Positions 1-64,000 of a DNA stretch of 64,000 nt are shown in pieces. Position 1 is the stretch's first letter. Every line of letters begins with the position of its first letter. The stretch covers positions 47,410,384-47,474,383 of the forward strand of contig NC_037093.1 of the NCBI RefSeq assembly GCF_002994745.2, in the 5' to 3' direction. The notes beneath the pieces were generated by a model that was not told the DNA's origin, searched no databases, and saw nothing but the letters and a program-made list of their open reading frames with translations. The position numbers and the translations under genes were made by a program. This DNA is from Rosa chinensis. Lineage: Eukaryota > Streptophyta > Magnoliopsida > Rosales > Rosaceae.

Positions 1-10
1 ATATCTTTAC

Positions 11-155
11 CTGCTCTTTTATCAGAGACCATGTGAGTACCATTTCTTGGGCTTCTCTTCCCTTCTTCTAAGGAATAGACAACATTCCCACCATTATTGG
101 TGGTAATGTCTGTGTTGCTGTTTTGGCGAGGCAGCCTTTCTAATGGTGCTTCCAT
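11..155 (-). CDS. ER-body membrane protein-like gene, copy 2, exon 1 only (partial)
   Basis: This exon encodes about 48 residues starting MEAPLERLPRQNSNTD and ends in a GT donor at positions 10-9 (minus strand). It is almost base for base the first exon of the complete gene at 22788-25938 (exon 25794-25938), with the same start, donor and upstream DNA. One visible coding difference is Met for Ile near the end of the exon. The remaining exons would lie left of the window, so whether this copy is intact is unknown. The family is plant ER-body membrane proteins with a VIT1/CCC1-like metal transport domain. I infer a recent duplicate. Start chosen by match to the complete copy; the 145-nt length fits its splice phase. 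Confidence 0.75.
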
Positions 156-238
156 TTTCAGCTAACAGCAGCACAGATACAGTCTCTATTGCTTTATTGT
201 GAAGGAAGGTCTAGGTCGACTCTGCTTGTGTGAACTCT

Positions 239-248
239 AATATATAAG
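239..248 (-). promoter_or_regulatory. TATA box of ER-body gene copy 2
   Basis: The minus strand reads CTTATATATT about 85 bases upstream of the ATG at 155. The same box sits at the same distance in the complete copy (26021-26030). Position and composition fit a plant core promoter; function is inferred. Confidence 0.5.
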
Positions 249-1681
249 CATTGGAGTGTGTCCTCATCATAGTTTTACTAGACTTTATTTTAGTTAGTTT
301 TTGTTTTTGTTTTTATTTTTTTGGACCAAGAAATTAATTACCAGTATAGACGTATAGTTGACTTCAAATCAAGTTTCTGAGTTGGTTGTTCAATGTGATG
401 AGCTATGTGGTTGTGTAAACTATATAAGAGAATCAAGAATCATAATTCAAAAAGTTAGTATATACATAGACTATGCATTAAGAAAATATAAGAGTCGATC
501 ACATGTCTTTGTAATTAAGTACAGATCCCGTTTGAAATGGAAAGTGAAGAAATAAGCAGTAGAAAAATTAAGGGGTACATACTTATACATGTTGTGGTTC
601 ATTAATTAGTCTCTCTCTCTCTCTGTTTTTTTTTTTGGAGAAGTTTTTGATCCTTAAGTCATTTTCTTTGGGGACAATATCCTTCAGGGTTCAGTGGTTC
701 ACAAATTGTTTAGCCAAAAACAATGTGTGATCCCGTTGAAGTTGAACTACCAAACAGAACATTGATAGAACAGCCCCCTTGATCTATGTGCGTCCTTGCT
801 CTTCAATTAAAGCATTTTCTTTGGGGACAATGTCCTTGAAGGTTCAGTGGTGAAAGCTGAGCTATTGAACCAAAGATGAAGGAAGAAGAAGATGAGAAAA
901 ACAGAGAGAGAGGGCGAGAGAAAGCGTATAAAACGGACCGGGCTACATTGTATATTCTCTGTTAAGGTGTAACCCCTAATATAAGAATTGCTCGATTTGG
1001 ATTCTCGTGAGTAACGAGTTTTTTTTTTTTGGTTGTGATACAAGAAGTAAAACGAGTTATTTCATCTTATGTGAATAAACAACGTTTTAGGGGTAGGTAG
1101 GCTAACAAGGGCAAAGACCAAACAGAAACGTTGCAGAGAACTACAATAAGATGTAAATTTTATTGTGCAGAGGCGCGAGGTAATGGCAATAAACAATCAT
1201 GTGTAAATTTTACACAATTAGATGTAGAAAATCTCCATGTGTAATATTATATAATTTATTTCACATATTGTATAATTTATTTTACATCCATTAACTTACG
1301 CACGAATATTTTATTTATTTATTTATTTATGAAAAAATAATAATATATTAAATCAAAGATTACATTTGATATATATCACACTTTAATCAAGACCCGACTT
1401 AAAATAACTTCAACAACTCTTTGATGCACTAACATAAAGCACAAAGCATGGAACTGATAATTAAAAACTTTGCATTCCTGACCTGAAAATTTCTGTGTCA
1501 TTTCGCCTATCAAAAAAGAAAAGAAAAAAGATTTGGTAACTCAAATCTAAACCCAAATATAGAAGAGAAGCTAGAATAGGACTAAAACTCTAAAGGACAG
1601 AGAAAAATATGACCTTAATTTGTTTGTTGATTCTTAGGCCCACAAGACTTCTTTTGTTGTTTATTCTAAGTTGGTCCTACT

Positions 1682-3032
1682 TAATTAACTTTTGCCACTG
1701 TTCTCTACTTCTCTTGCGTAAACAGTCCTCCGAAAGTAAGAACTAGGGTTTCAAAAAATTCTCCTCCTCTCCGTCCGACGGCGCGTCCACGGGACGTTGT
1801 CGTCAGACGGGCTTCATTGTCTGAGTTGGCTGAGGTGGTGATAGGGGGGGTCCTGGACCGCCGCAAGTAGAGGGAGGTGGTGGAGGAGATCGTAATCTCT
1901 GTCAGGAGAAGGCTCAATTCTGGTTACCGGGTTGGTGGTGGACTTCGTGGTTGTGGGTCTCTCTTGAGGTTGTCGGTTTGTGCCTAATGTTGGACACCAG
2001 CGCGAGTGAAATCGGAGGGCTCTTGGGGCAGTTTTTCTGGGTTGGATCTGTGGATAACCCCAGATCCGATCGAAAGGGAGGTGCTCTGGATCGGAAGAGG
2101 ATGGACTGGGAAACTCCGTCGGTGGAGCGTCCGGCCGGTTGGAGACCCGGCGGTGGCAAAACTGTTTTGGGTTTTTCAGATTGCTGAAGCACGGATGGTG
2201 GCGACAACGGTGGTGAGCCTACTTTGGGCTATTGGTTGGGGCACCAGAGTTGCGCTGGGCCTGGCTTGGGAGATATGGCCTCTTTGCTGCCTGGAATTGT
2301 GGTTGGGCTTGGGTTCATTTTTTTGGCCTAGATCATGCTGTTTTTTATTTTTAGTTGTTATTTACTTTCGTTGTTTAATTCTGCTGCGTTTTAGCTAGTG
2401 TTCCAGTTGTGTTAGGTATTAGCTTTTGGGTCGAGTGCACTACAGGATGTGGCAGTGACAATCTTCTCTTCGACCTTCCAGTGGGTCGTTCCTATCTAGT
2501 TTTGGGTCAGCAAAAAAGTCTGGCTGTGCCATAGATGAGCATTATTGGCCTTCTAGTGGGTCGTTCCTGTTTGGTTTTGGGTTGGAGGCGATGGCGATTT
2601 GGAGCAGTTGTGGGTTGACGGTGTTGACAATGGGGCGGTGACGGGATTGGGTTTCCTTTAGTCCCAGGTCTAAATGTCAGGCAATCCTTTTGGTCGGGTT
2701 TAAGTCACAACGAGTGTCGCCTTGGTCGATCAAAAGCTGGTCAGGTGGACTCTGAGTGGCGAGTTAGTGTTGACACAGGTGAGTTGTCTAGTTTCAGGGT
2801 TCTTTTTGGCTGGACGAGAGGTGAGATGTCAAGATTCATTGCTCCTGTGTTTATTGTCTTTGCCATATAGTTGTAGTGCAAGTTTGCAGTCAGAGTCCTT
2901 TGGTCATTTGAGTCAGTCAATATAGAGTTCCAGTGTGAAGTCTTGTGGCCATTTCTGTGTAAGAAATGTTGCTAAAACTCATTGTAAGCAGTTCATTATT
3001 AATGAAGTTGTTCTTGATCAAAAAAAAAAAAA
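1682..3032 (+). mobile_element. Poly(A) retroposon, LINE-derived or LINE-like, 1.35 kb
   Basis: The insert ends in 13 A residues (3020-3032) preceded by TTCTTGATC. It is flanked by an 11-bp target duplication, TTGGTCCTACT at 1671-1681 and TTGGTCATACT at 3033-3043. The empty site is preserved in copy 2 near 37805-37815, so the boundaries are firm. No reverse transcriptase or endonuclease frame is visible; frames over 60 codons look like chance (130 codons at 2006-2398). The sequence is G+T rich, with an internally repeated GTGGGTCGTTCCT motif (about 2482 and 2560). It could be a large non-autonomous LINE derivative or a retroposed transcript; I cannot tell which. Confidence 0.8.
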
Positions 3033-3167
3033 TTGGTCATACTTTCTTCTCGCACCGGGGGAGACCCTTGCATCTTTGAGCATAGGAAACGAAGTCAAAG
3101 GCTCAAATACTCTAAGAATAAGATTGACGTTGGTAACTTGAACCAAATCCCAGGGGAATAGTTGATG

Positions 3168-3195
3168 TTTTTTTTTTAATTTTTTTTTATGACAA
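3168..3195 (-). mobile_element. 28-bp poly(A) retroposon stub
   Basis: A tract that reads TTGTCAT then A9 TT A10 on the minus strand lies between two 15-bp direct repeats, GGGGAATAGTTGATG (3153-3167) and GGGGAATAATTGATG (3196-3210). This looks like an extreme 5'-truncated LINE-type insertion with a long target duplication. The same stub is present in copy 2 (37941-37970), so it predates the duplication. Confidence 0.55.
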
Positions 3196-3210
3196 GGGGA
3201 ATAATTGATG

Positions 3211-3694
3211 TTGGTACCTAGGGCAATAAGCTTATACCAACGAAGACATCTACCACCAGACCACTGGCGGAACCACGTTGGAGGCTGTTTGGGCTATAGC
3301 CTAACCCAAATTTATTCGTATGTTTTATATATTATATGTGCATCCCTTTACATGGAGCTGAAATTGATTCAGTTGGCTAAGTTGTTGTATGTGTGACCTT
3401 TCTATGACATGTTTGATCCCCTGCTTGTCCAATTTTTTGTGTTTTCTGCCTCTTTTTCTGGTTTTCTATTTTCTCACCCATTTTCTTCTCCATTTCTTCT
3501 TTGCTGACAATATTTTCTTCTCTTGTTTCTATCGTTCTTTCCCCCATTTTTTTGGGGCTGTGACCACTTACCCAATTTTAGACTAAAAATTGTCCACTCA
3601 CTCCACTAAGAGTTTTTTAACCTCATTTACCCAATCTAATAGTGTTTGACAGTATTGCCCTCATACTCTTTCTCTCTCTCTCTCTCTCTCTGCT
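3211..3694. other. Unassigned duplicated segment
   Basis: This stretch is shared with copy 2 (about 37986-38540). No frame in it has support. It is T-rich and ends in a (TC)n tract at 3670-3691 next to the PIN fragment. The segment at 3540-3665 may belong to whatever transposon carried the PIN fragment, but I see no terminal repeat partner. Confidence 0.5.
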
Positions 3695-4112
3695 TCACGC
3701 TCCGGTGAGGTTGGACGGGCGAGGCGTCATTGCCGAGAGCGACCGTCTGGACGCGTTGGACTTCCTCACCTTGACGTGGAGCTTGCCATCGTCTCCGATC
3801 TTGGAGTTGGTTTTGAGGAAGTCGCGGCCGTCAAGGAACATGACGTCGGAGTCGACCTTGAAGGAGACTATGGAAGCGGCGGTCTCCGGGAACTGCTCCA
3901 TTAACAGCAGCTTGGCGTTGCGGTACTCGAAGAGGAAGAGTAACAGAGTGTACCAAATGATACACCGGAGCACGACGACCTGGACCATCAGGCTGCCGGA
4001 CTCCGGGATTCGGTGGCCGTACATGGCTATCAGCAGTGGGATTCCCATGACCAGAGTATTGGGAAGCATGGAGAGCGAGAAAATCGTGATCATCCACTCG
4101 AGGAGTTGTCAA
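3695..4112 (-). pseudogene. PIN auxin efflux carrier exon fragment, copy 1
   Basis: PIN proteins export auxin across the plasma membrane. On the minus strand the frame reads [11 protein letters not shown], then [70 protein letters not shown] and [11 protein letters not shown]. These are the last transmembrane helices of the N-terminal half and the start of the long hydrophilic loop of a canonical PIN. All of this lies within the first large PIN exon. Homology starts abruptly at LEW (about 4112) and ends at a TGA after LTGA (3695). The helices before it, the rest of the loop and the whole C-terminal half are missing, so it cannot be a transporter of normal design. An open frame of 132 codons remains (4093-3695). 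Odd residues include HRIPE where PINs usually have EYS. Confidence 0.85.
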
Positions 4113-4259
4113 GGGTGGTCGTGTCGATTCTCGGGTTGTTTCAGATCTGGTGGCAGAGTGGGGATGGCATTAGGGTGAGAATTAGAGGAGAGGGAAAGGG
4201 CAGAAGTGGTAGAGAAGGGAAAAATCGTTAGATAACAAATTGGGAGAGAAGATGCAGAT

Positions 4260-4270
4260 ATGTATATATA
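4260..4270 (-). promoter_or_regulatory. TATA-like box upstream of the PIN fragment
   Basis: The minus strand reads GTATATATAC about 170 bases upstream of the ATG of the 132-codon PIN frame. The DNA between is CT-rich with runs of TCTC, like a plant 5' leader. This segment (4113-4490) is not PIN sequence, so a foreign leader or promoter seems to be joined to the PIN fragment. Transcription is not shown. Confidence 0.35.
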
Positions 4271-4497
4271 CGTACTCTCTGCTAGAGTTGCTAGCTGCTC
4301 TGTTTCTGAGTATCTCTGCTGGCTGTGATATGGGTGATGTGAGAGAGAGAAAAGCGAAACACAGAGAGAGTTTGAGTTTGAGTCCAAGTCCGGGTCCTTT
4401 TTTTTTTTTTTGGTAAATTTGGCAGAAGGCTTGTAAGGAAAGAAGAAAGAAGAATGAAAAAACAAGTTTTTGAGTGGTTATACATGTCTATTGCCGA

Positions 4498-4784
4498 CAA
4501 TAATATGATTATTAGGAGGCAATAATATGAGTATTGGGGGGGGGGGGGCAAAAATATGCATATAAATTGATCATTTGTGTCTGTAGTGTATTCATTTTGG
4601 TTTCGCGAGTTTATACAATTCACTGGAGGGCAATAATATGATTAGTGGAGGCAATAATATGAGTATTGGGAGGCAACAATATGATTACTGGGGGACAATA
4701 ATATGATTACTGGATGCCAATAATATGGTTTCTGGAGAGCAATAATATGATTACTGGGGGGCAATAATATGATCTGGTGGCAAC
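4498..4784 (+). repeat. Minisatellite, about 23-bp unit CAATAATATGATTACTGG
   Basis: Eight or more copies of a unit reading (G)GCAATAATATGATTACTGGGG stand in a row. They are broken at about 4556-4625 by unrelated AT-rich DNA. The units differ at a few sites and one has expanded to a run of 14 G (4538-4551). The array abuts the Tat-like LTR fragment at 4785. No coding function is seen. Confidence 0.85.
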
Positions 4785-4944
4785 TCTGCTAGCGGAACTT
4801 CTCCCCTTTCATCTTGCAAGCGAGATAGTCTCCACTAAGCGCAACTCCTCTAGTGGAACTTCTCCCCTTTCATCTTGCAAGCGAGTCTCTGCTAAGTGCA
4901 AACCCACTAGCGGAACTTCTCCCTCTTCATCTTGCAAGCGATAC

Positions 4945-7776
4945 TGTCACGCCCCAGATTTTACACACATGAAAATCGATATATATAACCCCATAATTAT
5001 ATATGCGTGAACGTCCAGTCATCAATACAAAATACCTGGAATCTTTTTCCCTTTAACTTACACAGATATTGATGCCCTGAACCCTCAAAGTTAATATACA
5101 CTCGTCCATAGAGTTATATATTACACAAGCATACGAATTAAATTGTCAACAACAAAATAAAACGTAAATGCTGCTCAGAGTTAACTATACAACGGAAGTC
5201 CTTATCAACGGTAAAGTTACAAAAATGGTTTCCTACCGTAAAGCTGCTAGCTCGCTGCCTCAACCTTGATTATCCTAACCTGTAGGATTAACCCCTACAC
5301 CGTTTGAATAGTGTACCGGGTTGCCACACAACAAACCCGGTAAGCTTTTGCAAGCCCGTATGAGTAACTCAAACACACATGCACAACTCACGCCAAAATA
5401 AGGAAAACAACTCACGCTTTGCATTCCTAAAACACGAAATAAAGGAGAATAACTCACACTTTAATTTCCTTCCAAATCGAAATAAAAGAAAGCAACTCAC
5501 ACCTTGTTTTCTTTTAAAACGAAACATAGAAAACAACTCACACTTGAATTCTATCAATAAAACATAGAAAGCAACTCACTCCTTGATTTCTATCAGTAAA
5601 ACATAGAAAGCAACTCACTCCTTGATTTCTATCAGTAAAACATAGAAAACAACTCACACCTTGTTTCCTATCAAATGTACCATAATCGTACCATAGAAAG
5701 CAACTCACACCTTGATTTCTATCAAAACGTTAATAAGGAAAACAACTCACACCTTGTCCCCTTAAAAACCATTAATAAGGAAGCAACTCACACCTTGTTC
5801 CCTAAAAATACGTAATGTCATGAGTTGTAAATAACCAATTCCCGTTAACCCATGAATTACCTATATGGCAGACATATTAGAGCTCTAACTGAAAACGTAA
5901 CCACTCGTCCGGCCAAAGACGTGGTCACCTGAGATTCTGCCCAAGGTCTTAGACCTTTGATCCTCGGGCCGCACTGTCCCTTGGAGCAAATCATTAAAGG
6001 AGTCGCATCGGACCCAAAATGTTGCACAAATCGCAACGCTTTTGAAAACAATCGAAATCAACATTTCCATAATTATTGTTTTCCGAAAAGCCATAACACA
6101 AAACAATAAAAAGCATCAATTCATGCCTATTGTTTTCATACCCAAATCTCAACACTTTTCTCAAATCTCAACGCTTTTCAAAACAAATCGAAATCAATCA
6201 TTTCCACAAATCATTTGTTTTCCAAAAGCCACACCCCAAAACAATAAAAAGCATCATTTCATGCATATTGTTTTCATAAATCCACAAACCACCCAAAACA
6301 TATATATTTCACGTAAATATATATCTACTAATACATGAATACGTATGTATATATATACATCCCATAATATATATATATATACACACATAGTCATCTACTC
6401 AAAAATACCACTAATACTAACTATAGTTTGCAGTTAACTAATAACTCTCAAAACAATAAGGTATTCCCGTTCGTGAATGAACTTCGTGAGATTACTCACC
6501 TCAGAATCCCGCTGCGTCTTCTATACAAAACCGAACTAACACTATCACCAACAACTCGTCCAATTCACCTTTTAGAAGCACCTATTCACCAATGATCTCA
6601 AATCAGTAACGATTCATAACCAAATTAAGTCCGAAACCCCTGTTTTGAACTAAAATTCCCCAAAGTGGCGCCAATCGAGGCGAAACCACATCCGAGACCT
6701 CCCAAAGTCTCTGGAATACGTCCACGATCGATGTGACCAAACCACAAGTCGATCGGACGCTCAAATCCTCACGGATAGAATAATCGATCGGTATGAAACT
6801 GCAAAAATCATAACAATTCCATACGAACTCCAAAATTTGCATATTATATATCGAAACGCTCGTATCAACGAGTAGAACATATATAATACCAAAAATAGTT
6901 CCTTAAGTGGCCGGAACACCGCCGGAACGCCACCACAGACGGAGGCGCACCGCCGCCGGCCAAAACTCAATATTTCACAAAACTCCCAACATCAAAGTTC
7001 TTCATCTAAGCATGCTTGTGAACTTTCCTAACTAGCTCGAAGTCAGAAAACAAGCATAAAGGGTCGAAAACTACCTCACAAGCCATGAACAGTAATCCAA
7101 ACTGAGTTGAACCGATTTCCACGTAAACCGATCAAAACAAACACCATGGATCGACTCAGACGACCCCCACGAAGCCAAGGAAGGAAACTTGAAGCCGTGC
7201 CATTGCCAGAGCTGCGTTTTCCGGTCGGGTCCGATTTCCTCAACCTGTGCCGTCTTGCAGCGCTGCCGTGCAGGAGAATCGCCACTAGAGACCACCACAG
7301 AGACGACCGGAGCAAGGAGGCGAACTGATCTGGGCTCGTTTCACCGGAAGAGGTCGCCGGAGCTACGAGTTATGACCGGGTCGGATCGCCCGGGTTCGGG
7401 TCGGGTCAGAAGGAAAATTTCGTTTCTGAAGGTAGCAGCCGAGAGAGAAGAGAGAGAGAAAAATCTTTCCGGAAATGGAAAGTGAGAAAATGAAAATAAT
7501 TTCTGATTTTCCTCTATTTATACTAAAATGGAAACTTCTTCCCATAACCATAACTTCTTCATACGAACTCCGATTCTCACGTTCCATATGTCCACGAACT
7601 CGTATCGACGCGCTCTACAACTTTCGTGAAGGAAGTTTTCGGAGAATCCCAACGAATAAAAAGTCAACCTTTGCGGCACCCCTAAAGTCACATTTTTCAA
7701 ATAGAAATTCGTCCGAAACACTTCCGCTCCATCCACGAGCCACGAAACCGCCCAACAACCATAAATTATTTTCCGA
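4945..7776 (-). mobile_element. Solo LTR, 2.83 kb, Gypsy-like
   Basis: The insert is flanked by the 5-bp duplication GATAC (4940-4944 and 7777-7781). The empty site is seen at 43190-43194. The left end TGTCACGCCCC is typical of plant Gypsy LTR ends, read here as the element's 3' terminus. The right end is GA rather than CA, apparently mutated. On the minus strand its start, from a GACTTTTT block through CACGAAAGTTGTAG, an AGTTATGG block, TTTCCATTTCCGG and a CT-rich leader, parallels the insert at 29265-32103. I found no gag or pol. I infer that both are solo LTRs of one family. Frames such as 7189-7485 lie in the GC-rich leader-like segment and are not supported. Confidence 0.75.
5385..5815 (+). 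repeat. Tandem repeat in the solo LTR, ~30-39 bp unit
   Basis: About ten units share the core AACAACTCACACCTTG followed by TTTCTATCA or a variant. Unit length varies because a CATAGAAA or AATAAGGA spacer changes. The array sits where the related LTR at 29265-32103 carries a different tandem array. Confidence 0.85.
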
Positions 7777-8857
7777 GATACTCTCCGCTAGGCAAATCTC
7801 CACTAGCGGACCTTGCAAATAAGGTCATCACCGCTGACCGCAACGCCATTCACTAGGCCACTGCCAGTCAGGTTCCTGCATCACTATCGGCCACTTGCTA
7901 TCAGCGGATGGACCTCCTCCAACAGAGATTCCCGAGGCAACGCCTAACTCTGACAATGACCGCCACGCGGCGTTACAGCCAAACCAAGGTCCTCCAGGAC
8001 AAGTAAGGGGACACGTCAACAGTCTTCGACAGCCCTGATCAGGCACGTTGACACCCATCACTTGGGTATCAAAGATTGGGTTCGCTACCCAACACCTTCT
8101 GCTCAGCGCAGCTCCCCTCAACAAACAATACACTGGCCAAAAGAAGGTCTATCTTTGCTGGGGAGTGGGAGACTCCCTAGAGGGCCTAGCAGGTGCCCAC
8201 CCGAAAGGGTATAAAGCGTTCGTTCAGCAAGTCCATGGTTGACAGCGCACTGACGCTAATTATGCTCTTGCAAGTCTGACGGAAGTAACGCTTCGAACCG
8301 CTAGGCAACTCTCCAACCAAGATTGCCCTCCTTGACTGGGGACTTGTACTTACATAGGCATCTACAAGCATAATTAGCTATAATGAGCCACGCTCATGCT
8401 ACCACCAGCGGTACCAACTCACGCCAAAAGAGTGACCTACGGGAACATAGCCCAACAGGCTACCGTCCGAGCCCCAGCTCAACCCCAGATCACCTCTGAC
8501 ACGCCGCCACGCGCCGCACCAAGACAGTATTAGAAGCTCTAGAAGCTGGGGGACTGAAGCATATCAGTCCCACATCGAAAACATGGAGAAGATCAGCTTC
8601 CTCCTCACCTACAAAATGTTCTCTCCTCTCTCCTCATTAATTACGCATTTACTACTTACCTACTGTTACTTTGTCAACATAAATACATTGACTAACTTAG
8701 GCATCAGAGAAGAGAAGACTGCCCAACGCGGTCTCCCTCTGACACCCCCTGTATTTTACTTGACAGGTAGCGGAAGCTCTGAGAATATTACAAGTAGCGT
8801 TCCGCCCATCGGATCAGCGTTAAACAAGATTTAGCTACCATTAAATCTTAAGCATTA

Positions 8858-9531
8858 ACTATCATCAATTATGATGAAGTTTCTATCCCACATCTCATGT
8901 ACACTAGTGTAATTTTCATAGAGCCTTGACTTGGGAAAATGAAGTTCACCATGGACCTTCATGTATATTCCGTATCTAGATCCCCATAGAGATACGTAGT
9001 GACCACATTTGTTAGCTGCATAATCAGTTATTCAGAAACTACCAAACTGACAGGGTAGTGGAGTGCAATGACATCCATTACAAGAGAATATGTCTCATCG
9101 TAGTCGATTCCAGGCCATTTTGTGAGAAGCCTTGCGCCAGAAGGCGAGATTGTCATCTCTTTTTCTCATCACGCTTTCTAACGAAGACCCATTAGTCAAC
9201 ATGTTTTATGTTAGGAGGTGTTGGCATCACCGGCTCAAAAACGTTAGAGAATTCAACTTAACATGGATCGCATCTTTCCATTTAGGTCAAATCTCTCTAT
9301 GTTGGCATTCATTCATCAACGGAGCGTGGTTCGATGTCATCGGACTCAAACAAACTCATACACAACGAAATGCACAACTACATCATCAATTATGATGGAG
9401 TTTCTATCCCACATCTCATGTACATTAGTGTAATTTTCATAGAACTCTATATTATCAGGAATAGATTCTGACGTTGAGGCGTCCTCCAACGATAACCATA
9501 ATCCGGAAGATTTTCATGAGACTGATTTTGA
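8858..9531 (-). mobile_element. Copia fragment (reverse transcriptase region)
   Basis: The DNA matches the Copia elements at 17037-17650 and 44281-44965. It begins with a 76-bp piece (CATCAATTATGATG to CATAGAGC) that is repeated near its other end at 9382-9450. The identical junction at 44286-44345 shows that this rearranged fragment was already joined to the Tat-like LTR before the two loci separated. On the minus strand it covers the start of the RT region and its N-terminal linker, with many stops. Homology ends at about 9531. Confidence 0.8.
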
Positions 9532-9756
9532 CTCATGCAATGACATGGTAAATAAAGCTCGAGGAGGGCTGGTGGAGTCTGCCACCAAGGAGTCTGTCAG
9601 AATCGAACACTTGAGTGGTATAAGACAATGTTACAAAATTCGGATCTTGGTGTCATCAAGATCTGAAAAGGATTTTAGTAAGAAAAATTATGAGGGATGG
9701 GGCATCATGGCCGGGAAGCATGGTAATAGTTAAGAGTTGCCCATGTGCCAAATCTA
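9532..9756 (+). other. Unrecognised segment with a 62-codon frame
   Basis: This lies between the Copia fragment and duplication copy 3 and matches neither. A frame at 9545-9733 reads MVNKARGGLVESATKE and on. I do not recognise it, and no promoter or splice support is visible. It may be a fragment brought in with the breakpoint. Confidence 0.3.
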
Positions 9757-11260
9757 GGAACAGATCCCGTTTAAACGGGAAGTGGAATAAATGAGCCGTA
9801 GAAAAATTAATTGGTGCACTTATTTAGTCCTCCTACCAAACACATATTGAAGTTGAACGTACAAGGAAACCATGAATGTGTGTCCTAAAAGTCACCTTCT
9901 CTGGGGATAATGTCCTTTAGGTAGACATGTAAATGGACTGGATTTTGATCTGGACCCGCTCCAGATCCGTAGCTATTAAACGGGTTTGGATGGAACATTT
10001 TGATCCGTTGATCCGCTAATGATCCGAATCCGTTAACCCGTTTAATAAACGGATTGGATTTGGATTTAGGTCGATCCGATCCGTTAATGATCCGACTTGT
10101 TTTAGTAATAAAAAAAAATATTATTTTTTATTAATATATTATTATTATTTAAAAATATAAAATATTAAAGATTTCTAATATTACTTTTTAGCAGAAATCT
10201 AAGAGGCAGTCTTCGTAATTTTATTTTTGGTGATACTCTTCATGTAGATCAGGTTATTTTAATATTTTATTAATATCTTATGAGATATTATGATATAAAT
10301 TTAATATTACTATTTAAAATTTAAAAATATTTGAAATTATAAACGGATCGGATTAGCGGATCGGGTATCCGTTAATCCGACGGATACGGATTTGGATCGA
10401 GGTATCAATGATCAGCCGTATTAACGGAGCGGGTTTGGATCGAATTTTTTTTTAGTAAATGGATTTGGATTTCGGTCGATCCGATCCGAACCCGGTCCAT
10501 TTACAGGCCTACCTTTAGGGTTCGGTGGTTCTTGATCATACGTAAGCTGTGTGAACCCATTTCTTCTTACCCAACTCAGCTATTTATGACCACTTAATGA
10601 AACTCTCAACTAACAGTCAGATTAATTTACCAGATATTTCTACATGTGATTATGTGATGTGTTACACATGATTTTGGATCCAATGCTGACAATTTAATGT
10701 GGAAAGAGAAAAAAAAGAAATTGAAGTCAAGTAGCGTGTCTCACATTTTTGAGGTGTTACTTGTGACCTTTTTAAGGTTATAGTTCAAAACATTAAATGC
10801 TTTGAATGCAAGGGATGTATGTATCATAAAAACACACTTCTCATATTTGTACCTGAATAATGAAAGATGTATTTCTCATTTGCGATGTTGATAAATTTGA
10901 ATTATCTATTTCTTATGGGCAGCAGAGCCATGGTGCTGAAAAACGAGCTAAGGTTATAGACAACTTCATTAGCCTGTTGATCAATCTAATGAAATAAGGG
11001 AATTTAAAGAAGAGAAGAAGACATAGTCTCAGAATAATGAAATATCAATTCATGAAAAGAAAAATGCAAAAAATCGAGAATCCCACAATCATAACCCTTG
11101 GGAGTCCATTTTGTTTTATTTTGTTTCTGTATAGATTAGAATATCAGGAAATAGCTTTACGAGATCTAAACATAGTACAAGCAAATTTTCAAAACAAACA
11201 AAATCATGACAATCTCTAAAGGATGGTGATCATTTATAACCTAACTTAATTAATTGACAA
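9757..11260. repeat. Segmental duplication, copy 3 (diverged)
   Basis: Blocks match the upstream DNA of the ER-body gene in order: CAGATCCCGTTT with AGCCGTAGAAAAATTAA (9759-9815) to 26304-26355; the GGGGATAATGTCC block (9903-9920, continuing at 10512) to 26440-26470; TAACAGTCAGATTAA (10610) to 26714; GGATCCAATGCTGACAA (10676) to 26781; and TTTATTTTGTTTCTGT (11115) to 27552. Divergence is much greater than between copies 1 and 2, so this is an older duplicate. It lacks the Helitron of copy 2 and carries its own hAT insert. The matching coding exon is not present. Confidence 0.7.
9922..10511. mobile_element. hAT-type non-autonomous element, 590 bp
   Basis: Terminal inverted repeats TAGACATGTAAATGGAC and its partner TAGGCCTGTAAATGGAC lie within a perfect 8-bp target duplication, CCTTTAGG (9914-9921 and 10512-10519). 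Copies 1 and 2 show the empty site (TCCTTCAGGGTT). Subterminal regions are dense in GATCCGATCCGTTAA-type repeats in both orientations, as usual for hAT elements. The AT-rich centre carries no frame. The 8-bp duplication identifies the superfamily. Confidence 0.9.
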
Positions 11261-11276
11261 TAAAAAAGGACCCAAC

Positions 11277-11800
11277 TTTTTTTTATTGGAAATAACTTCA
11301 TTCATAAACTGCAATTACAAAGCAATCACAGCACCCAACTAGGGTTACATCAAGGAACAACAACAAAAGACTACCCACACGTATCCTCACTCTAACAAAG
11401 AGAGATTGACGCGTCAATGAATCCAACAACGGAGACCAATTTGAGTCGCTGATCTTGCTAAATTGACCACAATAAGTAGCAATTACTGGAATAGGAACTG
11501 ACCACAATAGAAGACTATTGAGCGGGCTATCCCAGGATCTCCCATTCTCCTCAACACAAGCTGATAAAGAAACACCCGGCGTTAAGCCATAGTAAGACTG
11601 GGTCCTGTTAACTACGAACCAGCTATCCAAATCAATCCATACGCTAGAATCCACGACGACAACCATAACTCGATAGAGTATAGACTTATTCAAGAACTGA
11701 CAAACAGAAGCAACAAAAAACAGCATCAAAACCAACTGAGTATTTTTTTTTTGGTCGGTAAAACCAACTGAGTAACTAGCAACCAAAACAGAAAGCGCAA
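11277..11800 (-). mobile_element. LINE-like 3' remnant
   Basis: On the minus strand the sequence ends ATGAAGTTATTTCCAAT followed by eight A (poly-T at 11277-11284 on the plus strand), like the 3' end of the retroposon at 1682-3032. A 162-codon frame (11786-11298) lies within it, but its product is not recognisable and shows no RT motif. The 5' end and a target duplication were not found. It could also be a retroposed transcript. Confidence 0.4.
11743..11759 (-). mobile_element. 17-bp poly(A) retroposon stub
   Basis: ACCGACC followed by ten A on the minus strand lies between perfect 15-bp direct repeats AAAACCAACTGAGTA (11728-11742 and 11760-11774). The insert is little more than a poly(A) tail with a target duplication. 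Confidence 0.65.
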
Positions 11801-12389
11801 CATCACTGGCAAAGGGAGCCTAGGCCCAGCCTTTAAAGAAAAAAGAAAAAAAAAACTTTCTAGTAAGATTTTCTACACTATTTTAAATTTTTAATCATGT
11901 GCCCATTTTAATATATATGAAAAAGACAGGGTTGTTTTTTTTTTTCTAGATAGAGGAAAGCTACAAACATAGACTAAAGTTACAAACAAAACTCGCTGTC
12001 CCATGAAAAAGAGTAGTTTGATAAACTACGTTTTGGATCATTACACCACGACTATTAAAAGAATTTTATTTGCAAAATGGATTCCTTCTGAAGTGAGTGT
12101 ACATATAATTAAAAAAAAAAAAAGATTATAATTAGGGTTAATTACATGTTAGTGTAACTTTGAATGTTTTTTTAGCTATAAGGCCACTAACTAGTTTTTT
12201 CCCCTCATAAGGACACTAGATTAAAAATGGTGTTATATTTTGGATATTAAAAACCAATATATTTATATAAATGCCACTAGAGTACAAAGTCAACAATAAT
12301 TATCTCTCTCCTCTCCGGCGAGGTCTCCGGTTAACTCCGGCCGACCTCCGGCGGGTCTCCGGCTAACTTCCGGCGAACTCTGAGGACCA

Positions 12390-13910
12390 CAAAAGTTACT
12401 GTCACTAACACAAAAAACTGCAGTGACTAGCAAAAAAAACTACTCTGATGAGATTTCCGGCAACCGCTTGCGAGGTCGCAAAAGCTACTGTCACCAGCAA
12501 GAAAAACTACTGTCACCCGCAACAAAAGCTATTATGGTGAGATTTTCGGCAAAGTCACAAAATCTACTGTCCCCAACAACAAAATCTACTCTCACCAACA
12601 CTAAAAGCTACTCTCTCCCACCAACACTAAGCTACTGTCGCCAGCAACAAAAGCTACTATCACTATAATAAAAATTATAGTACAATGGAGAAAAGAAATC
12701 ATATTCAATAATAAAAAGTATACAGGGTTCAACAATAATATAACTATATAAAAAGCTACTTCCATAGTTGTAAAAAGCCACTAATATAGTTGTGAAAATC
12801 TATTGCAATAGTTGTATAAAACTACTGTCAATGTTATAATGCTATTGTCATTTTTCAATGGTGACGCTCTAAGCCCATAAGCATAATTTTGCCACATTCA
12901 GCATGAGACTTCATTTCCACATTTCTTAGCTGGCCGAATGATCTCTTGGTCAATGGAGGCTTCAATATCCAAATTCACATGATTTTCGAAATCTACTACT
13001 ACAAATACAAAGGGAAAGAATCCTGCAAGAACAAAGATACAACAAAATATTAGTATTTAAAATGAAAACTAACCGCTGCGCTGCAAACGTGGCACTCTTT
13101 ATCAACTTGAGAATAAAAAATAAGCAATCTATAAAGCTACTATAACACACGTACAAAGTTACTGGACCAATAATAAAAAGCTACTAACGTATGTACATAA
13201 AGCTACTATAACATACGTACAAAGTTATTGGACCAATAACAAAAAACTACTGACATAGGTACATAAAGCTACTATAAAACATGTATAAAGTTACTAGACC
13301 AATAATAAAAATCTATTGACATAGATACAACAAATTACAATAACACATGTACAAATCTACTGGACTAGTAATAAAAAACTACTAACATAGGTACAGAAAC
13401 TACTTTAACATATTTACAAAGTTACTGAACCAGTAATAAAAAGCTATTGACATAGATACTGATTATACAAAACCAACTGATTATACATGTTACTAGTGTA
13501 ACACAAATTCCAAACAAGAAATGGTAGAGATATTAAATCACAACAAGAAGAAAATTGAATTTCATTCAAGATCATGATTTTCCAATTTGAAATCAATCAA
13601 AATGAAAACAAAAGACCACTTGAAATCAATCAAAATGAAAACAAAAAAAACTACTGACATCAGATTAAAAAGATACTAACAATGGGATAGAAAGCTACTC
13701 CCAAGCAGAACAAAAGCTACTCCCAGAAATTAATAAAACTACTCCCAAACACTAACAAAACTGTTTCCAACAATCGAGAAAGCTACTACCAAACAGAACA
13801 GAAGTTGAGCTCCAAGAGACTTAAAAGCTATTCCCAGAGACAAACAAAGCTACTCCCAGTGACTGAGAAAACTATTATTAACCAATACAGAAGCTACTCC
13901 ATCAAAACTA
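12390..13910 (+). repeat. AAAGCTACT-type tandem arrays inside the MULE
   Basis: A word AAAAGCTACTGTCACCAGCA recurs in degenerate form through 12400-12840. At 13130-13470 a clearer array of about five 66-bp units follows (CATAAAGCTACTATAACATA, then ACAAAGTTACTGGACCAATA). From 13660 to 13900 the motif returns as AAAGCTACTCCCA. The whole block looks like one word spread at several scales. It has no coding support. Confidence 0.8.
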
Positions 13911-15500
13911 TAAATTTACAATGTCAAATGCTTGAATCAAAACACTCCGATTTCAACCAAACACAACTCTAATTAGGAAAAAAATTCAACCAAACAAAGC
14001 TCTGATTAGGCAAAAATTCAGTAAAATAGACCTCCTATTAAGCACAAGTTCAGCCAAACAGAAATCTACGAATGACTCAATCACGAAACTCAAAACGTTT
14101 CTTACCATCACCGCATTGGCCTCACAATTTCAGTTTATAAAGCAAAATCTCTGCCTCCATTCCATCAAAATGCATAGAATGTGAATGCCAAATGCAATTA
14201 AAAATGTAAGTTCCAGCAAATAATAATTGCAAGGCAGTATGATTCAATGATAGACTATTTGTAATATTTTTATCAATCTTAAAACAAAACTGAAATAGAC
14301 AATCCCATCTTTTTTCCAAAGTTTTATATAAATCCTGATCTCCATTATGTATTTTCTCAAAACTTTAATTTGGTTAGTTCTCTTTGGTGTTCAGTCTTGT
14401 CATGCATGATGTCTTGGTTAACTTCTAATTCTCTAGCTCCCTGGTCATAGCATAAGCCATAATATATTCTTGAATTGCTAACCATGCTATCTGCTCTGGC
14501 TTCTCTAAATATATACATAGGCACAAGCAACTACAAGCTAGCAAGTAGGGATGAATCTAGCTTGAATTTCACACCAAGCCTCTCAAGTACTGGTTTTATG
14601 CAAAGCTTTCACATCATGATTAATAGACACAGATATTAGATTCCTAATGAATTTTGTTGAACAAAAGGAGCTATAGTGAAATGATAATGATGTTAGCGAT
14701 TATGAAGACAGAAGGAAAAGAAGAGATAATGCTAAGATTGAATCATCCATGACCAATAGATCATAATTCGACAAGCTCTTCCAAGTTTGATAACGGGCAC
14801 AAGAAGATTCCTTTAGTTGAATTCAAAATTGAAATCAAAGCAGAAGAATTAACTTGTCCAAAATGAAAATACATGAGCAATTATATTTTCAAGTATGAAG
14901 AGAAGTCAACAATCACTCGAACAAACCTGAGCTAGCCTCATTAAAGTGAGCTTGGCCTTTAGCGAGTTGTTCTTCTGCACTCTAGCTTACCTGAAAATCA
15001 CACTCAATTAAAATCAAAATCACACTCAATTGATATCACATCCCTAAAAGAATCAAAGAATTTCAGGTCAAAATGAACACTCACCAGCAATCGGAATCAT
15101 CATCGAAGACTCGCCGTCAAATCTACCTTAATCTGGACTCCCGCCGGTGGCATATTCGGCGGCTGAAGAAAACGATTCGCCGAAGAGTTTCGGCTGAGAA
15201 ATTGACCATTTTTATGATATTCGAATCGGTCTTTCAGATCCTGAGGTCTGGAAATTGGTATTTAAAGAGATAGTTGGGGTTGATTTCGCCGGCAAGAAAG
15301 AGAGGAGATTGTTCATGTTGATTTCGCCAGAGAGAGAGAGAGAGAGAGCAATGAGATCTGGTTTTGAAATCTACCCGGATAAGAATTTTCTCCGATATAA
15401 TTCCAGAGGGGTATAATAGTCAAAGTAATCACATTTTTAGCTTCAAAGTGGCCTTATGTTGACAAAAAAGATTTAGTGGCTCTATTGATAATTAAAGTTT

Positions 15501-15718
15501 TGTTTTAGGGAATCAAAAATTGAGAGGAATTTGCTGTGTATTCTCATTGATAATAGGGGTCTCTTTATATAGAGGATTACAATGCATAGAATCTCAATCA
15601 TACAAGGAAAGTAATTCTACATTGATTAGGATTCTAGATTCTTCTAATTAAATCCTATTACCACTAGGTCAAGTAACCTAGAGTTTGGGCTAAACACAAA
15701 ATAGGTTTTCCTTGAACA
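15501..15718 (-). repeat. Copia A 3' LTR (left)
   Basis: 218 bp, TGTTTTAGGG to CCTTGAACA on the plus strand. It differs from the right LTR at two sites (A/G near position 16 and T/C near position 60). A TATATAGAGG block lies in its middle. Confidence 0.95.
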
Positions 15719-15727
15719 CTCCCCCTT
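15719..15727 (-). promoter_or_regulatory. Copia A polypurine tract
   Basis: The minus strand reads AAGGGGGAG directly next to the 3' LTR, the expected place for plus-strand priming. The same tract stands beside the left LTR of copy D (28782-28790). Confidence 0.8.
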
Positions 15728-16370
15728 GTGTTGCCCAAACGCGGTGCTTCTCTCGTTGCCTCGTTAAAAACCTTGCCGAGTAACAAAAACCCAGTGGGAC
15801 AAAAATAACCTCGGTCGAAGGGGAAAAAGAGCACAACACACCCTTCACGATTCGAGACGAACATGTAGACATCTCCCCCTGATGTCTGCACCTCCCCCTG
15901 ATGACTACGATCATGGGAGTTCAGATAATTTCCGCAAGCCAATTCTTGCCACATGTTTCTTGAACGTGGAATTGGGCAATGACTTAATAAACAAGTCTGC
16001 CTCACTGTCCTCAGATCGAACCTAGTTCACTTTGATCTCGAGGAGTGTCTGTTGTTGCTGATTATGCTTGGTGTTGTCGCTTTTGATGTAGCCTTGCCTC
16101 ATTTGTTCAAAACAAGTAACATTATCCTAAATGCTCGTAGGCTCATCTGTGGTAGACTTCAAACCACAATTGTTCGAACATGCGTAATTATGGATCTAAT
16201 CCATATACATTCACGAACCACTTCGTGAAGAGCAATGATCTCTGCATTGTTCGAAGATATAGCGAATAGGATCTATTATGTAGACCTCCAAGGTGTCACG
16301 GTCTTTTCCCATGGTGAACACTTAACCGGATTGGGAATGACCATTGTGTGGGTCAGAGAGATACCCAACA

Positions 16371-18952
16371 TTAGCAAAACCTTCCAAAACACATGTCGTT
16401 TTGGGATGGGGATAGAGAACGCAGGTCAGCGTTGGCGGCGTTTCTGGTGTGTGATGGGTCCAAATCCATCATCTCTCTATAGGGATAGAACAAGCCCATA
16501 TCATACATACATCTCAAGTATCGAAAGATTTCTTTTACACCAATCCAATGGCGTCGCGTTGGCGCAGAGCTATATCTAGCTAACAAGTTCACGACATATG
16601 AGATGTCTGGTCTTGTGCATTGAGATAAGTACAATAATGCGCCTATTGTACTAAGTAAGGCACTTCTGCCTCTAGCAAATCTTCGTCATCATCCTTTTGA
16701 CGAAGAGGATCCTTTTCAGGATCAAGACTACGGATGATCATGGGGGTGCTTGAAGGCTTGACCTTGTCAAAAATGCCTAAGCATCTATCGACACGATGCT
16801 CAAGTTCCAAACAGAGACATAATCGTGTTCTCCCAAAATCCTTCATCTCAAACTCGGATTTCAAGTGTTCAGCGGTTTCCCTTAACTCTTTAAGGGCTTC
16901 TAATGAAGTTCATGTCCAACATGAACCACGATAGAATCTGAAACTTGTCATAGAAACGCGTGGGCATATCCCTTCCCAATCAAGTAGTCACTTTAGTGAG
17001 CGTTTCAACCTCTTTGTAAACGCGCTCCATGGTCTAGAGCCACTTGACTTGGATAAATGAAGTTCACCATGAACCTTCATGTATATTCCGTATCTAGATC
17101 CCTATAGAGATACGTAGTGACCATATTTGTAAGCTGCATGTTCAGTTATTCGGAAACTACCAAACTGACAGGGTAGTGGAGTGCAATGACATCCATTACG
17201 AGAGAATATGTCTCATCGTAGTCGATTCCAGGGCGTTTTGTGAGAAGTCTTGCGCCATAAGGCGAGATTACCATCTCTTTTTCTCACTACGCTTTCTAAC
17301 GAAGACCCATTAGTCAACAGGTTCTATGTTAGGAGGTGTTGGCATCTCTAGCTCGAAAACCTTCCTCTTCGTTAGAGAATCCATCTTAACCTGGATCGCA
17401 TCTTTCCATTTAGGCCAAAAACTCTCTACGTTGTCATTCATTCATCAACGGAGCGTGGTTCGATATCATCTAACTCAAAAACTCATGCGCAACAAAATAC
17501 GCAACTACATCATCAATTCTGATGGAGTTTCTATCCCACGTCTCATGTACACTAGTGTAAGTTTCATAGAGCTCTATATTCTCAGGAATAGGTTCTGACG
17601 TTGAGGCGTCCCCCAACGATAACCATAACCTGGAAGATTCTCATGAGGCGGATTTTGAGTGTCGATGATTCAAGGATTGGTTTGTGCCAATGTATCCTTC
17701 GAATGCACGGGCCTCCCACGCATCCTCGTTGGGGCCATGGCCTGTAACGCCAGAGTGCCACTCTCTTTGGCATTGGCGCCATGCCTACCTCCATGTAGGG
17801 TGGCGCTACGTCCTCTCGTAGGGACGTCCTTCCTTGCAGGCATGTTTGCAGCATATTTGTGTGATCTCGTCACTTTAATAGGGATCAAGATGAGACATAG
17901 TGGGGACAGACTACGACAATTCCTGTCGTTCCTGTTGAACATTCGTGTTCTTATCTCCCCCTAACGACGGGAAGACTGTCTCATCAAAGTGACAACCCGC
18001 AAATCTAGCTGTAAAGAGATCGCCTTGCAAAGGCATTAAGTGGCGGACGATTGTTGGAGTCCCAAATCCAACGTAGTTGCCCATTCGTCTGTAAGGACCC
18101 ATCATCGAGCGCTGTGGCGGCGCGATTGGCACATAAATGGCTCACTCAAATGTGCGTAAGTACAAAATACGTGTACCCAGTCAGTAGCTGTAATGCAGAA
18201 GTACATTGAGTGGCGGTAGGTCGTAGATGAATTAGCATAGCTGCATGTGATATTGAATCACCCCAAGCAGATATAAGGAGGTTGGTGCGCATTACCAATG
18301 TCCGGACTACCATCGTAGTCGTTTCCGCGAGACCATTTGGGTGTGCTCATGGGAATATGATGTCCAACATCAGTCCCAAATGCAATAACCATCGAAAGTC
18401 TTCGATGTAAACTCACTAGCATAGTCAAATCTAATTGACTGAATAGGATGATTTGGGGAGTGAGCCCATTGTCATATGATATGTGCTAGGAGTGTAGCGT
18501 AAGCAGCATTTATAGGTGGACAATGGCACAACACGTGACCAGCGTGTTTGCGTGTCAACCAATATTATGAGATATTTAAGCGTCCGCAAGTTGGTTGAAT
18601 CAATCCACAAAATCCCTACGGATTCTTTGTAAGAACAGAATGAGTATTGTCATATCCTTTGAATAGGACGGTCTAAGTCCTAATTTTCCTAAGGAACGGG
18701 CTTTGTAAAGATGTCTGTGTGAAGTCTTTGTAGACGGATCATCATATCATGACTAGGATGATCTATCCTGTCGTGACAAAGCCAATATGTGTCTAAATCC
18801 AAGAGATCTTCTCTCATAACTTTATTAGATTTAATAGCTCGAATAGTGACATAGAGTCCACTAGAGAGACACATAAACTTCTCTAAGATGCGTCTTTGTT
18901 CGCAATCATTAGAGGTAACGCAAAAGAACTCATTTCCGTTCTCTACATGCAT
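16371..18952 (-). pseudogene. Copia A pol remnant (integrase, RT, RNase H)
   Basis: The minus strand shows the GAG-pre-integrase segment LDTYWLCHDRIDHPSHDMM (His pair of the zinc domain), then integrase C-terminal text YVGFGTPTIVRHL and TARFAGCHFDETVFPSLGGD (18132-17911). Next come the RT start (near 17420), EFEMKDFGRTRLCLCLELEH (RT end) and CTRPDISYVVNLLARYSS with YLRCMYDMGLFYPY (before RNase H). Stops and frame changes separate all of these, so no pol protein can be made. The best guide to the family is the matching stretch in copies C and D. Confidence 0.85.
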
Positions 18953-19504
18953 TTTCGCATGGAATTCGTTGGCTATTCATAGGGTACTATGTGCCCTAAG
19001 AGCGTAGAGAGTTTCTGTGACAACTGTAATCAAGGTGCCATTTGGCAAGTGGAACTTGGGCTATTCCACGTCCTTGAATTAATATTGATGGTCTAGCCAC
19101 CGTAGTCACAAAGTCATACGCTCAGAATCAAAATGGAGTTATAATGAAAAGAACTCGAAATTTTATTCATAAGCCAACATAGTACATCATTGTCTCTTAA
19201 CCATTAGGAGAATCTAATCCAAATGCTAGCTAATGCAAAACAATGGTAGTCGTCTAACTTCTTTCGGTAATTCCAAAATAAATGTGACCAGGTGAGTAGA
19301 GAGATGTCGGTGGAGCAAGGCTCACTTAAGTACCACTAATCTCAAAACCTTCCTAGACATCACACTTACTGTGGGTGAGCCTACTTTGAAGAAAGACTAA
19401 ACCATTGGCATTTACTACAAAGTATATGGCAATTGCCTATTACATCTCTTGGAAAAATAAAGACTTAAACAGAATTGGCGATCTATTGATCCCAGCCATA
19501 TTTG

Positions 19505-20566
19505 TAGTTTCCAACCCTTCACTTTAGATCATCTTCTTGATCTTCTTGTTCCATATAGTGAGTTTCTCTTGCTTCACAATATGCTTTGTAGGCGGTGACA
19601 AGTTCTTCACGAGCTCTACAAATGTGTGCCCAATGATCAGACACTCCACATCGAGAATATACATCTCTTTGCTCGAACTCCATTGATTGAGGCGCTTTGA
19701 AAGCGTCATTTAGATGGCTCTTAGTGTTGGTGGCGCCACCAACATGGCCAGAGGCGTTGCCTCCCTCTCTCTTTCCACGTTTACCTCTTCGGTTCCATGT
19801 TCGCCTATTTTGGCGGTTACCTTCCCAAGTAGAGCAATTATAGTCCAGAAGTATACCTAATATTAGGGTTTCGCTCTTGGCGCCCTCTCTTAGAGGTGCG
19901 ACTATAATTGGATTCCGGAATATGCTCTATTTCCACGGATCTCGAATTATAGTTCTTCACAAGGATATTGTCATGCTTTTCAGCGACATTCATAGCTCCA
20001 ATGAGCTCATGAAACCTTGTGATCCGTCTTGCATTAACATCGATTCGATAGTTCTTAGCAACCATCAATACAGAGACGGGGAAGGTAGAGAGAGTCTTCT
20101 CAATCAACATCGCATCTGTGATCTCTTTACCACAGAATTCCATTAAGGATTTAATGTGAAGTGCTTCCGAGTTATAGTCAAGAATTGACTTGAAATCACA
20201 GAAGCCGAGGCTATGCCATCTCACTTCTAGGTCAGGAAGCAAGGAGTCACGGACGTTGCCAAATCTTTCTTCGAGTGAGAACCACAGCCTTCTGGGGTCT
20301 TCTTCATTCATACACTCGTACTGGAGCGAATCATCCATATGACGAGTCATTAGGATGATGGCTTTCGCCTTATTTGCCTCTAAGGCTGCTCTATTTGCTT
20401 CCAAAGCTTGAGCTTGCTCAACAGTTATCACGTCCTGGCTAGGCTCGAGAATCATATCCAGGATTCCATCAGCCTTGAGATGCTGGCGGATATCACGAAC
20501 CCACCTGTGATATCCAGAGCCAGTTGTTCCCAATGGAGCAAAGTCCAATTTGTTCAGGTTACTCAT
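19505..20566 (-). pseudogene. Copia A gag with zinc knuckle
   Basis: The frame starts MSNLNKLDFAPLGTTGSGYH and is open for 243 codons to 19838. It has the UBN2-type core: WVRDIRQHL, ILMTRHMDDSLQYEC, EDPRRLWFSLEERF and RFHELIGAMNVAEKHD. A frame change then leads to the zinc knuckle at about 19700-19510 (RCGVSDHWAHIC). There its first Cys is Tyr, so the CCHC set is incomplete; copy C has the intact set. The frame could also start 30 codons earlier at 20656, but copy C supports the MSNL start. Gag packages the element RNA. Confidence 0.85.
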
Positions 20567-21057
20567 CCTGAAAGAGAACAAGAAATTAGGGTTAGTTTCG
20601 GAGCGAAATAGGCTACCACGAAAACATATGAAATTTCTGAGCGTAATCGCTTCCAAGAAATTAGGAATTTCGGAGCGTAGTCGCTTCCAAGAAATTCGAT
20701 TCCAAGAGATATTGGATTAGATCGAAACAATGATGTAAGTGGTCGATCATAAATTCTCTACAAACTCTAAGTTTGGAGATCTCAACAAGCTCTAAGCTTG
20801 GAGTGAGCACGAACCCCCACAGTTCGGCTTAATTTGGTCTCCCCTATAATGAAGAAAGGGGGGGTAGAAGAAGGGAGGTTGCAAGTCCCCGAGAAAAAGA
20901 AGCGAAAAAGAATAAAAAAAAACTTAAAAAACGGGAACTTTTAGTAAACCATACCTTTTAGGATTGCAGAGCGTATTCGATCCTTATTGTAGGATTGCAG
21001 ACGAGCTTCAGTCCTAGGTGAATCAAACTTGTTGAAATTCGGAGCAAATTCGCTTCT

Positions 21058-21422
21058 GAACAGCTCCCACTCCGATTAGTGTACAGGTTTCAAAAAGACT
21101 CCAATAGGGCTTAAATTTGGAGGTTAAATAGAAGATACAGACTTGAACAACTTTGATGAAGGAATAATTTTGATCTGAAGTTCTGAACTAGGCGTTTTGG
21201 GGCTTGCAAACTGACTGATATGCACAGGAACGAGCATGCTGAACAGCTCCCACCTCGAATGGTGTACGTGTCTCAAAACGACTCCAATAGGGCTGAAATT
21301 TAGAGGTCAGATAGAAGAGACATAGATGAACAACTTTGATGAAGAAAGTATTTTCATCAGAGGTTCCGAACAAGACGTTTCGGCTTGTGAAATCAGACTG
21401 ATCTGCACAGAAACGAGCGTGC
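21058..21422 (-). repeat. 183-bp tandem duplication in the Copia A leader
   Basis: Units 21058-21240 and 21241-21422 both begin GAACAGCTCCCAC and share the block GACTCCAATAGGGCT. They have diverged by roughly a fifth. The leaders of copies C and D have a different sequence here, rich in GCCGGAAAAGT words, so leaders have been exchanged within the family. Confidence 0.8.
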
Positions 21423-21594
21423 TGCTGTGTTGCAGGGGGCAGCAGGCATGCGGCAATGCTGCAGGTGCAGTAGGCGGCACACGGGTGCGCAAGGACTGCA
21501 GGGGCAGCATAGGGCATAGCTAACAAGGGCTAGGAGCTTGCGGCAGTTTTGGTGAGAAGAGTTTTCGGGTTTTTTGTTTTTAGGGTTAGGGTTA

Positions 21595-21612
21595 GGACTC
21601 ATGCTGATAATG
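21595..21612 (-). promoter_or_regulatory. Copia A primer-binding-like site
   Basis: Next to the 5' LTR the minus strand reads CATTATCAGCATGAG. Copies C and D read CGTTATCAGCACGAA. The shared ATCAGC word is in the right place for a tRNA primer site, but it is not the usual plant initiator-tRNA match, so the primer is uncertain. Confidence 0.5.
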
Positions 21613-21830
21613 TGTTTTAGGGAATCAGAAATTGAGAGGAATTTGCTGTGTATTCTCATTGATAATAGGGGCCTCTTTATATAGAGGATTACAATGCATA
21701 GAATCTCAATCATACAAGGAAAGTAATTCTACATTGATTAGGATTCTAGATTCTTCTAATTAAATCCTATTACCACTAGGTCAAGTAACCTAGAGTTTGG
21801 GCTAAACACAAAATAGGTTTTCCTTGAACA
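21613..21830 (-). repeat. Copia A 5' LTR (right)
   Basis: 218 bp, followed by the AGTTT duplication and then the outer part of the MULE terminal repeat. It is the promoter LTR for the minus-strand element. Confidence 0.95.
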
Positions 21831-22080
21831 AGTTTCAAAATGACACTTATATGTAATTTTCTATTATAATTAGACCTTCATATTTAAATTTGTCCAAAAT
21901 TGTAATTTGGAATCATGTGTTCACATTTAACAGTAATGTGGATGAGATACCAAGTTGTGTGACAATAAAATTTTATAATTTTAAATTTAAAAATATATTT
22001 CATCGAGATACTAATTTGATCAACGAATATATAATACGCACACGAACCACTCTAAGATTAATTGATACATATAAATTCTA

Positions 22081-22491
22081 GAACAATTCTTAGGTTCACC
22101 CCTAGGATGAATGAGCATATTCACCCCCGTTGTCGATTAATATATTTTTACTTAATAAATTTATAATCCAACGGTCTATATCTTAAATTATCCTTTAAAG
22201 ATCATCTCTGTAAAAAATCAATCGAATCGGAAATCATTTAATTATCTAATTGAATCAAACAAATGGATGGTTTTAACAATACTTACTACTACTATGATGA
22301 ACCATCCATGTATTTCATACAAATGAATAACTAAAAGATCTTCAATTTGATTGATTTTTTATAGAGCTAATCTTTATATTACGTTATACAATATAAATGG
22401 TTGGATTAGAAAATTATAAAATTATTATGCGTTAATCACAAGAGATGGTGCATTTGCTCATTCATCATAAGGGTGAACTTAAAAATTATTC
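22081..22491. mobile_element. MULE-type MITE, 411 bp
   Basis: Inverted ends GAACAATTCTTAGGTTCACC and GAATAATTTTTAAGTTCACC continue to ATGAATGAGCA. A perfect 9-bp duplication TAAATTCTA flanks the element (22072-22080 and 22492-22500), which fits Mutator-like elements. The inside is AT-rich with no frame. The DNA on either side (21874-22071 and 22501-22787) shows no gene; 22680-22787 is the likely 3' UTR of the ER-body gene. Confidence 0.88.
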
Positions 22492-22787
22492 TAAATTCTA
22501 TGATTTAGGGCATAGAACCTGTACTTGGCAAACACCACCCATAGAGGAGACGGTCTCATTATTGCACATACAACTTCAACATAAACAGTCTAAAATTACA
22601 GAGCATTAAAATCGTCTTGCACGTGCACTATGGCATTATTCGATCTCAACCAAAAATAAAAATAAAAAAAATCCTACAATTACAAACCAGCTGAGCAAAA
22701 CGTTTTCAGCCACTTTATTGTGTAAGAAAGTTACTTAGCTAAACAATGGCAAGTGCATGCTGGGATTCCATTGAGAGATATAGAATG

Positions 22788-25938
<3,151 letters not shown>

Positions 25939-26020
25939 TTTCAGCTAACAGCTGCACAGATACAGTCTCTATTGCGTTATTGTGAAGGAAGGTCTAGGTC
26001 GACTCTGCTTGTGTGAACTC

Positions 26021-26030
26021 TAATATATAA
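26021..26030 (-). promoter_or_regulatory. TATA box of the ER-body gene
   Basis: The minus strand reads TTATATATTA about 85 bases upstream of the ATG at 25938. It is conserved in copy 1. Confidence 0.55.
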
Positions 26031-27053
26031 GCATTGGAGTGTGTCTTCATCATAGTTTTACTAGACTTTATTTTAGTTAGTTTTTGTTTTTGTTTTTAAT
26101 TTTTTTGGACCAAGAAATTAATTACCAGTATAGACGTATAGTTGACTTCAAATCAAGTTTCTGAGTTGGTTGTTCAATGTGATGAGCTATGTGGTTGTGT
26201 AAACTATATAAGAGAATCAAGAATCATAATTCAAAAAGTTAGTATATACACAGACTTTGCATTAAGAAAATATAAGAGTCGATCACATGTCTTTGTAATT
26301 AAGTACAGATCCCGTTTGAAATGGAAAGTGAAGAAATAAGCAGTAGAAAAATTAAGGGTACATATTTATACATGTTGTGGTTCATTAATTAGTCTCTCTC
26401 TCTTTTTTTTTGGAGAAGTTTTTGATCCTTAAGTCATTTTCTTTGGGGACAATATCCTTCAGGGTTCAGTGGTTCACAAATTGTTTAGCCAAAAACAATG
26501 TGTGATCCCCTTGAAGTTGAACTACCAAACAGAACATTGATAGAACAGCCCCCTTGATCTATGTGCGTCCTTGCTCTTCAATTAAAGCATTTTCTTTGGG
26601 GACAATGTCCTTGAAGGTTCAGTGGTTCACAAATTGTTTAGCCAAAAACAACATGTGATCCAATTTTTCTTACCCAACTCAATTTATCACCCTTTCATAG
26701 AATTCTCGATCCAACTAACAGTCAGATTAAACGTACCATCTAAGATTTTGGATATCTCTACATGTGAATACATATGATTTGGATCCAATGTTGGCAAATA
26801 ATCAATTACTTCAGTGATTAAGAAAGATCTGAAGAAGACTAAGAAAATTGAAGTCAATTGGTTGTTGATCATATTTTCGAATGCTATTAGTCTTACATCA
26901 AGAATTTTTTATGGTTAAAGTATTCCAACTAATTTCAGTACGTAATAATAAGATGTATCATTTCTTATATACAAGGTCACGTAGGTTTTAAAGTTGAATT
27001 CATCATCATCATTTAACAGCATACAACTTTTATAAACTAATTAAAAACTATAA

Positions 27054-27420
27054 TCTATACTATTATTAAGAGAACCCACTGTGACCACCCACTTTGTCGG
27101 TCAAAGTGGGTGTGAAATAACGTAAATATCTTTAAACTATAGTTTAATTTTAAATAGTCTTTAATATATGAGGGATATTATGGTAAATAACAAAATATAA
27201 ATCAGAAAAAGTAGGAAATGATAATTTCTCATCCCACATTCTCTAAATATAACTTCTCAATCCCACCATCTACATATATAACTGCCCACATCTTACGGAA
27301 TACGGATGTAATTCTTTTTTCCCCTCTGAAAAGTAAAAATAACAATAAAAATAAAAATAAAAATAAAAATAAAAACAAAAACTGTTTAACACGTACATCG
27401 CATGTGTCAATAAAGACTAG
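27054..27420 (+). mobile_element. Non-autonomous Helitron, 367 bp
   Basis: The 5' end TCTATACTATTATTAAGAG follows an A. The 3' end carries a short hairpin, ACACGTACATCGCATGTGT, eleven bases before the terminal CTAG, which is followed by T. These are the standard Helitron marks: insertion between A and T, no target duplication, and a 3' hairpin before CTRR. No Rep/helicase is encoded. A (AAAAAT)n-like tract lies at 27334-27376. Copy 3 lacks the element. Confidence 0.8.
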
Positions 27421-27617
27421 TTGTTTATTATTTAAGCACAGCTGTACTAAATTACTCATTGTTAATTTAAACACAACTATATCAAACCGCTCAGGCAGCA
27501 CCAATTTACATGCATGACTTCACAATCACAACTCATAGGACTCCGCTAAGGTTTATTTTGTTTCTGTGCAGATCCTAGAATCAAAGAAATATACTTTGCT
27601 ATTTCTATAAACGCATC

Positions 27618-27636
27618 CTTTTTTTTTGGCTAAATA
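27618..27636 (-). mobile_element. 19-bp poly(A) retroposon stub
   Basis: A short insert, TATTTAGCC plus A-tract on the minus strand, lies between TATAAACGCATC (27606-27617) and TATAAACACATC (27637-27648), 11 of 12 matching. Confidence 0.45.
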
Positions 27637-27709
27637 TATAAACACATCTTTGAAACAAACAAAACCATGATCTCTGATCACATATTACCTAGGATATGCC
27701 TACAGTTTT

Positions 27710-27725
27710 TTTTTTTTTTGATCAG
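27710..27725 (-). mobile_element. 16-bp poly(A) retroposon stub
   Basis: CTGATC plus ten A on the minus strand lies between perfect 18-bp direct repeats GGATATGCCTACAGTTTT (27692-27709 and 27726-27743). GATC before the A-tract matches the 3' end of the retroposon at 1682-3032. Confidence 0.65.
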
Positions 27726-28578
27726 GGATATGCCTACAGTTTTCATTGGTCTTAATCAATCAACTCAATTTGCAATATAGAAAGACCATAACTTATTGTC
27801 AAAATTTCTGTACTACTTTAAATCTTTAATATGTTCACCTGAATGATTGATCATACTAGGTTGACGAAAAGCTTGAAACTAATTGGTGGATAATGACTCG
27901 AGCATTAGATTAGGGTAACATCTTCACCAAATGGGTCCCTAAAGGTGTAACCCCTAATATAAGAATTGCTCGATTTGGATTCTCGTGAGTAACGAGTTTT
28001 TTTTTTGGTTGTGATACAAGAAGTAAAACGAGTTATTTCATCTTATGTGTATAAACAACGTTTTAGGGGTAGGTAGGCTAACAAGGGCAAAGACCAAACA
28101 GACACGTTGCAGAGAACTACAATAAGATGTAAATTTTATTGTGCAGAGGCGCGAGGTAATGGCAATAAACAATCGTGTGTAAATTTTACACAATAAGATG
28201 TAGAAAATCTCCATGTGTAATATTTTATAATTTATTTTACATCCATTAACTTACGCACGGATATTTTATTTATTTATTTATTTATGAAAAAATAATAATA
28301 TATTAAATCAAAGATTACATTTGATATATATCACACTTTAATCAAGACCCGACTTAAAATAACTTCAACAACTCTTTAATGCACTAAAGCACAAAGCATG
28401 GAACTGATAATTAAAAACTTTGCATTCATGACCTGAAAATTTCTGTGTCATTTCGCCTATCAAAAAAGAAAAGAAAAAAAATTTGGTAACTCAAATCTAA
28501 ACCCAAATATAGAAGATAAGCTAGAATAATTCATCTTCCCAGGACTAAAACTCTAAAGGACAGAGAAAAATATGACCT

Positions 28579-28781
28579 TGTTTTAGGGAATCAGAAATTG
28601 AGAGGAATTTGCTGTGTATTCTCATTGATAATAGGGGCCTCTTTATATAGAGGATTACAATGTATAGAGATAGAATCATACAAGGAAAGAGAATCTCTAG
28701 ATTCTTCTAATTGAACCCTATTAACACTAGGTCAAGTAACCTAGAGTTTGGATTAAACACAAATAGAGATATCCTTAAACA
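28579..28781 (-). repeat. Copia D 3' LTR (left)
   Basis: 203 bp, TGTTTTAGGG to CCTTAAACA. A polypurine tract (AAGGGGGAG on the minus strand, 28782-28790) follows directly. Confidence 0.95.
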
Positions 28782-29264
28782 CTCCCCCTTCTGTTCTCCA
28801 AACGCGATGCTTCTCTCGTTGCCTCGTTAAAAACCTTGCCGAGTAACAAAAACCCAGTGGGACAAAAATAACCTCGGTCGAGATGAACATGTAGACATCT
28901 CCCCCTGATGTTTGCTCCTCCCCCTGATGACTACGATCATGGGAGTTCAGATAATTTCCGCAAGTCAATTCTTGCCACATGTTTCTCGAACGTGGATTTG
29001 GGCAATGACTTAATAAACAAGTCTGCCTCACTATCCTCATATTGAATCTAGTTCACTTTGATCTCGAGGAGAGTCTGTTGTTCCTGATTATGCTTGGTTT
29101 TGTCGCTTTTGATGTAGCCTTGCCTCATTTGTTCAAAACAAGCAGCATTATCCTAAACGCTCGTAGGCACATCTGTGGTAGACTTCAAACCACAATTGTG
29201 CGAACATGCGTAATTATGGATCCAATCCATATACATTCACGAACCACTTCGTGAAGAGCAATGA

Positions 29265-32103
29265 TGTAACATCCCGTATTTTCACTTACCCGTTTACTAG
29301 TCATTTGGACGGTAAACGACAACTGCTCTTACTTTTTACCCTAATTCGGTATTTTAGTGGCCCTAAAAGTTGACTTTTTGTTCGGGTCAAAATTTGAGGA
29401 AAGGTTCTTCATGAAAGTTGTAGGGGACGTTAAACCGAGCGCGTGCATATGTGGTGCGTAAAAATCGGACTTAGTATGCGAGAGTTATGGCCAAAAATGT
29501 GAAGTTACTGTTCATGGTAATTTTTGATTAAAATAGAAATTTACCCAGGGTAGGTTTCCATTTCCGGAAACCCACCCTTCCTCTTCTCTCTCCACTCCCC
29601 CGACCTCTCTCTTCTCCGGTTCGGCCATTTTTCTTCTCCCTTTCGATTTGCCACTTTCCGGCCACCAACCGGCGTGCCACCGGTCATCAGAGGAGCGCCT
29701 CCTCCCTTCGATCACCCTAGTAACCTTGGTTTTCGACGATTTGACCGGAAAAGCACGGATCGAAGCAAAATCCCCTCCGGCTGCAATTTGAGGTTTTTGC
29801 CGATTTCCGGCTGTTTCGGCCACCTCCGGTCCCCATCTCGCCGTCGAAGGTTCGGTTTTCATCACTGATCATTTCCCCTATGGCCTTGTATCACGATTTA
29901 TTGTGTAGATGCCGAATCGACGAATTGAAATTCTAGGGTTCTTGAGGATTTCTGGGTTTTGTTCATTGATCGATTTCGGCTGTTTTTAATTGTTATTTGG
30001 GAATGTTGTAGTTGAGAAGTTGAATCAGTGTGTTGAGTAGGTGCCGCTGTCAAATTTTGGTGTCCATTGGAGTTGGTGGCAGTGGCGGCGGCGCCGCCAC
30101 TGTGGGCGGCTTTAACGGCGGCTAGGGTAGCTTTTTAATTTCAATTTCTGGCTAGTTAAATTCTATAATTATCATAGAGCTTGTATGTGAAGTTTGGTGA
30201 ATTTTGGAGGAGTTTGGAATTGTTTGTGAATTTCCGAAATTTGGAGTTTTGTGATTGAATTGTGGGAAATCCGGCCGTTGGATCTCCCTCGTTTTCGTTG
30301 TGGAATATATAAATTGAGGAATTGGTGTTGTGGAAGAGGTTTGGGGTGAATTTGAGAAGTAATGGAGATAGAGATTTTCGGATTTCGTTTAAGTTCGTAA
30401 TTATTTTATCGGATTGCCGTTTACGGAAATATAATTGTGTACAGGGCAATGTCGCGAGCTACGGTTAGATGAAGGAACTCGTTTGCGTGGTTGCCCAATA
30501 GTACTGTGAGTGGACTTTTATTTTTAAATATTGATGCATGCAATTATTTTCTTAAATAATGCTCTAGTTTTAATCATATTACTTATTGAGCAAATGATTT
30601 GATTTTCGGAAATTCGATCTCGGTTTATCTCGTGGATTTGCTCTTGATAATGAGTTTCAAAGGTTGATTATGATTTATAATATTATTTGACAAATTGCTT
30701 ATTTCCGAGGTAATTTTCCGAAATTAAGTATATTTCTAAATGCCGATTTAAGTTCCTGGAAGGTTCTCGAGATGAGTTTTGATGGAGTTGGATTTTCTCA
30801 TTTATTTATTGACCTTTGGTTTTGGCATCGGAAGTGCCTAATTAAGGATTTTGGATTTGGTTGGTTTCTTGGAGATTTTGAGAGATTTTTTTTGGAAATG
30901 GGATTTGCTTATATTAATTTCCGGTTTCGGTTACGGATATAAGAATATTTTGGGCGTGTGGGACACGCCGTCGATTTATTCCTATTTCTCACTTATCCAT
31001 TTTGAGATTGAGAGTAATCTTGACGTGCGGGGTCAAGTCGTTGAATACATGGTTTCTATCTCGTGAGAAATATGGGGAAGCTACATGGATTTACTGGTTT
31101 TCGATGATTTTTCCTCACCATACGCGGGTTATGTTATTAGGTCTCCTCCTCACTGACTTTGTGTTGGTGAGTGGCAGTTGAGGTAGCTTGTTCTCCTCCT
31201 CACCTACTTTGTGTTGGTGAGTGGCAGTAGAGGTGATTTATTCTCCTCCTCACGTGGGTGGCAGTCGAGGTCATTTGGTCTCCTCCTCGCACAATCTATG
31301 TGTGAGTGGAAGTTGAGGTTATTAGTTCTCCTCCTCGCACAATCTATGTGTGAGTGGCAGTTGAGGGTAGGTAGAGCCTGAGAGGCTCCATTTCCCGTAT
31401 GGTGATATCTCTTCCTTATATCTTACCATTTCTCGACTAGTGGGGCCTAGTCTGATTTCCTTGTAACCAGCGGGGCTGGTTTTATCCTGTCGAGTATCAG
31501 AGTTTCGATCTTTCCTCTCGGATGTTTGTGACTAGCGGGGCTAATCGATTTTTCTTGAGCAGGGCTTCTCGTGAATTGTTTTCTGAATCGTTACATGCAT
31601 CGAGAGTTTTTAAGGAAATATATATATGGGAAAGTATAAAATCCACTTGGTTTAAAAATTGTTTATTTTTGTCCACTCACGCTAACGTATTTTATGTACT
31701 TTTCCCTGGGCCCTTCGGTTTCAAATGCCCAGTTTGCAGGCGAATTGGTTGAGGTCGGGCGTACAAGGAGTTGAGGCATAGTCAACAGCATGGCTTCCGC
31801 ATCTGTCGTTGAATTAGGTTTTCCTCTTATACCTTTCTATTAGAATTGCTCTGATTACCTATGGGATTTATGATATTTGAGTTGGGATGCGTGTTTTGTG
31901 AATTGGAGACTGATGTCGATTTGGGGAGCAGGGTGGCTCCAGGAGCATAAGGATGAATTGATTGAGGAGTGTAAATGTTTTCTACAGGTTTGGGTAGCCC
32001 ATTTTAGGGGAAGTTCCGCCAAACTTTTGGTAGAATTTCTTCTAAGGTGGGCCCCGCAGGGTCACTTCGGATTTCAAGGTGAAATCCGGGGCGGGTCCTG
32101 TCA
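29265..32103 (+). mobile_element. Solo LTR, 2.84 kb, Gypsy-like, nested in Copia D
   Basis: The insert begins TGTAACATCCCG, ends GGGCGGGTCCTGTCA and is flanked by AATGA (29260-29264 and 32104-32108). The matching stretch of Copia A (16221-16245) is uninterrupted. No gag, pol, internal LTR pair, primer site or polypurine tract is found. It parallels the insert at 4945-7776 on the other strand: GTTGACTTTTT, CATGAAAGTTGTAG, GAGTTATGG, TTTCCATTTCCGG, then a CT-rich leader and CCGG-rich text. The frames at 29512-29868 lie in that leader and are not genes. Confidence 0.82.
31139..31375 (+). repeat. Tandem repeat in the solo LTR, ~47 bp unit
   Basis: Five units of the form TCTCCTCCTCAC...GTGAGTGGCAGTTGAGGT stand in a row. 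Two later units carry CGCACAATCTATGTG in place of TGACTTTGTGTTGG. A shorter word, AGCGGGGCTAG or similar, repeats at 31440-31550. Confidence 0.85.
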
Positions 32104-32240
32104 AATGATCTCTGCATTGTTCAAAGATATAGAGACTAGGGTCTATTCTGTAGACCTCCAAGATGTCACGGTCTTTTCCCATGGTGAACACTTGACCGAA
32201 TTGGGAATGACCTTTGTGTGGGTCAGAGAGATACCCAACA

Positions 32241-35144
32241 TTAGCAAAACCTTCCAAAACACATGTCGTTTTGGGATGGGGGTAGTGGACGCAGGCCAGT
32301 GTTGGCGGCGTACCTGGTGTGTGATGGGTCTGAATCCATCATCTCTTTGTAGGGATAGAGCAAGCCCATATCAATCATACATCTCAAATATCGAAAGATA
32401 TCTTTTACACCAATCCAATGGCATCGCGTTGGCGTAGAGCTATATCTAGCTAACAAGTTCACAACATATGAGATGTCCGGTCTTGTGCATTGGGATAAGT
32501 ACAATAATACGCCTATTGTACTACATAAGGCACTTCTGCCTCTAGCACATCTTCGTCATCATCCTTTCGACGAAGGGGATCCTTTTTAGGATCAAGACTA
32601 TGGACGATCATGGGGGTGCTTGAAAGCTTGACCTTGTCAAAATGCTTAAGCATCTATCGACACGATGCTCAAGTTCTAAACCGAGACATAATCGTGTTCT
32701 CCCAAAATCCTTCATCTCAAACTCGGATTTCAAGTGTTCAGCGGTTTCCCTTAACTCTTTAAGGGCTTCTAATGAATATCATGTCCAACATGAACCGCGA
32801 TAGACTCCGAAACTTGTCATAGAAACGCGTGGGCATATCCCTTCCCAATCCCAATCAAGTAGTCACTTTAGTGAGCGTTTCAATCTTATTATAAACGCGC
32901 TCCGTGGTCTAGAGCCTCTTGACTTAGGTAAATGAAGTTCACCATGAACCTTCATGTATATTCCGTATCTAGATCCCCATAGAGATACGTAGTGACCACA
33001 TTTGTAAGCTGCATGTTCAGTTATTCGGAAACTACCAAACTGACAAGGTAGTGGAGTGCAATGACATCCATTACGAGAGAATATGTCTCATCGTAGTCGA
33101 TTCCAGGGCGTTTTGTGAGAAGCCTTGCTCCATAAGGCGAGATTACCATCTCTTTTTCTCATCACGGTTTCTAACGAAGACCCATTAGTCAATAGGTTTT
33201 ATGTCAGGAGGTGTTAGCATCTCTAGCTCGAAAACCTTCCTGTTCGTTAGAGAATCCATCTTAACCTGGATCGCATCTTTCCATTTAGGGAAAATCTCTC
33301 TACGTTGGCATTCATTCATCAACGGAGCGTGGTTCGATATCATCTGACTCAACAAACTCATGCGCAACGAAATACGCAACTACATCACCAATTATGATGG
33401 AGTTTCTATCCCACGTCTCATGTACACTAGTGTAAGTTTCATAGAGCTCTATATTCTCAGGAATAGGTTCTGACGTTGAGGCGTCCCCCAACGATAACCA
33501 TAACCCGGAAGATTCTCATAAGACGGATTTTGAGTCTTGATGATCAAAGGATTGAAATGTGCCAAAGTATCCTTCGAACTCACGGGCCTCCCACGCATCC
33601 TAGCTGGGGCCATGGCCTGTAACGCCAGAGTGCCACTCTCTTTGGCGTTGGCACCATGCCTACCTCCGTGTAGGGTGGCGCTATGTCCTCTCGTAGGGGC
33701 GTACTTCCTTGCAGGCATGTTTGCAGCATATTTGTGTGATCTCGTCACTTTAATAGGGATCAAGATGAGACATAGTGGGGACAGACCTCGACAATTCTTG
33801 TCGTTCCTGTTGAACATCTGTGTTCTTATCTCCCCCGAACGATTGGAAGACTGTTTCATCAAAGTGACATCCGCAAATCTAGCGGTAAGGAGATCGCCTT
33901 ACAAGGGCATTAAGTGGAGGACGATTGTTGGAGTCTCAAATCCAACTGAGTTGCCCATTCGTCTGTAAGGACCTATCATAGTGCGCTGTGGCAGCGCAAT
34001 GGGCACATAAATGGCTCACTCAAATGTGCGTAAGTACAAAATAGTTGTACCTAGTCACCAACTGTAACGCAGGGGTACATTGAGTGGCGGTCGGTCGTAG
34101 ACGAATTAGCATAGCTACATGCGATATTGCATCACCTCAAGCGGATATAAGGAGAATGGTGCGCATTACCAATGTCCAGACTATCCTCGTAGTCGTTTTC
34201 GCGAGACCATTTGGGGTGTACATGGGAATATAATGTCCAACATCAATCCCAATGCAATAACCATCGAAAGTCTTCGATGTAAACTCTCCAGCATAGTCAA
34301 ATCCAATTGACTGAATATGATGATTTGGGGAGTGAGCCCGTTGTCATATGATATGTGCTAGGAGTGTAGCATAAGCAGCATTACAAGTAGACAATGGCAC
34401 GACACGTGACCAGCGTGTTTGCGTGTCAACCAACATCATGAGATATTTAAACGTCCGCAAGTTGGTTGAATCAGTCCATAGAATCCTCATGGATTTGATG
34501 TAAGAACAGAATGAGTATTTTCATATCCTTTGCGTAAGACGGTCTCAGTCCTAATTTCCCTAATGAACTGGCTTTGCAAAATGAGCGAGAGGCCATAGAA
34601 GCGATCAATGAGGATTTTGGTTGGGCCTGAGCGTCTGTAGCGCTATTAGAAGCAAAATGTGTGACTACATCTCCCATCATGGCGTTGGAGCCATGGAAAT
34701 TAGCATGTATGGCGTCATGGCCACAAGGAGGAACAACCATGGCGTTATGCTCATGGTTGGCGCCTTTTATGGCGTCATCAGATTCTTGCTTCGTTTTGCT
34801 CAAAATGATGGATGTCCGAGTGAAGTCTTTAGTAGACGGATCATCATATCATGACTAGGATGACCTATCCTGTCATGACAAAGCCAATATGTGTCTAAAT
34901 CCAAGAGATCTTCTCTCATAACTTTATTGGATTTAATAGCTCGAATAGTGACATAGAGTCCACTAGAGAGACACATAAACTTCTCTAAGATGCGCCTTTG
35001 TTCGCAATCGTTAGAGGTATTCGCAAAGGAACTCATCTCCATTCTACATGCGTTTTCGCATGGAATCCATTGGCTATTCATAGGGCAATTTGCCCTAAGA
35101 GCGTAGAGAGTTTCTGTGACAGTAATTAAGGTGCCATTTGGCAA
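32241..35144 (-). pseudogene. Copia D pol remnant
   Basis: Pieces on the minus strand are GAG-pre-integrase (LDTYWLCHDRIGHPSHDMM, near 34850), the integrase/RT linker (33862-33449), the RT start (WKDAIQVKMDSLTNRKVFEL, 33379-33185) and CTRPDISYVVNLLARYSS (32504-32241). Frames are broken throughout. Confidence 0.85.
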
Positions 35145-35410
35145 GTGGAACTTAGGCTATTCCATGTCCTTGAATTAATATTGATGGCCCAGCCATCTGT
35201 AGTCACAAAGTAATATGCTCAGAATCAAAATTGAGTCATAATGAAAAGAACTCGAAATTTTATTCATAAGCCAATGGAGTACATCATTGTTTCTTTGATC
35301 AAAGAAAATCTAATCCAATAAACATGGCAATCGCCTACATCTCTTGAAAAATAAAAAGACTTAATCAAAATCGCCAGTTTCTGGGTCTTGATCCTTATAG
35401 TCTTCCACCC

Positions 35411-36450
35411 TTAGATCGAGATCGCCATCTTGATCTTCTTGTTCCATGTAATTTGCTTCCCTTGCTTCACGATACGTCTTGTATGCATTTGCAACATTCT
35501 GGGGTACTGTACATGCTTTGGCCCAATGTTCAGTTGATCCACATCAAAAACAAACATCATTATGGTCAGGCTCCCTTGATCGAGGCGCCATTGGGGCGCG
35601 ATTTGGACAACCAATGCTCTTGGTGGCGTTACCACCATGGTCGGAGGCTCCTCCTCTCTCTCTTCACACGTTGACCTCTACGGTTCCGTGCACGCCTCTC
35701 TTGGCGATTTCCTTCCTCTTTAGGGCGAACATATGGACCAGAATGTCCAGAATTGTCCCTACTCTTAGGGTTTCGCTCCTTGCGTCCTCCATTGGGGGCG
35801 TGACTATAGTTAGACTGCGGAATAGACTTAGTTTCCACGGGTCTTGCATTATAGTTCTTCACAAGAATATTGTCGTGCTTTTCAGCTACGTTCATGGCGC
35901 CAATGAGCTCATGAAACCTTGTGATACGCCCTGCATTTACATCAATCCGATAATTCTTTGAAATCATCAGTGCAGAGACGGGGAAGGTAGAGAGAGTCTT
36001 CTCGATCAACATCGTATCAGTTATGGCTTGGCCACAAAACTCCATCAGAGACTTGATACGAAGGGCTTCCGAGTTATAATCAAGCACAGACTTGAAATCA
36101 CAAAAACGGAGGCTATGCCATCGCACTTCTAAATCAGGAAGCAGGGAGTCACGAACGTTGCCAAATCGCTGCTCAAGTTCTACCCATAGCTTTCTTGGGT
36201 CTTCCTCATTGAGGTACTCATTTTAGAGTACGTCATTCATGTGCCTTGTCATGAGAATTATGGATGTAGCTTGTTTTGCTTCGAAAGCAGTAGCTTGCTC
36301 AATGGAGAGCACGTTTTGACCAGGCTCTTGGATGGCTCCCAGAAGTCCATCAGCCTTAAGATATTGGCGCACATCTCGGACCCACCTATGTTATCCTGCG
36401 CCAGTTGTCTCTAGTGGAACGAAGTTCAACTTGTTCAGGTTACTTATCCT
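35411..36450 (-). pseudogene. Copia D gag with broken zinc knuckle
   Basis: The core RFHELIGAMNVAEKHD and FPVSALMISKNYRIDVN lie at 36126-35629. Upstream, the start codon position reads ATA and an in-frame stop occurs near 36221. In the zinc-knuckle region (about 35560-35510) one residue of the CCHC stretch is a TGA stop. Family as for copy A, with clear divergence in gag. Confidence 0.83.
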
Positions 36451-37541
36451 GAAAAACAACACAAGATTAGGGTTAGTTTTGGAGCGAAAAGGCTACCACG
36501 AAAAACTATTAAATTTCTGAGCGTAGTCGCTTCCAAGAAATTAGGGATTTTCTGAGCGTAGTCGCTTCCAAGAAAATCCGATTCCAAGAGGGGTTTTGGT
36601 TTAGATCTAAACAACGATGTATGTGGTCGATCGTTTTCGTCTCAACAAACTCTAAGTTTGGAGGACTCTACAAGCTCCAAGCTTGGAGTGAGCACGAACC
36701 CCCACAGTCTGGCTTTTGGTCTCCCCTATGAAGAAGAAAGGGGGGTAGGAGAAGGGATGATGGAAGTCCCCGAGAAAAGAAGAAGAAATTGAAAAAAAAA
36801 CTTCAAAAACGGGAACTTTTAGAAAAGTTTACCTTGAAAAGTTGCCGGAAATCTGGACCGGAAATTACCGTAGCTACCGGAAAAGTCACCGGAAGTTGAC
36901 CGAAAAATGTCGCCTGGAAAGTTATTGTAGTTGCCGGAAAAGTGGCCCGAAAAGTCGCCGGAAAGTGCCTGAAAAGTTGCGGGAAAAGTGTTGACCGGGG
37001 GTGCTGACGTGGTAGTCCGGATGATGACGTGGCAGCTGACGTGGCAGGGGATTCTGTGGCTTGGCGGCTCGGCAGCTCGGCTGGTTCACGTGGGCTCCGC
37101 TTGGGCCAGTTGCATGTGGGCTCGACTTGGGCTTCAGCAGTTGGACTTGGGCTTCAGTATCTGGGCCTAGGGCTGATCGGAGGTTGATGTTGACTGAAGC
37201 ACAGGTTCAGGCGGCGGTTTGATGGTTTGGTGGTTCAGGCGGCCGGTTCACGTGGTTCTAGGCCGGTTCCTGTTTTGATTTTTCGGCTCCGGTGATCTGG
37301 GGTCCGGCTACAGCTGCTGGTGAAGTTTCGTAGCAGTAGGCAGGGAGGAAAGCTTCGAACCGGGCAGAGGGACTTTAGCTACTTCCGGTGGCCGGTTCGG
37401 TGGTTTGCCGGCCAGTTCTGGGGGTGGGGCCGCCGGTTCTAGACTCCTGGAGTTGAGATCTTCAAGGTAGGCGGCGGTGGTTTCTGGGATTTGAAGGCTA
37501 CGAATTTAGGATTTCAGGGTTAGGGCTTCGTGCTGATAACG

Positions 37542-37745
37542 TGTTTTAGGGAATCAGAAATTGAGAGGAATTTGCTGTGTATTCTCATTGATAATAGGGG
37601 CCTCTTTATATAGAGGATTACAATGCATAGAGATAGAATCATACAAGGAAAGAGAATCTCTAGATTCTTCTAATTGAACCCTATTAACACTAGGTCAAGT
37701 AACCTAGAGTTTGGATTAAACACAAATAGAGATATCCTTAAACAG
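37542..37745 (-). repeat. Copia D 5' LTR (right)
   Basis: 204 bp. The adjacent minus-strand text CGTTATCAGCACGAA (37541-37527) is the primer-site candidate. Confidence 0.95.
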
Positions 37746-38540
<795 letters not shown>

Positions 38541-38757
38541 TCACGCTCCGGTGAGGTTGGACGGGCGAGGCGTCATTGTTGAGAGCGACTGTCTGGACAC
38601 ATTGGACTTCCTCACCTTGACGTGGAGCTTGCCATCGTCGCCGATCTCGACGTCGGTTTTGAGGAAGTCGCCACCGTTGAGGAACATGATGTCGGAGTCG
38701 ACCTTAAAGGAGACGATGGAGGCAGCGGTCTCCGGGAACTGCTCCATTATCAGCAGC
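38541..38757 (-). pseudogene. PIN auxin efflux carrier exon fragment, copy 2
   Basis: The minus strand reads [19 protein letters not shown] to [11 protein letters not shown] and ends at the same TGA as copy 1. At 38758 a hAT MITE interrupts it, and a further 14 bases of PIN-side sequence follow at 39016-39029. Then the Tat-like element begins, so the helix-coding part present in copy 1 is missing. No function is expected. Confidence 0.85.
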
Positions 38758-39015
38758 CAGGGGCGGATCCAGAATTTTTTTTCAGGTAAGGCAAGTCAAT
38801 GGCAGGAGGGGAAGGGAGGAAAATTAGAGAGAAGCTGCAGATTTTGGAGGCAATTGTGAAGTTTTTGCCTTGATTTTGCCTAATTTCTGTCATTTTCTTC
38901 CCCAATTCACCTATTTTTGCCATTTTCACATCCCTTGCCTACACCAAATCAATGTAAAATCAAAAATCCAATCTAGGCAAGTGCCCAAGCTGGGCTCTAT
39001 GTGGATCCGCCCCTG
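38758..39015. mobile_element. hAT-type MITE, 258 bp, in the PIN fragment
   Basis: Inverted ends CAGGGGCGGATCCA and an 8-bp duplication TCAGCAGC (38750-38757 and 39016-39023) mark the element. Copy 1 shows the uninterrupted site at about 3904. There is no frame. Confidence 0.92.
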
Positions 39016-39400
39016 TCAGCAGCTTGGCGCCATTTAAACCATTGTTGCCAAGTCCAAGCATAAGAATTAACTGGCAATGCCAAGAAAATTCGGCGGACTA
39101 CGTCCCCTAAATCGTGCACTTGGAACAATTTTAACTCCTTTAATGTTTCCTTGATTACCAAAAGCAAAAGTCAAAAATTCTGGCGGCACCACAACATGCA
39201 AACAACATAAAGAATACAACACTTCGAAATTTCAAACACAAAAGCAAACTGCATTTATATATGGTCGGGACTCCCCACCCAAGAATATTGTCAAAATACA
39301 TAGAGCCAGAGCGGCAGTAAAAGGAAGAATAAACAAAGCCTCAGCGGCACTACAAAGGTTCCGGAGTAGCAACAACATTATCCCCAACCGGCGGCGGTTG

Positions 39401-42069
39401 TTACCCAGCCAGGCGGCTCATCTGATCAGATCTATGAGCGATAGGGCTCAGCGTCACTATGGTGCCATTCGCTCGAGTATGGGTGGCCATAAAACCTGCG
39501 CGAAACACTTCTGACAGAGTCGGAGGAGGGGTCCGCTGAGAATCGTCTGCCGGACGCTCACCACTTTCTCCACTACCTGAGCGGACACCCTCAACTCCAG
39601 CAGGGGCCACGCTACTCGCAAGTTCCCGCTGACCCATCTGCCTGACAGGTTGGGTCACCTTCGCCTAATCAATGGCGCCCTTCTGCTTCAGCAGGTCAAA
39701 ATTAGAGGTGGCACAGCCTTCGTCGCCTCCATCATGGCCTTCTTGTACTCAGCAGACTGCTTGAAGGACTCTACAGCAGCGGCCTCCGAGAGCCCTTCTC
39801 AGCCTCCCGGTGGGCAACCTCGCCCTCCAGCCTTTTCACCTCAACAGACTTGGCGGTAGCGTACCGTTGAAGGATCTCAACTTTCTTATCTTTGGCCGCC
39901 ACTTGATCCTTGAGCAGGGCCATGTCCTGTTCTTGCTTGGCAACTTGGTTGTTCCGCTTGACATCCCGTTGAACAGTGACAGACAACTTGCCTCGGGAGT
40001 CCATGGTGTCACAGTCCGCCTTGGTTAGGCGCCGCTTAGTATCCGCCAATCTATCCTTGGCCTCATGTAGCTCCCTTTGAAGACCTCTAATTTCCTTATT
40101 CAGCTGTCGCTCCACCTGGGGCTGTTTCGAGGCTGCCAGGAACATCTCATGTAACCAAATGGACAAGTGCCTGAAGGCCGAGATGTAGGGCGACTGGTCA
40201 ATGGCGGTTGAGCGCACGATCCCCTCCAGCCCGCCGAACCCCAATCGCTTGCAGAGGTGGAAGATAAACTCCCGCTCAGTCTCTGTCAGGAACTCGGCAT
40301 ATGCGGCAAACGAGTCGAGGTCGCTCGTCTGCACCTCCGGCCCAGCTGTCACAGTCGCCTTCGGAGGGGCTTGCCTTGCCTTCTTCCGTTGGCGGACCCC
40401 AATAGTCTCCGCATCGGCCGCATCATCCTCGTCAACCGTGTCGTTTTGCAGCCGCTTCCGTTGCGGTACCACCCGTGTGGTACCGAAGGCGACTGGAAGC
40501 GCTCCTATCTGCGACTCCAGCCCCGCAATAGTCACTGGCTTCTTTGAGGATGCCACCCTCTCCTTCTGGGACCCAAGCCTATTGGCAGGCACCCTGTCTT
40601 TCTGCTGCACTGGCGCAGCAGAGGCCTTGCTCCCGCCAACTGAACCCTGAGCGGCGCCAGCTCCCGCCTGCACCACGGGCGAGCCATCAGGGCTGAGGTG
40701 TGAGTGATGAGGCATCAGCAACACCACAGGAACCTCAGATTGGCTCACCGCCAATGTCTGAGGGTCGACGACAGTCTGTTAGGCCTCCAGCCCAGCGGCG
40801 TACATACTCTCCAGGAAATTGTTGATCTCTGCACGATCCATAGATTTCTCAAATGCCTCACGACTAGCTTTATTACCGGCGGAGAGTCTGTAAAAAAAAA
40901 AAAACAACAGGTTAGCCTGACGAAAACCTAACTATAACACATCAGCAGAGGATACTTACCAAGGGCTCATGTCAACTGTTGATCGACCAACAGCTCCCAC
41001 CTGGTAAGTAAGCGGAGATCTAGCAAGTTGCAGTTCTGCCAGCAGCCGCGGATCTTTGCTATGCGGCACTCTTCTTCTAGTGTCAGGTTATAGCGCAGGC
41101 CCGCTACAAAAAAGTAAAAGAAAAAAAAAATGAAGTTGTCATTACAACAGAAGGAATTATTGCGCAACAAAAATCAACTCTAAACGGCGACAACCAGCGA
41201 TAACCTAGGATAGGTTGGAATTTCGACTTAATCCTGAATGTCGGCTCTCCATCATTCGACCCAGCCTGATATTCCCATCCGGCAGTGGCAACACATAAGG
41301 TCCCCTGCCAAGGTGACATGGAATCCTTCAGGTTCTCTATTAACTTGGGTGCCCCCTGGAGTCGACTCAGGTTCACTTGCCCGCTGTGACCTTGGTGCTT
41401 CATGTATACTAATTCGTAGAAATGTAGCACCTCCGCCACAGTTGGACCCTCATAGCCAGACAAGCGCCATAGCGAATTGAGCGCCATCAGCAACCTCCAC
41501 ATATTAGGGCAAATTTGCCCAAAGGCGAGGCCAAACTCATAAACCAAGATTTGGAGGTTTGGCAGTAGCAGGAATGTCACACCCTGGCAGAAGATCGTCT
41601 CGTGCACGGGGCATGCCCCGCTGGTAGGAACAATGCTCTTTCCTCCTTCAGCGGCGGTCACAGTTTCACTACACCTGGCAAGCGGAACACCAGCTTCACA
41701 CGATTGACGGCAGCCACCGTCATCGACCCTCCCGCCTCATCGACTGATGTGCTGTCACCAAGAACCCAAGCTGACTCAACCTCTTCCCCGCCAGTCTCCC
41801 TCACCCCACCAGCGGAGCCGCTAGCAGCGCTATTGCTCGCCAGCGTCTCCTCCCGCCTATCACGCGCAGCGACTTCCTCCATCTCCCTTGAACTCTCAGG
41901 ACGACCGGCACGACCCATTGCAACCTCTCAGGGAATGGTTTGTAGCGGCACGATGTCTAGCGGTTCAGACAGTGAGGTTCTTGCAGGGCCAGACGGACGC
42001 AATGAATCAATAAACATCTTATCCGCCATGTTGAGCGACACGTCAGACCCAGAATCCTCATTGCTCTAG
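39401..42069 (-). pseudogene. Antisense ORF of the Tat-like element, intron-containing, decayed
   Basis: The N-terminal part (41661-41104) has text like the plant 'putative gypsy type transposon' domain (PF04195-like): LLPNLQILVYEFGLAFGQI, CPNMWRLLMALNSLWRL. Two introns are likely: about 41190-41104 (AG/GTTATC donor, TTTTTTGTAG acceptor) and about 40962-40886 (TTG/GTAAGTATCC donor, TTTTTACAG acceptor). The later exon gives NKASREAFEKSMDRAEINNF and then a 327-codon frame (40754-39771) with a helical segment (FAAYAEFLTETEREFIFHL) and a long coiled coil (from about residue 215). A frameshift near 39780 leads to ESFKQSAEYKKAMMEAT, and a tail ends near 39401. In-frame stops after VDQQLT and GLEA also break it. 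A TATA-like ACATAAAAGAG lies near 42617. Function of this family is unknown. Confidence 0.65.
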
Positions 42070-42896
42070 ATCTCTATAACGCTAGCCATCACAAACCATA
42101 AAACCCAAAATCAGTCAGTTCCAACAGGATCTACACCCACCCTCATCTCCGTTTTCACCTAAGAACATCAAGATAACCCATACCTAGAAAACTCAGAAAA
42201 TACCAAAACAAGAACGACGAGCATCCACACCAAAACCCATATTCGACCATCTAGCAAGGTAGAAAACCCCATTCTTCTATCAAACACCTAAAACCCACCC
42301 CCCAAACACAACTCTAGACCCTTAGAGACACCGGTGAGTAACAGAAACCATGTCAAATTCAAAAACCCAGAAACTGGCAGAAGCAAAAACACGAAAATCC
42401 AGTAAAACAGGGATAGTATTCAAGATACCAACCTCAAAGATGAAAACTTTAGTGTGATCGAGGGCGCTTGTCTTCGCTGCAAGAGAGCTTCATCCTTCAA
42501 AGATCGATAACTTCACGGAATCGTCGAAATCTCTTCAGGGATCTCAGAGCGAAGCTTGCAGACGACAATACTAGTTCAAAGTGCAAAGTGCCAAACCACC
42601 AAGTTTCCCTCTCTTTTATGTCAACATCAACCCAATCTTGACCGTCCGCTGAAAAACGACATCACACGATAGCCATACACGTGGCCCACGATCACACTTA
42701 CTCTCCGGATTAACCGAGGCGTCGCTCAGTTACAAAATCAATAATTACTCGCATTAATGGTGAGGAGACGGGCATGATGCAGAGACATCACTGCACACGC
42801 CAACCCAATACATGCTTGCCATGTGTTGGACACCATCAGCCGAAACGTCTAACCAAAGTAACCATTGAAATGGGCAGAAAACAAATCGTCCAGAGT

Positions 42897-44280
42897 CTCC
42901 GCTAAGCGCAATTCCGCTAGCTGAACTTCTCCCCTTTCATCTTGCAAGCGAGATAGTCTCCGCTAGGCGCAACTCTGCTAGTGGAACTTCTCCCCTTTCA
43001 TCTTGCAAGCGAGATAGTCTCATCTAAGCACAACTCCTCTAGTGGAACTTCTCCCCTTTCATCTTGCAAGCAAGATAGTCTCCGCTAGGCGCAACTCCGC
43101 TAGTGGAACTTCTCCCCTTTCATCTTGCAAGTGAGTCTCCGCTAAGTGCAAACCCGCTAGAGGAACTTCTTCCTCTTCATCTTGCAAGCGATACTCTCCG
43201 CTAGGCGAATCTCCACTAGCGGACCTTGCAAATAAGGCAGTCACCGTTGACCGCAACGCCATTTACTAGGCCATAGCCAGTCAGGTTCCCGCATCACTGC
43301 CGGCCACTTGCTATCAGCGGATGGACCTCCACCAACAAAGATTCCCGAGGCAATGCCTAACTCTGACAATGACCGCCAGGCGGTGTTACAGCCAAACCAA
43401 AGTCCTCCGGGACAAGTAAGGGGACAAGTCAAAAGTCTTCGACAGCCCTAATCAGGCACATTGACACCCATCACTTGGGTATCAAAGATTGGGTTCGCTA
43501 CCCAACACCCTCTGCTCAGCGCAGCTCCCCTCAACAAACAATACACCTGCCAAAAGGAGGTCTATCTTCGCTGGGGAGTGGGGGACTTCCTGGGGGCCTA
43601 GCAGGGGCCCACCCGAAAGGGTATAAAGCGTTCGTTTAGTAAGTCCATGGTTGACAGAGCACTGACGCTAATTATGCTCTTGCAAGTCTGACGGAAGTAA
43701 CGCTGCGAACTGCTAGGCAACTCCCCAACTAAGATTGCCCTCCTTGACTGGGGACTTGGGGGACTTGTACTTACATAGGCATTTGTAAGCATAATTAGCT
43801 ATAATGAGCCATGCTCATGCTACCGCCAGCGGTACCAACTCCCGCCAAAAGAGTGACCTACCAGAACACAGCCAAACAGGTTACCGTCCGAGCCCCGGCT
43901 CACCCCCATATCACCTCTGACGTGCCACCACACGCCGCGCCAAGACAGCATTAGAAGCTCCAAAAGCTGGGGGACTGAAGCATATCAGTCCCACATCGAA
44001 AACATGGAGAAGATCAGCTTCCTCCTCACCTATAAAAGGTTCTCTCCTCTCTCCTCATTAATTACACATTTACTACTTACCTTCTGTTACTTTGTCAACA
44101 TAAATACATTGACTAACTTAGGCATCGGAGAAGAGAAGACCGCCTAACGCGGTCTCCCTCTGCCCCCCCTGTATTTTACTTGACAAGTAGCGGAAGTTCT
44201 GAGAATATTACAAGTAGCGGTCCGCCCATCGGATCAGCGTTAAACAAGATTTAGCTACCGTTAAATCTTAAGCATTAACA
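42897..44280 (+). repeat. Tat-like 3' LTR with 60-bp tandem units
   Basis: The right end is firm (44280, by match with 8857 and the ATCAT that follows); the left end is not. Five to six 60-bp units with CTTCTCCCCTTTCATCTTGC fill 42897-43203. A core promoter CTATAAAAGG lies at 44031-44040. The region 42070-42896 upstream shows promoter-like DNA for the antisense gene but no protein frame. The LTR start might lie as far left as about 42775. Confidence 0.7.
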
Positions 44281-44344
44281 ATCATCAATTATGATGAAGT
44301 TTCTATCCCACGTCTCATGTACACTAGTGTATTTTCATAGAGCC

Positions 44345-46260
44345 TTGACTTGGGTAAATGAAGATCACCATGAACCTTCATGTATATTCCGTATCTAGAT
44401 CCCCATAGAGATACGTAGTGACCACATTTGTAAGCTACATAATCAGTTATTCAGAAACTACCAAACTGACAGGGTAGTGGAGTGCAATGACATCCATTAC
44501 AAGAGAATATGTCTCATCGTAGTCGATTCCAGGGAGTTTTGTGAGAAGCCTTGCGCCATAAGGCAAGATTTCCATCTCTTTTTCTCATCATGCTTTCTAA
44601 CGAAGACCCATTAGTCAACATGTTTTATGTTAGGAGGTGTTGGCATCACTTGCTCAAAAACCTTCCCCTTCGTTAGAGAATTCAACTTAACCTGGATCGC
44701 GTCTTTCCATTTAGGTCAAATCTCTCTATGTTGGCATTCATTCATCAACGGAGCATGGTTCAAAGTCATCGGACTCAAACAAACTCATGCACAACGAAAT
44801 GCGCAACTACATCATCAATTATGATGGAGTTTCTATCCCACGTCTCATGTACACTAGTATAATTTTCATAGAGCTCTATATTATCAGGAATAGGTTCTGA
44901 CGTTGAGGCGTCCCCCAACGATAACCATAATCTTGAAGATTCTCATGACACTGATTTTGAGTCTTGATGATCAAAGGATTGGAATGTGCCAAAGTATCCT
45001 TCGAACTCATGGGCCTCCCACGCATCCTAGCTAGGGCCATGACCTGTAATGACAAAGTGCCACTCTCTTTGGCGTTGGTGCCATGCCTACCTCCGTGTAG
45101 GGTGGCGCTACGTCCTCTCGTAGTCTCGTAGGGACGTACTTCCTTGCAGGAATATTTGCAACAGATGTGTGATCTTGTCACTTTAGTAGAGATCGAGATG
45201 AGACATAGTGGGGACAGGCCACGACAATTTTTGTCATTCCTGCTGAACATTCATGTTCTTATCTCCCCTTAACAACGGGAAGACTATCTTATCAAAGTGA
45301 CATCCGAAAATCTAGAGGTAAGGAGATCGCCAAGCAAGGGCATTAAGTGGCGGACGATTGTTGGAGTCTCAAATCCAACTGAGTTGCCTATTCGTCTATA
45401 AGGACTCATTATAGAGCGATGTGGCCGCGCAATTGGCACATAAAGGCACACTTAAATATGGGTAAGTACGATACTTGTACCTAGTCACTAGCTGTAACGC
45501 AGAGGTACATTGAGTGGCGGTGGGTCGTAGACGAATTAGCATAGTTGCATGCGATATTGCATCACCCCAAGCGAATATAAGGAAATTAGTGCGCATTACC
45601 AATGTCCGGACTACCATCGTAGTCGTTTCCGCGAGACCAATTAGGTGTGTTCATGGGAATATAATGTCCAACATTAGTCTCAATGCAATACCATCGAAAG
45701 TCTTCGATGTAAAATCTGTAGCATTGTTAAGTCTAATTGACGGAAGAGGATGATCCGGGGAGTGAGCTCGTTGTCATATGATATGTGCTAGAAGTGTAGC
45801 ATAAGCAGCATTTACAGGTGGATAATGACACAACACGTGACCAGCATGTTTGTGTGTCAACCAATATCATGAGATATTTAAACGTCCGCAAGTTGGTTGA
45901 ACTAGTCCACATAATCCCCACGGATTCTATGCATGAACATAATGAGTATTTTCATATCCTTTGCATAGGACGATCTCAGTCCTAATTTCCCTAAGGAACG
46001 GGATTTGTAAAACGAGCGAGAGGCTTTAAAAGCAACCAATGAGAATTTTGGTTAGGCCTGAGCGTCTGAAACGCTATTTGAACCAAGTTGGTGATTGCAG
46101 CATCAACTGGGGCGCCATTTGGCTATAGGGTACGATTTGCCCTAAGAGCGTAGAGTGTTTCTGTGACAGTAATCAAGGTGTCATTTGGCTAGTGGAACTT
46201 GGGCTATTCCATGTCCTTGAATTAATACTGATGGCCCAACCATCGTAGTCACAAAGTAAT
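44345..46260 (-). pseudogene. Copia C integrase and RT remnant
   Basis: The integrase core shows as GIMWTSSTNLRTFKYLMILVD (45921-45733) and MRTNFLIFAWGDAISHA (45617-45396), which match the plant Copia integrase centre. The linker (45250-44876) and the start of RT follow. A 58-bp piece of the linker/RT junction is repeated at 44286-44343, just inside the truncation. Confidence 0.8.
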
Positions 46261-46669
46261 ATGCTCAGAATCAAAATTGAATCATAATGAAAAGAACTCG
46301 AAATTTTATTCATAAGCCAACGGAGTTACATCATTGTCTCTTTGACCAGAGAAAATCTAATCCAAAATGCTAGCTAATGCAAAACAATGGTAGGCGTCTA
46401 ACTTCTTTCGGTAATTCCAAAATAAATGTGACCAGGTGAGTAGAGAGATGTCAGTGGAGCAAGGCTCACTTAAGTACCCCTAATCTCATAACCTTTCTAG
46501 ACATCACACTTACTTTGGGTGAGCCTACTTTGAAGAAAAACTAAACCATTGGCATTTACTACAAAAATATATGGCAGTTGCTTATTACATCTCTTGGAAA
46601 AATAAAGACTTCAACAGAATTGGCTATCTATTAATCCCAGCCAGATTTGTAGTCTTCAACCCTTCACTC

Positions 46670-47722
46670 TAGATCATTTTCTTGATCTTCTTGTTCCATA
46701 TCGTGAGCTTCTGTTGCTTCACAATATGCTTTGTAGGCGGTGACAATTTCTTCACGAGCTCTACAAATGTGTGCCCAATGACCGGATACTCCACATCGAG
46801 AACATACATCTCTTTGCTCAGACTCCATTGATTGAGGTGCTTTGAAAGAGTTAGATAGATGGCTCTTAGTGTTGGTGGCGCCACCAACATGGTCAGAGGC
46901 GTTGCCTCCCTCTCTCTTTCCACGTTTACCTCTTCAGTTTCATGTTCGCCTATTTTGGCGGTTGCCTTCCCAAGTAGAGCGATTATATAGACCAGAAAGT
47001 CCAGAAATATCCCCAAGATTAGGGTTTCGCTCTTGGCGCTCTCTCTTAGAGGCGCGACTATAATTGGATTCCAGAATATGCTCTGTTTCCATGGATCTCG
47101 AATTATAGTTATTCACAAGGATGTTGTCATGCTTTTCAGCGACATTCATAGCTCCAATAAGCTCATGAAACCTTGTGATCCATACTGCAGTAACATAGAT
47201 TTGATAGTTCTTAACAATCATCAATGCAGAGACCGGGAAGGTAGAGAGAGTATTCTCAATCAACATCGCATATGTGATCTCTTTACCACAGACTTCCATT
47301 AAGGATTTAATGGGAAGTGCTTCCGAGTTGTAGTCAAGAACTAACTTGAAATCACAGAAGCCGAGGCTATGCCATCTCACTTCTAGGTCATAAAGCAGGG
47401 AGTCACGGATGTTGCCAAATCTTTCTTCGAGTGAGAGCCACAGCCTTCTGGGATCTTCTTCATTCATAGACTCGTACTGGAGAGAATCATCCATATGACG
47501 AGTCATTAGGATGATGGCTTTCGCCTTATTTTCCTCTAAGGCTGCACTATTTGCTTCCAAAGCTTGAGCTTGCTCAACAGTTAGCATGTCCTGGCTAGGC
47601 TCGAGAATCGTATCCAGGATTTCATCGGCCTTGAGATGCTGGCGGATATCACGAACCCACCTGTGATATTCAGAGCCAGTTGTTCCCAATGGAGCAAAGT
47701 CCAATTTGTTCAGGTTACTCAT
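46670..47722 (-). pseudogene. Copia C gag, longest frame of the family here
   Basis: The frame starts MSNLNKLDFAPLGTTGSEYH and is open for 260 codons to 46940. It has the same UBN2 core as copy A. A frame change leads to an intact zinc knuckle, CSRCGVSGHWAHIC (about 46805-46765), and the tail MEQEDQEN. This is the only one of the three copies whose CCHC residues are all present. Confidence 0.85.
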
Positions 47723-48674
47723 CCTGAAAGAGAACAAGAAATTAGGGTTAGTTTCGGAGCGTAAAAGGTTACCACGTAAACATTTAAATTTCTGAGCTAG
47801 TTGCTCCCAAGAAATTATGAATTTCTAAGCGTAATCGCTTCCAAGAAATTCAATTCCAAGAGGTATTGGATTAGATCGAAATAATGAAGTAAGTGGTCGA
47901 TCATAAATTCTCTACAAACTCTAAGTTTGGAGATCTCAACAAGCTCCAAGCTTGGAGTGAGCACGAACCCCCACCGTTCGGCTTAATTAGGTCCCCCATA
48001 TGATGAAGAAAGGGGGGTAGAAGAAGGGAGTTTGCAAGTCCAGGAAAAAGAAGAGAAATTGAATTAAAAAAAACTCTAAAAAACAGGAACGTTTAGCAAA
48101 AAATACCTTGAAATAGGTCGCCGGAAAATTTGGCCTAAAAAAGTTGTCGGAAAGTGGCAGGAAAACTTGCCGGAAAAGTCACCGGCAGTCGTTGACCAGC
48201 TGTTGACTGCAGACGTGGTAGTGGGGTCTAGTGCTGACGTGGCTTGCGTCAGTGGGCTGCGGCTTGGGCTTGGCTAGGGCTGCCTCCTCCCCCCCCCCCC
48301 TTTTTTTTTTTTGCCTTTTCTTCTCTTTTCTGCCGGTTTTTTGCATAAGGTTTAGTCGGCCGGTTCACCCACTTTTAGGCCTGTTTTTGTGCTTTTCTTC
48401 CTATTCCTGAATCGTCAGATTGAGAGTTGTCGGCTGACAAAATTTGGTTGAAATTGGATGCCCGGAGGTGGAATATTTGCTGCGGGGTGTATGGAGCTTC
48501 TGGTGGCTAGCTCGGTAGGTTTTCGGCCAGTTCTTCGGGTGGCGCGGCTAGTTCTGGACTCCTGGGATTGAGTGCTTCAAGGTGTGAGGTGGAGGCAGAA
48601 AAGGCTTCAAGGTTTTGTGTTCAGATTCAAGGTTTGGCTATTTATTTCAGGGTTAGGGTTTCGTGCTGATAACG

Positions 48675-48896
48675 TGTTTTAGGGAAACGATATTTGAGAG
48701 AGAATTGTTGTGTGTTCTCATTGATAATAGGGGTCTCTTTATATAGAGGATTACAATGTATAGAATCTGAATCATATAAGGAAATGTAATCATACATTGA
48801 ATAGGAATATCTAGATCCTTCTAATTAAACCCTATTACCATTAGGTCAAGTAACCTAGAGTTGGGCCAGACACACAAATAAGGATTTATTTGAACA
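48675..48896 (-). repeat. Copia C 5' LTR (right)
   Basis: 222 bp. It resembles the A and D LTRs (TGTTTTAGGG, TTATATAGAGGATTACAAT, GTCAAGTAACCTAGAGTT) with about a tenth or more of sites changed. The next bases, CATAC, should be the target duplication, whose partner is lost. Confidence 0.9.
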
Positions 48897-49367
48897 CATA
48901 CTACATTATTTAGAAATCATTGTCTTTATTGTCATACATATTATATAACAACAGTCTTCTGTAGCTAATACATTTTAATACAAATATTTGTGTGAAATGA
49001 GCATCACACACATATATCAGTGTATAATGGAACATACAGACATCAGTGTGAGAAGATAATTTCATATGGAAATATGTGTAAAAGTTCGACTGACAATTAA
49101 CATGACACTATTAGTTTACCGAGGTAAATACACATGGACATCAGTAAGAGTTGTAAATGCATTTTACACGGATTTTAGTAGCTATACTACTTAAAACCAG
49201 AAGATTGATCAAAAGTTTGCCATTTTTCATCTCTCTCTTAGTTTTCATAACAAAGCTGTGTAGATGATGAAGGAGATGGCTGTGAAGATTTGAGTTGATT
49301 CATAGAATTCAGGTATTATTTTTCACTTCCCTTAACCTCATATTGTATATTTCAAGTAGGTATGATG

Positions 49368-49503
49368 GTGTATTCATGAATGGTTTTTAGGATATTCATG
49401 ATCATTATAAAAAGACATAATTTTAAGAATGAAAGTGTGTATTCATGATGGTTTTTAGGATATTCATGATCATGATAAAAAGACATAATTTTAAGAATGA
49501 AAG
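49368..49503 (+). repeat. 68-bp tandem duplication
   Basis: Two units share TTTTTAGGATATTCATGATC and AAAAAGACATAATTTTAAG. They differ at only a few bases, so this is a recent local duplication within the CACTA 5' region. Confidence 0.85.
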
Positions 49504-50188
49504 CCTACAAAAATTATTGTTTGGATCGATCATTGATTTAGTTTATATAGAAAATATATTTGTGTGTTTGTAGAGAAACTAAAATGAGATTAATGATTAG
49601 TTGGTTGTAAATTTGCTAATTTATGATAATCATAATTAGAACTTACCACTTGAACTAAACTTCGCTTAGAGTAGTATGGTATAAATTTTTCAAAAAAAGT
49701 AATTGTATAATTTCATACAAATTGCTTTTGAAGAAAATTTATACTATTCAAATTTCTGTAAAATTCATTACATTGCATATAACCTTATTACCCGTTAAAG
49801 GATTTGGTATTGGAATTTGATGCCTCCATGCACAATCCTTAAATTGTCCCATTTTTGGACAGTTTGATAATGAGGTATTATGTATACTCTATGATGCTTA
49901 TTCATCGTTACATGTTATTGGAATATTCGACGGCCCGATCCTATGATCCCCTATGCATATTAAGTTCGTGCATTTGTGGGATCATAGGCGGGGTGCTGTC
50001 GAATTTTTCAATAATAGGTAGCGATGAGTTAGGCATCATAGAGATATACATAATATGTCATTGCCGAATGGGTTAGGTTCTACACCTTAGAAATGAAGAT
50101 ATAAGGCAATAGTTGATTCATTCATCATGTGTGATTTATTAATGAATTTTGTCATTATGCAGTGGTTCTTTACTGAAGTAATGAATAA

Positions 50189-51130
50189 TTGAGCAATATG
50201 GACAAAGATCCGGTGTTTCTGGATCGAGAAAGTGATGAATATACTTTTGGGCTCTGTGCATTTATCAACCATGCCCTAGATATCTCTCCTATTCCCAATA
50301 GAATCTATTGCCCTTGTAAAGAGTGTAAAAATCGGTGGAGACAATTTGTGAAAGATGTGGAGAACCACATACGTTATGTAGACATGTGGAATGACTATGT
50401 AAACATGCCTTGGACCACACCCGGCGAGCAATTACCCCTAATAAATGAACTTGATGTGGCAGGTTCTTCATCCCCACAAGAAGTTATGCCAGAACATAAT
50501 ATGGCTAATATGTTGCAGAATGCATTTGGGTTTCATAATGAAAGGATCATGCCTTTGTCCTCTTCAGAGCCAGTTGGAGGTCATGACTCTGGTCCAACCC
50601 TAGATGCCAAAAAAATTCAATAAGCTACTTGACGATGCGAATACTAATGTTTTTCATGGAGCACGAATAAATAAGCTTGAATTTCTAGTGAGGTTATATC
50701 AGATTAAGTGTTTGCACTCAAATAGTGATGTATCTGAAACTCTAGATCTATTGAAAGACACATTTTCTACAAGTACGACATACTCTCCCAAAGAGTTTTT
50801 ACAAAACAAAAAAAAATGATCAAGGACATTGGTTTGACTTATAGAAAAATTGATGCATGTCCGAATGATTATAAGTTGTATTGGAAAAAGCATGAAAATG
50901 ATACAAATTGTCAAGTTTGTGGTATTAGCCGATGGAAAAAGAAGAAGAATGGCAATGAAATTGGTGGAAAACCTAAAGCAGCTAAGATTTTACATTATTT
51001 TCCATTAGGTCCTCGATTCCAATGTTTATATATGTCTCACCATACTACAAATTAGATGTCTTGGAATTCAAAACTAAGGACTAAAGATGGGGCACTCCGA
51101 CATCTTGCTGATTCTCCAGCTTGAGCTATT
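50189..51130 (+). pseudogene. CACTA transposase (TNP2-like) N-terminal remnant
   Basis: The first frame (50189-50623, 144 codons) has the transposase-associated domain: an aromatic/acid N-terminus, FINHALDISP and CPCKECKNRW. The next frames give KFNKLLDDANTNVFHGA and then YRKIDACPNDYKLYWKKHE, CQVCGISRWKKKK and ILHYFPLGPRFQCLYMS, the usual TNP2 start. The tail WNSKLRTKDGALRHLADSPA follows and then stops. Frames shift at about 50610 and 50815. The catalytic part is absent, so no transposase is made. Confidence 0.85.
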
Positions 51131-51269
51131 AGCACCCCCTCCGAAGGCAACCGAAAAACATTCCATGCTTGCACTATAGGTACAGCCTCTTACCTACTGA
51201 CATTCGTGTGAAATAACATTATTTCACAATGATCTAAATATGTAGTTAACTGATGTTTTGCTAGTAGTG

Positions 51270-51748
51270 ATTGTGCTAATCAAAGTAAAGAAACCAACAC
51301 CAATATAACAGAGCTACCACACCACCATAACCCCCAAAGACAATCAATTTTCAATTCATACTATTGACACATTTGAATCATCACCAAACAAGTCTTTGGT
51401 TAAACAAATCTCATATCCACCAAAGGCATCCACTAATTTCCACTACCAAATACACTTGATTAGACAAACATGTCAAACATAACACCACAGTGCAATGCCA
51501 ATCACAATAGAAAAAACTACAAGGGCTAGAAAACCCCAAAGTAAAACCTTAAAAAAAAGAACACAAACCCTGAAGAGAACTAATGTGAAGGGAGAAGACA
51601 AGATCATGGTGCTAGCTCCACCCAAAATCACAAGAGAGTTGAGGGGTGGAACTTGATTTGTTGTCAAAAACCATGAAGGAAGTTATTAGCCATGCTTGTG
51701 GTACAAAACCCTAATAGAGCATTATTTGGGAGAAGGTTAATTACCTCG
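51270..51748. other. Unassigned stretch
   Basis: No supported gene. A 64-codon hydrophobic frame on the minus strand (51667-51473) has no recognisable match. The DNA lies between the CACTA end and the old Copia gag and may be part of that Copia's interior. Confidence 0.4.
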
Positions 51749-51917
51749 CGTTATTTGGGCTTTAATCAACTTTCCGCAGTTGATCCGAGCATACATTGAG
51801 CACGTTCATGTGGTCCATGAGATTATCGTTGTCGTCCATCTTCAGCTGGTATAGTTGCCGCTTCAGATGTAACTTGTTGGTCAAACTCTTAGCAAGATAG
51901 AGTTGTCCCAACTTCTC
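51749..51917 (-). pseudogene. Old Copia gag, distal half
   Basis: The minus strand reads KLGQLYLAKSLTNKLHLKRQ, LYQLKMDDNDNLMDHMNVLN and then decays. This is the middle of a Tnt1/Tork-type Copia gag. Its first half is at 56190-56557; the two join in frame if the element 51918-56189 and one copy of TTCTC are set aside. Confidence 0.85.
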
Positions 51918-52160
51918 TATTATGAAATTAAGTGTTAGTTTCCCGGTTTCTATTGATAGGCTTAATATGCACTTTTCAACCTCGTTGAGGAAAATATGTT
52001 AGGTAGATTGAGCCGTAGATGTGCGACACGTGTTGCTATCTGTTATATATACCCTGTAAGCTTGAGAAGAAGGTTATGAATGAAAATCTGCATTTTGTTT
52101 TCTTAGCCTTTTCTCTTAGATTTCTTCTAGTTCTTCTCTGTTGGGGTTAGCACCCTAACA
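51918..52160 (+). repeat. 5' LTR of the chimeric element
   Basis: It starts TA instead of the TG kept in the 3' LTR and ends CCTAACA. A TATA box, CTGTTATATATACCC, lies at about 52036-52050, so transcription would start near 52080 and read into the captured genes. Confidence 0.92.
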
Positions 52161-52176
52161 ACTGGTATCAGAACCC
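52161..52176 (+). promoter_or_regulatory. Primer binding site, initiator Met tRNA type
   Basis: TGGTATCAGA stands two bases after the LTR, the standard plant LTR-retrotransposon primer match. Confidence 0.85.
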
Positions 52177-52439
52177 ACATCATGTGTCCGAGGAACGCTG
52201 GGAATCCACCACCATGCTTTTCAACACTGCCACATCCACCTGACCTCGATGAAGTGAGGAGGAAGATGATCCAAATCGCTAGAGCACAGGCAGCTGCGTG
52301 GCGCCGTGAACTCCAGAATACTATGGCGTCGTTCCAGTCTGAGTTACTAAACAAGTTGAAGCAATTTCTCTTGGAACTCATAGCTCAGGTGATGGAGCCG
52401 TAGGGGCCGACTTCGTCAGTACCGATCATATCTCTACCA

Positions 52440-54650
52440 ATGACTCAGTCTGTCTCTTCGGGGCTGCAACTTGGGACCATCGATTCGTATAAACCACACC
52501 AACAGCTGTACATGATGTCGAATCCACCACCATTACCAACTGCTGCGGATCAACACCAGCCTCCTGTCTATAACGTCGTCCAGAACCTGACAAGTTTGCT
52601 GGCCCACAGAGATCGAGTCGTGACTCCTCCACCACTAGCACAGTTCACTTCCAGCTCGCTTCCTCTGTTGAACGGCGCTCCTCCGCAGATTCACCCACCC
52701 AAAATCCATAGCTCGCGACTCCAAATCAGCTCTCCACCGCTGGCACAACCCACCATGAAGCCTCCTCTGCTCGACGGCGCCATTTCGACTCAGCCGAACA
52801 GTTCCCCTGCATCCTTTTGCTCTGTAAGTGGCACTAACACAAGCGCTTCTAATCCGTTCAATTGTCACAAGGATGATTGTGGTGGTATGGGTTTTGCGTT
52901 TGGTGCTAATGGTATTGATGAGAAATTAGAGAATAGGAAGAGTGTCGAGAAGAGGGCTGAGGTGGCTAGTGGAGATGGTAGAGAGTTCAGTGAGCTTAAG
53001 TGTATCATTGCTAAGCAGGATGAGGGTGGTCTAGTTGAAGATAAGGAGCAGCTTAGCAATGGAATGTCAGAATTTCATGCCCTCCAACTGTTTGATAAAA
53101 TGCCAAAGTTAGATGGGTTGTGCAATGTAAGAAGGAACATTGCTGATGTTATGAGCATTCGTGACAAAGATGATAGAGTTGATAAATCAAATGTGCTTCT
53201 TGGTGATGCTGAATTAAATTGCACTACCCACTTACTTGGTTTGGATGATAATGAAAAAGATGGAAACTGTGAGGGGAGTGGAGAGTTTGGAAACCACAGC
53301 AGGAAGGGACTCGTAGAAGAAAATCTTGTGGCAAATCCTTTTGAGAAGATTTTTGCTTGTGTACCTGAAGTTAGTAACCAGGGACTCTCAATTAATAATT
53401 TCGACCTGAATGGAAAGTCTTATCCCCTAATATGGGGAGGAGATGCTACTAATTTCTCTGCTGGAGCTAACTCGGAGATTGCAAGCTTTTGTCCAAATGG
53501 AGCCCTGAATTCACACAAAGTAAAGGGAAAGATTGTTTTCTGTGAAACCATAGACGATGGTTCAGGTGTTTTACTAGCCAATGGTATTGGTACAATTATG
53601 GCTGATTCATCTTCCTCGGATTTGGCACTTAATTACCCGTTAGCAGCAACTGTGGTTAAAATAGGAGATGGACAGAGAATTATGAACTATATCAGATCAA
53701 CGGCGAATCCAAATGTAACAATTCTTGTTGGCGAGACGGACATGGATATCATGGCACCTGTTGTTGTGTCATTTTCTTTTAGAGGATCCAACCCCATAAC
53801 CCCAGATATCCTCAAGCCTGATTTGACCGCCCCTGGTGTTAACATACTTGCTGCTTGGTGTCCAGTGGCACCGCCTTCCATTTACGAAGATGACACCAGG
53901 AGTGTCGAATTTAATGTTATCTCTGAGACATCCATGTCTTGCCCTCATGCTAGTGGTGCTGCAGCTTATGTCAAGGCTGCACATCCAAATTGGTCTCCTG
54001 CTGCAATCAAATCTGCACTCATGACAACAGCTCATGTCCTGGACCCAAATAGGTATGAAGACCTCGAATTCGCTTATGTCCAGAATGAAGAACACATGGA
54101 GACGTTGATGTTCTTGTGTGCAAGTTCAGAATTTGGCACTTTGGCTACTCTAAATGCATGGTTGAATGGTAATTTTCTGCTTTTACCTCTTGAGAACAAA
54201 TTGAAGAAAATGAATTTGCTTCTTACTGATAAGTTGGGGAAACGGGACAAAATTATGAAAATGATGTTTGTTGACAATTGGGAGAGCTGGAAGTATTTAG
54301 TAATTGCTGCAAATAAGAAGGGTACTGAAGATTTGCATTCAAATTTTCTTGAAAACCATTTGGAGCTAATTGTGAAGTGTTTGCGATATGTTATGTCTAC
54401 CTGGGATGCACTTTACACAATGCAGAAGCTGGGATTCAAATTCTATTGTCAGCATTTATACCAGCTTTTGTCACCTTTGAGTAAATTAGAAGGAGATTTG
54501 GAGGATTTGAATAGGGACAGAAATCTAAATTGGGAAAGAATGACTAAGATCTATGTTAGTCCACAACTCTGCAATTCTACTAAAGCTCTTGAAATAGACT
54601 GTCTCATAGCTTTAAAGTTGGTGTTGTTACTGCCTTTTATACCATTATAG
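52440..54650 (+). CDS. 736-codon chimeric frame with cucumisin-like subtilase segment
   Basis: Residues 1-150 are Pro/Ser/Gln-rich (NPPPLPT, VVTPPPLAQF), perhaps gag-like or from a host gene. Residues 150-314 are acidic and unrecognised. Residues 315-537 are a subtilase: SINNFDLNGKSYPLIWGGDA (before the PA domain), HKVKGKIVFCE, then PDILKPDLTAPGVNILAAW and TSMSCPHASGAAAYVKAAHP. The catalytic Ser is kept at about residue 498, but the preceding Gly is Glu. The Asp and His parts of the catalytic triad, signal peptide and prodomain are missing, so protease activity is not expected. Residues 538-736 (FAYVQNEEHMETL, NAWLNGNFLLLPLENKL, LENHLELIVKCLRYVMSTWD) look like another gene's exon that I cannot name. 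The frame may be luck or may mean selection; expression is unknown. Confidence 0.7.
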   Translation: MTQSVSSGLQLGTIDSYKPHQQLYMMSNPPPLPTAADQHQPPVYNVVQNLTSLLAHRDRVVTPPPLAQFTSSSLPLLNGAPPQIHPPKIHSSRLQISSPPLAQPTMKPPLLDGAISTQPNSSPASFCSVSGTNTSASNPFNCHKDDCGGMGFAFGANGIDEKLENRKSVEKRAEVASGDGREFSELKCIIAKQDEGGLVEDKEQLSNGMSEFHALQLFDKMPKLDGLCNVRRNIADVMSIRDKDDRVDKSNVLLGDAELNCTTHLLGLDDNEKDGNCEGSGEFGNHSRKGLVEENLVANPFEKIFACVPEVSNQGLSINNFDLNGKSYPLIWGGDATNFSAGANSEIASFCPNGALNSHKVKGKIVFCETIDDGSGVLLANGIGTIMADSSSSDLALNYPLAATVVKIGDGQRIMNYIRSTANPNVTILVGETDMDIMAPVVVSFSFRGSNPITPDILKPDLTAPGVNILAAWCPVAPPSIYEDDTRSVEFNVISETSMSCPHASGAAAYVKAAHPNWSPAAIKSALMTTAHVLDPNRYEDLEFAYVQNEEHMETLMFLCASSEFGTLATLNAWLNGNFLLLPLENKLKKMNLLLTDKLGKRDKIMKMMFVDNWESWKYLVIAANKKGTEDLHSNFLENHLELIVKCLRYVMSTWDALYTMQKLGFKFYCQHLYQLLSPLSKLEGDLEDLNRDRNLNWERMTKIYVSPQLCNSTKALEIDCLIALKLVLLLPFIPL

Positions 54651-54653
54651 TTA

Positions 54654-55300
54654 CAGGGTTTGGCTGCTGTTGAGGACAAGTTGAAGCAAGGAGGCATTTC
54701 TGACACGATTGGTGGAGAACTTGAGTTATTAATGCCACTCTTATTCTCTGGTGTCAAGTCCTATGGTAACACTCACTTTTATATCTGCTATGTGGTTAGG
54801 AACTTATCCCACAAGTATCAAGCAGCTCAGTTACAAAATCAAAGGTAGAAACAAAACAGTGCATCGGGAGAAAATAAGAGATATTTTTTTCTCTTTCGAA
54901 GAATACTCTTCCCTCATTTTATTTCAGAGCTTGTTAAGGGAGATCAACAGCTTCAATTTCTCTTAACTTCTGTTTTTATGTTTTTTGTGGTAGAAGCATT
55001 TACAAGTTTAGAGTTGCTGCAAAATGAATCTCAGATTGATCAAGCAGTTGCCAAGGCTATTGTTGCCAGGTTCTCATATGGGGGTCTATCCGAACTTGTT
55101 GCAAGTTGGCTATACGTTTCTTTGAGGTATTGTTTTCCTTTAGCTATCCCAATGGTTACTGCTTTTCTCCTTTATGTGGCATCAGTTATGTGTGTTACTG
55201 TCCTTGGTGTGATGATAACCATAGATAAAGCACACATTGATGAATTTGCTATGAAAGCTAAGAAGAAGCAACTTGGTATTGTTTTTGGGATTATATGAGG
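54654..55300 (+). pseudogene. Further captured coding-like pieces
   Basis: After the stop at 54650 the text GLAAVEDKLKQGGISDTIGG and LELLMPLLFSG continues, then LELLQNESQIDQAVAKAIVARF and a hydrophobic stretch (55100-55230). Breaks between them look like unspliced introns or frame changes (for example after VKSYG at about 54765). They may belong with the U-box gene that follows. I do not recognise the family of these pieces. Confidence 0.45.
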
Positions 55301-55917
55301 AGAAGCTTTTTTTAACCATATTGCTGCAGCATGGAATTTTGAAGGTGGGAGGAGAATTTATAGATGATGGAAACTTCATTGCTCAGTTAATAAATTCAGA
55401 GCACCAAACATGCCCCAAAAGTGGACAGAAAATTATTCACATGGCCCTTCTACCTAACTATGCACTGAAGAGTCTATTGCATCAATGGTGTGAGGAAAAC
55501 AAGTGCCTGGTCTCCCTCTCACGTGCTTTTGAAATTGCATTTGGTGGGAAGAACAATGTTGCTGAAGTTATTGCAGACATTGATGGCAAAATCTATGATA
55601 TCTCAGTTATTATGCAGTTGGTGATGGTTTTGTCCACTAGGCCTATGGATGAAGTGAAGGGCATCATGTGTATTGTGCATGAATCTCTTGCAGGTAATCC
55701 AACTGGGAGATTTGATCAATTCAAATTCAAAGCATTTGTTTTGATGATCACTTTTGAGGGTAAGCTGCCATGCAAGTGGTTGTTTGGGCTTCCATTTTCC
55801 AGAATGGTATTTCTCATATGCAGGTTGATTGATTGGCAAATGTGTCAGGGATATCCTGTGGTTCTCAAAATTGCTATTGTGGCTCTGCTTGCGATGCCTT
55901 TCATATTTGAAACTTGA
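55273..55917 (+). pseudogene. Captured U-box fragment
   Basis: An open frame of 214 codons contains TCPKSGQKIIHMALLPNYAL and KSLLHQWCEEN (55408-55500), the second half of a plant U-box, the E2-binding fold of PUB-type ubiquitin ligases. The first half of the U-box (the D-P-V and T-Y motifs) is absent. Text before it (GGEFIDDGNFIAQLINSE) and after it (NNVAEVIADIDGKIYDISV) is unassigned. With half a domain it should not act as a ligase. It ends 29 bases before the 3' LTR. Confidence 0.7.
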
Positions 55918-55929
55918 GGACAAGTTCTG

Positions 55930-55945
55930 CAAAAGGGGGATGGAT
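55930..55945 (+). promoter_or_regulatory. Polypurine tract of the chimeric element
   Basis: AAAAGGGGGATGGAT lies directly before the 3' LTR. Confidence 0.8.
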
Positions 55946-56189
55946 TGTTATGAAATTAAGTGTTAGTTTCCCGGTTTCTATTGATAGGCTTAATATGCAC
56001 CTTTTCAACCTCGTTGAGGCAAATATGTTAGGTAGATTGAGCCGTAGATGTGCGACACGTGTTGTTATCTGTTATATATACCCTGTAAGCTTGAGAAGAA
56101 GGTTATGAATGAAAATCTGCATTTTATTTTCTTAGCCTTTTCTCTTAGATTTCTTCTAGTTCTTCTCTGTTGGGGTTAGCACCCTAACA
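55946..56189 (+). repeat. 3' LTR of the chimeric element
   Basis: 244 bp, TGTTATGAAATT to CCCTAACA, followed by TTCTC. Confidence 0.93.
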
Positions 56190-56557
56190 TTCTCCCACAG
56201 AGCCGACGGAGAATCTTCATCCATAACATTGTTGATAATGTTATCAGCTATATAGAGTCGTATCGTGCTAATACATTGTGACTTTAGCTCCTCTCACTTA
56301 TCATCTTTCATTCTTTCTAGCTTCCCATCCTTGCCTTTCAAAGCTTTAACCAAGCCTTGTTGGACAAGAATATCTTTTACTCTCCTCTGCCAAAGAGTAA
56401 AACTGTCTTTGCCATCAAACTGCTGAATTGCAAAACTCTTTGTTGTAATCATGGTGCCCTGAATTTCAAACGAACCGCCACAGATTTGAACCAAAGTTCT
56501 TATATCACTTGTTGGGATTTTAACCCCACGAACGAACCGAGATTCAGGATTAGACAC
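56190..56557 (-). pseudogene. Old Copia gag, proximal half
   Basis: The minus strand frame starts at 56557 and includes KSFAIQQFDGKDSFTLWQRR and VKDILVQQGLVKALKGKDGK, a typical Copia gag start. A TGA at about 56294 follows KDDK, after which the text goes on as IRLYIADNIINNVMDEDSPS and ALWE, up to the insertion site. Confidence 0.88.
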
Positions 56558-56945
56558 ACCCTACAACAACACCACAATAAAACGAGATAAACAAACAAGG
56601 ATGAAATACAGTTGACACGAGATTTAACGTGGTTCGACAAATTTCCTGCCTACGTCCACCCAAGATATTTGCTTTTTCACTACGAGAATAAAAATAGTAC
56701 AAGATACATGAGTTAAATCCCAAAACACTTGTACACCCTCACTCATAGAATACCCAAGAACATAATATCTCACCTAAGAGAATTTCTCTCTTAGCACTTT
56801 TTTCTCTCACTCTCATGCACAACCCACAAGCTATTTTTATTGCTTGCCTGATGCTTACTTGCATCCTTTAATTAATACATTAACCTTGCTGCATATATAT
56901 AGGCATACCAAGAGCAAGGGTGGCAAGCTTCCCATGTTGGTAATA
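56558..56945 (-). repeat. Probable LTR of the old Copia
   Basis: Immediately upstream of the gag start is AT-rich DNA with the word TTTAACGTGGTTCGAC (plus strand 56621-56636), which recurs in LTRs of Tork/Tnt1-type Copia elements. A TATATATAGGC TATA candidate is at about 56894. LTR ends could not be set and no partner LTR was found. No gene is seen between here and 57290. Confidence 0.45.
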
Positions 56946-57000
56946 ACGTGGTCTGAATTCGGAATACATTAACTTCATGAAACCCGGCCCGGTCTTGTTT

Positions 57001-57037
57001 AGGTCCAGGTCCAGGTCCAGGTCCAGGTCCAGGTCCA
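57001..57037. repeat. (AGGTCC)6 microsatellite
   Basis: Six perfect units. The Gly-Pro and Asp-Leu frames across it are by-products. Confidence 0.95.
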
Positions 57038-57294
57038 CACATGAAAGTGGACAAGTCTCTCCTATTACAGCTCCCAACCAAAATCTACGTTTCGGTCGAC
57101 AAAGGCACAGCATGTGCTTGGTAGCAAAAGCCAGTCGCTCTCCACTTGGCTCCCACTGCTATCCACTTGGCCCTCACACGCACGGTGCTCCGATCTCCGA
57201 TCCCGATCCAGTGGCAATCTCGTTATTCCACCCCAAAACCCAGTCCCATTTCCTTTCCCCCCAACTCCCTCCTCGGTCCCATCGACCCCAAATT

Positions 57295-57304
57295 CTTATA
57301 TAAC
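57295..57304 (+). promoter_or_regulatory. TATA box of the FatA gene
   Basis: CTTATATAAC lies about 100 bases before the ATG at 57399, followed by CT-rich leader DNA (57320-57390). It fits a plant core promoter. Confidence 0.6.
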
Positions 57305-57398
57305 ACACACCTTTTGCAAGTCTCACATCCTTCAATTGTTTCGGCCGTTTTTTTGGTCCCAAACCACTTTCCCTTCTCTCCTTTCGGCACCAAAAACA

Positions 57399-59857
57399 AT
57401 GATGAAGCTTTCCTGCAATGCGGTGGACCAAATCCACGGCGGGGCCCAATGCCGCTTCTTGGGCCCGCAGAAGTCCCGGCCCGGCTTCGCTCTCCGCCGG
57501 AAAGAAGCTCCGCCTTCGATTGTTACGTACAGCTGCGGTGGTTCGTCTTCGTCGAGGAGGGGGATTGTGGCGGTGGTGTCGGACCGGGGAGCCGTGGGCG
57601 CCGAGAATGGGCCGGGTCGGGTCGAGCCCATCAGCCTGGCGGACAGGCTGAGGCAGGGGAGCTTGGCGGAGGACGGCAAGTCGTATAGGGAGTGCTTTAT
57701 AGTCAGGAGCTATGAGGTTGGGATGAACAAGACTGCTACCGTGGAGACGATTGCCAATCTGTTGCAGGTGAGAATGAGCTCAATTTCGATTCAATGTGTC
57801 TCAAAAGGGTGCAAAGTTTCTATTGATTTGAATTGTTTGGGGCAAATTTGAGGGCTTTTGGTGGATTCAGTTTGCTGCTTTCATACATGCATTTATCGAG
57901 TTTTGGAATTCTGTGATTTATTGCTCCAGCTGCATAATTTATTTACCTCGGTACTTTCACTATTGTATTCTGAGTTCTATACTCTTAATGGCAGTAAAGC
58001 CTTGATTGCTACAAGTTCAAAAATCATCTGCGATAGCTTGTTAGATATTTGATCACTGCAATTTCGAGTGTTAGTCAAGTGATTTTCGTTTAAAGTTTCG
58101 ACCTTGAACAAGATTAAAGACATTGTGGGAGGATTATCCAAGTTGGTTAATTTTAGGGAGGAGGAAGGCTGATTAATTACATATTGTTGGTGTTGTTGTC
58201 ATGAGTTTGATACAATATTTACCTTGAGGATTGGTAATGTAGGAGGTTGGATGCAACCATGCTCAAGTTGTGGGATTTTCAACCGACGGGTTTGCAACGA
58301 CAACCACCATGAGGGAATTGCATCTAATATGGGTCACTGCTCGCATGCACATTGAAATCTACAAATATCCAGCTTGGTGGGATTTCTTGTCTGTATTTTA
58401 GTTCTGGTTTGGATTTGTATCCAGCAAGTGTAATCTTATAATGCTGGTATGTGCAACAGGAGTGATGTTGTTGAAATAGAAACGTGGTGCCAAGGGGAAG
58501 GGAGAATTGGAACTAGACGTGATTGGATACTTAAGGACTATGCCACTGGGCAAGTCATTGGAAGAGCGACAAGGTGCATGGTGTTTCTGTTTATTATTAT
58601 ACGAAATCTTCAAACATGTTGGAGAAAAAATGGTATCAGTATAGAAAGCAATAGATTTTTTAAAATACTTTTATTCTATACTGCAGATAACATGGTTATT
58701 GTATTGAGCCAGCTTCCTCATACTCTGTGATGTTATAGTTTGTCTAGGCTGTTCGTGGCAGATTCTTAATCTTTTAGTCACTCCCTTAGCTATTGTAGCT
58801 TTGAAAGGAGACATGGTTACTGATGCCTCTTGATCATTTAGACGCTCTTAATCTGGCTATTTGCCAGAACATTTACCACTGCAATATTTTTTCAATTTTT
58901 TAATTCTGCCATCTCTCTTGAAGATCAAATGTGAGGATATTTTTGAATGTTTTTCTGCAGTTCTATTGTTTATCACGAAGTTGTGTGGTTCTGTGATGTA
59001 TTCTGAAACTTGACCATCTCTATTGCATGGTTTCAGTAAGTGGGTGATGATGAACCAAGACACTAGGAGGCTTCAGAAAGTCAGTGATGATGTTCGCGAA
59101 GAGCATCTAGCTTTTGCTCCACGAGAGCTAAGGTAAGAACCCTGTTTCTTTTTGCAGGCCTTAGTTATCATTCCTTTATATGGTTTGCATACTAACTTGC
59201 CTGCATGCACACAAATGCTGCACAATCTTATAATTGGTTTTTTGTATGGCATTGGTAGATTAGCATTCCCAGAGAAGAACAATAGTAGCTTGAAGAAAAT
59301 AGCTAAACTAGAAGATCCTGCTCAGTATTCCAGACTAGGACTCGTGGTAAGGTCTTATGGTCCTATGGTTGATTCTAAGTTCTTAATTTTATTCAGTGCT
59401 CTCAGTATACCTTTATATTTCTCAGCCAAGGAGAGCAGACCTGGACATGAACCAGCATGTTAATAATGTCACCTACATAGGATGGGTTCTAGAGGTCGGT
59501 TACATGTCTGTTCATTTAGAATTGTATCATCTGTTTTTAAGGCCATGAATTATTGTTCGTCTCATAAGAGATATTCTCTTCTTACAACAGAGCATGCCTC
59601 AAGAAGTCATTGATAGCCATGAACTCCAGACTATCACCTTAGATTACAGGCGAGAGTGTCAACAAGATGACATAGTCGATTCCCTTACTAATGTAGAAAA
59701 TGCTGAAGCGAGTTTGAAGGGAACAAATGGGTCTCCTGCTGCAACAGAAAATCAAAATGACTACCATCAGTTTTTGCATCTACTGAGAATATCAGGCGAT
59801 GGATCAGAAATAAACAGAGGACGCACAGTGTGGAGAAAGAAACCGGCAAGACGATAA
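57399..59857 (+). CDS. FATA: Oleoyl-ACP thioesterase, plastid (FatA), complete
   Basis: The enzyme cleaves oleoyl-ACP in the plastid stroma and so releases free fatty acid for export. Seven exons: 57399-57767, 58243-58376, 58460-58573, 59037-59132, 59259-59346, 59426-59494 and 59591-59857. Borders are GT-AG and phases agree, giving 1137 nt and 378 residues. The first ~60-70 residues are a Ser/Arg-rich plastid transit peptide. Two hotdog-type repeats follow. Landmarks are YEVGMNKTATVETIANLLQ, GFSTDGFATTTTMR, VVEIETWCQGEGRIGTRRDW and PAQYSRLGLVPRRADLDM. The catalytic Asn and His are in MNQHVNN (Asn276, His278) and the catalytic-site Cys is in RRECQQDD (Cys313). The C-terminus is extended and hydrophilic. 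The frame is clean, so the gene is probably functional. A second ATG lies one codon downstream. Repeats reach to within about 260 bp of the TATA box. Confidence 0.95.
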
Positions 59858-61121
59858 AATCATTTTATCTGTTTGGCTTCACCTGTTTTTGGTTTGATTT
59901 TATTTCTGGTTACCTATGTTTTTGTCCATTGTATGAGAGGTTTTGTTTCTTAGTTGATGTCAGCTTCATAGTTTATGTTCTAAGTTTTTCCCAATTGCAA
60001 TTGTTACAATATGTCATTATCTCGTGCACTGATGTGAATATATTCTCAAAGAATATTCACCATTTTATGTTGTATCTGACATTTTAAATGGTAACCCATC
60101 TTCATTGGAATGTAATATTACTAGGTTCAAGCTTCAATGATAATTCTTAGCATCCGTTTGGGATTTTTGCTGGTTTCATTTGAATAAATATAGGGTTCAT
60201 ATTACTCTAGCTGCCTTTTTTTTATCTTTCTGATCTCTGGGGTATGAAAAAGTAGAGAAAAAAGAAGAGTTATTACAGCAAATTAATCTGAATTCATGTT
60301 AGACGACTTCTAAACCCCAAAAGCTTAAAAGAACACACGAGCTTTCACATTTGCGACTTGTACTTCTCTAATTTTCATCTCATGTTCAGAATTGCTAGAC
60401 CTCAAAAGTTTTGAGGTGTAACATTCAAATACTACAACTGGTGCTGCTACATTTTCTAACAGTCGAGTTCTTTCGATTTCAAAGCAACCAGCATCTGAGT
60501 TGATGCTGCTTCTGAAGTTTTTCTGGTAATGACCCATTGAATCAATGGGGCCATGAAGCTATCGATGAAGTTACCAGTAATTCCTACCTATCATCATCAG
60601 AACAACCTAATAAGAGTAATAGCACACCAGCAATGACTTGAGAGTCGTGGTCATGGGCCACCCAGATTTAACAACCACAATTGCCCACTGAACTAGTACC
60701 ATTCTGTATCGACCAAAATCTCCATGCAGACGCCAATGAACATCAGTACCAAAATTTTTATGTACAGTACTAATAAGGGTAGCTTGCTTCAATTTTCAAA
60801 CTACAAAAAGCAATACACAGAGAGTCAACGAGTAGATGAAGATAGTTATAATGGAGAAAACAATGCCATCAAAGGCTATGGTGATAAAGGAGACATTCCT
60901 TACGATCACTACAAAGGCAATGGCAATGGAGAGAAATGGTGACATTCCTGATCATGGAGGTGATGCTCGAGATGGAGATGGTGGCAAGTTTCCATAGTGA
61001 TCACATACTCACATAGAACAAGCTTATGGTGTCAAGTGTCAACTGACATGTATTTACTACTATAAATAATGAGCCTATCTAGGTGATTAATGTAATTAAT
61101 GGTTAAGTTTTCAATTAAATA
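59858..61121. other. FatA 3' flank and tandemly duplicated upstream segment
   Basis: 59858 to about 60120 is T-rich 3' UTR-like DNA. From 60310 to 60950 the DNA matches 63290-63830: TCAAAGCAACCAGCATC with TCAAGCAATCAGCATCC, ATCATCAGAACAACCTAATA with ATCATCAGAATAACCTAATA, and CTCCATGCAGACGCCAATG in both. The right copy leads into the secreted-peptide gene; the left copy leads into a decayed start. Confidence 0.75.
60851..60997 (+). pseudogene. Decayed copy of the secreted Trp/Gly-rich peptide gene
   Basis: The segment GTTATAATGGAGAAAACAATGCC aligns with GTTGCTATGGAGAAAGCAAAGGC at the start of the gene at 63770. After that the frame has no hydrophobic signal sequence (KAMVIKETFLTITTKAMA) and no Trp/Gly-rich part; it ends at a TAG near 60996. 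I infer a dead tandem copy. An unrelated frame here is also possible. Confidence 0.4.
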
Positions 61122-61841
61122 GGGAAAAATACTGTTTAGTCCCTGTAGTATGTCTTTATCCTCGTTTCAGTCCTTGCCTTTCTGATTTAATCCCTAAAGT
61201 CTATGAACTCAAAATTTTCAGTCCAACTAGTCCATTCCCTCCATTTGCTCTGGTTGTTGGCTGACGTGTCAATTATCTACTTGCCAGCTCAGCGCCTCAT
61301 AAGACCCCGATTTTGTAAAGTGGCAAGAATGCCCCTGCTTCAGTTTCTTCCAAAATTTCCTCCTCTCTTCTTTCTTATCTTCTTTCTCCCTCTATCCAGG
61401 TCATCAATACAAGAGATTTTTTCTCCTTCGCCGTTGTGGGTGTACTAAGAAATTTCTCAGACTGGGATGAAGAGAAAAGGGGTGATGGTACAGCGGTGGG
61501 ATGACCAGTGCTAGTCGGTGGGTGCGCCAACCATGACAATTGTTGAAGTTTGTCGACCATAGAAAGAGAAACCATCACCACCAAGCTCACCAGCAACAAA
61601 TTTGAAACCTCCTTGAACCCACCAACAAGGGCATTCTCGTCACTTTACAAAATCGGGGTCTTACGTGGCGCTGAGCTGGCAAGTAGATAACTGACATGTC
61701 AGCCAGCAACCGGAGGAAATGGAGGGAATGGACCAGTTAGGCTAAAAATTTTGAGTTCAGGGACTTTTGTGATTAAATTAGAAAGGCAGGAACTGAAAGA
61801 GGACGAATGCATACTTCAGAGACTAAACAGTACTTAGTCCC
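61122..61841. mobile_element. Long-TIR element, 720 bp, MULE-like or foldback
   Basis: Inverted repeats of about 220 bp make up most of the element: TACTGTTTAGTCCCTG and GAACTCAAAATTTTCAG on the left, TCTACTTGCCAGCTCAGCGCC and AGACCCCGATTTTGTAAAGT further in, each mirrored on the right. A unique centre of about 240 bp carries only chance frames. Ends GGGAAAAATACTG and GGGACTAAGTACTG; flanks share AAATA (61117-61121 and 61842-61846). A 9-bp duplication is not clear, so the superfamily is open. Confidence 0.75.
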
Positions 61842-63769
61842 AAATATATGTTCTTCAGTTATTTCACTTACTACCTGCTGATTCTGCTCTATCCACTATC
61901 TGATCTCTGGTACCAAGGGTACAGCTATAACTAGAATCTAGCGATACACAACTGACTGCTAGCTTTATCAAATACATCGACTAGAATGTTATCCAGTGCT
62001 TGTTGAAGTAAGCCTCTAATTTACAAATTTTTTTTCCTAAATATGCATTGTTTTTTGTCACTTAGCCGATCTCATGCATCGTAATAGTGAAAACTCTCAA
62101 TGAATCAAATATTTGATCACAGAAACTGCCTAAATAACATGACGATAAATATGAGGCCAGCCTCAACTCTAGCATATATGCTAATGGAATATCCGAATTG
62201 CAGTAAAATCTTCCAACATTGTATATACCAAACCCTTAGCATGATACAACTGGAGTTTGTATTGAGCTCGGCTTGTTTTTGGCTTGTTCGAGTGTGTAAG
62301 CAAGCAAAGACTGAATTTTGAATGCTATGCATGTTGGCTGGTGAACAACTCGTATTTTATGATTCTTAGTCACAAGACAGTTCAACTTAAGCATGAGTTC
62401 AGCTCATTCGTCCAAGATGTTAATGGGATATTGTGAATATCAAATATTCTATGATTCTATTTTTTTCACTTTGTGTTAGTGTTGCCAAAGCTTGAAGCTC
62501 AAGTTTAGCTATATATCTTAGGCTCTACTTGTCAAAATGAGCTAAGTTGAGCCAAGCTTAACTCTAGAACAACAAACAAGCAACCTGAGCCAAGCAAAGA
62601 AATATATTGAAGTTAAATTTGAATCAATTAGTTGAACTCAAATCTAATCAAGCCAAATTTGAGCACCAAATGCTCCCTTGGTATGCTCCTCTGCAGAAGT
62701 AGCTTGGATAACAAGTTCTGTAAAGCAAACCCCTCAAGAGAAAAATTTCTAAAGTTACAAAGGACCACATCTTTAAATTTCTTTCTAAGATTCTAGTCAT
62801 CCTACTGTAAAACACAAAACTAGAACTCATATGTTAAATTATTAGAAAATGAGTGTGAAGATGTTGTTTATCGCAGACTGATACAATATACAACAATTAC
62901 CTTGGAAACCAACTAGTACATCTGTTATATATAGAGCAAACATGCAGACACCATCTCACAAGTCGATCATAGAGAGAAGTCTTAACTAGTAGCTAGACTA
63001 TGACAATGGAGGGTATGATGCATTCCGATATGAAAGCTAGAATTGATATATGGCACCCTGCAAAGTATCAGTTTATTGGCAACTTAACATTGTCTGAAAA
63101 TGACATAACCAGTGGTACCCTGGTGCTTAATCTACCCTAGTCCTTATGCGACATAGATATTAACTATGCTCCGAACCAAGCTATTCCAATTGGCTCTTAT
63201 CACCCCGGCTTCCTGATGATTTTTCGACTCTTGTGAGGTATCAAGACCTCATGTATGGTTTAACAAGTGGCTGCAGGTCAAGAATGGTGCAAGGTGAGAC
63301 TTTACAGGTCGGCGATGATGTGGTGCAGCTAAGGTCCTTTGAAGAGTTTAACAACTCTCTACACTTAACTATATCGATCTCTTCAAATAATTGTTGGTGC
63401 TCTCTTGTATTTCTATCAATTTCAAGCAATCAGCATCCTACTTAATGCTGCTGATTACCGGTCTATTTCATAACGAACTGGTAAAATCAATTGGGGTTAT
63501 CAATCCATAAATGAATTACCAATTATTCCTAGTTATGATCATCAGAATAACCTAATACCACACCAGAATAGAATTTAAGTCATGATCGTGCATTATCTAG
63601 GTTTAAAACCCACAATAGCCCTCCCAACAAATACATACCATAACGAACAAAACCTCCATGCAGACGCCAATGTACATCATTCCCAAAATGATCATCTCTC
63701 CACTATTAATAGGGCTAGCCTCAATGCAAAGCTCCACAGAGCAAAAGACGAAGAGTGGAATAGAGAAAG
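61842..63769. other. Intergenic region
   Basis: No supported gene. Region 62260-62640 has many degenerate GAGCTC/AGCTTG/AAGCCAAG words, probably an old repeat. A TATA-like TTATATATAGAGC at about 62930 precedes a 46-codon frame (63001-63141, starting MTMEGMMH) that I do not recognise. From 63290 the tandem duplicate of 60310 begins. Confidence 0.5.
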
Positions 63770-64000
63770 ATGAAAACAGTTGCTATGGAGAAAGCAAAGG
63801 CATTGCTCATTGTCACACTACTCCTTGTGACATTTCTGGTGGGTTCTAAAGCTGCAGGAAGGGAGCTGAAACCGAAAGAGGAGGTCTATACCCCTCAATG
63901 GTTCTGGGGATGGGGATTTCCTTGGTGGGGGCTCGGACATGGATTTGGGTGGGGATTTCATCCTTGGCTCGGTGGCTTAAACCATAGGCTTAAGGACACT
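63770..64000 (+). CDS. Secreted Trp/Gly-rich small protein (partial)
   Basis: The frame is open from ATG at 63770 to the end of the window (77 codons seen). It starts MKTVAMEKAKALLIVTLLLV, with a hydrophobic core of about 15 residues and a likely signal-peptide cut after GSKA or GSKAA. After a short charged linker (GRELKPKEEVYTPQ) comes an aromatic/Gly-rich part (WFWGWGFPWWGLGHGFGWGF). This resembles plant cell-wall or apoplastic glycine-rich peptides in general; no specific family is recognised. A second in-frame ATG at 63785 matches the start in the decayed copy at 60851 and might be the real one. The C-terminus is unseen. Confidence 0.7.
   Translation, partial: MKTVAMEKAKALLIVTLLLVTFLVGSKAAGRELKPKEEVYTPQWFWGWGFPWWGLGHGFGWGFHPWLGGLNHRLKDT

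Follow-up and report, generated by a model that had tools for sequence, protein, structure and literature searches.

Is an LTR retrotransposon that carries pieces of host genes and no pol a lone transduction, or one product of a lineage that captures host genes repeatedly? The question is raised by a locus of Rosa chinensis, within a 64,000-nt stretch of contig NC_037093.1 (the window), where a preliminary description had reported such an element. Coordinates without a prefix refer to the window, and all parts of the element lie on its plus strand.

A non-autonomous LTR element with a precise insertion

A 4.27-kb LTR retrotransposon was confirmed in the window at positions 51918–56189. Self-repeat comparison and mutual alignment delimit a 5′ LTR of 243 bp (51918–52160) and a 3′ LTR of 244 bp (55946–56189), which differ by 4 substitutions over 242 aligned sites and a 1-nt indel (K2P 0.0168), in agreement with the reported difference of about 2% and a fairly recent transposition. 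The left LTR starts with TA and the right one with TG. Identical TTCTC target-site duplications flank the element (51913–51917 and 56190–56194), and joining the flanks restores, on the minus strand, an uninterrupted gag frame of Copia type, the insertion being precise. The primer-binding site TGGTATCAGAACC (52163–52175), which we take to match initiator tRNA-Met, is one base off the TGGTATCAGAGCC found in 9/9 siblings whose site was printed. The polypurine tract CAAAAGGGGGATGGAT lies at about 55930–55945, and siblings carry a purine tract at the equal position. The two LTRs, the 5-bp duplication, the primer site and the purine tract, as previously proposed, all occupy the positions expected of an LTR retrotransposon. 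The interior had also been described as free of pol; a Pfam scan of five of its ORFs found no retroelement polymerase domain, and with no reverse transcriptase, RNase H or integrase encoded in these ORFs the element is classed as non-autonomous.

The subtilase piece and its donor

The interior contains a subtilase piece (53379–54078; Peptidase_S8, Pfam 3.7e-16 in an element ORF), and the donor search that had been suggested led to C7:17691735-17692709. Identity to the donor is 95–96% in three longer exon blocks and 89% in a fourth of 53 nt. All three donor introns within the matched part, GT-AG introns of 85, 110 and 80 bp, are exactly missing from the element; because they are cleanly absent, the piece is, on sequence grounds, a capture from a spliced host mRNA. 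The donor exon proper begins at 53382. At the left joint five bases (53377–53381) are unexplained. Their final triplet, CAG, is also how the intron upstream in the donor ends, and the template may therefore have been left unspliced there.

Element and donor differ at 33 of 700 nt (20 synonymous and 13 nonsynonymous differences; dN/dS 0.20, dS 0.13). Since this dS far exceeds the LTR divergence of 0.017, the actual source could be a different allele or a paralogue, and because the two values conflict we give no date of capture. The SSRGPN and SGTSM motifs are conserved in subtilases; the piece spans the catalytic domain only in part, and residues in both stretches are altered. Purifying selection on the captured subtilase was considered from the dN/dS and dropped: the changed residues include these motifs, and the host branch alone could yield the synonymous excess.

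The piece interrupts family text. A segment common to sibling loci L016 and L030 and to the Rosa protein record P0007 (53203–53376) ends in a PPR remnant that the subtilase piece splits, and the far side of the remnant (54079–54104) reads QNEEHME, compared with QNEDHME in L016. In L016 the PPR text is continuous where the subtilase piece replaces its middle in the window element. Among 40 scored of 70 candidates, the subtilase piece occurs only in the window copy.

Other interior pieces

Two shards of an apparent host exon at C1:67049600-67051150, presumably NBAS/MIP2-like, lie at 54450–54558 (87%, in the phase of the main frame) and 54587–54954 (83%), separated by a 663-nt in-frame deletion; a Pfam scan of this apparent second host exon (L051) gave no match. 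Family-shared segments were found at 52869–53172 (about 70–87% to siblings), 54110–54314 (91–92% to L012 and L022) and 54927–55368 (86% to L023), the last including a short shard of a PQQL zinc protease (about 55049–55106), in which 11/12 residues match PQQL of R. rugosa.

A U-box piece, together with text that in L050 follows a thioredoxin-like domain (nucleoredoxin-like, we assume), occupies 55364–55628 in phase 0, with 93% and 91% identity to C6:3446300-3448000. The U-box Pfam match (0.0018; 18.9 bits) is under the curated cut-off of 21.4. The longest genomic match of the piece, C6:3446300-3448000 (L050), looks like a sibling mosaic in which U-box and thioredoxin-like sequence share one frame beside a family-shared block. 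This locus was rejected as a U-box donor gene with a 310-bp intron; because it reads as a mosaic, the 310-bp gap is no evidence of intron loss. A shorter 93% match lies at C1:60164318-60164454, which could be a U-box gene. Since the U-box piece is common to L050, it is no private capture of the window copy. The earlier claim of host gene transduction is supported by the subtilase donor and the apparent second host exon. The whole interior was not seen as a normal host locus free of LTRs; host matches span single pieces only.

A family of host-gene mosaics

Much of the remaining interior, leader included, recurs at dozens of other genomic places, so that the element belongs to a gene-capturing family and is no lone Bs1-like case. 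The comparison with other copies that the preliminary description called for recovered sibling elements with family LTR pairs and differing mosaics, and its account is both confirmed and extended: the window element belongs to a family of host-gene mosaics. A family LTR pair is present in 10 of 20 stretches around family matches (K2P 0.003–0.052), and in the youngest, L017 and L026, the two LTRs differ just once over about 300 bp. Members have the leader, the primer site and the purine tract in common, with mosaics that differ. Host content in the family includes WD40, NT-C2, enolase, V-ATPase, HMG-CoA reductase, ABC transporter, helicase and exonuclease sequences, among others; eleven host domain families were detected by Pfam across the members and related loci scanned, and these differ between siblings. 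Pieces of at least two host genes occur in the window element, L016, L025, L026 and L050. For L015, a PDB search confirmed WD40 and PPR text only. Interiors reach about 5.3 kb, and such frames occur in the Rosa protein records P0001, P0005, P0007 and P0088.

The V-ATPase piece of L026 lacks 2/2 donor introns, with edges read by eye; introns are hence absent for each donor with inspected exon edges (subtilase and V-ATPase). In L053 the blocks that flank this piece sit 51 nt apart, without it. The L016 PQQL piece is near-contiguous over a 616-bp donor gap, the L016 NT-C2 blocks over gaps of 102 and 123 bp, and the element matching a PPR candidate donor over gaps of 205 and 96 bp, as judged by alignment gaps. 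At a third NT-C2 donor gap of 257 bp in L016, 33 element bases are unmatched. The candidate spliced donor of a longer sibling PQQL piece is C2:6035528-6036364. Blocks shared at 1e-6 among 23 oriented elements are all in sense (733 block pairs, 1474 rows, 0 antisense).

A possible link to Ty3/Gypsy chromoviruses lies in the integrase C-terminal tail of L025 and in the chromodomain that stands beside captured text in P0005 of R. sericea; neither feature occurs in the window element or in the rest of the 51 loci. Unlike chromoviruses, the family showed no reverse transcriptase, no RNase H and no core domain of integrase among its scanned ORFs. Because the tail occurs in 1/51 loci, the case for Ty3 ancestry is drawn from L025 and one R. 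sericea protein. No reverse transcriptase that could mark an autonomous partner was found in the Pfam-scanned ORFs of the window element and its siblings. L011 contains a Copia element whose frames, inspected by eye, resemble gag and pol; it was rejected as a partner, being a nested insertion.

Probable maintenance of the open frame

The family-wide leader frame (52131–52403, phase 2) ends at an in-frame stop at 52401–52403, and a frame of 748 codons, measured stop to stop, follows in the leader's phase (52404–54650); 100 order-1 Markov simulations of the element gave sense frames of at most 191 codons. A 736-codon frame open through the subtilase piece had been described, and the measured length agrees with it, but the phase also contains stops at 52401, 54648, 54846 and 55296, and the U-box piece is in a different phase, within a 220-codon frame (55255–55917) taken from the ORF list and the Pfam scan. 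Across 12 elements the longest sense frames have 220–1287 codons, compared with at most 197 in simulations (100 each). They include those of the window element (748), L015 (907), L026 (988), L022 (1241) and L016 (1287), the last two being open over essentially the whole interior.

Over all pairs of 18 elements, 182/293 length changes of at least 9 nt between colinear blocks are divisible by 3, counts that share history and are non-independent; the figures are 8/9 for L016 against the window element and 7/7 for L016 against L022. By group, they are 105/144 in ten long-frame elements, a group defined after the concordance result was seen, and 9/16 and 2/8 in the other two, the latter (L014, L021 and L024) with no excess. 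Among small indels, 138/372 interior gaps are multiples of 3 against 22/138 LTR gaps, and 40/137 when one of the pair is an older copy (L014 or L021). Phase concordance from the leader start is 63/124, and leader dN/dS is 0.40–0.61 (3 pairs). A hand count of concordant segments in six elements (33/38) was discarded as evidence, having been picked after the fact. We read these data as selection for an open frame, with little for its content.

Comparison with known elements

TRIMs are very short elements without coding frames and LARDs have large, conserved, non-coding interiors. The window element, with 4.27 kb and a 748-codon frame, differs from the former, and its coding-derived interior, which varies between members, differs from the latter. 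Pack-MULEs and Helitrons often retain introns and have TIRs or Helitron ends; here the subtilase introns are absent, and LTR ends and a target-site duplication are present.

Maize Bs1 is described as an LTR element with three host gene segments in a hybrid ORF (Elrouby and Bureau 2001, 2010; PMC13317346). The likeness, at the level of description, lies in host gene segments joined within an LTR element, and the window element holds more than one host gene, as exons only and in sense (subtilase, the apparent second exon and the sibling-shared U-box piece). Unlike Bs1 as described, the rose family comprises dozens of related places, eleven host domain families and differing mosaics. GmaRetroS15 and the gene-carrying TRIMs (1.17–1.45 kb, 30 elements, 7 subfamilies) are reported to show exon-only captures, 5-bp duplications and multiplication after capture, one element having pieces of three genes (PMC4717578). 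The rose family resembles this account in its exon-only multi-gene capture and 5-bp duplications, and differs from it in interiors of up to about 5.3 kb and frames of up to 1287 codons. Host gene fragments within LTR elements of maize, rice and sorghum, from many events (PMC2774510, PMC3726574), are a further parallel; the maize survey, under its conditions, is reported to have found no LTR element combining fragments of two or more standard nuclear genes, in contrast to several rose loci with pieces of at least two. Plant elements with additional ORFs (aORFs) are described as keeping gag-pol beside the extra coding sequence (PMC7264820), unlike the window element with its five scanned ORFs free of a pol domain. 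We regard the rose family as the Bs1/TRIM kind in a new and extreme form.

Origin of the mosaics

We consider it likely that this is a pol-less, non-autonomous LTR family whose interior was built by repeated capture of host coding sequence through template switching, with selection on the frame. Its starting points are observed: the cis parts, the recent insertion, the spliced-mRNA origin of the subtilase piece, the continuous PPR state of L016 and the many sibling mosaics. Element RNA would be co-packaged with host mRNAs in the particles of an autonomous partner, probably of Ty3 type. During minus-strand synthesis, reverse transcriptase would switch to a spliced host mRNA and back, swapping or adding a sense exon block between the fixed leader and primer site and the fixed purine tract. 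Subsequent rounds would add, swap or delete blocks; selection would hold the chimeric frame open, and the captured proteins would get little protection.

The young LTRs and the confinement of the subtilase piece to the window copy among the scored candidates would also suit a lone Bs1-like transduction, the remaining host-like text being chance or degenerate pol or gag. We hold this very improbable, as the other pieces match the apparent host exon on C1 or siblings with host domains of their own, and differing host domains within one LTR family already contradict it. A domesticated family of rose chimeric genes, incidentally mobile and with proteins of host function, might explain the several frames in Rosa protein records; it is equally improbable, given a partial subtilase domain with altered motif residues and a content that turns over among siblings as the frame is kept. 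That a DNA transposon (Pack-MULE or Helitron) or segmental DNA repair brought in the pieces, with LTRs flanking them later, is the hardest to credit: such captures are described as common in plants, but the introns of both donors read are absent, shared blocks are in sense, and a precisely inserted element retains its duplication, LTRs, primer site and purine tract in full.

A weightier alternative, which we nonetheless think somewhat unlikely, leaves capture in place and takes the long frames as a passive outcome of joining coding exons, captures being random and out-of-frame products going uncounted as long frames. The ORFs submitted to Pfam were picked by length, which favours in-frame joins; L014, L021 and L024 show no excess; and the leader concordance is a modest excess over one third among dependent pairs. 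Against it stand the almost wholly open interiors of L016 and L022, the overall in-frame length changes, counted irrespective of ORF length and nearly all in frame for L016 against the window element and L022, and the leader dN/dS. Returning to frame selection, it is quite possible, though we would not count on it, that the lineage can move only with a long translated frame but no longer depends on a particular protein, and refills that frame with any spliced host mRNA, which would make it a self-renewing exon shuffler producing new in-frame multi-gene chimeras in roses. The frame might serve, for example, in escape from nonsense-mediated decay or from siRNA production, or in RNA packaging in cis.

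Implications

Since at least two of the frames (P0001 and P0088) sit in public records as rose proteins, annotation is affected. In the literature, as represented by the accounts cited here, host gene capture by plant LTR elements mostly concerns single genes in one or few copies. The rose family makes capture serial, with multi-gene mosaics whose donors can be matched exon by exon, and its sibling elements, some of them very young insertions, are candidate before-and-after states. It offers a natural experiment on how reverse transcriptase joins unrelated mRNAs, and on whether transposons supply genomes with new in-frame exon combinations.

Structure, age and insertion of the window element

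The LTR retrotransposon proposed in the preliminary description is real and correctly delimited: the 5′ LTR occupies 51918–52160 and the 3′ LTR 55946–56189, the purine tract lies immediately upstream of the latter, and TTCTC borders the element on both sides. The insertion was precise, because a minus-strand gag frame of Copia type becomes unbroken again once the flanks are joined. The primer site is one base off that of nine siblings (family members) compared. An LTR difference of about 2% and fairly recent transposition had been claimed, and both hold, the K2P divergence of 0.0168 corresponding to approximately 0.6–1.2 Myr at assumed rates of 1.3e-8 and 7e-9. The claimed long open frame stands in its length, 748 codons against a maximum of 191 among 100 simulated sequences, but its phase is not free of stops, which stand at 52401, 54648, 54846 and 55296.

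Several Copia-type copies with alike gag frames, spaced 11–16 kb, are present in the window (19838–20716, 35629–36222 and 46940–47824, minus strand, together with repeats D1–D20); Pfam recognizes Retrotran_gag_2 in the copy at 19838–20716. An open frame at 57045–57851, within 1 kb of the element on its downstream side, presumably resembles the N-terminus of a plant acyl-ACP thioesterase; Pfam returned no match for it. The inverted repeats at 24071–24450 (145-nt arms, 90% complementary) and 61165–61798 (173-nt arms, 88% complementary) may represent hairpins or small DNA transposons.

Extent and layout of the family

The first query of the 515-Mb assembly gave at least 41 matches (40 of 54 candidates scored). 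Several queries together yielded 93 non-donor clusters of 10 kb, a rough, hand-compiled figure for places sharing some piece, which may include host genes and is not an element count. When other copies were sought and their interiors compared, the family LTR pair was found in 10 of 20 stretches fetched (L012, L014–L018, L021–L023 and L026), with K2P from 0.0032 (L017) to 0.0515 (L014). Members have the leader, primer site and purine tract in common, and their middles are unlike. Five-base duplications are readable by eye in the flanks of L012, L016, L022 and L026; none was seen by eye for L017. In eight further stretches of the 20, besides L011 and L019, no family pair was seen.

The LTR pair in L011 belongs to a Copia-like element (4153–8113), apparently nested within a family member; its LTRs are 97% identical and its frames resemble gag and pol. 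In L019 (2679–5993) LTR and leader form a tandem repeat at a spacing of about 2.2 kb, which looks like two members with a common LTR or one member that duplicated part of its own sequence. Three related copies with an L026-type leader (C3:35946398, C3:36055646 and C3:36131325) lie within 190 kb of one chromosome.

Host domains in the siblings

Pfam was employed on 28 ORFs from related loci, picked by length, and on two public Rosa proteins. In the first set, 6 of 10 ORFs matched at 0.01: WD40 in L015, NT-C2 and PPR in L016, WD40 and PPR in L017, enolase in L018, and V-ATPase subunit a with HMG-CoA reductase in L026; all sibling PPR matches fell below the curated cut-off. The second set gave matches for 9 of 10 ORFs: an ABC transporter in three ORFs of L013, a DEAD/DEAH helicase with a Ty3-type integrase tail, and also NT-C2, in L025, a 3′-5′ exonuclease in L034 and L037, GH81 below cut-off in L044, and U-box with Thioredoxin_8 in L050. 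In the third, one of eight matched (NT-C2 in L030), as did both public proteins, P0007 (GH81) and P0005 of R. sericea (ABC/PDR with chromodomain). L013, L025, L030, L034, L037, L044 and L050 owe their family assignment to shared DNA, not to an LTR pair. When the subtilase of the window is included, the host families at or above cut-off in the R. chinensis genome number eleven: Peptidase_S8, WD40, NT-C2, enolase, V-ATPase, HMG-CoA reductase, ABC transporter, DEAD, exonuclease, U-box and Thioredoxin_8.

Donors, intron loss and joints

The subtilase piece (53379–54078) has a host donor at C7:17691735–17692709, to which it aligns in four blocks corresponding to exons (identity of 95.4, 95.5 and 96.3% in the three longer, 88.7% in the 53-nt fourth); the next-best two subtilase matches among the candidates scored reach 73% and 68%. 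Three donor introns (85, 110 and 80 bp), all bounded by GT-AG, are precisely missing from the element. The donor is an ordinary gene, with more subtilase and fn3_6 exons lying around the matched stretch. Since SGTSM (G to E) and likewise SSRGPN are altered, the captured piece probably encodes no functional protease.

In L016 the PPR text (PEVSIFSWN ... SGYFQNEDHME) runs continuously. The PPR-type shared text of the window element ends at 53376, the donor exon spans 53382–54078, and QNEEHME follows, with identical reading phase on either side. Joints of this sort would be expected after two template switches, one onto a host mRNA and one returning to the RNA of the element. The last three of the five bases separating shared text from donor exon (CAG) equal the 3′ end of the donor's upstream intron, reflecting either chance or a template unspliced at that single site.

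The second host piece, at 54450–54558 (87%) and 54587–54954 (83%), matches an apparent host exon at C1:67049600–67051150 that is open for 516 codons; between the shards, 663 nt of it have been deleted in frame. We take the protein of this exon to be NBAS/MIP2-like; Pfam assigned it no family.

The L026 V-ATPase piece matches C5:66641724–66642568 with two GT-AG introns missing; exon edges were read for this and the subtilase donor only. The L016 PQQL zinc-protease piece crosses a 616-bp donor gap, and the L016 NT-C2 piece forms four blocks at C7:16192766–16193957, separated in the donor by 102, 257 and 123 bp, the middle gap also leaving 33 L016 bases unmatched. A PPR candidate donor (C5:12598045–12598753) and another candidate (C4:59691181–59691545) have a similar gap pattern. 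In L053, where no LTR was seen, both blocks bordering the V-ATPase piece of L026 lie 51 nt apart and the piece is absent, making it a candidate for the pre-capture state; in L026 the left block is also present a second time, in part. Leader, LTR or main frame served to orient 23 elements. At 1e-6 their shared blocks form 733 pairs (1474 rows when both directions are counted), every one of them sense and not one antisense, the outcome predicted for recombination by way of RNA.

The reading frame across the family

Essentially the whole interior is open in L016 (1287 codons) and L022 (1241). In the window element, phase 2 is common to the leader, the subtilase piece, the two shards of the second host match and the shared block after them; the U-box block is in phase 0. 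Across all pairs of 18 elements, when structural length changes between colinear blocks are counted from 9 nt upward, 182 of 293 are divisible by three, one third being about 98; because element pairs share history, this and the following frame counts are indications, not tests. Multiples of three make up 105 of 144 in a ten-element group (the window element, L012, L013, L015–L017, L019, L022, L023, L025), 9 of 16 among L018, L026, L034, L036 and L037, and 2 of 8 among L014, L021 and L024.

Our reading is that an open frame, more than its content, was favoured during the spread of the family. That the long frames instead arose passively, without frame selection, is retained as a less likely alternative. 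Small gaps are divisible by three in 138 of 372 interior cases versus 22 of 138 in LTRs, and in 40 of 137 interior cases in pairs with L014 or L021; concordance measured from the leader start amounts to 63 of 124 over the pairs having a leader. Nine leaders were found, and the three pairs of usable length gave dN/dS of 0.61, 0.40 and 0.42.

Ancestry and occurrence beyond R. chinensis

A Ty3/Gypsy chromovirus would be the likely, if thinly supported, parent, because an integrase tail (SH3_Tf2-1, Integrase_p58_C) follows the helicase piece of L025 in frame and a chromodomain follows the ABC transporter in P0005. The two tails share 49% identity over 68 residues and could themselves be captures; such a tail had no match in the window or other loci (51 loci compared).

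In published reports, Bs1 holds three captured genes (PMC13317346), soybean and Medicago have gene-carrying TRIMs, two with exons from more than two genes (PMC4717578), and maize has 425 fragment-bearing LTR elements, of which, under the survey conditions, none combines several nuclear genes (PMC2774510). Other reports tabulate captured genes of rice and sorghum (PMC3726574), describe transduced ORFs as present in one or few copies (PMC7264820), and give, in the rose genome paper, 5.8% potential repeated host genes and 1.9% chimaeric repeat consensus (PMC6786968), classes that, at a guess, could include the present family. Among the titles listed by the literature searches, largely outside subscription journals, none concerned this rose family.

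Public rose proteins P0001, P0007 and P0088, labelled hypothetical, endo-glucanase and WD40-like factor, correspond to frames of these elements or to close likenesses: P0088 (R. chinensis) lies letter for letter within the L015 open frame, and P0001 wholly within that of L022. The annotated 1028-aa P0005 holds the family leader, a large part of a PDR-type ABC transporter and the chromodomain in a single frame. Because this R. sericea protein joins the three, the capture habit extends beyond R. chinensis.
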